From the NCBI GenBank assembly GCA_902603945.1, contig CACKWP010000004.1:1-64000 (forward strand): a DNA stretch of 64,000 nt, given 5' to 3'. The stretch's first letter is position 1; each line of letters opens with the position of its first letter. The notes beneath the pieces are model-generated. The model was given only the letters and a program-made list of their open reading frames with translations. It had not been told where the DNA came from and did not search any database. The stretch comes from an uncultured Pelagibacteraceae bacterium. Its GTDB lineage: Bacteria > Pseudomonadota > Alphaproteobacteria > Pelagibacterales > Pelagibacteraceae. The translations under genes and the position numbers were made by a program. This document shows, piece by piece, positions 1-64,000 of the stretch.

Positions 1-904
1 CTAACGATAAGTATTTCCAGACAGCCATTCCACCTTCAGGTACTCCAGAGTGAGTTCCAGAGATATATTTCAATCCTCCTGGTACCCCAGCTGCTTTCAT
101 ATCTGCGGCGCTGTTTTTAACTAGTCCAAATTGTTGTTCGAGTTCTCCAAGTCTTGCAACCTCATCACCTAACATTAAGTGAGGGAAAATTCCTCCACCA
201 ACGTTAGAACTAATCCAGAATACTGGTATTAAGTATGCGATGATTAATACAATGTACTGAGCAACCTGTGTCCAAGTTACGGCCCTCATACCACCAAGCA
301 TTGAACAGATAAGGATACTTATTAATCCTACCCATACCCCTGCTTCGAACGGTATTCCAAGAGCTCTAGAAGCAATTGTTCCCGTAGCATTAATTTGAGC
401 TGTTACGTAAGTAAATGATGCTATGAAAAGCACGAATACTGATGCAGCTCTCACCGCATTACCACCGTATCGTGTTCCAATAAAATCAGGAACTGTGTAA
501 CATCCAAACTTTCTTAGGTACGGAGCCATTAGAGTTGCAACAAGCACGTATCCACCTGTCCAACCTACTAAGAAGGCCATATAAGTATAGCCACCAAAGT
601 AAACTCCACCTGCTAAAGCTACGAATGATGCACCTGACATCCAGTCAGCTGCTGTTGCCATTCCGTTAAACACGGTAGGCACTTGTCTTCCTGCAACATA
701 GTAGGCATCTACTTGAATGGTTCTTGATAAATAACCGATTAAGGCATAAATCAATACCGTGAAAGCCACGAACATCACTCCGATGTTTTTAGCTGACACA
801 CCTGCTTGCTCTGCTAATGCCATCAAAATGATGAACACTATAAAGCCACCAGTGTAGGTACCATATATTTTAGGAAGGTTTTGTATAAAATCTCCTTTAA
901 ACAT
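1..904 (-). CDS. Solute:sodium symporter (SSS family), large subunit, 3' truncated by window edge
   Basis: Translating the minus strand from the ATG at 902-904 gives an open frame of about 301 residues that runs off the left edge, so the C-terminus is missing. It starts MFKGDFIQNLPKIYGTYTGG and carries several hydrophobic segments and the SSS-like stretch AADWMSGASFVALAG. The family couples Na+ import to uptake of small carboxylates such as acetate. Its start overlaps the stop of the upstream DUF4212 gene by one base (TAATG), the usual arrangement for the two-component DUF4212/SSS symporters. Acetate as substrate is inference, helped by acs lying 1 kb away. The ORF track omits this gene because it is partial. 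Confidence 0.9.
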   Translation of the reverse strand, partial: MFKGDFIQNLPKIYGTYTGGFIVFIILMALAEQAGVSAKNIGVMFVAFTVLIYALIGYLSRTIQVDAYYVAGRQVPTVFNGMATAADWMSGASFVALAGGVYFGGYTYMAFLVGWTGGYVLVATLMAPYLRKFGCYTVPDFIGTRYGGNAVRAASVFVLFIASFTYVTAQINATGTIASRALGIPFEAGVWVGLISILICSMLGGMRAVTWTQVAQYIVLIIAYLIPVFWISSNVGGGIFPHLMLGDEVARLGELEQQFGLVKNSAADMKAAGVPGGLKYISGTHSGVPEGGMAVWKYLSL

Positions 905-1161
905 TAGTCATCCTCTCTTTCTGAGAAACCATGTTCTTCGTCGATTTTTTCTTGTTTATTTGCAGTCCAAAACAAAATTATCACAAAGGCAAGAAGTGAA
1001 CCTTGCGCAGTCATGTAATATGCTAGTGGATAGCCAAGAAAAGACATCGTGTTCAGTTCAGAACCAAACATGAAGATCACTAATGAGAAGAAAGCCCAAA
1101 GAACCAATGTTACGATCATATGGTTTTTGGTCTTATTCCAATATGCGTCTTTATTTGACAT
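904..1161 (-). CDS. DUF4212 small subunit of SSS-type symporter
   Basis: This 85-residue membrane protein has two hydrophobic segments (about residues 16-35 and 45-65) and an acidic C-terminal tail. The N-terminal SNKDAYWNKTKN, the central FLGYPLAYYMTAQGS and a terminal region ending in EEHGFSEREDD fit the DUF4212 family, the small partner of a subset of solute:sodium symporters. It sits directly upstream of the large subunit with a one-base stop/start overlap, implying co-transcription and probably translational coupling. A G-rich Shine-Dalgarno (GGGGGAA) precedes the ATG. Its biochemical role is not established by sequence; stabilising or regulating the large subunit is inference. Confidence 0.85.
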   Translation of the reverse strand: MSNKDAYWNKTKNHMIVTLVLWAFFSLVIFMFGSELNTMSFLGYPLAYYMTAQGSLLAFVIILFWTANKQEKIDEEHGFSEREDD

Positions 1162-1182
1162 ATTTCCCCCTATTTATTTTTA

Positions 1183-1200
1183 ACTTTTTACGTAAAAAGT
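1183..1200. promoter_or_regulatory. 18-bp perfect palindrome upstream of the symporter operon
   Basis: ACTTTTTACGTAAAAAGT is a perfect inverted repeat with no spacer, centred about 30 bases upstream of the DUF4212 start and about 125 bases upstream of the plus-strand gene at 1315. Position and symmetry suit a dimeric repressor or activator operator for the symporter operon. A zero-spacer palindrome would not fold well as RNA, which argues against a terminator. No regulator gene lies nearby, so the binding factor is unknown. Confidence 0.4.
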
Positions 1201-1314
1201 ACTCTTATTGCTGGGAAGCATACTGATTATGAGTTGAATTAAAAGAGAAAAAAGGACCCCAAAACCAAATTGAAATGATATAAGACTAGCAAATAAAGGG
1301 TTTTTTGATACAAC

Positions 1315-1956
1315 GTGAAATTGAATCTAGATAAATTGAGAATTATTCTTAGAAACACTCTAATTGACGTTTGGGAGTATGTTATTCCTATTTGGAAGAT
1401 TTCAGGACTGTTTAAAAGAATAAAATCCAAAAAAGATCTTGAGAATTTTATTCAAGAAAGATCTGCACATGTTACCCAAACTACACTCTATGGATATTTG
1501 AAAACAAGAATAGGCGTAAAATACATTGCAATGATGGAAGACGAAAGATTTTTAAAATCTATTAATATTGCAAAATGGAATATTTATACCGTGGCTTTAG
1601 CTGACTGTTCTTTTTATGTCTATTCTTACTTAATATCAGAAAAGAATTTAAAAGAGAATGATTGTAAAGAAATTTTTTTAAATATTTTAGAATCTGAGAA
1701 GCAAAATGGTTTAGATGAAGAAATTTATAATAAAGGCAAAAATGCATTTTTAAACAGAATTGAAAACGTTGATTTTAAAAAATATTATTTAGAAAATCCT
1801 TTTAAAGAAAGTGGAGATGCACTGTACTACTGGTCTCCTATTGCTGATGAATTAAAAACTCTTGATAGAAAAATAGTTTTGAACTCAATCTCATTAAAGT
1901 GGGGGTTGATGAAAGATGAATTTAAAAAATTAACTAGAGACTTAAATTTTAATTAA
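1315..1956 (+). CDS. Conserved alphaproteobacterial-type protein of unknown function
   Basis: This is a 213-residue soluble protein without signal peptide or membrane segments, using a GTG start; I see no better in-frame ATG. The motif region [20 protein letters not shown] followed by [13 protein letters not shown] and a C-terminal [18 protein letters not shown] resembles uncharacterised alphaproteobacterial proteins that I recall being loosely labelled esterase; no catalytic motif supports that label. It lies divergent from the symporter operon and convergent with acs, sharing the palindromic stop TTAA (1953-1956) with it. I do not know its function; a link with acetate metabolism would be guilt by position only. 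Confidence 0.75.
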
Positions 1957-4091
1957 TCTCTATTTTGTCTGTTTTCAACAAGTGATGTTACGACGCTTGG
2001 ATCTGCCAGTGTTGTGGTGTCACCTAAGTTATCCGGTTCGTTAGCGGCTATCTTTCTTAAAATCCTTCTCATTATCTTCCCCGATCTAGTTTTCGGTAGA
2101 CCCGGAGCAAATTGTATAACGTCAGGGTAGCAAATTGGACCTATTTGTTTTCTAACCCATTGTTTAAGATCTCTTTCCAAGTCACCAGTAGGATTTTCAC
2201 CAGAGTTTAAGGTTACATAACAGTATAATCCATTTCCTTTAATACTATGAGGAAAACCAACTACCGCAGCCTCTGCAACTTTGGGATGGGCAACAAACGC
2301 ACTTTCAATTTCAGCAGTTCCAAGATTGTGTCCTGAAACAATTATCACGTCATCTACTCTTCCAGTTATCCAGTAATAACCATCTTTATCTCTTCTACAA
2401 CCATCTCCAGAAAAGTATTTACCATCAAACTGTGAGAAATACGTATCGATAAATCTTTGGTGATCTCCATAAACAGTTCTCATTTGTCCTGGCCAAGAAC
2501 TAGCCATGCACAGTCTTCCTTGACCTTCGCCTTTAATTACTTTTCCATCTTTATCAACTAACACTGGTTTGATACCATAAAATGGTTTTGTTGCTGAGCC
2601 AGGTTTTAAATCTATTGCACCAGGTTGAGGTGCTATTAAAATTCCCCCAGTTTCAGTTTGCCACCATGTATCAACTATAGGGCATCTAGAGTCACCAACT
2701 GTTTTGTAATACCACATCCAAGCCTCTGGATTGATTGGCTCACCTACTGTACCTAATAATTTAAGTGATTTTCTACTTGTTTTTTTAACTGGTCCGTCTC
2801 CTTCCCTCATTAAAGCTCTTATCGCGGTAGGAGCTGTGTAAAAAATATTTACTTTATGTTTGTCAACGATTTGCCACCATCTTGAATTATCAGGATAATT
2901 TGGAACACCTTCAAACATGATGGTAGTTGCTCCATTTGCTAAAGGACCATAAATTATATAGCTGTGCCCTGTTACCCATCCAATATCAGCAGTACACCAA
3001 TAAATATCGTTTGGCTTATAATCAAAAATATACTGATGAGTCATTGAGGCATAAACCATATATCCACCAGTTGTGTGTAAAACTCCCTTCGGTTTTCCAG
3101 TCGAACCAGATGTATAAAGAATAAACAAAGGATCTTCTGCATCCATTTCTTCAGGATCGCACTTAGAAGGTGCAGAGGAAATCAATTTTTTATACGAAAC
3201 ATCTCTTTCATTGTTCCAATTAACTTGATTTCCAGTTCTCTCGATTACAACGCATTTCTTTACATTGGGACATTGATCCAAAGCTTCATCAGCTATTTTT
3301 TTTAAAGGGATTATTTTTCCACCTCTTACTCCTTCATCTGCAGTAATCAAATATTCAGATTCACAATCTGTGATTCTTGTTGCGATTGAGTCTGGAGAAA
3401 AGCCTCCAAAAATAATAGAGTGAACAGCACCTATTCTTGCACAAGCCAACATCACGTATGCAAGTTCAGGTATCATAGTTAAATAAATTGTTACTCTATC
3501 TCCCTTCTGAACACCTAAGCTTTTTAGACCATTAGCTGCTTTACAAACATTTTGATGTAATTCTCTGTAAGAAATTTTTTTAGTATCTGCAGGGTCATCA
3601 CCTACCCAAATTATTGCAGTTTTGCTTGGATTTTTTTTTAGGTGTCTATCAATACAATTAGCTGAAGCGTTTAAAGTTCCATCATAATACCATTTAATTT
3701 TAACTTCCTCTTTACTGTATTTAACGTCTTTAATTTTTGTATATTTTTTTATCCAAGAAATTCTTTTTCCTTCTTTAGCCCAAAACTTATCATTTTCTTT
3801 TATTGAGAGTTTATATTTCTTTTTATATTGAGACTCATTTACATAAGCATGATTCGCCCAACTATCTGAAACCTTTATTAAAGATTTACCGTCACCGTCT
3901 TCAAGTATTTTAGGAGCTTTAAAATTTTTCTTTCTAGGTTTAGACTTCCCAGATCTTGATTTCTTCCTTTTTCTTGACTTTGTTTTTTTTATTTTTCTAG
4001 ATTTTTTTCTAGTCCTAATAATTTTTTTAGACTTCTTTCTTTTAGTCTTTTTTGATCTTTTTGATTTTTTCTTTTTCTTTTTTTTAGCCAC
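1953..4091 (-). CDS. acs: Acetyl-CoA synthetase with a long basic N-terminal extension
   Basis: AMP-forming acetate:CoA ligase, making acetyl-CoA from acetate, ATP and CoA. The adenylate-forming signature [18 protein letters not shown] (about residues 325-345), the TWWQTETGG stretch, [18 protein letters not shown] and the C-terminal catalytic-lysine motif [14 protein letters not shown] are all visible. The protein is 712 residues against about 650 for typical Acs. The excess is an N-terminal stretch of roughly 56 residues made almost wholly of Lys, Arg and Ser. The GTG start at 4091 is preceded by AGGAG at a good distance, and no other Met codon lies before the conserved core, so the extension appears genuinely encoded. 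It follows EVE/tsaD with an 8-base gap. Confidence 0.97.
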
Positions 4092-4099
4092 AATTTCTC

Positions 4100-4522
4100 C
4101 TAATTGGCATTTATTTTACCCATCTTATAAATAATTTTCCAGCTTTTAAAATCAATAGGCATTACTGATAATCTACTCTGTTTAATAAGAGGTAAATGAG
4201 AAATAGTCTTTGTTTTTTTAATTTTTTCGAGTGAAATTGGGTATTTTATATACTCTTTAAACCTAACCTGGACGGCTACAAATCTTTTTTTTCTATCCGT
4301 TTTATCAATGAAAGCTTCTTTAATTACTTGCACAATGCCTACAATTTCTTTTCCTATATTAGAGTGGTAGAAAAAACATAGATCGCCGCTCTTCATTTTT
4401 TTCAAATTATTTGCTGCTTGATAATTTCTTACACCATCCCAGGCTACTCCTTTTTTCCCAGCTTTCTTTTGTTGTTTTATTGACCAAACATCAGGCTCAG
4501 ATTTCATTAACCAATATTGCAT
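4100..4522 (-). CDS. EVE-domain protein
   Basis: This 140-residue protein is essentially a single EVE domain, recognisable from the N-terminal [13 protein letters not shown], then [20 protein letters not shown] and [17 protein letters not shown] domains belong to the PUA-like fold and bind modified bases in DNA or RNA. The ATG overlaps the stop of tsaD by one base, so the two are almost certainly one transcript. In many other alphaproteobacteria, as I recall, EVE also lies in the tsaD neighbourhood, with gpsA and a YciI gene between; those are absent here. A role in recognising modified nucleic acid is family knowledge; a link to t6A tRNA is inference. Confidence 0.92.
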
Positions 4523-5598
4523 TATAATTTTAATCCAGGTCCCTTCATGTAAGGTGCGTTTTCATCAAGAGGCCACCTTGATTTTGCGGATACTGTAATA
4601 TCATCAATCTTATTTTTTTTAAATCTTTGTATACCTGCCCAAGCAATCATAGCAGCGTTATCACCACAAAATTTTAAATCTGGATAAATAGCTTCAAAAC
4701 CCATTTCGTTAGACAAAACTGATAAATTTTTCCTTATAGACTGGTTGGCTGCGACACCACCAGCTACTATTAATTGAAAATTTTCTTTTTTTGTTCTCTC
4801 TCTAAACATTCGAATAGCAACTTTAGTTTTTTTATAAAGAATTTTATTAATTGTATATTGAAAAGAGGCTGCTAAATTATATTTCAACTTATCTTCCCCG
4901 TTAATTTTTTTTGACTCCCTAAGTACTGCTGTTTTAAGACCAGCAAAAGATAAGTTACAACCTGCTTTATTAATAATTGGTTCAGGTAGTTTAAAAAAAT
5001 TTTTGTCTCCTAATTTTGAAAATTTTTCAACATTTGGTCCGCCAGGGTAACCCAAGTCTAACATTTTTGCCGTTTTATCAAATGCTTCTCCTAAAGCATC
5101 GTCGATTGTTGTTCCTAATTGTTGATATTCATTTACACCTTTAACTATTAAAAACTGTGTATGACCTCCTGAAATTAATAATAATAAATAAGGAAATTTA
5201 ATTTTTTTTTCTAAGCCAGGACTTAGTGCATGTCCTTCCAAATGATTCACTCCAATAAAAGGTTTATTAGAAAATGTAGCGATTGATTTTCCAATATTTA
5301 AGCCAACAGTTAAACAAACAATCAAACCAGGACCAGCAGTTGCCGCAACACCATCTAATTCATCAATAGAAATTTTACTTTCTTTTAAAGCTGTACCTAT
5401 AATGTATTCAATATTTTCTAGGTGGGCTCTAGCTGCCAACTCAGGTACAACACCTCCAAATTTTTTATGTTCTTCGATCTGACTTGAAACTATATTGGAT
5501 AGGATGTCCGCAGTTCCTTTGTCATTTTCTCGTATGATAGCAGCTGCTGTTTCATCACAGCTAGTTTCAATCCCAAGAAAAGTTATTTTTTTTGCCAT
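4522..5598 (-). CDS. tsaD: tRNA N6-adenosine threonylcarbamoyltransferase TsaD
   Basis: TsaD transfers the threonylcarbamoyl group onto A37 of ANN-decoding tRNAs (t6A). The 358-residue length is normal. The N-terminal LGIETSCDETAAAI, the metal-binding histidine motif NHLEGH near residue 120, LLISGGHTQF and the C-terminal CGDNAAMIAWAG are diagnostic of the Kae1/TsaD ASKHA fold. It is cytoplasmic. It runs divergently from hemC across a 57-base AT-rich gap that must hold both promoters, and leads the tsaD-EVE-acs run on the minus strand. Confidence 0.98.
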   Translation of the reverse strand: MAKKITFLGIETSCDETAAAIIRENDKGTADILSNIVSSQIEEHKKFGGVVPELAARAHLENIEYIIGTALKESKISIDELDGVAATAGPGLIVCLTVGLNIGKSIATFSNKPFIGVNHLEGHALSPGLEKKIKFPYLLLLISGGHTQFLIVKGVNEYQQLGTTIDDALGEAFDKTAKMLDLGYPGGPNVEKFSKLGDKNFFKLPEPIINKAGCNLSFAGLKTAVLRESKKINGEDKLKYNLAASFQYTINKILYKKTKVAIRMFRERTKKENFQLIVAGGVAANQSIRKNLSVLSNEMGFEAIYPDLKFCGDNAAMIAWAGIQRFKKNKIDDITVSAKSRWPLDENAPYMKGPGLKL

Positions 5599-5655
5599 TA
5601 TATGTTCAATTATTTAAATAGTATAATTTAGATCTTTCAAATATATAATCAATTT

Positions 5656-6576
5656 ATGACTAAAATTACAATCGGTGCCAGAGGAAGTAAGCTTTCGATT
5701 GCTTACGTAAAAAAAGTCAAAGAGCTTTTAATTCGAAGAAATAATGATTTGAGAGAAGAAAATATAGCTTTTAAAGTCATCAAAACTTCTGGTGATATAA
5801 ATCAAAATGTAAAATTATCTGAAATAGGTGGCAAAAATCTATTCTGTAAAGAAATCGAAGAGAAACTTTTGAAAAAAGAAATTGATCTTGCTGTTCACTC
5901 CTTAAAAGATATGGAGTCCTTAGAAGATAGCAATCTAATCATTGGCGCATACATAAAGCGAAATGATTATAGAGACGTAATTATAAGCGATAAGATTAAA
6001 AGTTTAGAAGATCTAAAAGGTAAAATAGTTATTGGCTCAAGTTCTAAAAGAAGAGAATTACAACTTAAAAAAATAAATAAAAATATTTCTGTAAAAAGCA
6101 TGAGAGGAAATATTGACACTAGAATTAAAAAACTCGAAGAAGGTAAATTAGACGGAATAATCTTGGCTGCAGCTGGAGTCAAAAGTTTAAATTTAGCTAA
6201 CAAAATAGGTTTATCCTTTAAAACCGAAGAAGTTTTGCCTGCAGTGGGACAAGGTATAATAGCTGTTCAATGTAACAAAAATGATGATGTTATTAAAAAT
6301 CTTTTAAGAAATATTAACGATACAGAAACCGAAACATGTGCAAAATCTGAACGTGCAATGCTACAAGCTATTGAAGGTGATTGCGAAACAGCAGTTGGTG
6401 GTTTAGCAATAATAGAAAATGACAGTCTAAAGTTAAGAGCACAATTATTCTCAGATTCAGGTTTGAAAAGTTATGAGTATGATATGACAGGCAAAACTAG
6501 TGAGGCAGTAAATATTGGAAAATCAGTAGGAGAAGAACTATTAAAACTCGCAGGATCGGAATTTAAAAAAAAATGA
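5656..6576 (+). CDS. hemC: Hydroxymethylbilane synthase (porphobilinogen deaminase)
   Basis: HemC joins four porphobilinogens into hydroxymethylbilane in heme synthesis. The 306-residue protein starts TKITIGARGSKLSIAYVKK, has the AVHSLKDME motif near residue 80, GSSSKRRELQL, and AVGQGIIAVQ. The dipyrromethane-cofactor cysteine is the one in AIEGDCETAVGG near residue 240. The stop overlaps the hemD start by four bases, giving a hemCD operon that supplies heme, fitting the ccm and sdh genes elsewhere in the window. Confidence 0.97.
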   Translation: MTKITIGARGSKLSIAYVKKVKELLIRRNNDLREENIAFKVIKTSGDINQNVKLSEIGGKNLFCKEIEEKLLKKEIDLAVHSLKDMESLEDSNLIIGAYIKRNDYRDVIISDKIKSLEDLKGKIVIGSSSKRRELQLKKINKNISVKSMRGNIDTRIKKLEEGKLDGIILAAAGVKSLNLANKIGLSFKTEEVLPAVGQGIIAVQCNKNDDVIKNLLRNINDTETETCAKSERAMLQAIEGDCETAVGGLAIIENDSLKLRAQLFSDSGLKSYEYDMTGKTSEAVNIGKSVGEELLKLAGSEFKKK

Positions 6577-7271
6577 ATATTTTAATTACAAGACCTTTAA
6601 TAGACTCAGAGGATTTAATGGGAAAGTTTTTTTCTCTAGGACATAAGATTATTCACATTCCAACTTTAAAAATTTCAGCAGCTAATGCCAGCCCTGTCGA
6701 TGCAAAAAAATATGATGCGTTTATTTTTACAAGCGCCAATGCTATTAGAAATTTAAAGTTGAATAATCAAGATAATAGCAAAATATGTTTTTGTGTGGGC
6801 TCCATTACAGAAAAAATTGTAAGGCAAAAAGGATACAATAATACAATTTCTGCAGGCGGAACTGTAAACGCTTTAAAAAATATTATTTTAAATTCAGATC
6901 AAATTGATAAAAAAAAATCTATTGCTTATTTTTGTGGGGATTATATTTCTTCCAATCTAGATGTCGAACTTAAAAATGATGGATTTCAGATCGATAAGAT
7001 TATCAACTACACTTCTGAAAAAATTACTGATCTTAATGAGGAAAATAACAAAATAATTAATAATCATCCTCCTGACATAATTTTTATTTATTCTAAAAGA
7101 AGTGCCGAAAGCTTTATTGAAATAGTAAAAAAATACTCTCTTAATGGGTTGATGACAGAGTCTAGAGTATTATGTATAAGTGAAAAAGTTTTAAGTGTAT
7201 TTAAAAACTCGGGATGGAAAAAATTGGAAGTTTTCCAACCAGGAGAAGAATTAGAAAAATTGAAAGTTTAA
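6573..7271 (+). CDS. hemD: Uroporphyrinogen-III synthase
   Basis: HemD cyclises hydroxymethylbilane to uroporphyrinogen III. HemD sequences are poorly conserved; the call rests on the 232-residue size, the start NILITRPLIDSEDLMGKFF, the FIFTSANAIRNL stretch, IIFIYSKRSAESFI, and overlap with hemC by four bases. These fit the two-lobed HemD fold. The next gene, an mscS homologue, appears to begin only four bases past the stop. Confidence 0.92.
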   Translation: MNILITRPLIDSEDLMGKFFSLGHKIIHIPTLKISAANASPVDAKKYDAFIFTSANAIRNLKLNNQDNSKICFCVGSITEKIVRQKGYNNTISAGGTVNALKNIILNSDQIDKKKSIAYFCGDYISSNLDVELKNDGFQIDKIINYTSEKITDLNEENNKIINNHPPDIIFIYSKRSAESFIEIVKKYSLNGLMTESRVLCISEKVLSVFKNSGWKKLEVFQPGEELEKLKV

Positions 7272-7275
7272 ACAA

Positions 7276-7413
7276 ATGGAAGTGCTACAAAATTTTAAAA
7301 ATTTATTTTTTGATGTGTGGAATAAAGGCATATCTGGAATTAATATTTCTGAGATAATAATTGCATTGCTAATTTTTTTTATTTTTTTTATTTTTAAGGG
7401 GTGTTTTTTCTAA
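7276..7413 (+). pseudogene. Out-of-frame 5' end of the mscS gene
   Basis: An ATG four bases past the hemD stop opens a 45-codon frame (start MEVLQNFKNLFFDVWNKGIS) leading into a hydrophobic helix INISEIIIALLIFFIFF and ending at TAA 7411-7413. The main MscS frame is open from just after a stop at 7370-7372, and reads FFLFFLFLRGVFSKFVVKRL up to its annotated GTG. Removing one T from the poly-T runs at 7373-7380 or 7382-7389 fuses the two into a continuous first transmembrane helix. So this is probably the true N-terminus separated by a one-base frameshift, either real or a homopolymer sequencing error. Confidence 0.7.
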
Positions 7414-7441
7414 GTTTGTAGTCAAAAGATTAGAAAATTAC

Positions 7442-8371
7442 GTGTCAAAATCTACAAATAATTTTGATAACTCTCTTGTTTTTTCAATGGAAGGACCAGC
7501 AAAGTTCTTTCCAGTGGTTTTAGGATTTTTTGTCTCTACAAGTTATTTAACTGTTGAAACACAAGCAGCTGAATTTTTAGAGACTATTAATCGATCTTTA
7601 ATTACTATTTTAATATTTTGGACATTTCATCAAGTCATTGGACCTTTATCAGTGGTTATCAAATCGGTTGGAGGTCTACTTTCAAAAGATTTAATTAATT
7701 GGATTATAAAAGCCATAAAAGTTTTAATTTTCATTTTGGGAGCCGCAGCTGTTCTTGAACTTTGGGGAATTAAAATTGGCCCCATCATTGCAGGTTTAGG
7801 TTTATTTGGTGTAGCGGTTGCACTTGGAGCTCAAGATTTATTTAAAAACTTAATCTCAGGTATATTAGTTTTAGTTGAAAGAAGATTTCAAGTTGGTGAT
7901 TGGATTTACGTAGAGGGAGTAATTGAAGGAACTGTAGAGAGTATTGGTTTTAGATCAACTGTAGTGAGAAGATTTGATAAATCTCTAGCAACAATCCCAA
8001 ATTTTCAATTTGCTGAAAATGCAGTGATTAACAATACTCAAACAACAAACAGAAGAATTAATTGGATGATTGGTTTAGAATATCGAACTACTAGCGAACA
8101 ATTAAAAAATATTAAAAAAGAAATTGAAGACTATATTAAAAAAAATGATGATTTTGTTAAATCTAAGGACACTTTGTTATCAGTTAAAATAGATCAATTT
8201 GCTGCAAGCTCTATAGATATTAGACTAATTTGTTTTACAAAAACAAGGCAATTCCAAGAGTGGCTTAATGTAAAAGATACTTTGGCTTTAGAGATTAAAA
8301 ACATTGTAGAAAAAAACAAAGCCTCATTCGCGTTTCCAAGCACATCAGTTTATGTGGAGAAAAATTCATGA
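7442..8371 (+). CDS. MscS-family mechanosensitive channel (intact main ORF)
   Basis: Inner-membrane small-conductance mechanosensitive channel, opening under hypo-osmotic stress. The track ORF has 309 residues from a GTG. It shows hydrophobic helices near residues 25-60 and 85-110, then the pore helix and signature GLGLFGVAVALGAQDLFKNL, the ILVLVERRFQVGDWI beta domain entry and the VESIGFRSTVVRRFD stretch. The C-terminal cytoplasmic domain is complete. The GTG is not a convincing start, because coding-like sequence continues upstream in this frame and joins the out-of-frame segment at 7276. The stop overlaps the YggT gene start (ATGA). Confidence 0.9.
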   Translation: MSKSTNNFDNSLVFSMEGPAKFFPVVLGFFVSTSYLTVETQAAEFLETINRSLITILIFWTFHQVIGPLSVVIKSVGGLLSKDLINWIIKAIKVLIFILGAAAVLELWGIKIGPIIAGLGLFGVAVALGAQDLFKNLISGILVLVERRFQVGDWIYVEGVIEGTVESIGFRSTVVRRFDKSLATIPNFQFAENAVINNTQTTNRRINWMIGLEYRTTSEQLKNIKKEIEDYIKKNDDFVKSKDTLLSVKIDQFAASSIDIRLICFTKTRQFQEWLNVKDTLALEIKNIVEKNKASFAFPSTSVYVEKNS

Positions 8372-8658
8372 AGTCAGTTTTAATACTGTTTGATAATTTA
8401 ATTACTCTTTACATTTGGATATTAATCATCAACGCAGTTATAAGTTGGTTAGTTGCATTTAACATCTTAAACACTGGAAATAGGTTTGTTTATGCAGTTC
8501 TTGATTTTTCTTACAGATTAACTGCTCCACCTTTAAACTATATAAGAAGATTTCTGCCCAACTTAGGCTCGATAGATATTTCTCCTGTAATATTAATTTT
8601 AGCACTAATGTTTTTAAGAAATTTTATTTTTGAAATGTTTGCCCCAAGTTTATTTTAA
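8368..8658 (+). CDS. YggT-family integral membrane protein
   Basis: This 96-residue protein has a single YggT domain: two hydrophobic segments separated by a loop containing YRLTAPPLNYIRRFLPN, followed by IDISPVILILALMFLRNFI. The family is widespread and linked to osmotic tolerance or cell-envelope/division processes in some bacteria, but its activity is not settled. Translational coupling is likely at both ends: ATGA overlap with mscS upstream and a one-base overlap with folD downstream. Confidence 0.9.
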   Translation: MKSVLILFDNLITLYIWILIINAVISWLVAFNILNTGNRFVYAVLDFSYRLTAPPLNYIRRFLPNLGSIDISPVILILALMFLRNFIFEMFAPSLF

Positions 8659-9497
8659 TGATGATTATTGATGGAAAAAAAGAAGCTGAAATTTTAAGAC
8701 AAGAGATAAAAGAAGAAATTGAGTCATTAAAATTTAAAGATAAAAAAGTTCCTGGATTAACCGTCATATTAATTGGTGATTTTGCGCCAAGCCAGATTTA
8801 CGTTAAGAACAAAGAAAAAAGTGCCAAAGAGGTCGGAATAAATTCTAATGTTGTAAGATACTCCAAAGAGGTAACAGAAGAAGAAGTTTTAAAAAAAATT
8901 GAAGATCTAAATAATGATATTGATGTATCTGGTATACTAGTTCAACTACCTTTGCCTCCTCAAATTAATAAAGAAAAAATTATTAATGCTGTAAGTCCTA
9001 AGAAGGATGTAGATGGTTTTAATCCCATAAATGTTGGTAACCTTTCATCTGGTTACAATGCTTTAGTTCCTTGTACACCTTTAGGATGCTTGTATTTGAT
9101 AAAAAAAGTAGAAAAAAATTTATCTGGAAAACATGCAGTTATAATTGGTAGATCTAATTTAAATGGTAAACCTATGGCTCAATTACTTTTAAAAGAGAAT
9201 TGTACAGTTACAATTGTTCATTCAAAAACGAAAGATTTAAAACAAGAGTGTTTAAAAGCTGATATCTTAGTTGCTGCGGTTGGAGTAGCTAAATTAGTAA
9301 AAGAAGATTGGGTAAAAAAAAACTCAATAGTTATTGATGTAGGAATAAATAAAGAAGGAGATAAAATTGTAGGGGATGTTGATTTTGATGCTGTAAAAGA
9401 AAAATCCAAAGCTATAACTCCGGTTCCTGGTGGTGTAGGACCAATGACTATTGCTTGTTTGCTAAAAAATACCTTGGATTGTTTTAAAGCTCGTTAG
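8658..9497 (+). CDS. folD: Bifunctional methylenetetrahydrofolate dehydrogenase/cyclohydrolase
   Basis: FolD interconverts 5,10-methylene-, methenyl- and 10-formyl-THF in one-carbon metabolism. The 279-residue length is typical. Visible motifs are QIYVKNKEKSAKEVGI with the catalytic YxxxK lysine (near residue 54), GILVQLPLPPQI, PKKDVDGFNPINVG, the NADP-binding IIGRSNLNGKPMAQLLL and the terminal PVPGGVGPMTIACLL. Two adjacent ATG codons (8658 and 8661) are possible starts. The 3' end overlaps the convergent PsiE-like gene by 14 bases. Confidence 0.98.
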   Translation: MMIIDGKKEAEILRQEIKEEIESLKFKDKKVPGLTVILIGDFAPSQIYVKNKEKSAKEVGINSNVVRYSKEVTEEEVLKKIEDLNNDIDVSGILVQLPLPPQINKEKIINAVSPKKDVDGFNPINVGNLSSGYNALVPCTPLGCLYLIKKVEKNLSGKHAVIIGRSNLNGKPMAQLLLKENCTVTIVHSKTKDLKQECLKADILVAAVGVAKLVKEDWVKKNSIVIDVGINKEGDKIVGDVDFDAVKEKSKAITPVPGGVGPMTIACLLKNTLDCFKAR

Positions 9498-9870
9498 ACT
9501 TTGATTTATCAATTTTTAAGTACTTACTATTTCTAAATCTAATTATTACAGTAGCTAAAGCTACAATTAATATCGCGACTGATATATAAATTAAATTTGT
9601 TGGGTCGCTCTCTTTATCTTGCAATATAATAAATCGCGCTAAAGCTGTTATTGCAATTACTAAAGGATAGGTAATTCTTACTGCTCTTGTTTCCCAATAA
9701 GATCTGACTAATCCGATTACCTCTATGTAGATGAACATTAAAAGCAGGTCTGCTAAAGTAATATCTCTATTCTCATACATTTCTTTCATCTCTAAAAAGA
9801 AAGCAATGATCGTTGAGATTAGGACAACTACAACAGCAACTAGCTGAATATTTCGAATCGAATTGTTCAT
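9484..9870 (-). CDS. PsiE-family membrane protein
   Basis: This 128-residue protein has four hydrophobic segments (about 8-27, 40-58, 66-84, 93-111). The LADLLLMFIYIEVIGLVRSYW segment and TYPLVIAITALARFIIL fit the phosphate-starvation-inducible PsiE family, whose molecular role is unknown. It is a single gene convergent with folD (14-base overlap) and 22 bases downstream of argG on the same strand. Regulation by phosphate is family lore; I see no Pho box that I could support. Confidence 0.8.
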   Translation of the reverse strand: MNNSIRNIQLVAVVVVLISTIIAFFLEMKEMYENRDITLADLLLMFIYIEVIGLVRSYWETRAVRITYPLVIAITALARFIILQDKESDPTNLIYISVAILIVALATVIIRFRNSKYLKIDKSKSNEL

Positions 9871-9892
9871 TTAATAACTTTGTATCAAAAAT

Positions 9893-11077
9893 TTAACCTT
9901 TATTTAACTGTTTAGAATGAAATTTGATAAAATTTTCAACTTTTTTCTTATTAAAAGTTTTATTTTCTTCAAAAGAAACTTTTTTCATTGAATAGGCTTT
10001 GTTTTTTGTATTCCTTGAGAGAATTGTAATATTCCCTTTATATAAGTTCAAAACTATTTCTCCAGAAACTTGATTTCTTTTTTTATCAATTATCTTTTGA
10101 AGTCTAATTCTTTTTTTTGAAAACCAATATCCATTGTAAACTAATTCAGCATACTCTGGCATAATTTTCTCTTTATCATGGGTTGTTTTTTTATCTAAAG
10201 TCACCGACTCTATCGCTCTATGTGCGATATATAACAAAGTTCCACCTGGTGTTTCGTAAACACCTCTTGATTTAATACCAATAAATCTATTTTCAACAAG
10301 ATCTACTCTTCCAATGCCATTTTTCCCAGCAAGAATATTCAATTTATTTAAAAGTTTATCAGGCCTTAATCTTTTTCCATTTACAGCAATGGGATCACTA
10401 TTTTTAAACGTAATTTTCACTTTTGTTTTTTTATTTGGAGCTTTCTCTGGTGAAATAGTTCTTTGAAAAATAAATTCTGGAGCAGAATTTTTTGGATTTT
10501 CTAAAACCTTACCCTCAGTAGAAGTATGAAAAATATTATCATCAACAGAGAAAGGTGGAGCACCTTTTTTGTCTTTAGGGATTAGAATATTATTTTTTTT
10601 TGCATATTTAATTAAGTCTGCTCTGGATTGTAATTTCCACTCTCTCCAAGGCGCAATAGTTTTAATTTTTTTTCCACCAAAAAAAGCATAACCCAGTTCA
10701 AATCTAACCTGATCATTGCCTTTACCTGTAGCTCCATGAGATACTGCGTAAGCCTTAAATTTTTTTGCAATGGCAATTTGTCTTTTGGCTATTAAAGGTC
10801 TAGCAATTGAAGTACCAAGTAAATAAATACCTTCATAAACAGCATGTGCTCTAATCATGGGAAACACGTAATCTTTTACAAAGATATTTTTTAAATCTTC
10901 GATTATTATTTTTTTCACTCCAAGACGTTTTGCGTTAGCTATAATTTTTTTTCTATCAATTTCTTGACCGATGTCTGAAGTGTAGGCAATTACTTCCGCT
11001 TTATAATTTTCTTGCAACCATCTTAAAATAATTGAAGTATCTAGTCCGCCAGAATAGGCTAATACAATTTTTTTCAT
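9893..11077 (-). CDS. argG: Argininosuccinate synthase
   Basis: ArgG condenses citrulline and aspartate with ATP to argininosuccinate, the penultimate step of arginine synthesis. The 394-residue protein begins KKIVLAYSGGLDTSIILRWL, with the PP-loop SGGLDTS. Also seen are SHGATGKGNDQVRFELG, IAPWREW and the VENRFIGIKSRGVYETPGG stretch. It starts immediately next to the stop of the upstream IalB-like gene with no gap. argH is not in the window. Confidence 0.98.
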   Translation of the reverse strand: MKKIVLAYSGGLDTSIILRWLQENYKAEVIAYTSDIGQEIDRKKIIANAKRLGVKKIIIEDLKNIFVKDYVFPMIRAHAVYEGIYLLGTSIARPLIAKRQIAIAKKFKAYAVSHGATGKGNDQVRFELGYAFFGGKKIKTIAPWREWKLQSRADLIKYAKKNNILIPKDKKGAPPFSVDDNIFHTSTEGKVLENPKNSAPEFIFQRTISPEKAPNKKTKVKITFKNSDPIAVNGKRLRPDKLLNKLNILAGKNGIGRVDLVENRFIGIKSRGVYETPGGTLLYIAHRAIESVTLDKKTTHDKEKIMPEYAELVYNGYWFSKKRIRLQKIIDKKRNQVSGEIVLNLYKGNITILSRNTKNKAYSMKKVSFEENKTFNKKKVENFIKFHSKQLNKG

Positions 11078-11578
11078 TTACCCGCAGGTTTTTTTTGCAG
11101 TGTTATACGCTTTTGTAAAACCCATCATTGAATAATGATCAGTAGTTTCAGCACCTTTGATCGTTCTGGCTTTAACAATAAGATTTGTTGCTCTTTTCAT
11201 TAATTTAATAAAATTCTTTTCTTCTTGGTCATCTAATAACCAAGCGAAATTATTTTGAGAAAAAAAAGAGTATCTTTTTTTTCCTGAGCTAGCAGTAACA
11301 GTTGAGCTTTTATAGTCGTGGCCACTTGTAATACTAACTTCATCTTTAATATTTTCGCCAGGTCTAAAGGTCACAAACAACTTAGATTGCTCCCTTTGAA
11401 TTGCTCCTGGAGCTCTCTTTGTAGGAATAGTTTGAGCAAAGCAAATTTTACCTTTTTCTGTCTCTGCAACAAAACTTTCCCAATTTTTATATTTACCAGT
11501 TGACCTAGGCGCATTTGCAAATGCGTTAGAAGAAAAGATCACAAGAATAATTACAATAAAAAATTTTTTAACCACCAT
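11078..11578 (-). CDS. IalB-family (invasion-associated locus B) exported protein
   Basis: This 166-residue protein has an N-terminal signal peptide (KKFFIVIILVIFSSNAFA, cleavage likely after ANA or AFA) and a periplasmic domain. The pattern WESFVAETEKGKICFAQT, FVTFRPGENIKDEVSI and a terminal cysteine matches the IalB family, common in alphaproteobacteria. The name derives from Bartonella; in a free-living organism an envelope function is more likely than invasion. It abuts argG with no spacer, so it is probably co-transcribed with it, although no functional link is obvious. Confidence 0.88.
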   Translation of the reverse strand: MVVKKFFIVIILVIFSSNAFANAPRSTGKYKNWESFVAETEKGKICFAQTIPTKRAPGAIQREQSKLFVTFRPGENIKDEVSITSGHDYKSSTVTASSGKKRYSFFSQNNFAWLLDDQEEKNFIKLMKRATNLIVKARTIKGAETTDHYSMMGFTKAYNTAKKTCG

Positions 11579-11619
11579 TATTCGTTTTTATACTAAATTA
11601 ATCTGATTTCAACGTTGGA

Positions 11620-12657
11620 TTAAGGTGATGGATTAGGGTTGTTGTTATGGATTTCATTTACTTTATCCATCATCTCATCTGTAAATTCTATATTTATACT
11701 CTCAACATTCTCTTTTAATTGTTCCATGGTTGTTGCTCCAATAATATTGCTTGTTACAAATGGTCTAGAATTTACAAAAGATTGAGCTAACTGAACCATT
11801 GTCAGATTAAAATCCTGAGCAAGTTTAAAATATTTATCATATGCTTGCATTGCTAAAGGATTTAAATGTCTTTCCCAACCTTTGAAGAGTGCCATTCTTG
11901 AATCTTTAGGCATTTTACCATTCCTATACTTGCCAGATAATCCTCCAGCTGCGAGAGGGTAATAAACAAGTAAACCACATTTCTCCCTAATAGAAATCTC
12001 TGACATACCTATTTCATAAGTTCTGTTTACTAAATTATATGGATTTTGCACCGACATCATCCTTGGAGCACCTTTATTTTTTGATATTTCAAGATACCTA
12101 GATAAACCATAAGGTGTCTCATTAGACATACCAATATGCCTGATCTTCCCGCTTTTTATAAATTTTTCTAATGCATCAAGTATGCTTTCAAAACTATTCC
12201 AATTTCCTTCTTTATTATTGAACAGATAGTCTCTTCTTCCAAAAAAATTAGTTGAACGTTCTGGCCAATGTAATTGGTATAAGTCGATATAATCTGTTTT
12301 TAATCTTTTTAAACTACCATCAATAGCTTCACCAATTTTCTTCTCATCAAAATTATTACCTCCACCTCTTATCCAGTTACATCCTGGCCCAGCAACTTTA
12401 GAAGCTAAAATAATTTTATCTCTATTTTTCCTTTTTTCGAACCAATTGCCGATCATTACCTCAGTTTTACCGTAAGAGTCCGAAGTTGGAGGTACAGAGT
12501 AAATTTCTGCAGTATCAAAAAAATTTATACCTTGTGATACCGCGTAGTCCATCTGCTCAAAAGCATCTTTTTCAGTATTCTGAGTTCCCCATGTCATTGT
12601 GCCGAGGCAAATCAAACTCACATCAATATCTGTGGTTCCAAGTTTTTTAAATTTCAT
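11620..12657 (-). CDS. Aldo/keto reductase (Tas-like)
   Basis: NADPH-dependent (alpha/beta)8-barrel oxidoreductase of 345 residues. The catalytic tetrad is visible: Asp and Tyr in FFDTAEIYSVPP (near residue 50), Lys in ILASKVAG (near 85) and His in YQLHWPERS (near 130). The insertion around the catalytic His and the C-terminal NIIGATTMEQLKENVESINI resemble the Tas/YajO group. The physiological substrate cannot be read from sequence. It is 41 bases upstream of the IalB-like gene on the same strand and divergent from the Bax-inhibitor-like gene. Confidence 0.94.
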   Translation of the reverse strand: MKFKKLGTTDIDVSLICLGTMTWGTQNTEKDAFEQMDYAVSQGINFFDTAEIYSVPPTSDSYGKTEVMIGNWFEKRKNRDKIILASKVAGPGCNWIRGGGNNFDEKKIGEAIDGSLKRLKTDYIDLYQLHWPERSTNFFGRRDYLFNNKEGNWNSFESILDALEKFIKSGKIRHIGMSNETPYGLSRYLEISKNKGAPRMMSVQNPYNLVNRTYEIGMSEISIREKCGLLVYYPLAAGGLSGKYRNGKMPKDSRMALFKGWERHLNPLAMQAYDKYFKLAQDFNLTMVQLAQSFVNSRPFVTSNIIGATTMEQLKENVESINIEFTDEMMDKVNEIHNNNPNPSP

Positions 12658-12735
12658 AAAAATTAATATTTATGGCTCTTTTTTAGGTCAATTTTTGACT
12701 ATTGAAAAGTTTTTAAAAAAACATATATATAAAGA

Positions 12736-13488
12736 ATGGAATTTAACAAACAAACATCAACTGTAAGATCATCAGCTTCTGATGCAATTATAGATCAGGG
12801 CTTACGTTCTTATATGCTTAAAGTCTATAACTACATGGCTTCTGGTGTTTTATTGACAGGTTTTATAGCTCTTGCATTTTTTAAAATGGCTGTTGTAACT
12901 TCAAGCGAAGGACAGATTATTGGTTTAACAAACTTTGGAAATACAATTTACGCTTCTGGGCTTAAATGGGTGATCATGTTAGCTCCTCTAGCAGTAGTTT
13001 TTTATATGAGCTTTGGAATTGCAAAAATGTCAGCATCAAAAGCACAAACCACTTTTTGGATTTTCGCAGCACTGATGGGCGCTTCTCTTTCATCAATATT
13101 TTTAATGTACACTGGAACAAGTATAACTAGAGTTTTCTTCATAACTGCTGGAACATTTGGTGCAATGAGTATTTATGGTTACACCACTAAAAGGGATCTG
13201 ACCAAGTTAGGATCTTTTTTAATGATGGGCCTTTTTGGAATTATAATAGCCTCACTTGTTAATATATTTATGAAATCTACAATGATGTACTTTGTAATTT
13301 CTATAATTGGCGTTTTAGTATTCGTAGGCTTAACAGCTTATGACACACAAAAAATAAAGAATATGTATTTAGTAAGCGATAGCGGAGAAATGATCGGTAA
13401 AAAAGCTGTCATGGGAGCGCTAACATTGTACTTAGACTTTATTAATTTATTTATAATGCTTTTAAGACTTTTCGGTCAAAGAAGATAA
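12736..13488 (+). CDS. Bax inhibitor-1/YccA family membrane protein
   Basis: This 250-residue inner-membrane protein has about seven hydrophobic segments and the family's C-terminal signature VGLTAYDTQKIKNMY followed by a final LTLYLDFINLFIMLLRLFG helix. TMBIM/BI-1 proteins form pH-sensitive Ca2+ leak channels in characterised members; bacterial YccA modulates FtsH. It has its own upstream gap (78 bases, divergent from the aldo/keto reductase) and ends directly against the convergent DUF2794 gene. Confidence 0.95.
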   Translation: MEFNKQTSTVRSSASDAIIDQGLRSYMLKVYNYMASGVLLTGFIALAFFKMAVVTSSEGQIIGLTNFGNTIYASGLKWVIMLAPLAVVFYMSFGIAKMSASKAQTTFWIFAALMGASLSSIFLMYTGTSITRVFFITAGTFGAMSIYGYTTKRDLTKLGSFLMMGLFGIIIASLVNIFMKSTMMYFVISIIGVLVFVGLTAYDTQKIKNMYLVSDSGEMIGKKAVMGALTLYLDFINLFIMLLRLFGQRR

Positions 13489-13836
13489 TTATTTTACTAA
13501 TCTTAACTTATTCCAACTAGTTTTATCTATTAGCTGATTCAAATTTTCTGATTTTTTTATAACAAGACCATTTTTGTCTTTAATGAGATATTTTTCGTTA
13601 AAATATTTAGGCTTTAAATTTTTTGAAATTCTCAGCACTGGTTTTTCGGATGCTCTTTGATATACATTAAACGATACTTCTTTTATTCCAGCAGTAAACG
13701 AATAATCTTTCCAAGAGCCGTTTGATACCATTTTTGCATATAAATTAAGTATACTTTGTAATTCTTTTTTAATAAAAAATTTTTCTTTTTCTTTTTGTTG
13801 AATAGTATTATTTACTACTAATTTAATTTTACTCAT
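13489..13836 (-). CDS. DUF2794 family protein
   Basis: This 115-residue cytosolic protein matches the alphaproteobacterial DUF2794 pattern: ELQSILNLYAKMVSNGSWKD, then VSFNVYQRASEKPVLRISK and a final region with YLIKDKNGLVIKKSENL. Function is unknown; it is largely confined to alphaproteobacteria, which supports the taxonomic inference. Its start overlaps the yciB stop by four bases, so the pair is co-transcribed. Confidence 0.88.
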   Translation of the reverse strand: MSKIKLVVNNTIQQKEKEKFFIKKELQSILNLYAKMVSNGSWKDYSFTAGIKEVSFNVYQRASEKPVLRISKNLKPKYFNEKYLIKDKNGLVIKKSENLNQLIDKTSWNKLRLVK

Positions 13837-14378
13837 ATTTTATGTTTATTAATTAAAGGCACTTGCATTGCAGTAAATATTATCGTTATAGGCAACATTC
13901 CCCAAACTTTAAAATTTACCCACGTTGTTTCAGGTTGCGTTCGCCAAACAATTTCATTTAATAAAGCTAAAAATATAAAAAAATATGCCCATCTCGAATT
14001 AAGTTTTCCCCATCCTTCTTCATTAAGTTGAAAAGCAGTTTGTAAAAAGAATTTTAAGAAGTTTTTATTAAAAAAGGTTTTACTAATAAGAAGTATGGCT
14101 GCAAATAATAAATTTACTATTGTGGGTTTCATGTAAATAAAGATTGGATTATTAAAATACAAAGTAAGACCCCCAAATAATGAAATCACAATTGCACCCA
14201 CAAGTGGCACATATGGAACTTTTTTTTCTATAAAATACATTATCGTAACGGCGATTAATGTTGAAATGATTAGCGGAGGGATAGCAGCAGATAAGTTGTT
14301 TCCACTTTTATAGTAGATAGTGAAAAAGATTAATAAGGGCCCAAAGTCTGTAATAAATTTTAAAAATGACTTATTCAC
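13833..14378 (-). CDS. yciB: YciB/septation protein A family inner-membrane protein
   Basis: This 181-residue protein has five or more hydrophobic segments. The start FLKFITDFGPLLIFFTIYYK and the C-terminal WAYFFIFLALLNEIVWR with WVNFKVWGMLPITIIFTAMQ are diagnostic of YciB (IspZ, septation protein A). The family influences envelope integrity and cell division through an unresolved mechanism. The gene leads a two-gene unit with DUF2794 and is divergent from hspQ across a 76-base AT-rich gap. Confidence 0.95.
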   Translation of the reverse strand: MNKSFLKFITDFGPLLIFFTIYYKSGNNLSAAIPPLIISTLIAVTIMYFIEKKVPYVPLVGAIVISLFGGLTLYFNNPIFIYMKPTIVNLLFAAILLISKTFFNKNFLKFFLQTAFQLNEEGWGKLNSRWAYFFIFLALLNEIVWRTQPETTWVNFKVWGMLPITIIFTAMQVPLINKHKI

Positions 14379-14454
14379 AAATAGTTTTTAGCACATTATA
14401 AAATTATAATAAATTAGATATTGATTTCTCCAAAAAAATTACTAACTATCTCGA

Positions 14455-14778
14455 ATGGCAATAAGTAACACAGCTAAATTTTCTATAGGTGAGGTCGTGA
14501 AGCATAGACATTTTGATTTTAGAGGAGTGATTTATGATGTTGATTTCGAATTTAACAACTCTGAGGAATGGTATCAATCTATTCCTAAAGAGGTAAGACC
14601 AAGAAAAGATCAACCTTTTTATCATCTATTAGCAGAGAGCAATGACGTAACTTATGAAGCTTATGTATCAGAACAAAACCTTCTTTTAGACCAGTCCAAA
14701 AAACCAGTTAAGCATCCATTAATTGAAGAGATCTTTTCTGGAAAAAAAGGCTCAAGTTATCTTAAAATTTCTAATTAA
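14455..14778 (+). CDS. hspQ: HspQ/YccV-like hemimethylated-DNA-binding heat-shock protein
   Basis: This 107-residue single-domain protein has FSIGEVVKHRHFDFRGVIYD, DQPFYHLLAESND and YEAYVSEQNL, diagnostic of the YccV/HspQ family. In E. coli HspQ binds hemimethylated oriC-region DNA and acts as a specificity-enhancing factor for Lon. It is followed by a 177-base non-coding stretch with RNA-like structure before ccmC, so it is probably not part of the ccm operon. Confidence 0.93.
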   Translation: MAISNTAKFSIGEVVKHRHFDFRGVIYDVDFEFNNSEEWYQSIPKEVRPRKDQPFYHLLAESNDVTYEAYVSEQNLLLDQSKKPVKHPLIEEIFSGKKGSSYLKISN

Positions 14779-14817
14779 TTTTAGTTGCCTAAAATTTAAC
14801 AATTTTTATTCAAATCC

Positions 14818-14846
14818 CCGACACAGAGAAATTGTAATTTTGTAAT
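14818..14846 (+). promoter_or_regulatory. Candidate sigma70-type promoter before the structured ccm leader
   Basis: CCGACA at 14818-14823 and TGTAAT at 14841-14846 are separated by 17 bases; the -10 box matches TATAAT at five of six positions. Predicted initiation near 14852-14853 coincides with the first base of a 13-bp stem. The -35 match is moderate, so this is a proposal from sequence only. Confidence 0.35.
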
Positions 14847-14851
14847 GTTTA

Positions 14852-14941
14852 GCCCAATTGAGAATATATTTCTTTAGTTATACTCCCTCCTATTTCTCAG
14901 TTGGGCCTATAATGTATCTTCACATGAAAAAAATATTATAG
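14852..14941 (+). ncRNA. Structured non-coding segment upstream of ccmC (sRNA or 5' leader)
   Basis: The arms GCCCAATTGAGAA (14852-14864) and TTCTCAGTTGGGC (14894-14906) pair over 13 bp. The single non-Watson-Crick position is G-U if transcribed on the plus strand but a C-A mismatch on the minus strand, which favours plus-strand RNA. The 29-base loop holds CTCCCTCCT, resembling the anti-Shine-Dalgarno. A second perfect 7-bp inverted repeat CTATAAT/ATTATAG (14907-14913 and 14935-14941) follows directly. There is no coding potential. It could be an independent small RNA or the leader of the ccm operon, 14 bases before ccmC. Confidence 0.45.
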
Positions 14942-14955
14942 TAGTTAAGAGTGAA

Positions 14956-15663
14956 ATGATTAAACTTTTAAATTTTAACAATATATTTTTCTGGATAGAG
15001 AAACTCATTAACTTTATCAGCTCGATTTTTTTTGTTTTTCTTTTAGTAGCACTATCATTTGCTTTAATTTTTTCTCCTCCAGATTATTTACAAGGAGATA
15101 GTGTAAGAATTATGTATATCCATGTCCCATCGGCCTGGATTAGTTTAGCTTCATTTACGTTTATAGCTTTGTTGTCAATTTTACATTTTTTATTTAAGAT
15201 TAAAAATTTAAAGCTTGTTATTAAAAGTATTGCTCCAATTGGTTTAATGTTTACATGTTTAGCATTAGTTACAGGTTCAATATGGGGGCAACCGACTTGG
15301 GGAACTTGGTGGGCTTGGGATGCAAGAATAACTTCGATGTCAATCCTAGCTCTTTTTTACATTGTTTTAATTTTAACTTATAAATTTGTATCAGAAGAGG
15401 ACAAAGCTAACAAAATTTCAAGTTTTATTGCTATATTAGGATTAATAAATATACCTATAATTAAATATTCAGTTGAATGGTGGAACACTCTTCATCAACC
15501 AGCGAGTATTAAGTTATCAGGATCAAGCACAATTCATTCATCTATGTTAACACCGTTATTACTTATGTTTTTTGTATTATTGCTGTATTGTGCGTTAATT
15601 TTTCTGATGAAATACAAGACAGAAATCATTAGAATAAAGAAAAAAAACTTGAAAAGATTATGA
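14956..15663 (+). CDS. ccmC: Heme exporter protein CcmC
   Basis: CcmC is the inner-membrane protein that loads heme onto CcmE in system I cytochrome c maturation. The 235-residue protein has six hydrophobic segments and the tryptophan-rich WWD motif WGQPTWGTWWAWDARITS near residue 120. It also has the flanking histidines in MYIHVPSAW and WWNTLHQPASI, expected to ligate heme. It opens the operon ccmCDEFGH; the usual ccmA and ccmB are not upstream in this window. Confidence 0.97.
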   Translation: MIKLLNFNNIFFWIEKLINFISSIFFVFLLVALSFALIFSPPDYLQGDSVRIMYIHVPSAWISLASFTFIALLSILHFLFKIKNLKLVIKSIAPIGLMFTCLALVTGSIWGQPTWGTWWAWDARITSMSILALFYIVLILTYKFVSEEDKANKISSFIAILGLINIPIIKYSVEWWNTLHQPASIKLSGSSTIHSSMLTPLLLMFFVLLLYCALIFLMKYKTEIIRIKKKNLKRL

Positions 15664-15893
15664 TACAAAATTTTTTATTAATGAATGGCTACGGTTTGTT
15701 TGTGTGGTCATCTTTTATAATTACTTTTATTGTGTGCGGTCTAGTTTATTACAAGACTTACAAAACACTTAAAAAGTATGAGAGAGAGTTTGCAAAAGAG
15801 ATTAATGAGCTTTCAGCAGAACAAAAGAAATTAGTTGTCGAAAATTCAAAAATAGCTTCACAAGTCTTATCTTCATATAGCAAAACTATTTAA
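15660..15893 (+). CDS. ccmD: Heme exporter protein CcmD
   Basis: This 77-residue protein has one N-terminal transmembrane helix (GYGLFVWSSFIITFIVCGLV) and a charged cytoplasmic tail. The NGYGLFVW start and position between ccmC and ccmE are what identify CcmD, a small factor needed to release holo-CcmE. It overlaps ccmC by four bases. The C-terminal tail is longer than in many CcmDs and may form a short coiled coil. Confidence 0.88.
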   Translation: MIQNFLLMNGYGLFVWSSFIITFIVCGLVYYKTYKTLKKYEREFAKEINELSAEQKKLVVENSKIASQVLSSYSKTI

Positions 15894-15901
15894 AGCAGTT
15901 A

Positions 15902-16330
15902 ATGCTTCAAAAAAAAGTAAAAAAAAGAGCAACTCTTTTACTTGCTTTGACCCTTATTTCGTTACTTGCAATTTTTTTTATTTTAATGGGACTAAACAAA
16001 AATATTTTATATTTTAAATCTCCCACTGACATAAAAACCAACGAAGATATCAATTTTAATAAAAAAATAAGAGTTGGGGGAATGGTAAAAAAAAATTCAT
16101 TAGTAATTGAAGAAAAAGAAATTAAGTTCATAATCACTGATTTTCAAAATGAATTACAAATTAGTTTTAGCGGAACAGTTCCTAATTTATTTTCAGAAGA
16201 AAAAGGTGTTGTAGCAGAGGGAAAACTTCAAGATAAATCATTTTTTATTGCAGACAGAATTCTAGCTAAACATGATGAAAATTATATGCCACCAGAGTTA
16301 AAAAATTTGATGAAAAATAATGTTAAGTAA
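15902..16330 (+). CDS. ccmE: Cytochrome c maturation heme chaperone CcmE
   Basis: CcmE is a periplasmic, membrane-anchored heme chaperone that binds heme covalently through a histidine. This 142-residue protein has an N-terminal anchor (LLLALTLISLLAIFFILMGL), an OB-fold domain with RVGGMVKKNSL and VVAEGKLQD, and the heme-binding motif LAKHDENYMPPE near its end, with the catalytic His and Tyr intact. It starts eight bases past ccmD and overlaps ccmF by 11 bases. Confidence 0.96.
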   Translation: MLQKKVKKRATLLLALTLISLLAIFFILMGLNKNILYFKSPTDIKTNEDINFNKKIRVGGMVKKNSLVIEEKEIKFIITDFQNELQISFSGTVPNLFSEEKGVVAEGKLQDKSFFIADRILAKHDENYMPPELKNLMKNNVK

Positions 16331-18203
16331 TCTTGGAAATTCTATATTATTTTTATGTGTGATCTTAAGTTTAAGCATTATTTACTTTGCAAATCAGAAC
16401 CTAAAAACGCCCGAGGGCAAGATAAGTAAGATTATCTATCAATTTAGTTTAATTCAAAGTTGTTTAATATTAGTTTGCTTTTTTACTTTGATTGCAGCAT
16501 TTATTGTATCAGATTTTTCTTTAATTAATGTTTACCAAAACTCACACACTTCTAAACCAATTCTTTACAAAATTTCTGGAACATGGGGGAATCATGAAGG
16601 CAGTCTTTTGCTTTGGGCAATAATATTAACAATATTTTCATTTTTATTTTTAGTTTATAATAACAATCATCCAAAAAAATTCAGACTATTAACTTTAATA
16701 GTTCAGAATATTTTAATACTTGGTTTTCTTTTTTTTATTTTATTCAACTCAAATCCTTTTAGTTCTATAGTGCCGGTACCTAATGAAGGTTTAGGACTAA
16801 ATCCAATTTTACAAGATCCTGCATTAGCTATACATCCTCCATTACTTTACATAGGGTTTGTAGGTTCATCTATTTACTTCTCTGCAGCAATAGCATCATT
16901 GATTTCAAATTATTCTTCGAATTCATTTTCTCTCTCAATTAAAAATTGGGTTTTGGTTTCTTGGTGCTTTCAATCATTAGGAATATTAGTAGGCTCTATA
17001 TGGGCTTACTATGAATTAGGTTGGGGAGGATTTTGGTTTTGGGATCCAGTGGAAAACGCTTCGCTACTACCTTGGTTCGCAATGACCGCCTTATTTCATT
17101 CATTAATTGTATTTGAGCGAAGAAATATATTTTATTTCTGGGTTATCATATTGTGTTTAATGACATTCATTCTAAGCGTAATGGGAACTTTTCTAGTTAG
17201 ATCAGGAATATTAAATTCCGTTCATACGTTTGCTAGCGACCCTTCTAGAGGTCTTTATATATTATCGTTTTTAAGCCTAATGATTTTCGTTTCAATTTTT
17301 TTATTATTTAAGAAATATAAAAGGGAAAATTATAATATAAATCAAAATAGCAAAGAAACATTCATACTAATCAATAATTGGTTTATGATGTTCTACTTAG
17401 CAACAGTCTTACTTGGAACAATTTATCCTATTTTTACAGACGCGATAACAAATAATCAAATATCTGTTGGACCACCTTTTTACAACACTATAATTATTCC
17501 TATTGCAGTAATTTTTCTTTTATTTATGGCAGTAGGTCCTAGAGTTAAATGGATAAAAAATAAATTTGAAGATTTAAAAATTTACACTTTTATTTTAATT
17601 GGCTCGCTTTTAATTAATTTTTTAATTACATATTTTTTAGAAAGCTATAGCATTTTATCAAATTTAATTATTATCAGCGCTTTATTTTTAATTAGCTCTT
17701 CTTTAATTGACGGTATAAAAGAATTTAAAAAAAAAAGATTAGATTATGCCAGGATAATTTCCCATGCTTCATTCGGTTTTCTAGTATTATTTATCGGATT
17801 GAACGATGTGTTTTCAATTGAAAAAGACTATAATATTAAACTTGGTGAGACAAAAAAATTCGAAAATTATTCAATTAAGTTTCAAACATTAAACTTAAAA
17901 GAGTTTTCTAATTATAAAGCTGTTGTTGGTGAATTAGAGATCTTAAACACTGATACCAATAAAAAAAATATTTTGAGTCCTGAAATTAGAATATACGACA
18001 ACCCTCAAACTCTTACTTATGAAGCTTCGATAAAAAGTAGTTTTTTAAGGGATTATTATTTAACTATGAGCAACATTGATCGATCAGATTATTATAACAT
18101 TAAATTTCAAAAGAAACCTTTAATGATTTGGATTTGGATTTCAGTAGTTATGATCGTAATTGGAGGATTTTTAAGAATATTTACTAATGCAAAAAGCAAC
18201 TAA
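16320..18203 (+). CDS. ccmF: Cytochrome c heme lyase subunit CcmF
   Basis: CcmF is the large polytopic membrane protein that attaches heme from CcmE to apocytochrome c. At 627 residues it is near family length. It has many hydrophobic segments and the WWD motif WAYYELGWGGFWFWDPVENA (about residues 228-247). Heme-ligand-type histidines occur in SGTWGNHEGS, LAIHPPLLYIG and NSVHTFASDP. It overlaps ccmE (11 bases) and ccmG (17 bases), consistent with one operon. Confidence 0.97.
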   Translation: MLSNLGNSILFLCVILSLSIIYFANQNLKTPEGKISKIIYQFSLIQSCLILVCFFTLIAAFIVSDFSLINVYQNSHTSKPILYKISGTWGNHEGSLLLWAIILTIFSFLFLVYNNNHPKKFRLLTLIVQNILILGFLFFILFNSNPFSSIVPVPNEGLGLNPILQDPALAIHPPLLYIGFVGSSIYFSAAIASLISNYSSNSFSLSIKNWVLVSWCFQSLGILVGSIWAYYELGWGGFWFWDPVENASLLPWFAMTALFHSLIVFERRNIFYFWVIILCLMTFILSVMGTFLVRSGILNSVHTFASDPSRGLYILSFLSLMIFVSIFLLFKKYKRENYNINQNSKETFILINNWFMMFYLATVLLGTIYPIFTDAITNNQISVGPPFYNTIIIPIAVIFLLFMAVGPRVKWIKNKFEDLKIYTFILIGSLLINFLITYFLESYSILSNLIIISALFLISSSLIDGIKEFKKKRLDYARIISHASFGFLVLFIGLNDVFSIEKDYNIKLGETKKFENYSIKFQTLNLKEFSNYKAVVGELEILNTDTNKKNILSPEIRIYDNPQTLTYEASIKSSFLRDYYLTMSNIDRSDYYNIKFQKKPLMIWIWISVVMIVIGGFLRIFTNAKSN

Positions 18204-18702
18204 AGTACTAATAATATTATTTTTGATATTTGTTATAAGCATATTTTATGTAAGCCTAAATAGGGATACAAGTTATAATACTTCAAGCTTAATTAATAAG
18301 GAATTACCAGAGTTTGAAATCTCTTTCTTTGATGAAAAAAAATTTTACAAAAAGAATGACCTAAAAAAAAATGACTATACTCTCATAAATTTTTGGGCCT
18401 CATGGTGCGCGCCTTGTAGAACTGAACATCCAATTCTAATGAAATTATCGCAAGAAAAAAATTTGAAAATATTTGGTGTAAACTTTAAAGATAAGAAAAT
18501 TCATGCTGATCAATTTCTTAAAGAGTTAGGGAATCCATACGCTTTTATAGGAAAAGATATTAATGGAAAACAATCAGTAAGATTTGGAATTTATGGAATA
18601 CCTGAAAGTATTTTAATTAATAAAAATCTTCTGATTATGAAAAAATTTGTAGGACCCCTCTCTTCCGAAAATTTGAATCAAATTGTAGAGATAATCAATT
18701 AA
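18187..18702 (+). CDS. ccmG: Thiol:disulfide interchange protein CcmG/DsbE
   Basis: CcmG keeps apocytochrome c and CcmH thiols reduced in the periplasm. The 171-residue protein has an N-terminal membrane anchor (ATKVLIILFLIFVISIFYVS), then a thioredoxin fold with the active site WASWCAPCRTEHP near residue 75 and the cis-proline region GIYGIPESILI. It overlaps ccmF by 17 bases and sits two bases before ccmH. Confidence 0.95.
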   Translation: MQKATKVLIILFLIFVISIFYVSLNRDTSYNTSSLINKELPEFEISFFDEKKFYKKNDLKKNDYTLINFWASWCAPCRTEHPILMKLSQEKNLKIFGVNFKDKKIHADQFLKELGNPYAFIGKDINGKQSVRFGIYGIPESILINKNLLIMKKFVGPLSSENLNQIVEIIN

Positions 18703-18704
18703 TT

Positions 18705-19064
18705 ATGAAATTTAAATTATTTTTGATTTTGTTTGTTTTATATTCTCAATCTATTTTCTCAGAGGAAAAAAAAATAGATCCAAACTCAATTCATAAAAAT
18801 TTAAGGTGTTTAGTTTGTCAGGGGCAGACTATCTCAGACTCCAATTCTGATTTTGCGCAGACTATAAAATTGGTTGTAAAAGATTTAATAGATGAGGGTA
18901 AAACTGAGGAAGAAATTTATTCGTTTATGTCAGATAAGTACGGAGAGTGGATCGTTTTTAAACCTGAGTTAAATATGCATAATTCTCTTCTGTGGATTTT
19001 GCCTTATATTGTCTTAATTTTTGGTGGTTTTTTCATTTTTAGCTTAATAAAAAAAAGACATTAA
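18705..19064 (+). CDS. ccmH: Cytochrome c maturation protein CcmH
   Basis: CcmH (CycL) is a membrane-anchored thiol-reductase partner of CcmF and CcmG. The 119-residue protein has a signal sequence (FKLFLILFVLYSQSIFS), the redox motif RCLVCQGQTISDSNSDFA (CxxC), the MSDKYGEWIVFKPELN segment and a C-terminal transmembrane helix LLWILPYIVLIFGGFFIFSL. A separate TPR-containing ccmI does not follow in this window. It is the last ccm gene here. Confidence 0.95.
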   Translation: MKFKLFLILFVLYSQSIFSEEKKIDPNSIHKNLRCLVCQGQTISDSNSDFAQTIKLVVKDLIDEGKTEEEIYSFMSDKYGEWIVFKPELNMHNSLLWILPYIVLIFGGFFIFSLIKKRH

Positions 19065-19114
19065 AAGACTATTGGAAACTGTACATATTAAACATTTAGT
19101 TGTATTTTTTTGAA

Positions 19115-19618
19115 ATGAAATTCAAAATTATTATAAGCGTATTTACAATGCTGTTTACACTTAATTCTGCAATTGCTGATCAAGGTGACTCTAACGTTTC
19201 ATTTTATGCAGGTACCTTTGATGTAATAGATAAAGAAGGCGATGATCAAACTAGTTTATTTGGAATAGAGCATAAAAATCCAAATTTGTTTAGAGATACA
19301 TTTTTAGGAAAATTTAAGCCCATCTCCGGAGCTTTTATGACAGGTAATAGTTCAATTTATTTATATACAGGTGTTGAAGGTCAGTATGGTATTGGTCCAT
19401 TAAAAATTTTACCAAGTTTTTCTCCGGGTTATTATGAAAAAGGTGATGGAAAAGATTTAGGTGGTGTTTTGGAATTTAAGAGTGAAATAAAAGTGGGTTT
19501 TGACATTTTTGAAAACTCTAAATTAAGTTACAGTTACAGTCATATCTCAAATAATGATTGGGGAGAAACAAATCCAGGAACAGATAATCAACAAATAACT
19601 TTTTCAAAAAATTTTTAA
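19115..19618 (+). CDS. PagL-like acyloxyacyl hydrolase (lipid A 3-O-deacylase family)
   Basis: Predicted outer-membrane beta-barrel enzyme that would trim a 3-O-acyl chain from lipid A. I start it at the ATG at 19115, giving 167 residues and a clean signal peptide (FKIIISVFTMLFTLNSAIA); the track's upstream TTG is less likely. Alternating-hydrophobicity strands follow, with FGIEHKNPN, then YSHISNN (HxS, as in the PagL catalytic His/Ser) and a final strand ending in Phe, typical of outer-membrane barrels. The third catalytic residue may be the Glu in WGETNPG. Family assignment is moderately firm; activity is inference. Confidence 0.75.
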   Translation: MKFKIIISVFTMLFTLNSAIADQGDSNVSFYAGTFDVIDKEGDDQTSLFGIEHKNPNLFRDTFLGKFKPISGAFMTGNSSIYLYTGVEGQYGIGPLKILPSFSPGYYEKGDGKDLGGVLEFKSEIKVGFDIFENSKLSYSYSHISNNDWGETNPGTDNQQITFSKNF

Positions 19619-19623
19619 TAATT

Positions 19624-20772
19624 ATGAATCTAAATGATTGTTATAATTATGAGGATTTTAGAAAATTAGCAAAAAAAAATCTACCAGCCCCAATATTTCA
19701 TTATATCGATGGGGGTTCAGATGATGAAACCACTTTAAAAAGAAATACGGAGTCATTTCTAAAATGTGACCTGGTACCAAATATCTTAGCAAGTGTTGGT
19801 GAGCCGGACCTTTCAACTACAGTTTTTGGACAGAAAATTGATATGCCTCTATTTTTAGCTCCAACTGCTATGCAACGCCTTTATCACCATGATGGAGACA
19901 AGGCTTCAGCGCGAGCAGCAGAAAAGTTTGGTACATTTTATAGCATGTCAACTATGGCAACTTCTTCTATTGAAGAAATAGCTAACACAGCAGGTGGACC
20001 TAAAATGTTTCAACTTTATATACATAAAGATCAAGGTCTAACTGATAACCTGATAGATAGATGTAAGAGTTCTGGATTTAAATCACTATGTCTAACTGTT
20101 GATACAGTAGTGGCAGGTAATAGAGAAAGGGACCATAGATGGGGTTTTACAACTCCGCCTAAATTAACTTTAAAAAGTATTATGAGTTTTGCAGCACATC
20201 CCAAATGGGCTTTTAATTATTTAACGCACAAAAAGTTTGAGTTAGCTAATGTATCTCACTGGACAAAAAAAGGATCAAGTATCGCAAAAGGTGTGATGGA
20301 ATATATTAATGAACAGTACGATCCAGCGATGAGTTGGAAAGATGCCGAGTACGTTGTAAAAAAATGGGGCGGGCCATTTGCATTAAAAGGTGTTATGTCA
20401 GTTGAGGATGCTAATAGAGCGATAGATATTGGCGCTTCAGCAATTTTATTATCTAATCATGGTGGAAGACAACTTGATGGCTCAAGATCACCTTTCGATC
20501 AATTGCCACTCATAAAAGATGCAGTTGGAGATAAATTAGAGATAATATTGGATGGTGGCATAAGAAGAGGGACGCATGTCCTTAAAGCACTATCACTTGG
20601 TGCTACAGCATGTAGTTTTGGTAAAGGGTTTTTATTTGCTTTAGGTGCAGGTGGTCAAGCTGGAGTTGAACAAATTCTTAAAAGAATGAGAGAGGAAATA
20701 AGAAGAGATATGATTTTATTGGGGTGTAAAAGCATAAAAGAGCTAAATAAAACGAAAATTGCATATAGGTGA
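19624..20772 (+). CDS. FMN-dependent alpha-hydroxy-acid oxidase/dehydrogenase (LldD-like)
   Basis: This 382-residue flavoprotein of the lactate dehydrogenase/glycolate oxidase family oxidises L-2-hydroxy acids to 2-oxo acids. Hallmarks are the start EDFRKLAKKNLPAPIFHYID, the PTAMQRLYHHDGD and MSTMATSSIEEIA segments, FMN-binding LKGVMSVEDA, and the catalytic His/Arg motif SNHGGRQLDGSRSP near residue 280. The substrate (lactate, glycolate or another) cannot be fixed. It stands ahead of an aminotransferase and glcDEF, suggesting a role in hydroxy-acid use. Confidence 0.93.
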   Translation: MNLNDCYNYEDFRKLAKKNLPAPIFHYIDGGSDDETTLKRNTESFLKCDLVPNILASVGEPDLSTTVFGQKIDMPLFLAPTAMQRLYHHDGDKASARAAEKFGTFYSMSTMATSSIEEIANTAGGPKMFQLYIHKDQGLTDNLIDRCKSSGFKSLCLTVDTVVAGNRERDHRWGFTTPPKLTLKSIMSFAAHPKWAFNYLTHKKFELANVSHWTKKGSSIAKGVMEYINEQYDPAMSWKDAEYVVKKWGGPFALKGVMSVEDANRAIDIGASAILLSNHGGRQLDGSRSPFDQLPLIKDAVGDKLEIILDGGIRRGTHVLKALSLGATACSFGKGFLFALGAGGQAGVEQILKRMREEIRRDMILLGCKSIKELNKTKIAYR

Positions 20773-20821
20773 TGCAAAAAAACTAATATGCAAAAGCAAT
20801 AATAAATATTAGGCTAGAAAT

Positions 20822-21985
20822 ATGAAATTAGCAAAAAATTTAGAAAGGCTCGGAACAGAAACTGCATTTAGTGTTTTAGCAGAGGCTAAAAAACTTGAGG
20901 CCCAAGGAAAAGAGATGATCCACTTGGGTTTAGGTCAACCAGATTTCAAAACTCCTCAACATATTATGGATGCAGCAAAAAAAGCAATCGATGATGGACA
21001 TCATGGTTATGTTTTGGCAAACGGAATTACAGAATGTAGACAAGCTGTTTCAAGAAAAATAAAAAACTTATACAAAAAAGATATAGACCCAGAAAGAATT
21101 ATGATTATGCCAGGGGGAAAACCTACAATGTATTATGCAATTCAAATGATTGGTGAGGCAGGTGCAGAGATCGTTCACCCAACACCAGGTTTTCCAATTT
21201 ACGAGTCAATGATTAACTATACTGGAGCTAAAGCTGTTCCTTATGATTTAACAAAAGAGAAAGATCTTAAATTTGATCCAGAAAAAATCCTATCTTTAAT
21301 AACCGAAAAAACAAGATTAGTAATTTTAATTAATCCAAATAATCCAACGGGAAGTTTTGTTGAAAAACCTGCAATAGATTTTCTTGCTGAAGGATTAAAG
21401 AAACATCCTCACGTCTATATCTTAAGTGATGAAATTTATAGTAGACAAATTTTTGATGGAAAAGAAATGCCAACATTTTTCAATTACCCTGATTTGCAGG
21501 AGAGATTAATTGTATTAGATGGTTGGAGCAAAGCCTATTCTATGACTGGTTGGAGAATGGGTTGGAGTGTATGGCCTGAGAAATTAATTCCTCATGTTAC
21601 CAAGTTAGCAATAAATAGTTTTTCTTGTGTTAACGCACCGTCACAATTTGCTGGAATAGCCGCACTGGATGGGCCTGATGACTCTATTCATCATATGATG
21701 GAAAAATTTGATCAAAGAAGAAAACTAATTCATAAAGGATTAAACGATTTACCTGGTGTAACTTGCAGTATGCCAGGGGGTGCCTTTTATGCTTTTCCAA
21801 ATGTAAGCGGTACGGGCATGAGTGGATCCGAATTTTCAAAAAAATGCATGCATGAAGCCGGTGTGGCAATTGTGCCCGGAACAGCTTTTGGCAAAACTTC
21901 AACAGATTATGTACGTTTTAGCTTCGCTGCATCGAGGGATAACATCCAAAAAGCACTAGATAAAATATCAAAAATGCTTAAGTAA
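20822..21985 (+). CDS. Class I PLP-dependent aminotransferase
   Basis: This 387-residue fold-type I aminotransferase is AspC-like. Visible are LGLGQPDFKTPQHI near the N-terminus, the NPNNPTGS motif near residue 175, YILSDEIYSRQIF, the Schiff-base lysine in DGWSKAYSMTGWRMGW (near residue 240) and the carboxylate-binding Arg in DYVRFSFAAS. Its position immediately before glcDEF raises the possibility that it transaminates glyoxylate to glycine, but aspartate- or alanine-type activity is equally possible. It ends eight bases before glcD. Confidence 0.92.
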   Translation: MKLAKNLERLGTETAFSVLAEAKKLEAQGKEMIHLGLGQPDFKTPQHIMDAAKKAIDDGHHGYVLANGITECRQAVSRKIKNLYKKDIDPERIMIMPGGKPTMYYAIQMIGEAGAEIVHPTPGFPIYESMINYTGAKAVPYDLTKEKDLKFDPEKILSLITEKTRLVILINPNNPTGSFVEKPAIDFLAEGLKKHPHVYILSDEIYSRQIFDGKEMPTFFNYPDLQERLIVLDGWSKAYSMTGWRMGWSVWPEKLIPHVTKLAINSFSCVNAPSQFAGIAALDGPDDSIHHMMEKFDQRRKLIHKGLNDLPGVTCSMPGGAFYAFPNVSGTGMSGSEFSKKCMHEAGVAIVPGTAFGKTSTDYVRFSFAASRDNIQKALDKISKMLK

Positions 21986-21993
21986 AGGGACTT

Positions 21994-23490
21994 ATGAGTA
22001 GTTTACAAATGCCAAAAGTTGACAAAGCGATTATGTCTAAAAAAGACAAAATTGCTTTAGATCTTCGTGGAATTATAAATTCAAAAAATGTTCTATCGAG
22101 TCCTGATGAACTAAGACCTTTTGAAACCGATGGTTTGACAGCGTATAGACAAATGCCTCTTTTAGTAGTCATGCCTGAAACTGTAGAAGAGGTCAGTCAA
22201 ATTTTAAAATATTGCAACGAAAATAAAATTAAAGTTGTTCCAAGAGGAGCTGGAACAGGTTTATCTGGTGGTTCTATGCCTTTAGAAGATTGTGTTTTAA
22301 TTGCAATGGGTAAATTTAATAAAATTATTGAGATTGATTATGAAAACAGATGTGTAGTGACGCAACCTTGCGTTACAAACTTGGCTATTACTCACGCTGT
22401 TCAAGATAAAGGTTTTTATTACGCACCAGATCCTTCAAGTCAAATTGCATGTTCTATTGGTGGGAACGTTGCTGAAAATTCTGGTGGAGTTCACTCTCTT
22501 AAATATGGAGCTACTACGAATAACCTCTTGGGTATTGAGGTAGTCTTAATGGATGGAACCATTACTAGGTTCGGTGGGAAAGTGATGGATGCAGAAGGAT
22601 ACGATTTCTTAGGCTTGATGACAGGTTCAGAGGGCTTACTAGGTGTTATAACTGAGGTAACTGTAAAAATTTTAAAATCACCTGAAGTTGTTAAAGCGGC
22701 TTTAGTGGGCTTTCCTTCAATCGAAGATGCAGGAAACTGCGTTGCACAAATAATCGCAGAGGGATGCATACCAGCAGGTATGGAAATAATGGATAAGGCT
22801 TTAACAAAAGCAACAAATGATTATTCTAAAGCAGGTTATCCAACCGATGCTGAAGCAATGATGATTATAGAATTTGATGGAACAGAACATGAAGTTGAGG
22901 CCTATATTAAGAAGGCAAAAGAAATCGCGGAGAGGAATAATTCTTCAAGTTTAAAAATTAGTAAATCTAACGAAGAGAGACTAAAATTTTGGGCTGGTAG
23001 AAAAGCAGCTTTTCCCGCTTGCGGAGTTTTGGCGCCTGATTACATGTGTATGGACGGTTCAATTCCTAGAGGAAAACTAGCTGAAGTTTTAAATGAAATC
23101 TCAAGGTTGTCTAAGAAATATAACTTGCCAGTAGCTAATGCATTCCACGCAGGAGACGGAAACCTTCACCCCTTAATAATGTTTGACGCAAATGATAAAG
23201 AGTCTTTAAGAAAATGTGAGGAATTTGGAGCTGATATCTTAAAATATTGTGTCAAAGTTGGTGGCGCGCTTACTGGTGAACATGGAGTAGGTATTGAGAA
23301 GAGAGAGTTAATGTGTGAAGCATTTAATGATAAAGATATACAGCAACAATTAACAATTAAAGTGGCTTTAGATCCTAATTCATTATTAAATCCAGGCAAA
23401 GTTTATCCAATACTTAGAAAATGTGCTGAGGAAGGAAGAGTTCATGTCCATGGAGGAAAAACAAAATTCCCAGACATCCCTAGATTTTAA
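21994..23490 (+). CDS. glcD: Glycolate oxidase FAD subunit GlcD
   Basis: GlcD is the FAD-linked catalytic subunit that oxidises glycolate to glyoxylate. The 498-residue protein has the VAO-type FAD domain with PRGAGTGLSGGSMPLED (about residues 83-99) and GGNVAENSGGVHSLKYG. It also has the C-terminal FHAGDGNLHPLIMF and GALTGEHGVGIEKR motifs of the D-lactate/glycolate oxidase group. It opens the glcDEF operon; its 3' end overlaps glcE by about 47 bases. Confidence 0.96.
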   Translation: MSSLQMPKVDKAIMSKKDKIALDLRGIINSKNVLSSPDELRPFETDGLTAYRQMPLLVVMPETVEEVSQILKYCNENKIKVVPRGAGTGLSGGSMPLEDCVLIAMGKFNKIIEIDYENRCVVTQPCVTNLAITHAVQDKGFYYAPDPSSQIACSIGGNVAENSGGVHSLKYGATTNNLLGIEVVLMDGTITRFGGKVMDAEGYDFLGLMTGSEGLLGVITEVTVKILKSPEVVKAALVGFPSIEDAGNCVAQIIAEGCIPAGMEIMDKALTKATNDYSKAGYPTDAEAMMIIEFDGTEHEVEAYIKKAKEIAERNNSSSLKISKSNEERLKFWAGRKAAFPACGVLAPDYMCMDGSIPRGKLAEVLNEISRLSKKYNLPVANAFHAGDGNLHPLIMFDANDKESLRKCEEFGADILKYCVKVGGALTGEHGVGIEKRELMCEAFNDKDIQQQLTIKVALDPNSLLNPGKVYPILRKCAEEGRVHVHGGKTKFPDIPRF

Positions 23491-24703
23491 TCAAAATATT
23501 TTTAAACCATCTTCTAGAGAAGAAATAGTTGAGATAGTTAAAAATTGTTATAGAAGAAACATTCCCTTAGAAATCAACGGTTTAAAATCAAAAAATAAAA
23601 TTGGAAGAAATTTTCAGTCTGAAAAAACTTTAGATCTCTCTCACTATAAGGGTATAATTGATTACAAACCAGAGGAGCTTTATATTAAAGTTAAAGCAGG
23701 GACACCGCTTAAAGAAATAGTAGAAGAGCTTAGTAAGAATAATCAGCAACTAGCATTTGAACCTAATGATTTTGGTTACGTATTTTCTGGAGAAAGTAAC
23801 AGCGGCTCCATAGGTGGAGTTGTTTCATGTAATTTTGCTGGGTCAAGAAGATTTAAAGTTGGAAGTGCTCGAGATCATATTCTTGGCTTTCAAGGGATTA
23901 ATGGAAAAGGTGAAACTATTAAATCAGGTGGAACAGTAGTCAAAAATGTCACTGGTTATGATTTAAGTAAATTAATATCAGGATCATTCGGAACGCTAAC
24001 GATATTGACTGAACTTTCAATAAAAGTATTACCAAAACCTGAAACAAGCAAGACTTTAGTAATTAAAAATCCTCATCTTAAAAAAGCATTAAGCTATCTT
24101 GGAAAAGGGTTGTCATCTTCAACCGATCCATCAGGTGGAGTGTTTTATCCAGATTATTTTGGAAAAAATTTTGTTTTAAATGATCTTACTCATGAGGGAG
24201 GATTAACTGCTATCAGAATAGAGGGCCCTACAAATTCTGTTGAACAAAGATTGAATAGATTGTCTAAAGAATTAGGTCTTTTAGATCAAGAGCTTTCAAT
24301 TTTAGATAATGAACAAAGTAATATTTTTTGGAGTAGAACTAAAAATTTAGAAGTTTTTAAAAGTTTAAAAAGTAATTTAATAAGAATTGTTGTGCCAATT
24401 AGTGAGACTTTACAAGTAATACAAAAATTCAAAAATTATGAGACAAGATATTTTATCGACTGGGGAGGAAGCCTAATTTGGGCTTCGTTTGATCAATTAA
24501 ATACGAAAATACTAAATGAAATTAAGGATATAGTAAAAAAACACCAGGGTTATATAACATTAATCAAAGTTGAGGAGGATCTTAAGGCCTCTGCTGATAT
24601 TTTTACAATAGATCCAATTAAGTATAAAATAAGTGAAAAAATTAAAAGGAGTTTTGATCCTAAAAGAATTTTTAACCCGGGAAAAATGTACACAGGAATT
24701 TAA
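23444..24703 (+). CDS. glcE: Glycolate oxidase FAD-binding subunit GlcE
   Basis: GlcE is the second FAD-domain subunit of the GlcDEF complex. Conserved stretches are FKPSSREEIVEIVKNCYRRN, GSIGGVVSCNFAGSRRFKVG, VVKNVTGYDLSKLISGSFGT and the terminal SFDPKRIFNPGKMY. The track uses a GTG at 23423; I prefer the ATG at 23444 because AGGAAGAG lies just before it, giving 419 residues. Another ATG at 23450 is possible. The gene overlaps glcD and ends directly before glcF. Confidence 0.93.
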   Translation: MSMEEKQNSQTSLDFNQNIFKPSSREEIVEIVKNCYRRNIPLEINGLKSKNKIGRNFQSEKTLDLSHYKGIIDYKPEELYIKVKAGTPLKEIVEELSKNNQQLAFEPNDFGYVFSGESNSGSIGGVVSCNFAGSRRFKVGSARDHILGFQGINGKGETIKSGGTVVKNVTGYDLSKLISGSFGTLTILTELSIKVLPKPETSKTLVIKNPHLKKALSYLGKGLSSSTDPSGGVFYPDYFGKNFVLNDLTHEGGLTAIRIEGPTNSVEQRLNRLSKELGLLDQELSILDNEQSNIFWSRTKNLEVFKSLKSNLIRIVVPISETLQVIQKFKNYETRYFIDWGGSLIWASFDQLNTKILNEIKDIVKKHQGYITLIKVEEDLKASADIFTIDPIKYKISEKIKRSFDPKRIFNPGKMYTGI

Positions 24704-26002
24704 ATGCAGACATCATTTACTGAAAAACAACTTCAGGACAAAGATAATAAAACAAGTGAAACAATTATTAGAAAGTGCGTCCACTGTGGAATGTGTAATG
24801 CCACTTGCCCTACTTACGGGATTAATGGGGAGGAATTAGAGGGACCACGAGGAAGGATATATCTTATCAAAGATATGTTGGAAAATAAAAAACCAGCAAC
24901 TAAGGAAATTGCAAAACATATAGACAGTTGTTTATCTTGTTATTCCTGCATGACTACATGTCCATCAGGAGTTAATTATATGCATTTAATTGATCATGGA
25001 AGAAATTATGTAGAGGAAACCTATAAAAGACCTTTTTTAGATAGATTATTTAGAAATATTCTCTCATTTGTATTACCAAGACCTAAAGCGTTTTTGTTAA
25101 TGGCTTGGTCTTCTAAAATTGTGAAACCATTCAGTTTTTTATTTCCAAAATTCATAAGAAATGCATTGAACTTAATGCCTGATAAAATACCTGGAAGGAA
25201 ATTAAAAGAAAAAAAAGTCTACGAGGTTGAAAAGGGTAAAAAAGTTTCGAGAGTTGCACTTCTGACTGGATGTGTTCAAAGAGTCATATCTCCTGAGATA
25301 AATGAGTCAACCATAAGACTTTTAAACAGACATAATGTAGAAGTTGTCGTTATGCCAGACATATACTGTTGTGGATCTTTGAATCATCATTTAGGTAAGC
25401 AAAAATTAGCACACGAGTCTTTTAAGAATAATATTAATAGTTGGCATGAGGAATATCTCAAGAATGGCTTAGACGCTATAATAAGCAATACATCTGGTTG
25501 TGGCACAACTTTAAAAGATTACGGTCATATTTTTAAAAATGACCAAAATCTAAAAAAAAAGGCAAAAAAAATTTCTGAATTAACAAAAGATATTACTGAG
25601 TACTTAGACGAGAATTTAAAGCTAAATATAAATCTTAACACTGAAAAAAAATATAAAATTGCATATCATTCAGCCTGTTCAATGCAGCACGGACAAAAAG
25701 TTCATCAACAACCTAAAGATTTAATCTCAAAAACAGGTAATGAAGTTCTAGAAATACCAGACGGACATTTATGTTGCGGTTCCGCAGGTACTTATAATAT
25801 CCTCCATCAAAAAATGGCGAAATCTTTGTTGAAAAATAAAGTAAAGAACATTGAAAAAATTTCACCTGATTTTATTTCAACTGGTAATATAGGGTGTATG
25901 ACTCAAATTTCCTCAGGAACTAGAATTCCGATTATTCATACAGTTGAATTACTTGATTGGTTCACTGGTGGTCCAAAACCAAATAAATTAGATAATTTCT
26001 AA
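24704..26002 (+). CDS. glcF: Glycolate oxidase iron-sulfur subunit GlcF
   Basis: This 432-residue protein carries two [4Fe-4S] ferredoxin motifs near the N-terminus, CVHCGMCNATCPTYG and CLSCYSCMTTCPSG. Two CCG-type cysteine-rich domains follow (DIYCCGSLNHH and GHLCCGSAGTY) with associated cysteines in LLTGCVQRV and HSACSMQHGQ. This layout is that of GlcF, which passes electrons from glycolate toward the respiratory chain at the membrane. It is contiguous with glcE. Confidence 0.96.
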   Translation: MQTSFTEKQLQDKDNKTSETIIRKCVHCGMCNATCPTYGINGEELEGPRGRIYLIKDMLENKKPATKEIAKHIDSCLSCYSCMTTCPSGVNYMHLIDHGRNYVEETYKRPFLDRLFRNILSFVLPRPKAFLLMAWSSKIVKPFSFLFPKFIRNALNLMPDKIPGRKLKEKKVYEVEKGKKVSRVALLTGCVQRVISPEINESTIRLLNRHNVEVVVMPDIYCCGSLNHHLGKQKLAHESFKNNINSWHEEYLKNGLDAIISNTSGCGTTLKDYGHIFKNDQNLKKKAKKISELTKDITEYLDENLKLNINLNTEKKYKIAYHSACSMQHGQKVHQQPKDLISKTGNEVLEIPDGHLCCGSAGTYNILHQKMAKSLLKNKVKNIEKISPDFISTGNIGCMTQISSGTRIPIIHTVELLDWFTGGPKPNKLDNF

Positions 26003-26003
26003 A

Positions 26004-26960
26004 ATGAAAAAAAAAATCTTTGTCACTAGGAGACTTCTTAAAGAAAATGAAGAGAAACTTAAAACTTTATTTGAAGTTACATTAAATGTAGATGATAAAA
26101 TTTATACACCAAAAGAAATCATTGATGGATCAAAAAATTATGATGGAATTTTAAGCTCAGTCACAGACCCAATAAACGCCGATACTATTTCTAAATTATC
26201 TGATTCGATTAAAATAATTGCTAATGGTGCGGTTGGTTTCGGAAATATAGATATTCAAGCTGCAAAAGAAAAAGGAATCACTGTTACAAATACACCTGAT
26301 GTTTTAACAGATGCTACAGCTGATATTCAAATATTACTTTTATTAGGTGCATCTAGAAAAGCTTATGAGGGCCGAATTGCAGCAGAAACACAAAACTGGA
26401 AATGGTCTTGGGATTTTTTATTAGGAAAACAAATGTCTAATAAAAGACTAGGAATTCTTGGTATGGGTAGAATAGGAAGAGCAGTTGCTAAAAGAGCTAA
26501 AGCTTTTAATATGGAGATACATTATCACAATAGGTCTAAACTTTCTTCAGACTTAGAGGATGGAGCGATTTATCATAAAGATTTAAAGAGTTTATTTGAA
26601 AAAAGTGAATTTTTATCGATTAATTGCCCCGCTACCCCAGAAACAAAAAACTTAATTAATAAAGAGACCTTAAGTTATTTAGAGGAAAATACAGTAATAG
26701 GTAACGCAGCAAGAGGTGATGTAGTTGATGATGATGCTATGATTGAGGCTTTGAAAAATGGAAAAGTTTTTGCTTATGGTTTAGATGTTTATAATGGTGA
26801 ACCAAAAATTCATCCTGAATATTTAAAGTTAAAAAATATTTTTTTACTACCTCATTTAGGAAGTGCTACCAAAAGGACAAGGTGGGATATGGCATATAGG
26901 GCTACAAAAAATTTGGAAGATTTTTTTTCAGGGAAAAAGCCACAGGATCAGGTAAATTAG
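26004..26960 (+). CDS. D-2-hydroxyacid dehydrogenase, glyoxylate/hydroxypyruvate reductase type
   Basis: This 318-residue NAD(P)H-dependent dehydrogenase has the Rossmann motif LGMGRIGRAVAKRAKAF and the catalytic Arg in NAARGDVVDDD. The catalytic Glu/His pair is in YNGEPKIHPE and LLPHLGSAT. It resembles GyaR-type glyoxylate reductases. It follows glcF with a one-base gap, so it should be co-expressed with glycolate oxidase. Together they could balance glycolate and glyoxylate, or reduce a related 2-oxo acid; direction and substrate are inference. Confidence 0.93.
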   Translation: MKKKIFVTRRLLKENEEKLKTLFEVTLNVDDKIYTPKEIIDGSKNYDGILSSVTDPINADTISKLSDSIKIIANGAVGFGNIDIQAAKEKGITVTNTPDVLTDATADIQILLLLGASRKAYEGRIAAETQNWKWSWDFLLGKQMSNKRLGILGMGRIGRAVAKRAKAFNMEIHYHNRSKLSSDLEDGAIYHKDLKSLFEKSEFLSINCPATPETKNLINKETLSYLEENTVIGNAARGDVVDDDAMIEALKNGKVFAYGLDVYNGEPKIHPEYLKLKNIFLLPHLGSATKRTRWDMAYRATKNLEDFFSGKKPQDQVN

Positions 26961-27065
26961 TACACCTCTAGATTGAATCTGCAATTTAAAATAATTCTAA
27001 AAAGATAGAGACTCTGATTTGAGTTTATGCTTAAATATTTCAGTTAATTAACTAACGGAGGACAT

Positions 27066-28214
27066 ATGTCAAAAATAAAAAAAGGAGTAAAAACTCCATC
27101 AAGACGTAAGTTCTTTAAAGCAGCAGCAGCTACGGGTGCTGCAGCAGCAGCAACAGTTGCAATGCCTAACGTTGCATTTGGTGCTCCGCAAACTTTAAAG
27201 ATGCAAGCGGCTTGGCCGTCAGGCGCTAACATTTTCTTTGAAATGGCTGGCGACTACGCAAAAATGGTAGGCGACATGTCTGGAGGTGAATTAAAAATTG
27301 ATCTTCAGCCAGTTGGAGCTGTAGTAAAGACTTCGGAAATTGGACAAGCAGTAAGTTCAGGTGTACTTGATATGGGACACTGGGTAACAGCTTACTGGTA
27401 TGGAAAAAATCCAGCAGCTTCTCTATTCGGTACTGGTCCGTCATACGGAATGTCATCTCAAGAAATCATGGGATGGATAGAGTATGGTGGAGGTAGAAAA
27501 CTTTATGATGAAACACTTGCAAAAGTTGGTTTCGATTATATAGGATTCTTCCACATGCCAATGCCTGCACAGCCTTTTGGATGGTTCAAAAAGAACGTAA
27601 CAAAAGTATCTGATGTAAAAGGTATGAAGTACAGAACAGTAGGATTAGCTACTAACGTATTAACAGCAATGGGAATGGTTGTAAGACAATTACCAGGTGG
27701 TGAAATTCAGCCTGCAATGAAGACAGGTTTGATTGAAGCTGCTGAGTTTAACAACCCAACATCAGACTCTCAGTTTGGTATGCAAGACGTTTCTAAGCAT
27801 TATCACTTAGGAAGCTTCCACCAATCACAAGAGATGTTTGAAATCCCAGTTAATAAGAAGACATTTAATGGATTATCGCCTAAACATCAGGCTATCCTAA
27901 AAAATGCCGCTTATGCTGCGAACAGTGATAACTACTTTAAAGCATTAGTAAGATACTCAGCTGACTTATCTAAATTGATGAACCAGCACAAAGTAAATGT
28001 GTATCAAACGTCAGATGCGATCTTAGCTCAACAATTAAAAGGTTGGGATAAAGTAATCGGAGATTTCAATAAGAAAGATCCATTCTTTAAAAAGATTGTA
28101 GACTCACAAAAAGCTTATGCTAAGAGAGTTATGAAGTACTTACTCATGAACCAACCTAATTACAAGTTGGCTTACGAGAATGAGTTCGGTTCAATAGCAA
28201 AAGTTAAAATTTAA
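27066..28214 (+). CDS. TRAP transporter substrate-binding protein (DctP/TakP type), Tat-exported
   Basis: This 382-residue periplasmic binding protein starts with a twin-arginine signal, TPSRRKFFKAAAATG followed by an Ala-rich core ending near AFGA. The mature part shows the DctP-family pattern LKMQAAWPSG, GMKYRTVGLATNVLTAMGM, RQLPGGEIQPAMKTGLIEAA and VNKKTFNGL. The conserved Arg in KYRTVG is the usual carboxylate-binding residue, so an organic acid ligand is likely. A very strong Shine-Dalgarno (GGAGG) precedes the ATG. A terminator-like hairpin separates it from the permease genes, suggesting higher expression of the binding protein. Confidence 0.94.
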   Translation: MSKIKKGVKTPSRRKFFKAAAATGAAAAATVAMPNVAFGAPQTLKMQAAWPSGANIFFEMAGDYAKMVGDMSGGELKIDLQPVGAVVKTSEIGQAVSSGVLDMGHWVTAYWYGKNPAASLFGTGPSYGMSSQEIMGWIEYGGGRKLYDETLAKVGFDYIGFFHMPMPAQPFGWFKKNVTKVSDVKGMKYRTVGLATNVLTAMGMVVRQLPGGEIQPAMKTGLIEAAEFNNPTSDSQFGMQDVSKHYHLGSFHQSQEMFEIPVNKKTFNGLSPKHQAILKNAAYAANSDNYFKALVRYSADLSKLMNQHKVNVYQTSDAILAQQLKGWDKVIGDFNKKDPFFKKIVDSQKAYAKRVMKYLLMNQPNYKLAYENEFGSIAKVKI

Positions 28215-28230
28215 TTATATTTTAAACATA

Positions 28231-28260
28231 AAAGGGGGCGTATTTGCGCCCCCTTTTTTT
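28231..28260 (+). terminator. Intrinsic terminator-like hairpin between TRAP binding protein and permease genes
   Basis: GGGGGCG (28235-28241) and CGCCCCC (28248-28254) form a perfect 7-bp GC stem with a six-base loop. It is extended by A4/T4 pairing and followed by a T6 run. In this AT-rich sequence such a GC-rich stem stands out. It lies 16 bases after the binding-protein stop and about 40 bases before dctQ, so it probably acts as a partial terminator and mRNA 3'-end stabiliser. Confidence 0.85.
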
Positions 28261-28298
28261 ATGGAAATTACAAAAAAATTAGAATAGTTTAAAATTTC

Positions 28299-28883
28299 AT
28301 GAGGGGATTTATTCATTTTGCAGATACTTTAAGCACTTCCGTTGGGAAGGCATTTTCATGGTGCATTGTGATCTTAATGGGCGGTACTTGTTATGAGGTT
28401 GTTATGGCATATGCCTTCAATGCTCCTACCTTATGGAATTTTGATTTCAGTTTACAAATGTATGGTGCGATTTTTATGATGGCAGGTGCTTACACTTTAT
28501 CTACAGAGGCCCATGTAAGAGGAGATGTAATTTACAGACTTTTTAAACCAAGAACCCAAGGTTATATTGATTTAATTTTATACTTCATATTTTTCTTTCC
28601 AGGCGTGTTAGCTTTAGCATTTTATGGTTATGAATACGCTTCACTTGCTTGGAAGATAAAAGAAACAAGTTGGAACAGCCCAGCTCAAATCCAAATTTAT
28701 ATGGCGAAATCTTTAATACCAGCCGCTGGAATTTTATTAGTTATCCAAGGTATTAGTGAAGTATGTAGAGCTATCATTTGTATTCAAACTGGGCACTGGC
28801 CAGCGCGAATGGTTGTAGCAGAGGAAACAGAAAAAATGTTAATGAGAACTTCACAAGACGAGGATCAAAAAGATGTTATTTAG
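28299..28883 (+). CDS. TRAP transporter small permease (DctQ type)
   Basis: This 194-residue membrane protein has four hydrophobic segments, about 18-38, 52-72, 90-110 and 138-160. The pattern NFDFSLQMYGAIFMMAGAYTL and EAHVRGDVIYRLF is typical of DctQ. It partners the large permease encoded next, with which it overlaps by 11 bases, and the binding protein encoded upstream of the hairpin. A family-typical role in assembling the complex is assumed. Confidence 0.92.
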   Translation: MRGFIHFADTLSTSVGKAFSWCIVILMGGTCYEVVMAYAFNAPTLWNFDFSLQMYGAIFMMAGAYTLSTEAHVRGDVIYRLFKPRTQGYIDLILYFIFFFPGVLALAFYGYEYASLAWKIKETSWNSPAQIQIYMAKSLIPAAGILLVIQGISEVCRAIICIQTGHWPARMVVAEETEKMLMRTSQDEDQKDVI

Positions 28884-30234
28884 TTTAACAAATCCTGAAA
28901 TTGCAATTTTAATGATGGGAATATTCTTATTTGCCGTGCTACTTGGATTCCCAATAGCATTTACATTAATGGCAATGGGAGTTGGTTTTGGTTATTACGC
29001 TTACTTTGATCCAACAAGGATGGAACATCTTTTAGATAATAGAATTTTCCAATTATTCGTTCAAAATACTTACACCGTTATGGATAATACAGTTTTGACC
29101 GCGGTCCCACTCTTTTTATTTATGGGGTATTTAGTTGAAAGAGCTGGAATAGTTTCAAGATTATTTTTTGCAATCAGACTAGCTTCTCATAGGTTGCCCG
29201 CTTCAATGGCAGTAGCTGCATTAGTTACTTGTGCTTTATTTTCTACAGCGACTGGAATTATCGGAGCTGTTGTAACTCTTATGGGGCTTCTTGCTTGGCC
29301 GGCGATGATCAGAGCTGGATATGATAAAAAATTTGCCTCAGGTGTAATCTGTTCTGGTGGGTGTTTAGGAATTCTTATTCCTCCAAGTATAATGTTAATT
29401 GTTTATTCAGTTATCGCACAACTTTCACCCTTACGATTATTTGCAGCAGCAATTTTTCCAGGATTATTATTAGCAGGATTATATATAGGTTATGCGGTAA
29501 CTTTAGCTTATTTTAATCCTTCGATCGCACCTAAACCACCTAAAGAAGATATTCCACCAAGATCAGAAATTCTAAAAGAGGTAATGGTTTCTTTCTTACC
29601 GCTTTTCTCTTTAATAATTTTAGTATTAGGAACTATTTTAGGAGGACTTGCAACCCCTGCAGAAGCGGCAGCTGTTGGAGCATTTGGGGCATTAGTGCTT
29701 TCATACTTTTATAAAACACTTAAGTGGAAAAATTTTAAAGAGTCGGTATTTTTAACTGCAAAAACAACTGCAATGATTATGTGGTTGTTTATTGGTTCAT
29801 GGACTTTTGCATCAGTCTTTTCCTATTTAGGCGGGCACGAAGTATTTGAGCATTTCTTTAAATCAATGAACCTACAGCCTTGGCAGTTCTTAGTAATTAC
29901 ACAAATAATAATTTTCTTACTCGGTTGGCCATTAGAGTGGACAGAGATATTAATTATTTTTGTACCAATTTTTTTACCTCTAGTAGAATTTTTTGGAGTT
30001 AACCCTTACTTTTTTGCAATGTTAATTGCATTAAATTTACAAACTTCATTTTTAACTCCACCCATGGCGATGTCCGCATACTATTTAAAAGGTGTGCAAA
30101 CTAAAAATGTAGAGTTGTTAGATATATTCAAAGGTATTATGCCTTTTTTAGGTATAGTTATATTAGCTATGTTTTTAATGTACCTCTTCCCAGGGATAGC
30201 TCTTTGGTTGCCAGATACATTATTTGCTAATTAA
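28873..30234 (+). CDS. TRAP transporter large permease (DctM type)
   Basis: This 453-residue protein has about 12 hydrophobic segments and forms the Na+-coupled transport channel. DctM features include the early GFPIAFTLMAMGVGF, AVPLFLFMGYLVERAGI, the GGCLGILIPPSIMLIVYSV motif and GTILGGLATPAEAAAVGAFGA. It completes a three-part TRAP system likely importing a carboxylate. It is followed ten bases later by an amidase gene that may act on the imported compound or a related one; that link is inference. Confidence 0.95.
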   Translation: MLFSLTNPEIAILMMGIFLFAVLLGFPIAFTLMAMGVGFGYYAYFDPTRMEHLLDNRIFQLFVQNTYTVMDNTVLTAVPLFLFMGYLVERAGIVSRLFFAIRLASHRLPASMAVAALVTCALFSTATGIIGAVVTLMGLLAWPAMIRAGYDKKFASGVICSGGCLGILIPPSIMLIVYSVIAQLSPLRLFAAAIFPGLLLAGLYIGYAVTLAYFNPSIAPKPPKEDIPPRSEILKEVMVSFLPLFSLIILVLGTILGGLATPAEAAAVGAFGALVLSYFYKTLKWKNFKESVFLTAKTTAMIMWLFIGSWTFASVFSYLGGHEVFEHFFKSMNLQPWQFLVITQIIIFLLGWPLEWTEILIIFVPIFLPLVEFFGVNPYFFAMLIALNLQTSFLTPPMAMSAYYLKGVQTKNVELLDIFKGIMPFLGIVILAMFLMYLFPGIALWLPDTLFAN

Positions 30235-30243
30235 CGAATTTAA

Positions 30244-31578
30244 ATGATAGACGTTACATCTTTAAGTGCTTACGAATTATCTCAAAAACTCCATTCAGGT
30301 GAAATATCATCTGTCGATCTCTGCGCAGCATATCTAGATAGAATAAAAAAATTTGAAAAGGATGTTCAAGCTTGGCAATTTATAGATAAAAAACTTTTAA
30401 TAGAAAAAGCTGAAGAAGCAGATACTTACAGAAAATCAGGAAAACCTCTGGGGCCACTACATGGGATGCCAGTTGCAATAAAAGATATTATTGGAACTTA
30501 TGACATGCCAACTGAATGTGGGACAGTTTTTAGAAAAAAAATGTCCAACTCACAAGATTCTGAAATTGTAAACTTACTAAAAAATTCGGGAGCAATTATA
30601 ATGGGCAAGACTGTCACTTGTGAACTTGCATACATACATCCATCCAAAACTAAAAATCCACACGATTACTCAAGAACACCAGGAGGGTCGTCAAGTGGAT
30701 CAGCAGCTGCTGTTGCAGCTCATATGGCACCTTTATCTGTTGGTTCTCAAACTGGAGGTTCAGTAATTAGGCCAGCATCATATTGTGGAGTTGTTGGCTA
30801 TAAACCCTCATATGGATTGATCTCAAGAAATGGTGTCTTAAAAGTTTCAGACAAATTAGATACAATGGGTGTATTTGGCAAAACAGTAAAAGATGTTGCC
30901 TTACTTGCTAAGTCACTAATTAGAAAAGATTTACACGATCCCTCAACAGTTTATTTTGCTGCTGAAAAGATGGTGGAGGAATGTGAGAAAGGTCCTGTTT
31001 TTGACCCTAAGTTTATTTTTTATAAAACAAAAAATTGGAAAAATATTAATAAAAAATCGCAGCAGGCTTTTGAATTTTTAGTTAAAAATTTAAAAAAGAA
31101 TATTGAGGTATTTGATACTCCATCGTATTTTGAAGATATTCCAAAGCATCATCAAATAATTCATGAAGTTGACATGGCAAATAATTTTCAAGTTTATTAT
31201 AAAAAAGATAAAACAAAACTATCAAAAGAAATGAGAGAAGCTATCGCCAGAGGATTAAAATATTCAGCAAAAGAATACGGAGACGCTGCAGATTTCATGA
31301 AGCAAAGCTATGAGTCATATAAAGAAGTTTTTGAGGACTATCATGGAATTATCACTCCTTCATCAAGCGGTGTTGCTGACAAAGGATTAAAATCTACTGG
31401 GAGTGCAGACTTTCAAAAAATTTGGACGTACCTTGGATTACCCACAATTTCATTGCCTTTACTTACAGGAGAAAATGACTTACCATTAGGTGTTCAATTA
31501 GTTGGCGATAAACTTGATGATTTAAGATTTTTAGGAACAGCTAACTGGCTTGAGAAAAATTGTAGAGATGAAGGATAA
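30244..31578 (+). CDS. Amidase signature family enzyme
   Basis: This 444-residue cytoplasmic amidohydrolase has an intact Ser-cisSer-Lys triad. The Lys is in MPVAIKDIIGTYDMP (near residue 81), the cis-Ser in PGGSSSGSAAAVAAH, and the nucleophilic Ser in SQTGGSVIRPASYCG. C-terminal GLPTISLPL and LPLGVQLVGDKLDD are typical. The substrate is unknown; GatA is unlikely given the context and the lack of gatB or gatC. It follows the TRAP permease closely, suggesting co-transcription. Confidence 0.92.
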   Translation: MIDVTSLSAYELSQKLHSGEISSVDLCAAYLDRIKKFEKDVQAWQFIDKKLLIEKAEEADTYRKSGKPLGPLHGMPVAIKDIIGTYDMPTECGTVFRKKMSNSQDSEIVNLLKNSGAIIMGKTVTCELAYIHPSKTKNPHDYSRTPGGSSSGSAAAVAAHMAPLSVGSQTGGSVIRPASYCGVVGYKPSYGLISRNGVLKVSDKLDTMGVFGKTVKDVALLAKSLIRKDLHDPSTVYFAAEKMVEECEKGPVFDPKFIFYKTKNWKNINKKSQQAFEFLVKNLKKNIEVFDTPSYFEDIPKHHQIIHEVDMANNFQVYYKKDKTKLSKEMREAIARGLKYSAKEYGDAADFMKQSYESYKEVFEDYHGIITPSSSGVADKGLKSTGSADFQKIWTYLGLPTISLPLLTGENDLPLGVQLVGDKLDDLRFLGTANWLEKNCRDEG

Positions 31579-31747
31579 AGTTACAATAATTATTGGAGTT
31601 GCGCTCTGTACCTTTTTTTTAATTGGTTTAGCAACAACATTGACTAGATCAATGATGATAGGTTTTTTTGATGTGCTTCCTGTTTATATTTTAATGGGTA
31701 TGGTAATTGTAATGATGTTCTATGAAGCCTTCATTGACAAAAAATAA
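31568..31747 (+). CDS. Small two-helix membrane protein of unknown function
   Basis: This 59-residue protein starts at the ATG at 31568, which lies inside the last codons of the amidase; the track's earlier start at 31550 overlaps more and lacks a clear advantage. Two hydrophobic helices are visible (VTIIIGVALCTFFLIGLATT and VLPVYILMGMVIVMMFYE), ending in a short charged tail IDKK. It overlaps the amidase upstream and the EamA transporter downstream by 26 bases, so it is probably translated as part of this operon. I do not recognise the family. Confidence 0.6.
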   Translation: MKDKVTIIIGVALCTFFLIGLATTLTRSMMIGFFDVLPVYILMGMVIVMMFYEAFIDKK

Positions 31748-32624
31748 TCCTTACGCTCCTTATCTACTTTTATTAATTCAGCCAATTTTTATGGCTACAA
31801 ATACTATTGTTGCAAGAGGAGGCGTAGAGTCCGTGCCTCCTATTTCATTAGCATTTTGGCGATGGTTTACAGTATTCATCATATTATTTCCTTTTTTTTT
31901 TGATGAAATTTTAAAAAGTAAAAAAGAGTTTAATAAAGAGTTTTTTAAGCTGTTTTTCTTAGGCTCAATGGGTTGTGGTATTTGTGGAGCTTTCCCAAAT
32001 CTTGCAGGAATGACAACAACAATGGCAAATATTGGTATAATCTATACATCTTCACCGGTAATAATAATTTTTTTATCAATTTTATTTTTTAAAGAAAAAA
32101 TTAATTTTTTTAGAATATTAGGTTTATTAATTTGTATTACTGGCGTTTTTACAATCATATCTAAAGGTAATTTAGATTTTTTAATAAGCCTAAATTTTAC
32201 AACAGGCGATCTATGGGTTTTGGGAGCAGCTTTAGGTTGGGCTCTTTATTCAATTTATCTATTAAATTGGAAATCAAGATTTAGTTTAATGGCCCGATTT
32301 ACTTTAATCGCCATGTTTGGATTTATATCGCTTTTCCCGTTTTTTATTTTAGAAAATATTTACTTTGCAAAGACTAACTATAATCAGACATTTTTGTTCT
32401 GGATTATATTCGCTGCTATTTCTCCTAGCATTATAGCTTTCTCTTTATATACTCGGTTACAAAAATACGTAGGCGCATCCTTTGCAGGATTTACTTTATA
32501 TTTATTTGCAGTTTATGGATCTATCTTTGGAATTATAATTTTTGAGGAACCACTTCTTAGTTTTCATTATTTAGGTGGCTTACTGGTCTTTACCGGAGTT
32601 TATTTCGCTAGGAAAAAAACATGA
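31722..32624 (+). CDS. EamA/DMT-superfamily transporter
   Basis: This 300-residue protein has about ten hydrophobic segments in two EamA repeats. Repeat one includes LIQPIFMATNTIVARGG and a Pro/Trp-containing SLAFWRWFTVF; repeat two includes GDLWVLGAALGWALYSIYL and LYTRLQKYVGASFAGF. Such proteins export or exchange metabolites such as amino acids or nucleosides. The substrate is not deducible. It overlaps the small membrane protein before it and the hydrolase after it by four bases. Confidence 0.92.
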   Translation: MKPSLTKNNPYAPYLLLLIQPIFMATNTIVARGGVESVPPISLAFWRWFTVFIILFPFFFDEILKSKKEFNKEFFKLFFLGSMGCGICGAFPNLAGMTTTMANIGIIYTSSPVIIIFLSILFFKEKINFFRILGLLICITGVFTIISKGNLDFLISLNFTTGDLWVLGAALGWALYSIYLLNWKSRFSLMARFTLIAMFGFISLFPFFILENIYFAKTNYNQTFLFWIIFAAISPSIIAFSLYTRLQKYVGASFAGFTLYLFAVYGSIFGIIIFEEPLLSFHYLGGLLVFTGVYFARKKT

Positions 32625-33424
32625 AGTATCTTTATTTAGCCTTATCATCAATTATATTAGCTTACATTGTAATTGTACTTTTTACTTATTTATACCAAAG
32701 AAAATTACTTTATCACCCAAGTGAAAATAATTATAAGGGAGATGAAATTCAATTTGAATATAAAGAAGTTTTTATTGAGGTTGATAAAGATATAAATCTT
32801 AAATCATGGTTTTTGGAAAAAGATCTAAAAAAATATAAAACAATTTTATACTTTCATGGCAATGCAGGCGATCTAACCAATAGGGTTCATAAGCTAAATG
32901 AATTAAATAAATTAAATGTAAATATTCTCATTATTTCATGGAGAGGATTTAGTGGCAATCCAGGTAAGCCTACAGAAAAAAATTTGTATAATGATGCTAA
33001 AAAAACAGTTGCATGGCTTAACGAGGCTGGAGTAAAAAATAAAAATATAATCTTATATGGCGAGTCACTTGGAACAGGTGTAGCCACAGAGTTGGGTCAG
33101 GATAATTCATTTGCAGGAATTGTTTTAGAGTCACCTTTTACTTCGATTGCTGATGCAGCAAAAATTTATTATCCTTATTTACCAATCGATTTATTAATAA
33201 AAGATAGATACGACTCTCTAAAGAAAATTAAAAATATTAATACTCCTATTTTAATTATGCATGGCAAGAAAGATGATGTTGTTCCTTTCAAAATGGGTGT
33301 AGAATTATTTGACAAGGCTAATCAACCTAAATTTAGTTATTTTTCCGAAAACGATGATCACATGATGGAATTTAATGATCAATTTATGAATTCTCTAAGA
33401 AAGTTTTTAGGTTTCGATACCTAG
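32621..33424 (+). CDS. Alpha/beta hydrolase (ABHD13/YfhR-like)
   Basis: This 267-residue protein has an N-terminal membrane anchor (LYLALSSIILAYIVIVLFTYL) and a hydrolase domain. Motifs are YFHGNAGDLTNR (oxyanion region), the nucleophile elbow YGESLGTGVATELG near residue 150, Asp in MHGKKDDVVPF and His in NDDHMMEF, so the triad is complete. The family includes membrane-bound serine hydrolases of unknown substrate. Its 3' end overlaps the convergent ftsY by 18 bases. Confidence 0.92.
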   Translation: MKYLYLALSSIILAYIVIVLFTYLYQRKLLYHPSENNYKGDEIQFEYKEVFIEVDKDINLKSWFLEKDLKKYKTILYFHGNAGDLTNRVHKLNELNKLNVNILIISWRGFSGNPGKPTEKNLYNDAKKTVAWLNEAGVKNKNIILYGESLGTGVATELGQDNSFAGIVLESPFTSIADAAKIYYPYLPIDLLIKDRYDSLKKIKNINTPILIMHGKKDDVVPFKMGVELFDKANQPKFSYFSENDDHMMEFNDQFMNSLRKFLGFDT

Positions 33425-34327
33425 TAATGCCTTTGAAAAATATTCAGCGTTAAAGGGTTGTAAGTCATCTTCTTTTTCACCCATTCCAATTGCAACTATA
33501 GGTAAATCATATTTTTTACAAATTGCTAAAACTACCCCGCCTTTTGCTGTGCTATCAAGCTTTGTAATTATAAGACCTGTAAGATTATGTATTTTACTAA
33601 ATTCTTCAACTTGATTTAATGCATTTTGCCCTGTCGTAGCATCAAGTACCAATAAAACTTCGTTTGGGAATGATTGATCAATTTTTTTTAAAACATTTAT
33701 AATTTTTTTATATTCTTCCATTAAATTCTTTTTATTTTGTAATCTTCCTGCGGTATCTATCAATGCAACATCAATTTTATTTTTTTTGGCAAATTCAGCG
33801 GTTTTAAAAGCAACAGAGGCCGGGTCACTATTAATTTCTGATTTAATTATATCTACTTTTACTTTTGCTGCCCAAACTTGCAGCTGATCTATCGCTGCTG
33901 CTCTAAAAGTATCGGCAGCTCCAAAGACAACAGATCTATTATTATCTTTAAAATACTTACCAAGTTTCCCGATACTAGTAGTTTTTCCAACGCCGTTTAC
34001 ACCAGATACAACAATTACAGCAGACTTTGCATTTCCCATCAGGCTAAGATCTTTCTCGTACTTTTGAAGATTAATTGCTAATTTATCCGCTATTAGTTTT
34101 AAAATTTCTTTATGATTGTCTAATTTTTTATCAACTTTAAAGTTTTCAAAATCTTTTCTTAGTTCTTTTGCAACTTCTACTCCCGCATCAGATGTAATAA
34201 TTAATTCTTCAAATTCTGTAAGAACATTTTCATCAATTTTTTTTTTGGAAAATATATTTTTAAAGCCAGTAGAGAGCCCGTCCGAACTCTTACCTAGTCC
34301 TATTTTAAATTTATCAAATAAACCCAT
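33407..34327 (-). CDS. ftsY: Signal recognition particle receptor FtsY
   Basis: FtsY is the SRP receptor GTPase that docks ribosome-nascent chain-Ffh complexes at the inner membrane. The 306-residue protein has a short N-terminal part, without the long acidic A domain of E. coli FtsY, then the NG domain. Motifs are GVNGVGKTTSIGKLG (G1), GAADTFRAAAIDQL, LIDTAGRLQNK (G3), ITKLDSTAKGG (G4) and AIGMGEKEDDLQPF. It follows dapF with no gap and lies back to back with the ffh region. Confidence 0.97.
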   Translation of the reverse strand: MGLFDKFKIGLGKSSDGLSTGFKNIFSKKKIDENVLTEFEELIITSDAGVEVAKELRKDFENFKVDKKLDNHKEILKLIADKLAINLQKYEKDLSLMGNAKSAVIVVSGVNGVGKTTSIGKLGKYFKDNNRSVVFGAADTFRAAAIDQLQVWAAKVKVDIIKSEINSDPASVAFKTAEFAKKNKIDVALIDTAGRLQNKKNLMEEYKKIINVLKKIDQSFPNEVLLVLDATTGQNALNQVEEFSKIHNLTGLIITKLDSTAKGGVVLAICKKYDLPIVAIGMGEKEDDLQPFNAEYFSKALLGIET

Positions 34328-35158
34328 TTAGATTTCAAGTCTAGTATGTTTTACTTCTGAAACTGGACCTCTCATAAATATATTAAGATTTGTATCAATT
34401 TTAATATTTAAACTTCCTTCTTCAAATTTAATATTGATATCATTTTTAGTTAATTTTTTGATAAACGCTGTAACAGCAGTAGCACAGGCAGCTGTTCCAC
34501 ATGCTTTTGTTAATCCCGCACCTCGCTCCCAAACATTTACAGTGATGTTATTTTCGTCGTCTATCTGAGCAAAAGTAACATTGGTTCTCTCAGGAAATAA
34601 TTCATGATTCTCTATTTTTGGCCCCAATATTTTTAGATCATATTTAAAACAATCTTTAACAAAAAAAACTATATGAGGGTTCCCCACGTTGAGGCTAAAT
34701 CCATCAGTGAATTCTTTACCATCAATATCAAGAGTTATATTTTTGTGATCTAACTTTTCTTTTAATGGAATTTTATTCCACTCAAATATAGGTTTCCCCA
34801 TTTCCAGTTGAACATCGGACTCCCCAACAATTTTTGCATTAAGCAACCTATTATTTGTTTTTAATTTAATTTCTTTATTGTTCAAATCTTTGCTTAACAA
34901 GTAAGCCACGCATCTACTTCCATTTCCACATGCACTTACCTCTCCTCCATCTGAATTAAAAATGGTTATTGGAAAAGTATTATTAATTTCTTTTTCAATA
35001 AATATAATTTGATCAAATTCAATATTACGATGAAAAGACTTAAGATTTCCTAAATGAATTATTTTTTCTTTTGTTATATTTATAAATTTTTCCCTTCTAT
35101 CTATGATAATAAATCTGTTACCTAAACCATCCATTCTAAAAGCATTAATCAAAGGCAT
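34328..35158 (-). CDS. dapF: Diaminopimelate epimerase
   Basis: DapF converts LL- to meso-diaminopimelate for lysine and peptidoglycan. The 276-residue protein has both catalytic cysteines: GEVSACGNGSRCVAYLL (near residue 75) and GLTKACGTAACATAVTAF (near residue 220), plus FRMDGLGNRFIIID at the start and LNVGNPHIVFFV. It is contiguous with ftsY downstream and divergent from ffh across the structured leader. In this frame the start ATG at 35156-35158 is unambiguous. Confidence 0.97.
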   Translation of the reverse strand: MPLINAFRMDGLGNRFIIIDRREKFINITKEKIIHLGNLKSFHRNIEFDQIIFIEKEINNTFPITIFNSDGGEVSACGNGSRCVAYLLSKDLNNKEIKLKTNNRLLNAKIVGESDVQLEMGKPIFEWNKIPLKEKLDHKNITLDIDGKEFTDGFSLNVGNPHIVFFVKDCFKYDLKILGPKIENHELFPERTNVTFAQIDDENNITVNVWERGAGLTKACGTAACATAVTAFIKKLTKNDINIKFEEGSLNIKIDTNLNIFMRGPVSEVKHTRLEI

Positions 35159-35183
35159 ATAGGTAGATTAGTATAATTATTCA

Positions 35184-35212
35184 TTGACTTTTAAAACCCC
35201 AAATTGTAGTTT
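35184..35212 (+). promoter_or_regulatory. Candidate ffh promoter
   Basis: TTGACT (35184-35189) and TAGTTT (35207-35212) are 17 bases apart. The -35 box is a five-of-six match; the -10 is weak. Initiation near 35219 would start a leader of about 107 bases that begins right at the first hairpin. The call is by eye only. Confidence 0.4.
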
Positions 35213-35218
35213 CCTCAA

Positions 35219-35325
35219 ACTTTCCGCAAATACTTAAGTTTTTGCGGTGCTCTTGAAAACAAGAGTGTCGACACTAGTCAGCGAAGGTTCGCCCACTAGT
35301 GCGATAGGTGTTGGACGTAATAAAA
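35219..35325 (+). ncRNA. Structured 5' leader of ffh with three consecutive hairpins
   Basis: Three stems are visible on the plus strand. First is CCGCAAA/TTTGCGG (35224-35230 with 35241-35247). Second is CTCTTG-AAAA-CAAGAG (35250-35265). Third is CACTAGT/ACTAGTG (35272-35278 with 35295-35301), which contains an inner GCGAA/TTCGC stem and can be extended by five more pairs (35266-35270 with 35302-35306) past one bulged A. There is no reading frame. The region ends just before the ffh ATG, so it may control ffh translation. It lacks the conserved 4.5S RNA core, so I do not call it SRP RNA. Confidence 0.55.
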
Positions 35326-36678
35326 ATGTTTGAAAACTTAACAAATAAATTAGAAAATATTTTTTCTAAATTAAAAAGCGCTCCTTCCTTAACGGAAGAA
35401 CAAGTTGACTCTGGCCTTAAAGAAATACGCTTAGCTTTATTAGAAGCCGACGTAGCGTTGCCAGTTGTGAAAGATTTTATTAAAAATGTAAAACCAAAAG
35501 CTATCGGTCAGGAAATTATTAGATCAACTTCACCTGGTCAAATGATAGTGAAGATTGTTTACGATGAATTAGTAAATATACTTGGTTCAAAGAATGAAGA
35601 GATTAATCTAAAAGCAGTTCCGCCAATTTCTATATTATTAGTAGGTTTACAAGGATCAGGAAAAACAACTTCAGCAGCTAAATTGGCTAAGTTAATTGAA
35701 AAAAATCACAAAAAAAAAGTTATGCTTGTGAGTTTAGACGTATACAGACCTGCTGCACAAGAACAACTAAAATTATTATCAGAAAAAAATAACTTACAAA
35801 ATTTACCGATCATAGAAAAACAACAACCTATTGATATTACTAAAAGAGCACTTAATGCTGCAAATCTAAGTGGTTCAGATGTTATAATTTTTGATACCGC
35901 TGGTCGAACACAAATAGATTTACCAATGATGTCTGAGATTAAACAAATTAAAGATTTAACAAAACCAGTCGAAACTATTCTAGTTGCAGATTCTTTAACC
36001 GGTCAAGTAGCTGTCAATGTTGCAAAAGAGTTTGATACAGCAGTCAACCTTTCATCAATTATCTTGACTAGAGTTGATGGTGATGCGCGAGGTGGAGCTG
36101 CGTTGAGTATGAAACACATCACTGGCAAACCTATAAAATATATTGGTGTTGGAGAAAAAGTTTCTGACTTTGAAATGTTTCACCCTGACAGGTTAGCTAA
36201 CAGAATTCTTGGAATGGGTGATGTGGTTACACTTGTCGAAAAAGCAGCCCAAGATTTAAGTGAAGAAAAAATTAAAGAAACTGAGGAAGAGCTTAAACAA
36301 GGTATTTTTACAATGGACTCCTATCTTTCACAACTTAGGCAAATGAAAAAAATGGGAGGCCTGGAAGGAGTTATGTCAATGTTACCTGGTGTAAATAAAA
36401 TGAAAACTAAAATGGATCAAGCCAACATAGATGAAAAAATGCTTATTGAAAATGAGGCTATCATTTTATCTATGACAAAAAATGAAAAAGAAAATCCAAA
36501 AATCATTAGCGGTTCTAGAAGAAAAAGAATTTCCCAAGGTGCTGGAGTAGATGTTTCCAAAATAAATAAGTTGCTCAAACAATTTAAAATGATGTCAGAT
36601 ATGATGAAAAAAATGTCACAAGGAAAAAAAATTCCATCTGGAATGATCCCAGATGAAATGCTCAATAAACTAAAATGA
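35326..36678 (+). CDS. ffh: Signal recognition particle protein Ffh (SRP54)
   Basis: Ffh binds signal sequences and SRP RNA and delivers ribosomes to FtsY. I start at the ATG at 35326 (MFENLTNKLENIFSKLK, the standard Ffh start) rather than the track's GTG at 35308, giving 450 residues. The N domain includes ALLEADVALPVVKDF. The G domain has LVGLQGSGKTTSAAKLA, DVYRPAAQEQL, FDTAGRTQIDL and LTRVDGDARGGAALS. The Met-rich M domain runs from about residue 310, with MKKMGGLEGVMSMLPG and SRRKRISQGAG. It is upstream of rpsP by ten bases. Confidence 0.97.
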   Translation: MFENLTNKLENIFSKLKSAPSLTEEQVDSGLKEIRLALLEADVALPVVKDFIKNVKPKAIGQEIIRSTSPGQMIVKIVYDELVNILGSKNEEINLKAVPPISILLVGLQGSGKTTSAAKLAKLIEKNHKKKVMLVSLDVYRPAAQEQLKLLSEKNNLQNLPIIEKQQPIDITKRALNAANLSGSDVIIFDTAGRTQIDLPMMSEIKQIKDLTKPVETILVADSLTGQVAVNVAKEFDTAVNLSSIILTRVDGDARGGAALSMKHITGKPIKYIGVGEKVSDFEMFHPDRLANRILGMGDVVTLVEKAAQDLSEEKIKETEEELKQGIFTMDSYLSQLRQMKKMGGLEGVMSMLPGVNKMKTKMDQANIDEKMLIENEAIILSMTKNEKENPKIISGSRRKRISQGAGVDVSKINKLLKQFKMMSDMMKKMSQGKKIPSGMIPDEMLNKLK

Positions 36679-36688
36679 AAGGTAAAAC

Positions 36689-37225
36689 ATGTTAAGAATA
36701 AGACTATCAATGGGAGGAGTGAGGAAAAGGCCGATATATAAAATAGTTATCGCTGATGGAAGATATCCAAGAGACGGTAAATTTATTGAAAAAATTGGTT
36801 CTTACAATCCATTGCTTCCAAAAGATAAAAAGGAAAGAATAAAAATAGAAGCTGAGAGAGTAAAATATTGGATGAGTAAAGGTGCTCAACCAACTCTCAG
36901 AGTTTCTAGACTTTTAGGTGAACTCCAAATAATGCCAATGCCTAAGCCGGGAAATAATCCTCAAAAAGCTATTCCTAAAAAGGATAGAAAGAAAAGTGCT
37001 GAAGAAAGTAAAGAAGCACCTAAAGAGGATGGCAAAAAAGAAGATCCTAAAGCAGAAGCTAAAAAGGAAGAACCTAAAAAGGAACAACCTAAAGCAGAGG
37101 CTAAAAAGGAACAACCTAAAGCAGAGGCTAAAAAGGAAGAGCCAAAGAAAGAAGAACCTAAAAAGGAACAACCTAAAGCAGAAGCTAAAAAGGAAGAACC
37201 AAAAAAGGAAGAGAAAAAGGCTTAG
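36689..37225 (+). CDS. rpsP: 30S ribosomal protein S16 with a Lys/Glu/Pro/Ala repeat tail
   Basis: S16 is a 30S assembly protein. Residues 1-85 form the normal S16 core: MLRIRLSMGGVRKRPIYKIV, DGRYPRDGKFIEKIGSYNP and RVKYWMSKGAQPT. The protein continues to 178 residues, about double the usual length. The tail from about residue 100 is built of repeats such as PKAEAKKEEPKKEQ, highly charged and surely disordered. Translation is supported by a preceding AAAGG Shine-Dalgarno. It leads the rpsP-trmD-rplS group; rimM, normally between rpsP and trmD, is absent here. Confidence 0.97.
   Translation: MLRIRLSMGGVRKRPIYKIVIADGRYPRDGKFIEKIGSYNPLLPKDKKERIKIEAERVKYWMSKGAQPTLRVSRLLGELQIMPMPKPGNNPQKAIPKKDRKKSAEESKEAPKEDGKKEDPKAEAKKEEPKKEQPKAEAKKEQPKAEAKKEEPKKEEPKKEQPKAEAKKEEPKKEEKKA
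37034..37222 (+). repeat. In-frame tandem repeats encoding the S16 C-terminal tail
   Basis: The tail region consists of degenerate units of the type CCTAAAGCAGAGGCTAAAAAG GAA. One 27-base unit is exactly duplicated (37085-37111 and 37112-37138), encoding QPKAEAKKE twice. All unit lengths are multiples of three, so the reading frame is kept. Such direct repeats can expand or contract by slippage or recombination, so tail length should vary between strains. Confidence 0.9.
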
Positions 37226-37242
37226 CCAAAAGGTAATTAGAG

Positions 37243-37944
37243 ATGTTAGAAGTAAAGATATTTACTTTATATCCAGATTTATTTCCTGGTCCTTTAGATA
37301 CTGGAATATTTAAAAAGGCACAGAAAAGTAAAATCTGGAATTTAAAAGTAATTAACATTAGAGACTATTCCAAGGACAAACATGGTGCAGTAGATGATAC
37401 TCCTTTTGGAGGAGGGAATGGAATGCTCTTGCGTCCAGATGTATTGGCATCTGCACTTGATGATAATACAAAAAAAGGGGAAAGAATTATCTACCTATCT
37501 CCAAGAGGTAAAAAATTTGATCAAAATACTGCTAAATCTTTAAGTAAAGAAAAAAACTTAAACCTTATCTGTGGGCATTTCGAGGGTGTTGACCAAAGAG
37601 TTCTAGAGACACGAAATATTGAAGAATATAGTTTAGGTGATTTTGTGTTATCAGGAGGCGAACCAGCTTCTTTTGTATTTGTTGATGCTTTAGTAAGATT
37701 ATTACCAGGTGTTTTAGGAAATAAAGATTCCATTAAAGAGGAAAGTTTTGAAAATCACCTCTTAGAATATCCTCAGTATACAAAGCCTAGAGAATGGGAA
37801 GGTAAAAGCCCACCTGAAGTCCTATTTTCAGGGGATCATGCCAAAATAAAAGGGTGGCGTTTGTCTCAATCTGAGGCTATAACACGTCGCCAGAGACCTG
37901 ATCTTTGGAAAAAATATTTAGAGAAAAAAAATGAAAAACATTGA
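37243..37944 (+). CDS. trmD: tRNA (guanine37-N1)-methyltransferase
   Basis: TrmD methylates G37 of tRNAs with G36, preventing frameshifting. The 233-residue protein has [15 protein letters not shown] near the start, [16 protein letters not shown], the SAM-binding trefoil-knot motif [17 protein letters not shown] (near residue 130) and [15 protein letters not shown] with the catalytic Asp region. It starts 18 bases after rpsP and overlaps rplS by 14 bases. Confidence 0.97.
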
Positions 37945-38440
37945 AGATATAAACAAAGCAGCAATTAAAAAAATAGTTGCTGGTAAAAAAATTGCAGATT
38001 TTTCTCCTGGGGATACAATTAAAGTCGGTGTAAAAATTGTAGAAGGTAAAAGAGAAAGAATACAATATTTTGAGGGTGTATGTATTGCAAAAAAGAATAG
38101 AGATATAAACTCTTCTTTCACAGTAAGAAAAATTTCATTTGGCGAGGGGGTGGAAAGAACATTCGCTCTCTATAGTCCTAATGTTGATTCAATTAAAGTA
38201 ATTAGATCAGGTAAAGTAAGAAGAGCGAAGCTTTATTATTTGAGAGATAGAAAAGGGAAATCCGCAAGGATTGCCGAAAAAATTAAAAAGAAGATAGGTG
38301 TAGATGTTTCAGTTAAACCTGAGGAACCAAAAGTAAAACCGATCGAACCTGTTAAGCAAGAGACTAAAGTTGAAGAAGTAAAAAAAGAAGCTCCAAAAGT
38401 CGAGGCTAAAGCTGAAAAGCTAACTAGCGAAAAAAAATAA
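37931..38440 (+). CDS. rplS: 50S ribosomal protein L19 with a charged C-terminal extension
   Basis: L19 lies at the 30S-50S interface. The core (residues 1-115) is standard: [53 protein letters not shown] and [19 protein letters not shown]. The protein is 169 residues instead of about 115-125. The extra tail, rich in Lys, Glu, Pro and Val ([20 protein letters not shown]), parallels the S16 tail but is not an exact repeat. It overlaps trmD by 14 bases and is followed six bases later by leuC. Confidence 0.97.
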
Positions 38441-38446
38441 AATTTA

Positions 38447-39844
38447 ATGTCAAAAACTCTATACGATAAGATATGGGAAAACCATCTTGTTCATGAACAA
38501 AGCGATGGCACTTCATTAATTTATGTTGATAGACATTTGGTACATGAAGTTACAAGTCCGCAAGCTTTTGAAGGACTTAGATTACAAAAAAGAAAAGTCA
38601 GAAGACCTGAACTAACTCTCGCAGTACCTGATCATAATGTTCCTACAACTGATAGGACCAAGGGAATTAACGATGAGGAGTCTAGAATCCAAGTTGAAAC
38701 ATTAAGAAAAAATTGCAAAGATTTCGGAGTAGAACTTTTTGATGTTAATGACAAGCGTCAAGGTATAGTTCATATCATAGGACCTGAACAAGGCTTCACT
38801 CAACCAGGCACAGTGATTGTATGTGGTGATAGCCACACTGCAACTCATGGAGCCTTTGGTGCATTAGCTTTTGGGATAGGAACTTCTGAAGTTGAACATG
38901 TACTTGCCACACAAACGTTAATGCAAAAAAAATCAAGAAATTTGAGAATTAACGTCAATGGTAAACTACCTAAAGGAGTTACAGCTAAAGATGTAATTTT
39001 AAAAATTATAGGAACAATTGGAACAGCAGGTGGAACTGGATACGTAATTGAATTTGCTGGTGATGTAATCAAAAGTTTAAGTATGGAGGAAAGAATGACG
39101 GTCTGTAATATGACTATAGAAGCAGGCGCTAGAGCAGGTTTAATTGCACCAGACGAAAAGACATTTGATTATTTAAAAGGTAAAACGATGTCACCTAAAG
39201 GTGAGAATTGGACAAAAGCAATAGAATATTGGAAGACTTTATATTCAGATAAAGATTGTAAATTTGATAAAGAAGTTAATATTGACGGGAAAAATATAGA
39301 ACCATTAGTAACATGGGGGACCTCACCTCAAGATGTGTCTCCGGTGACTGGTATTGTGCCTGATCCTGAAAACGAAAAAAATGAGGATAGAAAAATGGCT
39401 ATGAAAAGATCCCTTGATTATATGGGCTTAAAAGCAAATACTAAAATTTCAGAAATTAAAATTGATAAAATTTTTATAGGAAGTTGCACTAATGGTAGAA
39501 TAGAGGACTTAAGATTGGCTGCGGATCTTCTTAAAGGTAAAAAGATTGCCAAAAATGTGAGTGCAATGGTCGTCCCTGGATCAGGACTAGTTAAAGAACA
39601 AGCTGAAAAAGAGGGAATTGATAAAATTTTTAAAGATGCGGGCTTCGAATGGAGAGAGCCTGGGTGCTCGATGTGTTTAGGTATGAACCCAGATCAATTG
39701 AAGCCAAAAGAAAGATGTGCATCAACATCAAATAGAAATTTTGAAGGTAGACAAGGTCGTGGAGGAAGAACACATTTAGTAAGCCCTGGGATGGCCATCG
39801 CAGCTGCAATTAAAGGTCATCTCACAGACGTTAGAGAAATATAG
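38447..39844 (+). CDS. leuC: 3-isopropylmalate dehydratase large subunit
   Basis: LeuC with LeuD isomerises 2- to 3-isopropylmalate in leucine synthesis, using a [4Fe-4S] cluster. The 465-residue protein shows [40 protein letters not shown], and the cluster cysteines in [12 protein letters not shown] (near residue 347) and [10 protein letters not shown] (near residue 407). It is the first of leuC-leuD-leuB, directly after rplS, a gene order I know from other alphaproteobacteria. Confidence 0.98.
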
Positions 39845-39845
39845 A

Positions 39846-40454
39846 ATGGAAAAATTTAATAATCTAAAATCAATACCATCATATTTATCACTACAAAATA
39901 TTGATACGGATATGATTATCCCAAAGCAGTTTTTAAAAACTATTAAGAGAACTGGCTTGGGAAAAAGTCTATTTTACGAAATGCGCTATGATGAAAAAGG
40001 AAAAAAGAATGAAGATTTCATACTTAACAAGGAACCTTACAATAAATCTAAAATTCTTTTAGCGGGAAAAAATTTTGGATGCGGCTCATCAAGAGAGCAC
40101 GCTCCATGGGCTCTTGCTGATTTTGGTATCAAGAGTGTAATAAGTTCTAGCTTTGCAGATATTTTTTACAATAACTGTTTCAAGAATGGAATTTTGCCAA
40201 TTAAGATTGATGATAAAATTGTGTTTGAGTTAGCTGAATATTCAAAGAGGCAGGAAGAGATTGAAATAAATTTAGAAAATCAAGAAATAAAATTTGGCAA
40301 TAAAGTTGTAAAGTTTGATCTCGATGCTTTTAAAAAAAAATGTTTAATGGAAGGGTTAGATGATATAGCCCTATCAATGGAAAAAATTTCAAAAGTGGAC
40401 GACTATGAAAAAAAATTACAAAAAACAAAACCTTGGGTTTTAAATAATGGCTAA
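39846..40454 (+). CDS. leuD: 3-isopropylmalate dehydratase small subunit
   Basis: LeuD is the swivel-domain partner of LeuC. The 202-residue protein includes [16 protein letters not shown], the substrate-binding loop [19 protein letters not shown] and [13 protein letters not shown]. Length is normal. It begins one base after leuC and overlaps leuB by eight bases, so the three are one operon. Confidence 0.98.
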
Positions 40455-41550
40455 AAAAACTAGAAACATTCTTCTTTTACCTGGTGACGGAATAGGTCCA
40501 GAAGTTATATCAGAAGTTAAAAAAATACTTGAGTGGATGAACAAAAATAAGTCTTTAGATTTTGTTTTGAGTCAGGAATTAATTGGTGGAGCATCTATAG
40601 ATAAAAACGGTGTTCCAATCACAGACGAAGTGTTTTATAAATCTCTAGAGTCTGATGCTGTGATACTGGGTGCATGTGGAGGACCCAAATGGGATAATTT
40701 AGAGTTTTCAAAAAAACCCGAAAGGGCCCTATTAAAACTTAGAAAAGAGTTAAAACTTTTTGCAAATTTAAGACCTGCAATTTGTTTTAAACAATTAGTA
40801 GACTCATCTACCTTAAAACCAGAAATAGTCTCAGGTCTTGATATAATGATCGTTAGGGAATTAACTGGTGGAATTTACTTTGGAGAACCTAGAGGAATTG
40901 AACCTATGGAAAACAACCAGAGGAAAGGAATAAATACGCACAGTTACACTACTTCGGAAATTCAAAGAATAGCAAGAGTAGCCTTCGACTTAGCAAAAAA
41001 AAGAAGAAATAAAGTTACATCATGCGAAAAATCAAATGTTATGGAAGCAGGTGTTTTATGGAGAGAAGAAGTTCAGTTAATAAAAGATAAGGAATTTAAA
41101 AAAGTAGAATTAAATCATATGCTCGCAGACAATTGTGCTATGCAACTTTTAAGGTATCCAAAACAATTTGATGTAATTTTAGCTGATAATTTATTTGGAG
41201 ACATGTTATCCGATGAAGCCGCAATGCTTACAGGATCACTTGGTCTGTTGCCTTCAGCTTCGCTTGGAATAAAAGACAAAAACGGAAGAATCAGGTCGCT
41301 TTATGAACCAGTCCACGGTTCAGCTCCTGACATAGAGGGTAAAAACATTGCAAATCCTATAGCTACTATTTTAAGTTTATCGATGGCATTGAGGTATTCA
41401 TTAGACTTAGAAAAAGAAGCAGATCAACTTGATAAAGCAGTGCAATCCGTCCTTGATGAAGGGTTAAGAACAAAAGACATTCTCTCTAAAAATATGAAAG
41501 AGGTTTCAACATCTCAGATGGGTGATGCAATTATTGCGAAATTAAAATAA
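40447..41550 (+). CDS. leuB: 3-isopropylmalate dehydrogenase
   Basis: LeuB oxidatively decarboxylates 3-isopropylmalate to 2-oxoisocaproate with NAD+. The 367-residue protein starts [20 protein letters not shown]. It has the substrate motif [24 protein letters not shown], the metal-binding [20 protein letters not shown] and the NAD-binding [18 protein letters not shown]. leuA is not in the window. Confidence 0.98.
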
Positions 41551-41560
41551 AGTAGTCTTT

Positions 41561-42553
41561 ATGAATTTTGCGATTATAGGAGCATCAGGTAATGTAGGTA
41601 GAAAAACCATTGAAATATTGGAGAAATCTAAAATTCCATTTAAAGAATTATTTTTGGTTGCCTCAAAGAAAAGTGCTGGAAAAAAAATTAGATTTAGGAA
41701 TAAAGATATTAAAATTGAAAATTTAGAAAATTATGATTTTTCTAAAGCGCAAATAACTTTTTTTGCTGCAGGAAGTCAAATAGCCAAAGAATGGGCACCA
41801 AAGGCGGCAAAAAAAACTATCGTAATAGATAACTCAAGCTACTTTAGAATGCAAAAAGAGGTTCCTTTGGTGGTTCCTGAAGTAAATGCTGATCAGTTAG
41901 AAAATCATAAAAATATTATTTCAAATCCTAATTGTTCAACAATGCAGATGGTGCTTGCACTAAAACCTCTACATGACGAATATAAAATTAAAAGAGTAAT
42001 TGTTTCGACCTACCAAGCAGTCTCAGGCGCAGGAAAAGCACCAATGGATGAACTTATTAGTCAGACAAAAGATTTTTTAGACAATAAAAAAATAAATTCA
42101 AAGAATTTTACTAAACAAATCGCTTTTAATTTAATTCCTCATATCGATCTTTTCGATAAAGATGGTTACACAAAAGAGGAATTAAAAATGACTAATGAAA
42201 CGAAAAAAATTTTAGATCAAGAAATTGATGTCACAGCTACATGTGTGAGGGTTCCCGTAAGAACTGGACACTCCGAGTCAATAAATATTGAATTTGATAA
42301 TTTATATGATTTTGAGAATATTATTAAAATTTTAAAAGATGCTCCTGGTTGTAAGGTAATAGATGACAGGAAAGATGGGGGGTACATCACACCGCTAGAA
42401 GCTGAAGGAGATTTTACAACTTATATTTCCCGAATCAGAAAAGATAATTCAAATGTCAAAGCTATAAATATTTGGGTTGTTTCAGATAACTTATTAAAAG
42501 GAGCCGCATTAAATACTGTTCAAATAGCTGAGCATTTAGTGAAAAAATTATAA
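41561..42553 (+). CDS. asd: Aspartate-semialdehyde dehydrogenase
   Basis: Asd reduces aspartyl phosphate to the semialdehyde, feeding lysine/DAP, threonine and methionine synthesis. The 330-residue protein has the NADP motif IIGASGNVGRKTIEIL, the catalytic cysteine in ISNPNCSTMQMVLALKPL (near residue 131), STYQAVSGAGKAPMDEL and the active-site His in VRVPVRTGHSESIN. It follows leuB by ten bases and precedes sdhC by 24 bases. Confidence 0.98.
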   Translation: MNFAIIGASGNVGRKTIEILEKSKIPFKELFLVASKKSAGKKIRFRNKDIKIENLENYDFSKAQITFFAAGSQIAKEWAPKAAKKTIVIDNSSYFRMQKEVPLVVPEVNADQLENHKNIISNPNCSTMQMVLALKPLHDEYKIKRVIVSTYQAVSGAGKAPMDELISQTKDFLDNKKINSKNFTKQIAFNLIPHIDLFDKDGYTKEELKMTNETKKILDQEIDVTATCVRVPVRTGHSESINIEFDNLYDFENIIKILKDAPGCKVIDDRKDGGYITPLEAEGDFTTYISRIRKDNSNVKAINIWVVSDNLLKGAALNTVQIAEHLVKKL

Positions 42554-42577
42554 CTTTAGTTTATAAATATTTTATGT

Positions 42578-42964
42578 ATGGACAAAAATAATACACCTTT
42601 AAGCCCACACCTTCAGATTTATAAATGGCAGATATCATCTTTGTTGTCCATTACACATAGAATTGTTGGAGTGATTAATACATTAGCTATAACAATAATT
42701 TGTTTCTGGAGTTTATCTTTACTGTTTGGGGTAGAGGGATACCAAATAATAAATAACTTTTTAAAAAGTTTTTTTGGTAAATTTATAGCAGTTGGTCTTT
42801 GTTGGACTTTTAGCTTTCATATCTTGAATGAGCTTCGACATTTATTTTGGGATCTTGGATATGGCTTTGATCTTAAAGTTTCTAAAATTACCGGAGTTTC
42901 AGTTTTAGTAGGTTCGTTTCTATTAACAATTTTATTTTATTTAATTGGAAAAAATTTTATTTAG
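42578..42964 (+). CDS. sdhC: Succinate dehydrogenase cytochrome b556 subunit
   Basis: SdhC is a membrane-anchor subunit of complex II. The 128-residue protein has three transmembrane helices, the quinone-site motif SLLSITHRIVGVIN and the heme region FSFHILNELRHLFWDLGYG. Both conserved histidines of that region are present, including the equivalent of the E. coli heme ligand His84. It is followed one base later by sdhD. Confidence 0.95.
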   Translation: MDKNNTPLSPHLQIYKWQISSLLSITHRIVGVINTLAITIICFWSLSLLFGVEGYQIINNFLKSFFGKFIAVGLCWTFSFHILNELRHLFWDLGYGFDLKVSKITGVSVLVGSFLLTILFYLIGKNFI

Positions 42965-42965
42965 T

Positions 42966-43292
42966 ATGCACACATCAACAAAAAAATGGTTATTTACTAA
43001 AATTAGCTCATTTATCCTAATCCCTTTTATGATTTGGTTTATTGTCAGCTTTGTATCTATTTATGAGAATGATTATCAAGATGTAGCTATTTTTTTTACT
43101 CAACAACCAACTAGAATTTTGTTTTCTCTATTTATTGTATTAGCATTCTTTTTTTCAGCTTTAACAATAAGTGAGATATTTGAAGATTATATAAAAGACC
43201 AAAAAATCAAAAATGTCGCAAATAAACTATTGAATATATTTGCTATAATTATGCCTTTAATAACTATTACAGGAATATATAATTTATCATAA
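42966..43292 (+). CDS. sdhD: Succinate dehydrogenase membrane anchor subunit SdhD
   Basis: SdhD is the second complex II anchor. I start at the ATG at 42966 ([10 protein letters not shown]), one base after the sdhC stop, instead of the track's TTG inside sdhC; this gives 108 residues and three transmembrane helices. Helix II ends in the quinone-site motif EDYIKD. Gap-free alignment by eye with E. coli SdhD over the stretch ending DYVK puts Phe where E. coli has the heme-ligand His71; no other His lies in that helix. The stop overlaps the sdhA start by one base. Confidence 0.9.
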
Positions 43293-45067
43293 TGAGTGCA
43301 TATAAAATTATAGACCACGAATATGACGTTGTTGTTTTAGGAGCCGGCGGCTCTGGTCTTCGAGCAGCAGTTGGTCTATCAGAAGCTGGACTTAAAACAG
43401 CTTGTATTTCAAAAGTGTTTCCAACAAGAAGTCATACTTCTGCTGCGCAAGGTGGCATATCGGCTGCATTAGGTAATATGGGTGAAGATGATTGGAGATG
43501 GCACATGTATGATACTGTCAAAGGGTCAGACTGGTTAGGTGATCAAGACGCCATCGAATATTTATGCAAGGAAGCTCCAAGAGCAGTGGTAGAACTAGAA
43601 AGATACGGGGTACCATTCAGCAGAACTGATGATGGGAAAATTTATCAAAGGCCTTTTGGCGGAATGACAAAAAATTATGGAAACGGAACTGCACAAAGGA
43701 CCTGTGCTGCAGCTGATAGAACTGGTCATGCTATCCTTCACACATTATACGGACAAGCATTAAAACATAATACAGAATTTTTCATAGAATACTTTGCATT
43801 AGATTTAATAATGAAAAATGGTGAGTGCAAAGGAGTAATAGCTTGGAACTTAACAGATGGAACTATTCACAGATTTAGGTCTCACATTACTATAATTGCA
43901 ACAGGCGGATATGGAAAAGTTTATTATTCAGCTACCTCAGCACACACTTGTACAGGAGATGGGAACGCAATGGTATTAAGAGCTGGATTACCTCTACAAG
44001 ATATGGAGTTTGTACAATTTCATCCAACAGGCATTTACGGAGTAGGATGTCTAATAACAGAGGGTGCAAGAGGTGAAGGTGGGTTCTTAGTAAACGGAAA
44101 AGGTGAGAGATTTATGGAACGTTACGCGCCTAACGCAAAAGATTTGGCATCTAGAGATGTAGTAAGTAGATCAATGGAGATGGAAATTAATGAAGGCAGA
44201 GGAGTAGGTAAAGATAAAGATCATATAAATTTACATCTAGATCATTTAGATAAAGAGGTTTTAGAAGAGAGACTTCCAGGAATATCAGAGGCTGCAAAAA
44301 CATTTGCAAATGTTGATGTAAATAAACAACCAATTCCAGTTGTGCCTACTGTTCATTATAATATGGGTGGTATACCAACAAATTATAAGGCAGAAGTATT
44401 AACTTTAAATGGTTCAGAAAAAACAGTCCCTGGATTAATGGCAATAGGTGAAGCAGCTTGCGTATCAGTCCACGGAGCCAACAGATTAGGATCAAATTCT
44501 CTAATTGATCTTGTAGTATTTGGAAGAGCTGCTGCTAAAAGAGCAGCAGAACTTGTTAAACCAGGTATGGCTCACGAAGAAGTTTCTAGTTCTGAAACGG
44601 ATAAATGTTTGAGTAGATTTGATAAAATCAGAAACTCTTCGGGCTCAACAAAGACTTCAGAATTAAGATTAAATATGCAAAAAACAATGCAATCAAAATG
44701 TGCTGTATTCAGAACTGAGAAAACACTCAAAGAGGGTGTAGATCAAATAAGAAAGCCTTATGAAGGAATAGAAGATATTTCTGTAAAAGATAAATCTCTT
44801 CTCTTTAATACAGATTTAGTTGAGACTTTGGAGTTCGATAACCTGATTAGACAAGCGCTTACAACTATGGACTCAGCTTATAGCAGAAAAGAGAGTAGAG
44901 GCGCTCATGCCAGAGAAGATTATAGCAAAAGAGATGATAAAAACTTTATGAAGCACACTCTAGCATGGCAAAATGGTAAAAAAGTAGAAATAAAATATAG
45001 AGATGTGCATTCAAGAACTCTTACAAACGATGTGCAATACTTTCCACCTAAGGAGAGAGTTTATTAA
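43292..45067 (+). CDS. sdhA: Succinate dehydrogenase flavoprotein subunit
   Basis: SdhA oxidises succinate to fumarate with covalently bound FAD. The 591-residue protein has [20 protein letters not shown] (FAD Rossmann), the flavinylation His in [17 protein letters not shown] (near residue 50), [25 protein letters not shown] motif parts, the catalytic-Arg region and [10 protein letters not shown], and [20 protein letters not shown]. It sits between sdhD and sdhB in the standard sdhCDAB order. Confidence 0.98.
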
Positions 45068-45069
45068 GA

Positions 45070-45846
45070 ATGGCTCAATTTAACTTGCCTCAAAACTCAA
45101 AAATAGAAGTTGGTAAGTACTACAAAGACGAGACAAATTCAAAGAATTTAAAAAAAGTCAATGTTTATAGATGGGACCCATCTAGCGGGAAAAATCCAAG
45201 AGTTGATACTTTTGAGGTAGACATGGATACATGTGGGCCAAAAGTTTTAGATATTCTATTTAAAATAAAAAATGAGATCGATCCATCGCTTACGTTTAGA
45301 AGATCATGTGCTCATGGAGTTTGTGGTTCCTGTGCGATGAATATTGATGGCGTAAACACCTTAGCTTGCATAAAATCTCATACAGATATCAATGGCGATC
45401 TTAACGTTTACCCTCTACCACATTTGAAAGTAGTTAAAGATTTAATTGGGGACTTAAGCACACTTTATAAACAGTACGAGTCAATTAAACCTTGGTTGCA
45501 AACTGAACAGACTGGAAAGGAAAAGGAAGAATTAAGGCAATCTCAAAAAGATAGAGAAAAGCTAGATGGGTACTACGAATGTATACTTTGTGCTTGCTGT
45601 TCAACTTCATGCCCAAGTTATTGGTGGAATGGTGATAAATATTTAGGACCAGCTGTACTTCTTCAAGCATATAGATGGATCAACGATAGTAGAGATGGAG
45701 ATAAAAAAGAAAGACTGAAGAAAGTAGCAGATGAATTAAAATTATATAGATGCCATACAATAATGAATTGTACAAATTCTTGTCCAAAAGGATTAAATCC
45801 TGCAAAAGCCATAGGATCTATTAAGAAAATGCTTGCAACAAGCTAA
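45070..45846 (+). CDS. sdhB: Succinate dehydrogenase iron-sulfur subunit
   Basis: SdhB carries the three Fe-S clusters between FAD and quinone. The 258-residue protein has the [2Fe-2S] motif [18 protein letters not shown] (near residue 80), the [4Fe-4S] motif [16 protein letters not shown] (near residue 175) and the [3Fe-4S] motif [17 protein letters not shown] (near residue 235). It begins two bases after sdhA. Confidence 0.98.
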
Positions 45847-45869
45847 AAGCTTATTTATTCAATATCATC

Positions 45870-47363
45870 ATGAAAACTATAGAACACTTTGTTGGAGGAA
45901 AATCCTTTAGCGGGGACTCAAAAAAAACAAGTAAAGTTTTTAATCCTGCTACGGGCGAACAAAGCGCAGAAGTAAAATTAGCTTCTACAAAGGACGTAAA
46001 CCAAGCAGTTGCTAATGCAAAAAAAGCTTTTGAAGATTGGGCTAATAAGCCACCGCTTCAACGAGCGAGAATAATGTTTAAATTTAAAGAATTAATTGAG
46101 AAAAATTCAGACGAACTTACTAAAATTATAGTTTCTGAACATGGAAAAGTTTATGAGGATGCAAAAGGCTCACTAACAAGAGGTTTAGAAGTTGTTGAGT
46201 ATGCCTGCGGTATACCACAAATGCTTAAAGGTGAGTTTACAGAAAACGTGGGATCCAGCGTTGATAGCTGGTCTATTCGTCAACCTCTTGGTGTTTGTGC
46301 AGGGATTACACCATTTAATTTTCCTGCAATGGTACCAATGTGGATGTTTCCAATGGCTATTGCTTGTGGAAATACTTTTGTTTTGAAACCATCTGAAAAA
46401 GATCCATCATGCTCAATGAGGCTAGCAGAACTTTTAAAAGATGCTGGTTTACCTGATGGTGTTTTTAATATTGTTAATGGAGATAAGGAAGCAGTAGACG
46501 CTTTAATAAGTAATAAGGATGTTGTGGCTATGAGTTTTGTTGGCTCTACTCCAATAGCAAAATATATTTATGAGAATTGTGCAAAAAATGAAAAAAGGGT
46601 GCAAGCACTTGGCGGAGCAAAAAATCACTGTGTTGTAATGCCAGATTGTGATTTGGATCAAGCAGTTAATGGTTTAATGGGCGCAGCTTATGGTTCAGCA
46701 GGTGAAAGATGTATGGCTCAATCAGTAGCGGTTGCAGTAGGTGGAATTGGAGATAAACTTGTAGAATCTTTAGCAAAAAAAGTCGAAGCATTAAAAGTTG
46801 GTCCAGGAATGGATAAACTATCTGAAATGGGACCATTAGTGACAAAAGAGCACTTAGCAAAAGTTAAAGGTTATGTTGATATCGGAGAGAAAGAAGGAGC
46901 AAAATTAATTGTGGATGGAAGAAATTTTAAATTACAAGGTTATGAAAACGGATATTACATAGGCGGATGTTTGTTCGATCATGTTAAAAAAGATATGAGA
47001 ATTTACAAAGAAGAAATTTTCGGCCCAGTGTTATCCGTTGTAAGAGCTAAAGATTTTGATGAAGCTTTACAACTTGTTAATGACCACGAGTTTGGAAATG
47101 GAGTGAGCATATTTACAAGAGATGGTGATACAGGAAGGACATTCTCTAATAAAGCTAAAATTGGCATGGTTGGAATTAACATTCCAATCCCAGTACCAAT
47201 GGCATTCCATAGTTTTGGTGGATGGAAGAGATCTTTGTTTGGAGATCAGCACATGCACGGGCCAGAGGGAGTAAGGTTTTATACTAAATTAAAAACCATT
47301 ACATCAAGATGGCCAACAGGCTTGAGAACTGACCCTGAGTTTGTAATGCCAACAATGAAATAA
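45870..47363 (+). CDS. mmsA: Methylmalonate-semialdehyde dehydrogenase (CoA-acylating)
   Basis: MmsA converts methylmalonate or malonate semialdehyde plus CoA to propionyl- or acetyl-CoA (valine, inositol or beta-alanine catabolism). The 497-residue ALDH protein has GVCAGITPFNFPAMVPMWMF, NTFVLKPSEKDPSCSMRLAE and the catalytic Cys in YGSAGERCMAQSVAV (near residue 280). It also has GVNIPIPVPM-like IGMVGINIPIPVPMAFHSFG, typical of MmsA. It lies between sdhB and mdh, probably feeding the TCA cycle. Confidence 0.95.
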   Translation: MKTIEHFVGGKSFSGDSKKTSKVFNPATGEQSAEVKLASTKDVNQAVANAKKAFEDWANKPPLQRARIMFKFKELIEKNSDELTKIIVSEHGKVYEDAKGSLTRGLEVVEYACGIPQMLKGEFTENVGSSVDSWSIRQPLGVCAGITPFNFPAMVPMWMFPMAIACGNTFVLKPSEKDPSCSMRLAELLKDAGLPDGVFNIVNGDKEAVDALISNKDVVAMSFVGSTPIAKYIYENCAKNEKRVQALGGAKNHCVVMPDCDLDQAVNGLMGAAYGSAGERCMAQSVAVAVGGIGDKLVESLAKKVEALKVGPGMDKLSEMGPLVTKEHLAKVKGYVDIGEKEGAKLIVDGRNFKLQGYENGYYIGGCLFDHVKKDMRIYKEEIFGPVLSVVRAKDFDEALQLVNDHEFGNGVSIFTRDGDTGRTFSNKAKIGMVGINIPIPVPMAFHSFGGWKRSLFGDQHMHGPEGVRFYTKLKTITSRWPTGLRTDPEFVMPTMK

Positions 47364-47369
47364 ACAATA

Positions 47370-48329
47370 ATGAAAAAAAAAATAACATTAATTGGAGCGG
47401 GACAAATTGGGGGTACTTTGGCTCATCTTATAGCCCTTAAAGGTTTAGCAGATGTTGTTTTATTTGATGTAGCTGCAGGGTTGGCAAAAGGAAAAGCTTT
47501 AGATATAGCCCAATCGTCCCCAGTGAACGGATTCAATGTCAATTTATATGGAACTGACAATTACCAAGATACAAAAAATTCTGATGTAATTATAATTACT
47601 GCAGGCGTACCTAGAAAACCAGGTATGACAAGAGATGACTTGCTAGGAATTAATCTAAAAATTATCAAACAAGTTGCTGAAGGAATTAAAAAAACATCTC
47701 CAGATGCTTTTGTTATATGCATTACAAATCCTTTAGATGTAATTGTCATGGCTTTGCAAAAATATTCTGGGCTACCTAAAAATAAAGTTGTTGGAATGGC
47801 AGGTATATTAGATTCTTCTAGGTTTATTTACTTTCTTTCTCAAGAATTAAAAGTTCCTGTAGATAAAATTAAATCTTTTGTTTTAGGCGGTCATGGGGAC
47901 ACCATGGTTGCGATGTTGGGTTCAACAGAAGTAGAGGGTAAAAAAATCACTGAGCTAGTTAAAGAAGGTAAATTAACTAAAGAAAGATTAGCACAGATAG
48001 TTGATCGAACAAAAAAAGGAGGTGCAGAAATTGTAAAATATTTAGAGAAAGGTTCAGCATTTTATGCTCCAGCTGCTTCGGGGGTTGAGATGGCAGAGTC
48101 GTATCTAAAAGATTTAAAAAAACAACTTCCGTGCGCAGTTCATCTAAATGGAGAATATAATACAAAAAATATTTATGCTGGTGTACCAGTAATAATTGGA
48201 TCTAGAGGAGTTGAAAAAATTATTGAATTAAATCTTACTCCAGATGAAGAAACAAATTTTAAAAAATCAGTCGAGTCTGTTAAAGATTTATTCGATGCTG
48301 CAAAAAAAATTGATCCAGAACTTAAATAA
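47370..48329 (+). CDS. mdh: Malate dehydrogenase
   Basis: Mdh interconverts malate and oxaloacetate with NAD+. The 319-residue LDH-like protein has [18 protein letters not shown] (Rossmann), [19 protein letters not shown] (substrate Arg loop), [15 protein letters not shown] and the catalytic His in [13 protein letters not shown] (near residue 175). The substrate-specificity Arg in the loop marks malate rather than lactate. In relatives sucC follows; here two glycosyltransferase-type genes intervene. Confidence 0.97.
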
Positions 48330-49866
48330 CATTCTATTTAAAAGAAATTATTATATTTTTATTTTAATAATAAGTTCATTTTTCTTTACGTTTTATTATG
48401 GTTTTATTGGTATTTTCCCGATCGATAGTTTTTTAATTTACGATGCAGGTTATAAGCTTTTAAATGGATATCACCCTTTCAGAGATTATTGGTCTATCAC
48501 TGGGCCGATATTAGATTATATTCAGTTTGTTTTTTTTAAGTTATTCGGGATTAATTGGTTTAGCTATGTATTACATGCAGCCGTATTAAATTTATTTATA
48601 ACACTTATTTTTTTTTACTTTTTTATACAGTTAGGAATTAAGACTGGTTACAGTTTTCTTTACTCTATTAGTGCATCAATCTTGGCTTATCCATCAGTAG
48701 GAACACCTTTTATGGATCATCACGCAGTAATTTTTTCGCTAGCATCTGGCATATTTTTATTTTTAGCATTTTTAAAAGATAAACCTATTTTCTGGTTCTT
48801 AGTACCTGTATTTCTTTTTGCGTCATTTTTATCTAAACAAATACCATCTGCTTACTTACTTTTATTGTTTTTTTCGTTTATTTTAATATTTTGGATTTTT
48901 TTTAAGACTAAAAATTACAAATTTTGGGTTTATTTGATCTCGGGGTCAATCTTATCATTATTTATCTTTTTATTATTTATTCTAATAAATAAAATACCTC
49001 TAAATAGTTTTTTTATTCAATACATTTTCTATCCCTTAGAAATAGGCAAAGATAGAAGTTCAAGTATTAATTATAACTTTAATAATGTTTTTTCTCAATT
49101 TAAGTTCATTTACTTTTCAATGATACCTTTAATTTTTGTTCTTTTCAGATTATCAAAAAAAAAACTTAATTTGGAAATTAAGAAAGATTACTTTTTATTA
49201 ACATTTACATTGTTAATGGTAAGTACATTTATATTAGGACAAATATTCACAAAAAATCAAATCTTAATATTTTTTTTAATACCTTTTCTTATTGGTATAT
49301 CACATTTTTTTTGCAACAAATATTTCAATAAAAAATTTATTTTAATTTTCTTAGTTTCAATTGTAATTATCTCAACAATTAAATTTCACTTACGATTTAA
49401 TGAGAATAAAAAATTTATGGAATTAAACAACGTAGATTTAAGTCTTGCCGTTGAAGCTGAAAATTTTGATAAATCATTAAAAGGTTTAAAATGGATTACG
49501 CCTTACAACATAAGTCCAGCAGAAGAAATCGAAAATCTAATTGAAATTAAAGAAATTATTTTATCTGATAAAACAAATAAAATTATAATAACAGACTATC
49601 AAATTTTTCCCTCAATTTTAAAATTAAAAAATATAGCCCCAAACAAGTGGTTTGACTCTATGAGTGTACCAAGTAGAGACAATAAATATTTTAATACCTA
49701 TAAAAATTTTTTTATTGCAAGCTTAAGGGATCAGAAAATAAAAACTTTATTCATACTTAAAGATAAAGAAAGGTATTTAAAAAATATATTCAATACCGAC
49801 TGTTATGTAAAAGAAAATATAAATGAAAACTTATCAAAAATTAACATAGAAAAATGCATAAATTAG
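48295..49866 (+). CDS. Polytopic membrane protein, probable GT-C-type glycosyltransferase
   Basis: The protein is about 523 residues from the ATG at 48295; the track start at 48244 lies deep in mdh, and an in-frame TTG at 48310 is another option. About ten hydrophobic segments are seen. The first periplasmic loop, [20 protein letters not shown] with a following [14 protein letters not shown], resembles the acidic first loop of GT-C (ArnT/PMT-like) glycosyltransferases that use polyprenyl-linked sugars. The C-terminal 120 residues are soluble. It is more AT-rich than the TCA genes around it. The exact sugar and acceptor are unknown. Confidence 0.65.
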
Positions 49867-49873
49867 TGTCAAG

Positions 49874-50734
49874 TTAAGTAATACTTTTTATTATAGATAA
49901 ATTAATTTTTTTTGGTTTTAGAATAATATTTATTCCCGTTAAAATTAAATTAACTATTAAAAAAAATGAAATAATTATAATTTTTAATTTTATATCCTCT
50001 AAAAAAAGTAAAGTTAAAACTAGTAAAAAAAAAGTTCTTAAAAAAACTGTTTTGTAAAAGACAGAGATTATTTTAACAGTGTGCAATATTAAAAATTTTA
50101 GATTTACTTTTGAATTTCCGTAAAATCTCTTGTTCTTTTTTATCTTTACAAAAAAAAACTTATTATAATTCTTAAGCACTCCCGATGAATAAGCTAAATA
50201 TAAATTATTATTAGAAAGAATTTTATTTAATAAAAATGATGGAAATGAACTAAAATTACCAAAATTAATATATTTTCCTGTTAAGATAAAAGTGATTATT
50301 AGACGAAATTGATTTAGAGCTTTTAGAAAATTATTTTCTGTTCTTTTTTTTCGTGAAGCAAAAATGAAGTAATCTTTTTTTAAATTTACTAACTTTATTA
50401 ACTTTTTAACCATATTAGGATTATCTTCGCCATCAGAGTCTAGAATAGATATTATTGTTTCTTTATCTTTTTTCTTAATTATTTTTTGCAAATATTTTAA
50501 ACCAAAAAAAATCGCTTTTTGACTACCGACATTTTTACCTAAATTAATCACATTTATTTTTTTTAAATTAGAATATTTCTTATTTAAGATTAATTTTTTT
50601 GAGGAAAAATCATTTACTATAATTATGAAGTTATTTGATTTTAAAGTTTTAAAGCTTTGATTAAGAATTTCTAAAACTTTTTTCAAAGAGTCCCAATCAT
50701 TGTAGACAGGTAATATTACATAATTTTTTTTCAT
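49874..50734 (-). CDS. Family 2 glycosyltransferase with C-terminal membrane helices
   Basis: This 286-residue protein has a GT-A domain beginning YVILPVYNDWDSLKKVLEIL, then VNLGKN-like NVINLGKNVGSQKAIFFGLK and the nucleotide-sugar motif SILDSDGEDNPNMVKKLI. Two hydrophobic helices follow at the C-terminus (about 225-245 and 250-272). The layout is like GtrB/dolichyl-phosphate-sugar synthases, which charge polyprenyl phosphate with a sugar. This fits as donor supply for the neighbouring GT-C-like protein, with which it is convergent (seven-base gap). It is extremely Lys/Asn/Ile/Phe-rich, suggesting recent or weakly selected DNA. Confidence 0.85.
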   Translation of the reverse strand: MKKNYVILPVYNDWDSLKKVLEILNQSFKTLKSNNFIIIVNDFSSKKLILNKKYSNLKKINVINLGKNVGSQKAIFFGLKYLQKIIKKKDKETIISILDSDGEDNPNMVKKLIKLVNLKKDYFIFASRKKRTENNFLKALNQFRLIITFILTGKYINFGNFSSFPSFLLNKILSNNNLYLAYSSGVLKNYNKFFFVKIKKNKRFYGNSKVNLKFLILHTVKIISVFYKTVFLRTFFLLVLTLLFLEDIKLKIIIISFFLIVNLILTGINIILKPKKINLSIIKSIT

Positions 50735-50809
50735 AAATATAAAATAAATATAAATTTTAATTGCTTATAAACTTATATTAACTATAAATGATAAAAAAAA
50801 AAATAATTA

Positions 50810-51973
50810 ATGAACATTCACGAATATCAAGCAAAAGAGATTTTAAAAGAATTTGGAGCTCCTGTATCAAAAGGAATAGTTATTTTCAATTTAGATGAGC
50901 TAGAAAAGAAAATTTCCCAACTGCAAAGTAAAGAATATGTATTAAAAGCACAAATTCATGCTGGCGGAAGAGGAAAAGCCGGTGGTGTAAAATTAATTAA
51001 AAATTTTCCCGACCTTATAAATGAGTCAAAAAAAATGATGGGAAAAATTTTAGTTACTCATCAAACTGGCCCAGAGGGCAAGCAAGTGAAAAGACTTTAT
51101 ATAGAAGAAGCCTCGAAAATTTCAAAAGAATTTTATTTATCATGTCTGGTTGATCGAGAGACTTCTAAAATTGCTTTTATAAGTAGTACAGAAGGCGGCA
51201 TGGATATAGAAAAAGTTGCTCAAGAAACACCAGATAAAATAATTACAAATAAGATAGATTTTAATGAAAGCGGACCTAGTAATGATGAAATAGAAAAAAT
51301 AATTTCAGTTTTCAGGCTTAGTGAAAAACAAAAAAAAACAGCATATAAATTAATAAAATCTCTTTATGAGATAATAATTTCAAAAGATGCAAACTTAATT
51401 GAAATTAATCCCTTAATATTAACAAAATCCAACGAATTAATTTGTTTAGATGCTAAAATGAACTTCGATGACAATGCTATTTTTCGCAGACCAGAAATAT
51501 ACGAGCTTAGAGATTTAAATGAGGAAGATCCAACTGAAATAGAGGCAAGCAAATATGATCTCGCATACATCAAATTAAATGGTTCAATAGGTTGTATGGT
51601 CAATGGAGCTGGTTTAGCTATGGCAACAATGGATATAATTAAACTTTACGGTAAAGAACCTGCAAATTTTTTAGACGTAGGTGGTGGCGCATCTAAAGAA
51701 AAAGTAGCTGCTGCTTTCAAATTAATTTTATCAGATAAAAATGTAAAAGGCATTTTGATAAATATATTTGGAGGAATAATGCGATGCGATGTTCTCGCTC
51801 AAGGTGTGGTTGATGCTGCAAAAGAAATAAATCTTAAAGTTCCTCTAGTTGTTAGATTAGCTGGCACGAACTTTAAAGAGGGTAAAACAATATTAGATAA
51901 ATCGAATTTGAAAATATTGTCAGCCTCAGATTTAAATGATGCGGCAAAAAAAATTGTTGAGGCAATTAAATAA
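50810..51973 (+). CDS. sucC: Succinyl-CoA synthetase beta subunit
   Basis: SucC is the nucleotide-binding subunit of the ligase that converts succinyl-CoA to succinate with substrate-level phosphorylation. The 387-residue protein has [20 protein letters not shown], the ATP-grasp stretch [30 protein letters not shown] and the C-terminal [17 protein letters not shown]. It resumes the TCA operon after the two inserted genes, with a 75-base AT-rich upstream gap that may hold its own promoter. It overlaps sucD by one base. Confidence 0.98.
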
Positions 51974-52848
51974 TGTCAGTTTTAATAAACAAAAATACAA
52001 AAGTTATTTGTCAAGGTTTTACTGGAACTCATGGAACATTTCATTCTGAACAAGCTTTAAAATATGGAACAAAATTAGTCGGAGGTGTTACCCCAAAAAA
52101 AGGTGGCCAAAAACATTTGGGTTTACCGGTTTTTAATAGTGTTAACGAAGCAAAAGAAAAAACATCTGCTGATGCCACAATGATTTATGTGCCTCCAAAA
52201 TTTGCTGGCGATGCCATTATTGAAGCTATTGAAGCTAAGATAAAATTAATAGTTTGTATAACTGAAGGGATACCAATTTTAGATATGCTCAAGGTAAAAA
52301 AAGTTTTGAATAAAAGCAATTCAAGATTAATAGGACCTAATTGTCCAGGTATAATCACACCAGAGGAATGTAAAATTGGTATAATGCCGGGTAGTATACA
52401 TAAAAAAGGTAATGTTGGAATAGTTTCAAGATCGGGAACATTAACTTATGAAGCAGTAGCACAAACATCCTCAAATGGTATGGGTCAATCAACTTGTATT
52501 GGAATAGGTGGTGACCCAGTTAATGGAACAAATTTTATTGATTGTTTAGAACTTTTTTTAAAAGATGATGAGACAAAATCAATTGTCATGATTGGAGAAA
52601 TAGGTGGTTCAGCAGAGGAAGAGGCTGCAGAATTTCTAAAAAAAGAGAAAAAAAAGAAGCCCATGGTCGGTTTTATCGCTGGTTTAACAGCGCCCCCTGG
52701 TAGAAGAATGGGTCACGCTGGAGCTATAATTTCTGGCGGAAAGGGGGGTGCCGAAGACAAAATTGAAATTATGAAATCCGCTGGAATTACAATTTCAAAA
52801 TCACCAGCAGACATAGGTAAAACTCTTTATCAAAAACTTAATGGTTGA
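51973..52848 (+). CDS. sucD: Succinyl-CoA synthetase alpha subunit
   Basis: SucD carries the CoA-binding domain and the phosphohistidine. The 291-residue protein has [22 protein letters not shown]-type CoA-binding sequence, [32 protein letters not shown] and the active-site His in [20 protein letters not shown] (near residue 248). It starts at the last base of sucC and is followed 32 bases later by sucA. Confidence 0.98.
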
Positions 52849-52880
52849 TTTTTAATAATTTATGTTAGAATAAATTTTTA

Positions 52881-55772
52881 ATGTCGTCTTCAAATAACAA
52901 CACAATATATAAAAAAACATCCTTTTTAGCAGGGAATAACTCGGAATTTATTAACGAGTTCTATGCTGACTATATTTCAGATCCTAATTCGTTACCTGAG
53001 GGCTGGAAAAGTTTTTTCGACGGATTAAGTGAGGATGAAAAGCTTATTTATGACAATTTAAAAGGTCCAAGTTGGTCCCCAGAAAAAAAAATAAAAAAAC
53101 CATTAGCAAAAATTACAAATAATGAAGTCTTAGGTGAAAAATCTTCAGAGCTAAATTTGAGATCAATTAAGGAGGCCTCAAAAGACTCTGTTAGAGCTAT
53201 CATGTTGATAAGAGCTTATAGAATTAGAGGACATCTAATCGCAAATCTTGACCCATTATCAATACAAAAAAAGAAAGAACATCCTGAATTGAAGCCAGAA
53301 AGTTATGGATTTAAAAAAAGTGATTATTCGAGAAAAATTTTCTTAGATGGTGTATTGGGATTACAATATGCTGATTTGAATCAAATTCTTAAAATTTTAA
53401 AAAAAACTTATTCTTCTAATATTGGCTATGAATTTATGCACATGGGTGACCCAGATGAAAAAGCCTGGATAAGAAATAGAATTGAAGGTCCAGAAAAAGA
53501 TATTACTTTCACCAATAATGGAAAAAAAGCTATTCTAAATAAAATCATTCAAGCTGAGGGGTTTGAAAAATATTTGCACGTGAAGTTTGTTGGAACAAAA
53601 AGATTCGGTTTAGACGGAGGTGAATCTTTAATTCCTGCATTAGAACAAATAATTAAAAGAGGAGGAAGTTTAGGGGCAAAAGAAATAAAGATTGGAATGC
53701 CACACAGAGGAAGACTTAATGTTTTAGCTAACGTGATGGGCAAGCCTTTTAAAGCAATATTTAGTGAATTTTTTGGAAAGACTGTAGGTGCTGGTAAAGA
53801 TTTTGAGGGTGATGTTAAATACCACCTTGGAGCTTCTTCAAATAGAGAGTTTGATGGAAACTCGGTACATATAAGCTTAACAGATAACCCCTCTCATTTA
53901 GAGGCGGTAAATCCAGTTGTACTAGGTCAGGTTCGAGCTAAACAATTTTTTCATAAAGATAAACTTAGAAAAAAAGTTATTCCCGTGTTGATGCACGGAG
54001 ATGCAGCTTTTGCTGGGCAAGGTATTGTTGCTGAATGTTTCGCAATGTCAGGTTTACCAGGACATAACATTGGTGGAACAATACATATAATTGTGAATAA
54101 TCAAATAGGTTTCACAACAGCACCAAGGTTTGCAAGATCATCACCTTATCCCTCTGATGTTGCAAAAACTGCCCAAGCACCTATATTTCATGTCAACGGA
54201 GATGATCCAGAAGCCGTCGTACATTGTGCAAAAATCGCTACTGAATATAGACAAAAATTTAATAGAGATGTAGTGATCGATATGGTTTGTTATAGAAGAT
54301 TTGGTCATAATGAAGGTGACGAGCCATCTTTTACACAGCCTATAATGTACAGAAAAATTAGGTCTCACCCGACTACTCTAACAATTTATGGAAAGAAACT
54401 AAGTAATGAAGGATTGACTTCCGATACTGTATTACAGGATGAGAAAACAAAGTTTAAAAACTTTTTGGAACAAGAATTTGAGTCATCAAAAAATTACAAG
54501 TCAGAGCTAAAGTGGTTTGATGGAGCGTGGTCAAGATTTAAACCTGGTCTTGGAAAAGACAAAAGAGGAGTAAGTGGTGTTGAAAAAAATAAATTATTAG
54601 AAATAGGTAAAAAAATTTCATTAATTCCTAAAAACTTTAGTGTTCATAAGACCTTAAAAAAAATATTTGACTTAAGGATGAATGCCTTAAAAGAAGGCAA
54701 AGCGATAGATTGGTCAACTGCAGAAACATTAGCTTTTGGAACTTTGCTAACCGAGGGATTTTCTGTCAGGTTGTCCGGTCAAGACTCAGGCAGAGGGACT
54801 TTTAGCCAAAGACACGCTGTTCTAAGAAATCAAGATAATCATGAAAGATACATTCCTCTGAATAATATTTCCAAAGGTCAAAAAAATTTTGAGATTATTG
54901 ATAGTTTACTTTCAGAACTTGCTGTTTTGGGATTTGAATTTGGTTATTCGCTATCAGAGCCGGAGACATTAGTTTTATGGGAAGCACAGTTTGGAGACTT
55001 TGCTAACGGAGCACAAATAATAATTGATCAGTTTATTTCCTCAGGAGAGTCAAAATGGGGCCGAGCGAGTGGTTTAGTAATGTTATTGCCCCATGGTTAT
55101 GAAGGTCAAGGTCCCGAACATTCTTCAGCCAGATTAGAAAGGTTTTTACAATTATGTGCTGGCGAAAATATTCAAGTAGTAAATTGTACTACGCCTTCAA
55201 ATTATTTTCATGTTTTAAGACGTCAAATGCATAGAGAATTTAGAAAACCATTAATTATAATGACACCAAAATCATTATTAAGACATAAAAAGTGTGTTTC
55301 AAATATCTCTGAGTTTTCAAAAAAAAGCACTTTTCATAGAGTTTTAGAAGATGACGCTTATTCTGAAATTAATAATTTATTGGCACTTAAGAAAAGAGAT
55401 GATCAAATTAAGAAAGTAGTGATGTGCTCAGGTAAGATCTATTATGATCTGATTGAAGCTCGAGAAAAAATAAAAAATGATAAAGTTACTTTTGTAAGAT
55501 TAGAGCAGCTTTACCCATTCCCCGCTAAAACTTTAGCAAATGTGTTAAAGAGATATACAAAAGCAAATTTTATATGGTGTCAGGAAGAACCAAAAAATAT
55601 GGGTGCGTGGAATACTGTAAGAAATTATATCGATAGAACTTTAGAAATGATAAATTTTGGTGATAAATCAGTAAAATATGTTGGTAGAAAGGCAGCTTCA
55701 TCTACTGCGACCGGAAATTTGAACAAACATCTTGCACAACAAAAAGAAATATTAGAAAAGATACTTAGATAG
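52881..55772 (+). CDS. sucA: 2-oxoglutarate dehydrogenase E1 component
   Basis: SucA is the thiamine-diphosphate E1 that decarboxylates 2-oxoglutarate and transfers the succinyl group to SucB. The 963-residue protein has the E1 N-terminal FINEFYADYISDPNSLPEGW, EGFEKYLHVKFVGTKRFGLDGG stretch, GMPHRGRLNVLANVM, the ThDP region GDAAFAGQGIVAE with HIIVNNQIGFTT, and C-terminal GQDSGRGTFSQRHAVL and PHGYEGQGPEHSSARLERFL. It precedes sucB by three bases. Confidence 0.98.
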   Translation: MSSSNNNTIYKKTSFLAGNNSEFINEFYADYISDPNSLPEGWKSFFDGLSEDEKLIYDNLKGPSWSPEKKIKKPLAKITNNEVLGEKSSELNLRSIKEASKDSVRAIMLIRAYRIRGHLIANLDPLSIQKKKEHPELKPESYGFKKSDYSRKIFLDGVLGLQYADLNQILKILKKTYSSNIGYEFMHMGDPDEKAWIRNRIEGPEKDITFTNNGKKAILNKIIQAEGFEKYLHVKFVGTKRFGLDGGESLIPALEQIIKRGGSLGAKEIKIGMPHRGRLNVLANVMGKPFKAIFSEFFGKTVGAGKDFEGDVKYHLGASSNREFDGNSVHISLTDNPSHLEAVNPVVLGQVRAKQFFHKDKLRKKVIPVLMHGDAAFAGQGIVAECFAMSGLPGHNIGGTIHIIVNNQIGFTTAPRFARSSPYPSDVAKTAQAPIFHVNGDDPEAVVHCAKIATEYRQKFNRDVVIDMVCYRRFGHNEGDEPSFTQPIMYRKIRSHPTTLTIYGKKLSNEGLTSDTVLQDEKTKFKNFLEQEFESSKNYKSELKWFDGAWSRFKPGLGKDKRGVSGVEKNKLLEIGKKISLIPKNFSVHKTLKKIFDLRMNALKEGKAIDWSTAETLAFGTLLTEGFSVRLSGQDSGRGTFSQRHAVLRNQDNHERYIPLNNISKGQKNFEIIDSLLSELAVLGFEFGYSLSEPETLVLWEAQFGDFANGAQIIIDQFISSGESKWGRASGLVMLLPHGYEGQGPEHSSARLERFLQLCAGENIQVVNCTTPSNYFHVLRRQMHREFRKPLIIMTPKSLLRHKKCVSNISEFSKKSTFHRVLEDDAYSEINNLLALKKRDDQIKKVVMCSGKIYYDLIEAREKIKNDKVTFVRLEQLYPFPAKTLANVLKRYTKANFIWCQEEPKNMGAWNTVRNYIDRTLEMINFGDKSVKYVGRKAASSTATGNLNKHLAQQKEILEKILR

Positions 55773-55775
55773 TAA

Positions 55776-57083
55776 ATGGCAGAAAAAATTACAGTTCCAA
55801 CTCTAGGCGAGTCAGTCACTGAGGCTACAGTTTCTAAGTGGCTAAAATCGCAAGGAGAAAAAGTTTCAGCTGACGAACCTTTAGTAGAATTAGAAACAGA
55901 TAAAGTAAATGTAGAAGTTCCCTCACCAACTAGTGGTGTTCTAGGTAGCATAGCTGTTAAAGAAGGAGAAACTGTAAATGTAGGTTCTTTATTAGGAACA
56001 GTTGATAGTTCTATATCAAATAAAGAAAATAAAGTTAAAGAGTTAAAGAATTATGACCCACCCAAAAAAAAGGAATTGACAGAGCCAAGAGTTTTTGAAG
56101 AAGAAAAAATTGTTAAAACAAGAAAAACCAAATCAAAAAAATTTGATGAACCTGTTCTCAAATTAGAAGAGGAAGAGCCATTAATTTTAGAAGAAGTTCA
56201 TCAAGAAAAAAAACCCTCAACACAAAGAAAACAAATTTCTCCAGCCGCGAGGAAAATGGCTAACGAGGCAAAAGTTGATATTAGCAAAATCGAAGGATCA
56301 GGAAAAAATGGTGTAATCTTAAAAGAAGATATAATGAGCTTGATGGGTTCTAAACCAGCACCATCTGAAAGAAAAATAAAATACGGTCCAGAGGAAAGAG
56401 TTAGGATGACTAGGCTCAGATTAACAATCGCAAAAAGATTGAAAGAAGCACAAGAGAACGCTGCAATGCTTACTACTTTTAATGAAGTTGATATGAGCGA
56501 AGTAATCTCAATGAGAAGTCAATATAAAGATGAATTTTTAAATAAATATGGGGTTAAACTTGGATTTATGTCTTTCTTTGTAAAAGCATGTGTAATTGGA
56601 TTAAAAAATTATCCAACAATCAATGCTGAAATTCAAGGTGAGGAAATAGTTTATAAGAATTATTACAATATCAGTATAGCTGTTGGTACTGATAGGGGTT
56701 TGGTTGTTCCAGTTTTAAGAGAAACAGATGAAATGTCGTTTGCCGATATTGAAAAAAATATAGGTGAACTCGGTCAAAAAGCAAGAGATGGAAAAATTAC
56801 GATAGAGGATTTGCAGGGTGGAACTTTTACTATCACTAATGGAGGTATATACGGATCAATGCTTTCTACACCTATATTAAACCCACCTCAATCGGCTGTC
56901 TTAGGGATGCATAATATTATTCAAAGACCATTCGTAGTTAATGGAAATATTGAAGCAAGACCTATTATGTACTTAGCTTTATCGTATGATCACAGAATCA
57001 TTGATGGTAAAGAAGCAGTATCTTTTTTAAAAATTGTAAAAGATTCTCTAGAGCAACCTAAAAGACTTTTTTTAAATATTTAA
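55776..57083 (+). CDS. sucB: 2-oxoglutarate dehydrogenase E2 (dihydrolipoyl succinyltransferase)
   Basis: SucB is the core of the 2-oxoglutarate dehydrogenase complex. Residues 1-75 are the lipoyl domain with the lipoyl-lysine in [15 protein letters not shown] charged linker follows, then the E1/E3-binding domain [23 protein letters not shown] (about 150-185 in parts), and the catalytic domain with [20 protein letters not shown] and the HxxxDG motif [13 protein letters not shown]. The 435-residue length is normal. It is followed by lpdA after two bases. Confidence 0.98.
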
Positions 57084-57085
57084 TA

Positions 57086-58492
57086 ATGGAAAATAATTTT
57101 GATATAGTAGTTATAGGTGGAGGACCGGGAGGGTATGTTTGCGCAATAAGAGCATCTCAACTAGGTTTAAAAACAGCTTGTATAGAGTCAAGAGGTGCAC
57201 TTGGAGGAACTTGTCTTAATGTTGGGTGCATTCCATCTAAGAGTTTATTAAATCTCTCAGAAAATTTTCACAAAGCAAAAAAAGATTTCAATCAACAGGG
57301 TATAGAAATTGATGGAATAAAACTAAATATTCAAAAAATGATGACAAATAAAAATAAATCAATACAAGTTTTGACAAAAGGTGTCGAATTTTTGTTTAAA
57401 AAAAATAAAGTTACATACTTTAAAGGAAAAGGGGTTCTTTTTTCAAAAAATGATGTTGTAATTTATGAAAGTGATAACAAAAGAAATAATATTAAAGCCA
57501 AAAATATAGTCATTGCTACAGGAAGCACAGTAACTTCCCTTCCTAGTATAAATATTGATGAGAAAAATATAGTCTCTTCAACTGGTGCATTATCTTTTGA
57601 TAAAGTTCCAAAAAAACTTGCAGTAATAGGGGGAGGTTATATTGGTTTGGAAATGGGATCTGTGTGGTCAAGACTTGGATCTGAAGTAACTGTAATAGAG
57701 TATCTAGATCATATCACTCCAGGGATGGATAGAGAAATTTCAAAAGAATTCCAAAAAATTTTAACTAAACAAGGAATTAAGTTTAAAATGGGGTCAAGAG
57801 TTGACACAGTAAAAAACAAAGGTAGTAAAGTTTTAATTACATATACAGATTTAAAAAAATCAAAAAAGGAAAATATTGAAGTAGACAAAGTTTTAGTCTC
57901 AGTTGGAAGAAAACCATATACAGAGGGTTTAAATTTAACAAAAGTTGGAGTTAAGAAAGATAATCAAGGCAGAATCGAGGTGAATGATAAGTTGCAGACT
58001 TCCATCAAAAACATATATGCAATTGGAGATGTAATTAAAGGTCCTATGCTTGCTCATAAAGCAGAAGAGGAAGGCATTGCTGTCGCAGAAATTTTAGCTG
58101 GTCAGGCAGGCCATGTAAATTATGACGTCATTCCGGGAGTAATTTATACCTCTCCTGAGGTCGCAACAGTTGGAAAAACCGAAGAACAATTAAAAAGTGA
58201 GAACAAATCTTATAAAGTAGGAAAATTTCCATTTCTTGCAAACTCAAGGGCAAAAGTGAATAATGAAACTGATGGATTTGTAAAAATTTTAGCAGATAAC
58301 AAAACTGATAAAGTTTTAGGAGTTCATATTATTGGACCACATTGTGGAGATATGATAGCTGAGATGGCATTAGCAATGGAATTTGGGGCAAGTTCGGAAG
58401 ATATTGCTAGAACCTGCCATGCACACCCAACTCACACTGAAGCAATAAAGGAAGCCGCTTTAGCTGTTGATAAAAGACCAATTCATTTTTAA
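57086..58492 (+). CDS. lpdA: Dihydrolipoyl dehydrogenase (E3)
   Basis: Lpd reoxidises the lipoyl groups of SucB, passing electrons to NAD+. The 468-residue flavoprotein has VVIGGGPGGYVCAIRASQLG, the redox disulfide in GGTCLNVGCIPSKSLL (near residue 45), NAD-binding AVIGGGYIGLEMGSVWSRLG, IYAIGDVIKGPMLAHKAEEEG and the catalytic His/Glu in HAHPTHTEAIKEAAL. It closes the sucCDAB-lpd unit. Confidence 0.98.
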   Translation: MENNFDIVVIGGGPGGYVCAIRASQLGLKTACIESRGALGGTCLNVGCIPSKSLLNLSENFHKAKKDFNQQGIEIDGIKLNIQKMMTNKNKSIQVLTKGVEFLFKKNKVTYFKGKGVLFSKNDVVIYESDNKRNNIKAKNIVIATGSTVTSLPSINIDEKNIVSSTGALSFDKVPKKLAVIGGGYIGLEMGSVWSRLGSEVTVIEYLDHITPGMDREISKEFQKILTKQGIKFKMGSRVDTVKNKGSKVLITYTDLKKSKKENIEVDKVLVSVGRKPYTEGLNLTKVGVKKDNQGRIEVNDKLQTSIKNIYAIGDVIKGPMLAHKAEEEGIAVAEILAGQAGHVNYDVIPGVIYTSPEVATVGKTEEQLKSENKSYKVGKFPFLANSRAKVNNETDGFVKILADNKTDKVLGVHIIGPHCGDMIAEMALAMEFGASSEDIARTCHAHPTHTEAIKEAALAVDKRPIHF

Positions 58493-58520
58493 ATAAATAA
58501 AATTCTATTACTATAAAATC

Positions 58521-60470
58521 ATGAAAGCACAAGTGCTGTTGCCAAAAATATTCAATTTTCCATTTACATATAATAGTAATCGGTTTGCTTTACATACGGG
58601 AGACATCGTTGAAGTGCCTTTTGGCCAAAAAAAAGAAATTGGAGTAGTCTGGCCTGGAGAAATTTTTAAACTTAAAAACGTTAAAATTAAGAAAATAAAT
58701 AAAAAAATAAATAACTTTTCATTAAATAATAAATTCATAAATTTTATAAATTGGTTTGCTACTTATAACATGATGCCCTTAGGACTTGTTTTAAAAATGT
58801 CCATTGGTAATAATCTTAATTACTTTTCAAAAAATGATAAAAATTTCGTTCATATAAAAAAGAAAATTAAAAGATATTATTTAAACGATGAACAGAAGAA
58901 TGCATTAAAATTTTTGAACACAACTAATAAAAACTTTGAGGTTTCAGTTTTACAAGGTACTACTGGCTCTGGAAAAACACTCGTATATTTCGAAAGAATA
59001 AAAAAAATAATAAGTAAAAAAAAACAAGCATTAGTTCTTCTGCCTGAAATTTTTTTAACAAATGAATTTAAATCGAGATTTGAAGATTTTTTTGGATTTG
59101 AACCAGCAATATGGCATTCTAAGATTACTCCCAAGAATAAACGGATTATTTGGAAAGGAGTAATCAATAATCAAATTAAAATAGTTGTCGGAGCCAGGTC
59201 ATCCTTGCTATTGCCATTCAAAAATCTTGGAGTCATCATAGTAGACGAGGAGCATGATACCTCATATAAACAAGATGAAGGAATTATATATCATGCAAGA
59301 GACATGGCAATCTCAAGGGCTTCATTTGAAAAAATTCCAATTCATTTAATTACTTCAATACCTTCAATAGAAACATTTAATAATATTCAATGCAAAAAGT
59401 ATAAATATTTTAAGATATCAAAAAGATATAATAATTATCCTTTGCCAAAAACAAAAATTATAAATCTTAATATAAAAAAATTCAAAAATAATTTAATTTC
59501 TGAGGAAACCGAAGCGATAGTAAAAAATTATTTGAAAAACAATCAACAAGTTTTATTTTTTTTGAACAGAAGAGGATACGCTCCATATATGATTTGTAAA
59601 AATTGTGGTTATAAACAAACCTGTCAAAATTGTTCTATGTATTTAACTTTTCATAAAACTAAAAATAAAGCTGTATGTCATCATTGCTCATTTGAAAAAA
59701 ATATTTCTAGAAATTGTAAAGAAGGTGAAAATTGTGAATTTACAATGTATGGACCAGGTGTAGAAAAAGTGTTTGAGCAAGTTAAAAAAATCTTTCCTTT
59801 TAATAAAATCGAAATTTTTTCAAGCGATTATATGAAAAAGAAAGATCGTGTAAAGTCCATGTTCGAAAGAATAGAGAATAACAAAGTAGATATTTTAATT
59901 GGTACTCAAATGATCTCTAAAGGTTTTAATTTTCCAAAATTAAACTGCATTGTAGTAATAGATGCAGATTTTTCCGGAAGGGGATATGATTTGAGAACGA
60001 CAGAAAAAAATATTCAATTATATCATCAGTTAAGTGGTCGAGCAGGCAGGTTTAGCTCAGAGTCATTAATTATTTATCAAACTTTAAGCCCCGAGGATCT
60101 TACACTGAATGAATTAATAAAAAATAATTCTGAAGAACTTTTAAAGAAAGAATTGATATTAAGAGAGAAAAATCTTTTACCCCCATTTTCGAGATTAATT
60201 GCTGTAATAATTTCTGCAAATAAACATAACCTTAGTTTAGAGGGAGCTAGAGAAGTTAAAAAACATTTGAACAAAATACAGGAAATCGAAGTAATGGGCC
60301 CAGTGGACTCACCTTTATTAAAAATAAGAAAAAAATTTAGATCAAGACTATTAATAAGATTTAAAGGCAAAAGCCTCATACAAAAAAAAATCTCAAACTT
60401 GCTAAATACCTTGAAAATATCAAGTAAAATTAAACTCACAGTTGATGTCGATCCAGTAAACTTTGGATAA
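58521..60470 (+). CDS. priA: Primosomal protein N' (replication restart helicase PriA)
   Basis: PriA reloads the replisome at stalled forks. The 649-residue protein is somewhat shorter than E. coli PriA (732). It has the N-terminal DNA-binding domain, Walker A GTTGSGKTLVYFERI (near residue 150), DEEH box VDEEHDTSYKQDEGIIYHAR, RRGYAPYMICKNCGY with zinc-binding Cys pairs CQNC, CHHC and the spaced NCKEGENC. Helicase motifs GTQMISKGFNFP and SGRAGR follow. Its position upstream of atpH is one I know from other alphaproteobacteria. Confidence 0.96.
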   Translation: MKAQVLLPKIFNFPFTYNSNRFALHTGDIVEVPFGQKKEIGVVWPGEIFKLKNVKIKKINKKINNFSLNNKFINFINWFATYNMMPLGLVLKMSIGNNLNYFSKNDKNFVHIKKKIKRYYLNDEQKNALKFLNTTNKNFEVSVLQGTTGSGKTLVYFERIKKIISKKKQALVLLPEIFLTNEFKSRFEDFFGFEPAIWHSKITPKNKRIIWKGVINNQIKIVVGARSSLLLPFKNLGVIIVDEEHDTSYKQDEGIIYHARDMAISRASFEKIPIHLITSIPSIETFNNIQCKKYKYFKISKRYNNYPLPKTKIINLNIKKFKNNLISEETEAIVKNYLKNNQQVLFFLNRRGYAPYMICKNCGYKQTCQNCSMYLTFHKTKNKAVCHHCSFEKNISRNCKEGENCEFTMYGPGVEKVFEQVKKIFPFNKIEIFSSDYMKKKDRVKSMFERIENNKVDILIGTQMISKGFNFPKLNCIVVIDADFSGRGYDLRTTEKNIQLYHQLSGRAGRFSSESLIIYQTLSPEDLTLNELIKNNSEELLKKELILREKNLLPPFSRLIAVIISANKHNLSLEGAREVKKHLNKIQEIEVMGPVDSPLLKIRKKFRSRLLIRFKGKSLIQKKISNLLNTLKISSKIKLTVDVDPVNFG

Positions 60471-60552
60471 TTAGCTAATTGGTAACTTGATCAACATTTA
60501 CTCATATGATACGAAACGCCCATTACATCACATTAATTTCTAACAATTAAAA

Positions 60553-61110
60553 ATGAGCAATAATAAATCTTTCTCAACAGAAACTTCAGAAAGGTACTCA
60601 CGTGCTTTATTTGAAATTTCAAAGGAATCTGGAGAACTTGAAAAAGTTGAGACAGATGTGAAAACTTTTAAATCTCTCATAGAAAAAAGTTTAGAATTGA
60701 AGAATTTCATTCACAATCCCACACATAACATAACTAATCAAAATAATGTTTTTAATATCTTGTCAGATAAATTGAGTTTCTCTAAAAACTTCAAAAATTT
60801 TCTATTTCTTTTAGTTGAAAAAAGAAGAATATTCTTTATCTCAAAAATTATAGAAAGTTTTCTTAAACTATGCTTAAAAAAAAGAGGCGAATTAAAAGCA
60901 TCTTTAATTTCCTCAAAAGAATTGTCTGAAACTGAATTAGAAAACATAAGCAAAGAATTATCCCTATCTAAGGGATCTAAAATAAAATTTGACTTCAAGA
61001 TTGACAAAGAACTAATAGGAGGTTTTAAACTTCATATTGGAAGCTTCATGATTGATACTTCAATTAAAAATAAATTAAAAAAATTTCAACAAAGAATGTT
61101 AGAAAATTAA
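60553..61110 (+). CDS. atpH: ATP synthase F1 delta subunit
   Basis: AtpH is the OSCP-like stalk subunit linking F1 to the peripheral stator. The 185-residue protein has [20 protein letters not shown] at the N-terminus, [14 protein letters not shown] in the middle and a C-terminal [21 protein letters not shown] typical of the family. It opens the atpHAGD operon; the 82 bases upstream are non-coding and should contain the operon promoter, though I cannot fix a convincing -35/-10 pair. Confidence 0.96.
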
Positions 61111-61111
61111 T

Positions 61112-62632
61112 ATGTCTATTAATCCTTCAGAAGTAACAAAATTATTAAAAGACCAAATAAAAAATTTTGGAGAGAAAGCAGAAGTTTCTGAAATAGGAAA
61201 AGTTTTATCAGTTGGTGACGGTATCGCTCGAGTTTATGGGCTAGATAATGTCCAAGCTGGGGAGATGGTAGAATTTGACGATGGTTCAAAAGGAATGGCG
61301 TTAAATTTAGAAAATGATAATGTTGGTGTTGTAATCTTTGGAGATGATAGGAAGATAAAAGAGGGCGATACCGTAAAAAGAACAAATGCGATTGTCGACG
61401 TGCCTGTAGGCAAGGAACTTTTAGGAAGAGTTGTTGATGGTTTAGGAAATCCAATTGACGGAAAAGGAGCCATCTCTTCAAAAGAGAGAAAAAGAGTTGA
61501 AGTTAAAGCTCCAGGAATTATCCCTAGGCAATCTGTAAGTGAACCAATGCAAACTGGTTTAAAATCAATTGACTCATTGATACCGATAGGTAGAGGTCAA
61601 AGAGAATTAATAATTGGTGATAGACAAACGGGTAAGACCGCCGTAGCAATTGATGCTATAATCAATCAAAAAAAAATTAATGAGTCCTCAGATGAAAAGA
61701 AAAAATTATATTGTGTTTATGTAGCAATCGGACAAAAACGTTCTACTGTTGCGCAAATAACAAAAACTTTAGAGGAAGCTGGAGCATTAAAGTATACAAC
61801 AATAGTTGCAGCAACTGCATCAGACTCAGCACCTTTACAGTTTTTAGCTCCCTACACTGGGTGTACTATCGGTGAATATTTTCGAGACAATGGTATGCAT
61901 GCTTTGATAGTATATGATGATTTATCCAAACAAGCTGTTGCTTACAGACAAATGTCATTGCTGTTAAGAAGACCTCCTGGAAGAGAAGCTTACCCAGGTG
62001 ATGTTTTTTATCTACACAGTAGACTTTTAGAGAGATCAGCCAAGCTTAGTGAACAAAATGGTGGTGGTTCACTCACAGCCTTACCAATAATTGAAACTCA
62101 AGCAGGTGATGTTTCAGCTTATATTCCAACAAATGTAATATCAATCACTGATGGACAAATATTTTTAGAGACAGAATTATTTAACCAAGGAATAAGACCC
62201 GCAGTAAATGTGGGGTTATCAGTCTCAAGAGTAGGATCAGCTGCGCAAACAAAAGCTATGAAAAAAGTTGCTGGGTCAATAAAATTAGAGCTAGCACAAT
62301 ACAGAGAAATGGCGGCATTTGCCCAATTTGGATCAGACTTAGACGCTTCCACCCAACAATTATTGAACCGTGGAGCGAAATTAACAGAATTATTAAAGCA
62401 AGATCAATACTCACCAATGACTGTCGCTGAACAAGTTATATCAGTATTTACAGGTGTAAAAGGTTATTTGGATGATCTTGATTTAGATAAAATTAAAAAA
62501 TTTGAAACAGAAGTTATAGAAAAAATTAAATCTGAGAAGCCCGAAATAATTGATGCTATTCAATCATCTGGAAAATTAGAAGAAGAAACAGAGAAAATGT
62601 TAACACAGATTATTGAGGAATATAAAAAATAA
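61112..62632 (+). CDS. atpA: ATP synthase F1 alpha subunit
   Basis: AtpA is the non-catalytic nucleotide-binding subunit of F1. The 506-residue protein has [21 protein letters not shown], Walker [16 protein letters not shown] (near residue 170), the [21 protein letters not shown] Walker B region in parts, [20 protein letters not shown] and the signature [17 protein letters not shown]. It starts one base after atpH. Confidence 0.98.
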
Positions 62633-62635
62633 AAG

Positions 62636-63514
62636 ATGCCTAGTTTAGACGATTTAAAAAAAAGGATTAAAAGTGTTAAATCAACACAAAAAATTACTAA
62701 AGCAATGAAAATGGTAGCAGCAGCAAAATTAAGAAAAGCACAAGAAAGCGCTGAAAAAGGAAGGCCTTATAGTGAAAAAATGCAAAATATCATTTTAAAG
62801 CTCACTAAGTCAATTAATGACACACAAAATGCACCAAAACTTTTAGTTGGAACCGGAGAAGATAAAAAATATTTATGTGTTGTTTTAACTGCTGACAGAG
62901 GATTATGTGGAGGATTTAACTCAAATATTTGTAAGCTTGCGAAAAGTAATTTTAAAAAAATTCTTAGTGAAGGAAAAGAACTTAAAGTAATTACGGTTGG
63001 ATCAAAAGGATTAGATCAAATTAAAAGAGAGTACGGAAATTACGTAATTAAAAAGTTTAGTTTCAAAGATAAAAAACGAATCTCATTTAATGAGGCTGAC
63101 ATCATCGGTCAAGAAATTATAAATTTATTCAATAAAAATGAATTTGATAAATGTATTTTATTCTATAACAACTTTAAAAATGTAATTACTCAAATTCCTC
63201 AAGCGCAACAAATAATACCGGCTGAAAAAGAACAATCAGATGACAATGATGAAAAATTAATTTCTTATGAATTTGAACCAGACGAAGATGAAATTTTGGA
63301 GGATTTATTACCAAAAAATATTTCCACTCAAGTTTTGAAAGCTTTATTAGAAAATGCTGCAAGTGAACAAGGTTCCAGAATGACAGCAATGGACAACGCA
63401 ACTAGAAACGCTGGTGACTTAGTTGACAAGCTTACAATAAATTATAATAGAAGCAGACAAGCATCTATCACAAAAGAATTAATTGAAATTATTTCTGGAG
63501 CTGAAAGTTTATAA
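62636..63514 (+). CDS. atpG: ATP synthase F1 gamma subunit
   Basis: AtpG is the central rotor shaft. The 292-residue protein has [20 protein letters not shown] at the N-terminal helix, [15 protein letters not shown] and the C-terminal helix [19 protein letters not shown] with [20 protein letters not shown]. It lies three bases after atpA and one base before atpD. Confidence 0.98.
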
Positions 63515-63515
63515 A

Positions 63516-64000
63516 ATGAATAAAAATGGAAAAATTACACAAATAATTGGGGCAGTAGTTGACGTAAATTTTGATGCCAATCTACCAGAAATTTATACTG
63601 CACTTGAAGTCAAAAATTCTGGAAACAACTTAATTCTAGAAGTAGCTCAACATTTAGGAGAGAATGATGTGAGGACAATAGCAATGGATGCAACTGAGGG
63701 TCTCAAAAGAGGTGATGAGGTGATTAATACAGGTGCACCAATAAGTGTTCCTGTTGGACCAGAAACATTAGGAAGAATTATCAATGTGGTTGGTGAGTCT
63801 ATAGATGAAAAAGGTGCAGTAAAAACAAAAGAAAAATGGCCTATTCACAGAGCAGCACCTAAATTTACCGACCAAGCAACAGAAACTGAGCAGCTAGTTA
63901 CAGGTATTAAAGTAATCGATCTTCTTGCTCCGTATGCGAAAGGTGGAAAAATTGGTTTATTTGGAGGAGCAGGTGTCGGAAAGACTGTGACTATAATGGA
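63516..64000 (+). CDS. atpD: ATP synthase F1 beta subunit, 5' part only
   Basis: The ATG at 63516 opens a frame that reads to the right edge (about 161 residues) and is absent from the ORF track because it is partial. The start [18 protein letters not shown], then [40 protein letters not shown] and the Walker [13 protein letters not shown] identify the catalytic beta subunit. The rest, and probably atpC, lie beyond the window. Confidence 0.97.

Follow-up and report, generated by a model that had tools for sequence, protein, structure and literature searches.

A conserved hairpin behind hspQ appears to be a hitherto undescribed small RNA of the Pelagibacteraceae

The spacer between hspQ and ccmC in the window, i.e. 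the complete 64-kb stretch of DNA from a SAR11 genome assembly that was analysed, harbours a hairpin that, judged by its conservation, truly exists and is strongly selected as an RNA. It appears to represent a small RNA gene not described so far rather than a switch for the neighbouring genes. On balance, we lean towards a stand-alone small RNA gene with a regulated promoter, the product of which would work without Hfq and repress a few mRNAs by means of an anti-Shine-Dalgarno loop. Transcription regulators are scarce in SAR11 bacteria, and the mismatch between their mRNA and protein levels has been taken as a sign of post-transcriptional control; most structured RNAs recognised in them so far are leaders or riboswitches. 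An RNA gene that occurs as a single copy behind a regulated promoter of its own and persists in nine genera, its stem rewritten and its loop frozen, would make a strong candidate for a trans-acting core small RNA, and it would sit in an organism without detectable Hfq. Moreover, the analysis yields an exact probe, a predicted start site, and a short list of candidate targets.

In the window, the hairpin lies on the plus strand, as do its neighbours: upstream the hspQ/YccV-family gene (14455..14778; Pfam PF08755, E = 9.4e-30, and synteny), which served as the anchor in every locus used, and downstream ccmC (14956..15663; Pfam PF01578, E = 1.2e-31), which adjoins the hairpin in most genomes, though not in every one. 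The 177-base gap ahead of ccmC that the initial annotation had pointed out corresponds to the distance between hspQ and ccmC (14778 to 14956); its G+C content is 28% as compared to 37% in the hairpin. Inverted repeat, folding and covariation all identify the stem (5' arm 14852..14864, 3' arm 14894..14906); when re-derived from the window sequence it has exactly the extent annotated initially, 13 bp with a U-G pair as the only imperfect one. As judged from folding and the comparison of relatives, the stem encloses a large, pyrimidine-rich loop of 29 nt (14865..14893), and this loop exposes the anti-Shine-Dalgarno-like motif CUCCCUC (14883..14889) that had already been noticed as CTCCCTC. A second inverted repeat proposed further downstream (CTATAAT/ATTATAG, 14907-14913/14935-14941) did not hold as a structure: it comprises 9 bp in the window, yet about half of the same-genus relatives have no more than 3-5 bp of it, and in its 3' half the sequence is conserved whereas the pairing is not. 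This half falls into the segment CTTCAC.TAAAA..ATATTATAGTAG (14919..14944, plus strand), which is unpaired and conserved in sequence within the genus, and which is either the tail leading to the presumed 3' end of the RNA or the translation-initiation region of ccmC. No conserved leader open reading frame was seen in the spacer when judged by eye, and a model scan of the window's genome detected no second copy of the hairpin above noise.

The comparative evidence for the hairpin is far stronger than its single-sequence folding score (z = -3.3 against 200 shuffles, one of which folded equally well). The order hspQ - spacer - ccmC and the hairpin are retained in all 29 same-genus relatives compared. 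By anchoring on hspQ, other genera could be reached, and the hairpin was present 3' of this gene in 208 of 208 hspQ loci examined from nine genera of the Pelagibacteraceae. The spacers of the genera g5, g6, g7, g8, g9, g10, g12, and g14 contain the same hairpin and loop motif with a very different stem (e. g. CTGATCAAG/CTTGATCAG and GTCTGGTTTGG/CCAAACCAGAC). The idea of a structured RNA had been staked beforehand on compensatory changes, and it is by such changes that the 14-bp stem differs between genera: among 40 distinct sequences, two-sided changes were found at 14 of 14 stem pairs, with 95.9% of the cells paired and a covariation score of 0.681, as opposed to 0.369 for shuffled sequences and at most 0.21 in slid registers. 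All 208 hspQ-anchored stems outscore the best of 483 composition-matched shuffled controls, and CTCCC[TC] is present in the loop of 207 of these loci. Within the genus, every one-sided stem change yields a G-U pair if the plus strand is read as RNA but would be an A-C mismatch on the opposite strand, which identifies the plus strand as that of the RNA; the score of the hairpin model is far lower when the reverse strand is searched. In the order, the model R2, built from the aligned hairpin sequences, matches 320 of 398 genomes with about one copy each, all of them within one family, and this prevalence is an underestimate because R2 misses several genomes of g5, g7, and g8 in which the hairpin was read directly. 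Outside the family, 289 genomes of the class were scanned, and they contained one real locus (L171) and one false match (L172). L171 comes from a genome that is filed under another family and is a Pelagibacteraceae-like hspQ-RNA-ccmC locus with 85% hspQ identity, possibly as a result of contamination or a classification issue. One strict pattern found no match to the hairpin in viruses.

As suggested by a conservation profile of 154 distinct upstream sequences aligned on a conserved CAAA, the hairpin has its own promoter. The -10 box TAATTT (14835..14840, plus strand) represents the family consensus TAnnnT (T 94%, A 92%, last T 73%), and its spacing predicts a transcription start at 14847 (+/- 3 nt, plus strand), roughly 5 nt upstream of the stem in the window; in most loci, the hairpin begins 5 to 14 nt past the last base of the box. 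Upstream of the box, an 11-bp direct repeat of the operator-like form T-nn-R-n-CA-n-A occurs three to four times in tandem (14787..14825, plus strand; C at 14789, 14800, 14811, and 14822). The periodicity is evident both from the conserved positions (T at -16, -5, and +6, C at -11, 0, and +11, A at -10, +1, and +12, and in the window's genus a fourth C at -22) and from a self-similarity of 24.3 at lag 11, with no other lag exceeding 9.3. The initial annotation had assumed a CCGACA-N17-TGTAAT promoter with transcription starting exactly at the stem (14852). This string does exist in the window; however, it is not the promoter conserved among the 154 distinct relatives: CCGACA overlaps the last 11-bp repeat, TGTAAT differs from the conserved -10 box, and this box moves the predicted start to about 14847. 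OmpR-family regulators such as CenR (PMC9275681) bind direct repeats of 10-11 bp arranged in tandem, and the repeats found here are typical of sites for OmpR/PhoB-family response regulators; the promoter is apparently regulated. The PhoB, OmpR and ChvI-type systems are candidates for this control, since a PhoR/PhoB and an EnvZ/OmpR pair have been reported for SAR11 and the ChvG kinase was found in the proteome (PMC13198564). Matches to the operator pattern elsewhere in the window, which would have pointed to a regulon, were no more frequent than by chance.

It was initially left open whether the element is a small RNA or a regulatory leader for the ccm genes. The latter reading is weakened by genomes in which the two have parted: In two genomes of g10 (G310, G416) and one of g12 (G408), the promoter and the hairpin are located behind hspQ and followed not by ccmC but by a PagL-like gene (L100, L102, L153), which in the window follows ccmH. 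In these three genomes ccmC is found elsewhere, after ccmD and ccmE, with no CTCCC upstream within the stretch examined, and the hairpin has not travelled with it. The ccm genes of these genera are both relocated and reordered, to ccmD-ccmE-ccmC (L167, L168, L169). Conversely, in the genome G222 (L062/L164) a methyltransferase-like gene of about 800 bp lies between hspQ and the promoter of the RNA, and the promoter-hairpin unit is intact. As it is kept without the ccm operon and apart from hspQ, the unit is separable from both neighbours, and gene order indicates that the hairpin does not generally serve as a ccm leader, although it might conceivably act as a leader for any transcript that follows it. 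The small RNA reading is therefore the favoured one of the two.

We regard a cis-acting 5' leader as rather unlikely. In this case, the regulated promoter would drive ccmC and the genes behind it, and the hairpin would control translation or stability, for example via a loop-binding protein. In nearly all genomes ccmC starts at a fixed place 30-68 nt downstream of the hairpin, and the downstream segment is conserved in the genus. At least four U residues immediately follow the stem in 43 of 89 g6-like and in 4 of 54 other distinct loci, so that we reject the hairpin as an intrinsic terminator of hspQ; nor was a consistent terminator found after the stem in these loci, and read-through into ccmC is therefore likely in the window's genus. 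Finally, ccmC mRNA is increased about 10-fold in sulfur-limited stationary phase in P. ubique, according to a 2016 study (PMC5069961), and this rise could reflect the activity of the conserved hairpin promoter. All this would suit a leader, but in g10 and g12 ccmC does without the hairpin whereas the hairpin stays in front of the pagL-like gene, and the loop has no single conserved partner in the leader. One might also combine both ideas and assume that the 5' end of the ccm mRNA is processed to a stable hairpin small RNA. This would cover the promoter, the missing terminator and the loop conservation together; yet it requires a processing step and leaves the retention without ccm unexplained unless the small RNA part alone is selected, and we consider it improbable.

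For the favoured stand-alone small RNA, three hallmarks of a trans-acting anti-Shine-Dalgarno RNA were found, i. e. a conserved RNA structure, a promoter of its own (by conservation) in a separable unit, and a conserved unpaired anti-Shine-Dalgarno-like motif. We propose that the 11-bp repeats are the probable binding site of an OmpR/PhoB-family response regulator that switches the promoter on, and that transcription would begin about 5 nt ahead of the stem. The RNA would consist mainly of one stable hairpin, the large loop of which keeps CUCCCUC open for pairing with the GGGAG-type Shine-Dalgarno sequences of a few mRNAs; such pairing would stop ribosome loading with no need for Hfq. Indeed, the Hfq profile PF17209 had no match in 11 SAR11 genomes, and the positive controls were detected.

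That the loop can pair with Shine-Dalgarno sequences had been suggested at the outset, and its near-invariance fits this reading, whereas the targets are hypothetical. The loop would act on a minority of genes, since only 9 of the 47 window genes checked have a recognisable Shine-Dalgarno sequence. Four genomes belonging to two genera were screened for AGGGAG-N3-11-ATG ahead of open reading frames with 60 codons or more; this gave 37 sites, and exactly two genes had the site in all four genomes: those for proteorhodopsin (GAGGGAG) and AmtB (AGGGAG). The proteorhodopsin gene has GAGGGAG in 9 of 9 g1 genomes and in all g6 genomes checked. In two g8 genomes it has AAGGGAG, and their loop reads CUCCCUU; in g9, AAGGGAG faces CUCCCUC and the full match is short by one base. 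Several observations keep the targeting at the level of a hypothesis: AGGGAG near ATG is not enriched genome-wide (97 versus 94 in the control); the canonical hexamer AGGAGG, taken as a control with incomplete sampling, also gave two conserved genes, AtpE and Hsp20; the proteorhodopsin Shine-Dalgarno sequences are purine-rich in f2 genomes without the RNA, too; and the duplex energy of -16.6 kcal/mol is reached or nearly reached by the ribosomal anti-Shine-Dalgarno sequence and by two of the 47 window genes, whose pairing with the loop is about as strong as that of proteorhodopsin or AmtB. Both the AGGGAG-type sites of proteorhodopsin and AmtB and the AGGAGG sites of AtpE and Hsp20 are kept across genera (L286, L287, L294, L295, L288, L289, L378, L387). 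It is tempting to speculate that an Hfq-independent small RNA under two-component control tunes the translation of proteorhodopsin and AmtB via their unusual GGGAG sites in the whole Pelagibacteraceae, and unlikely as this far-reaching version is, it would amount to a core post-transcriptional switch between light energy and the uptake of nitrogen in bacteria that are more abundant in the ocean than any others. Alternatively, the loop might be read by a protein rather than by an mRNA, as a 5' stabilising hairpin or a site for a cold-shock protein or S1. The loop is pyrimidine-rich with two tracts, and CspE and CspL have been proposed as post-transcriptional regulators in SAR11 (PMC2864753); however, a plain stabiliser needs no near-invariant CUCCCU and no protein partner is known, which makes this explanation very unlikely. 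A chance inverted repeat or an operator palindrome acting at the DNA level, which the single-sequence folding taken alone would permit and nothing else favours, is refuted by the stem changes seen in nine genera, which are compensatory or lead to G-U pairs in the sense strand.

Related principles are known from other Alphaproteobacteria. In the alpha-r14 small RNAs (NfeR1 of Sinorhizobium; with AbcR1/2), which repress the translation of transporter and regulator mRNAs, the unpaired anti-Shine-Dalgarno motif CCUCCUCCC is ultraconserved and the stems vary (PMC10746234). The SAR11 RNA, with its frozen loop and drifting stem, follows the same pattern. However, the Rhizobiales RNAs have three hairpins with three CCUCCUCCC motifs and the SAR11 RNA one hairpin with one CUCCCUC core; no sequence homology between them is evident, and the SAR11 RNA has no Rfam match. 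ChvR of Caulobacter depends on ChvI but not on Hfq and pairs through stem-loops, with one site adjoining the start codon (PMC6237742). Response-regulator control, Hfq independence and stem-loop pairing are proposed for the SAR11 RNA as well, and SAR11 retains the ChvG kinase (PMC13198564); ChvR differs in its structure and has a single known target, and the Caulobacter ChvI motif TTGC-N3-GCAA is not the 11-bp repeat of SAR11. The alpha-R8 RNAs SisA-D of Caulobacter expose the single-stranded anti-Shine-Dalgarno 10-mer UUUCCUCCCU (PMC12559287), as the SAR11 loop does its motif, but they are Hfq-associated, carry the motif outside a hairpin loop and end with a Rho-independent terminator.

In P. 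ubique, candidate RNAs with conserved hairpins in long SAR11 spacers (ffh, rpsB, rpsL, pntA, rhtB, and others) were described by Meyer in 2009; Table 1 of that study, which required at least 26% G+C in P. ubique, does not contain the ccmC spacer, and in contrast to the RNA discussed here most of the RNAs described there are proposed cis-elements (PMC2704228). We found no description of the hairpin RNA in the literature. Shi et al. reportedly obtained unnamed small RNAs from ocean metatranscriptomes in 2009, and the hairpin RNA may have been detected earlier as such an unnamed transcript. The Rfam search that had been suggested for the locus returned no matching family at gathering or relaxed thresholds, only chance matches. 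No tRNA genes were found in the 64-kb window, and its sole Rfam gathering match is the ffh small RNA family RF01793 at 35257-35309 on the plus strand, just ahead of an open reading frame at 35308.
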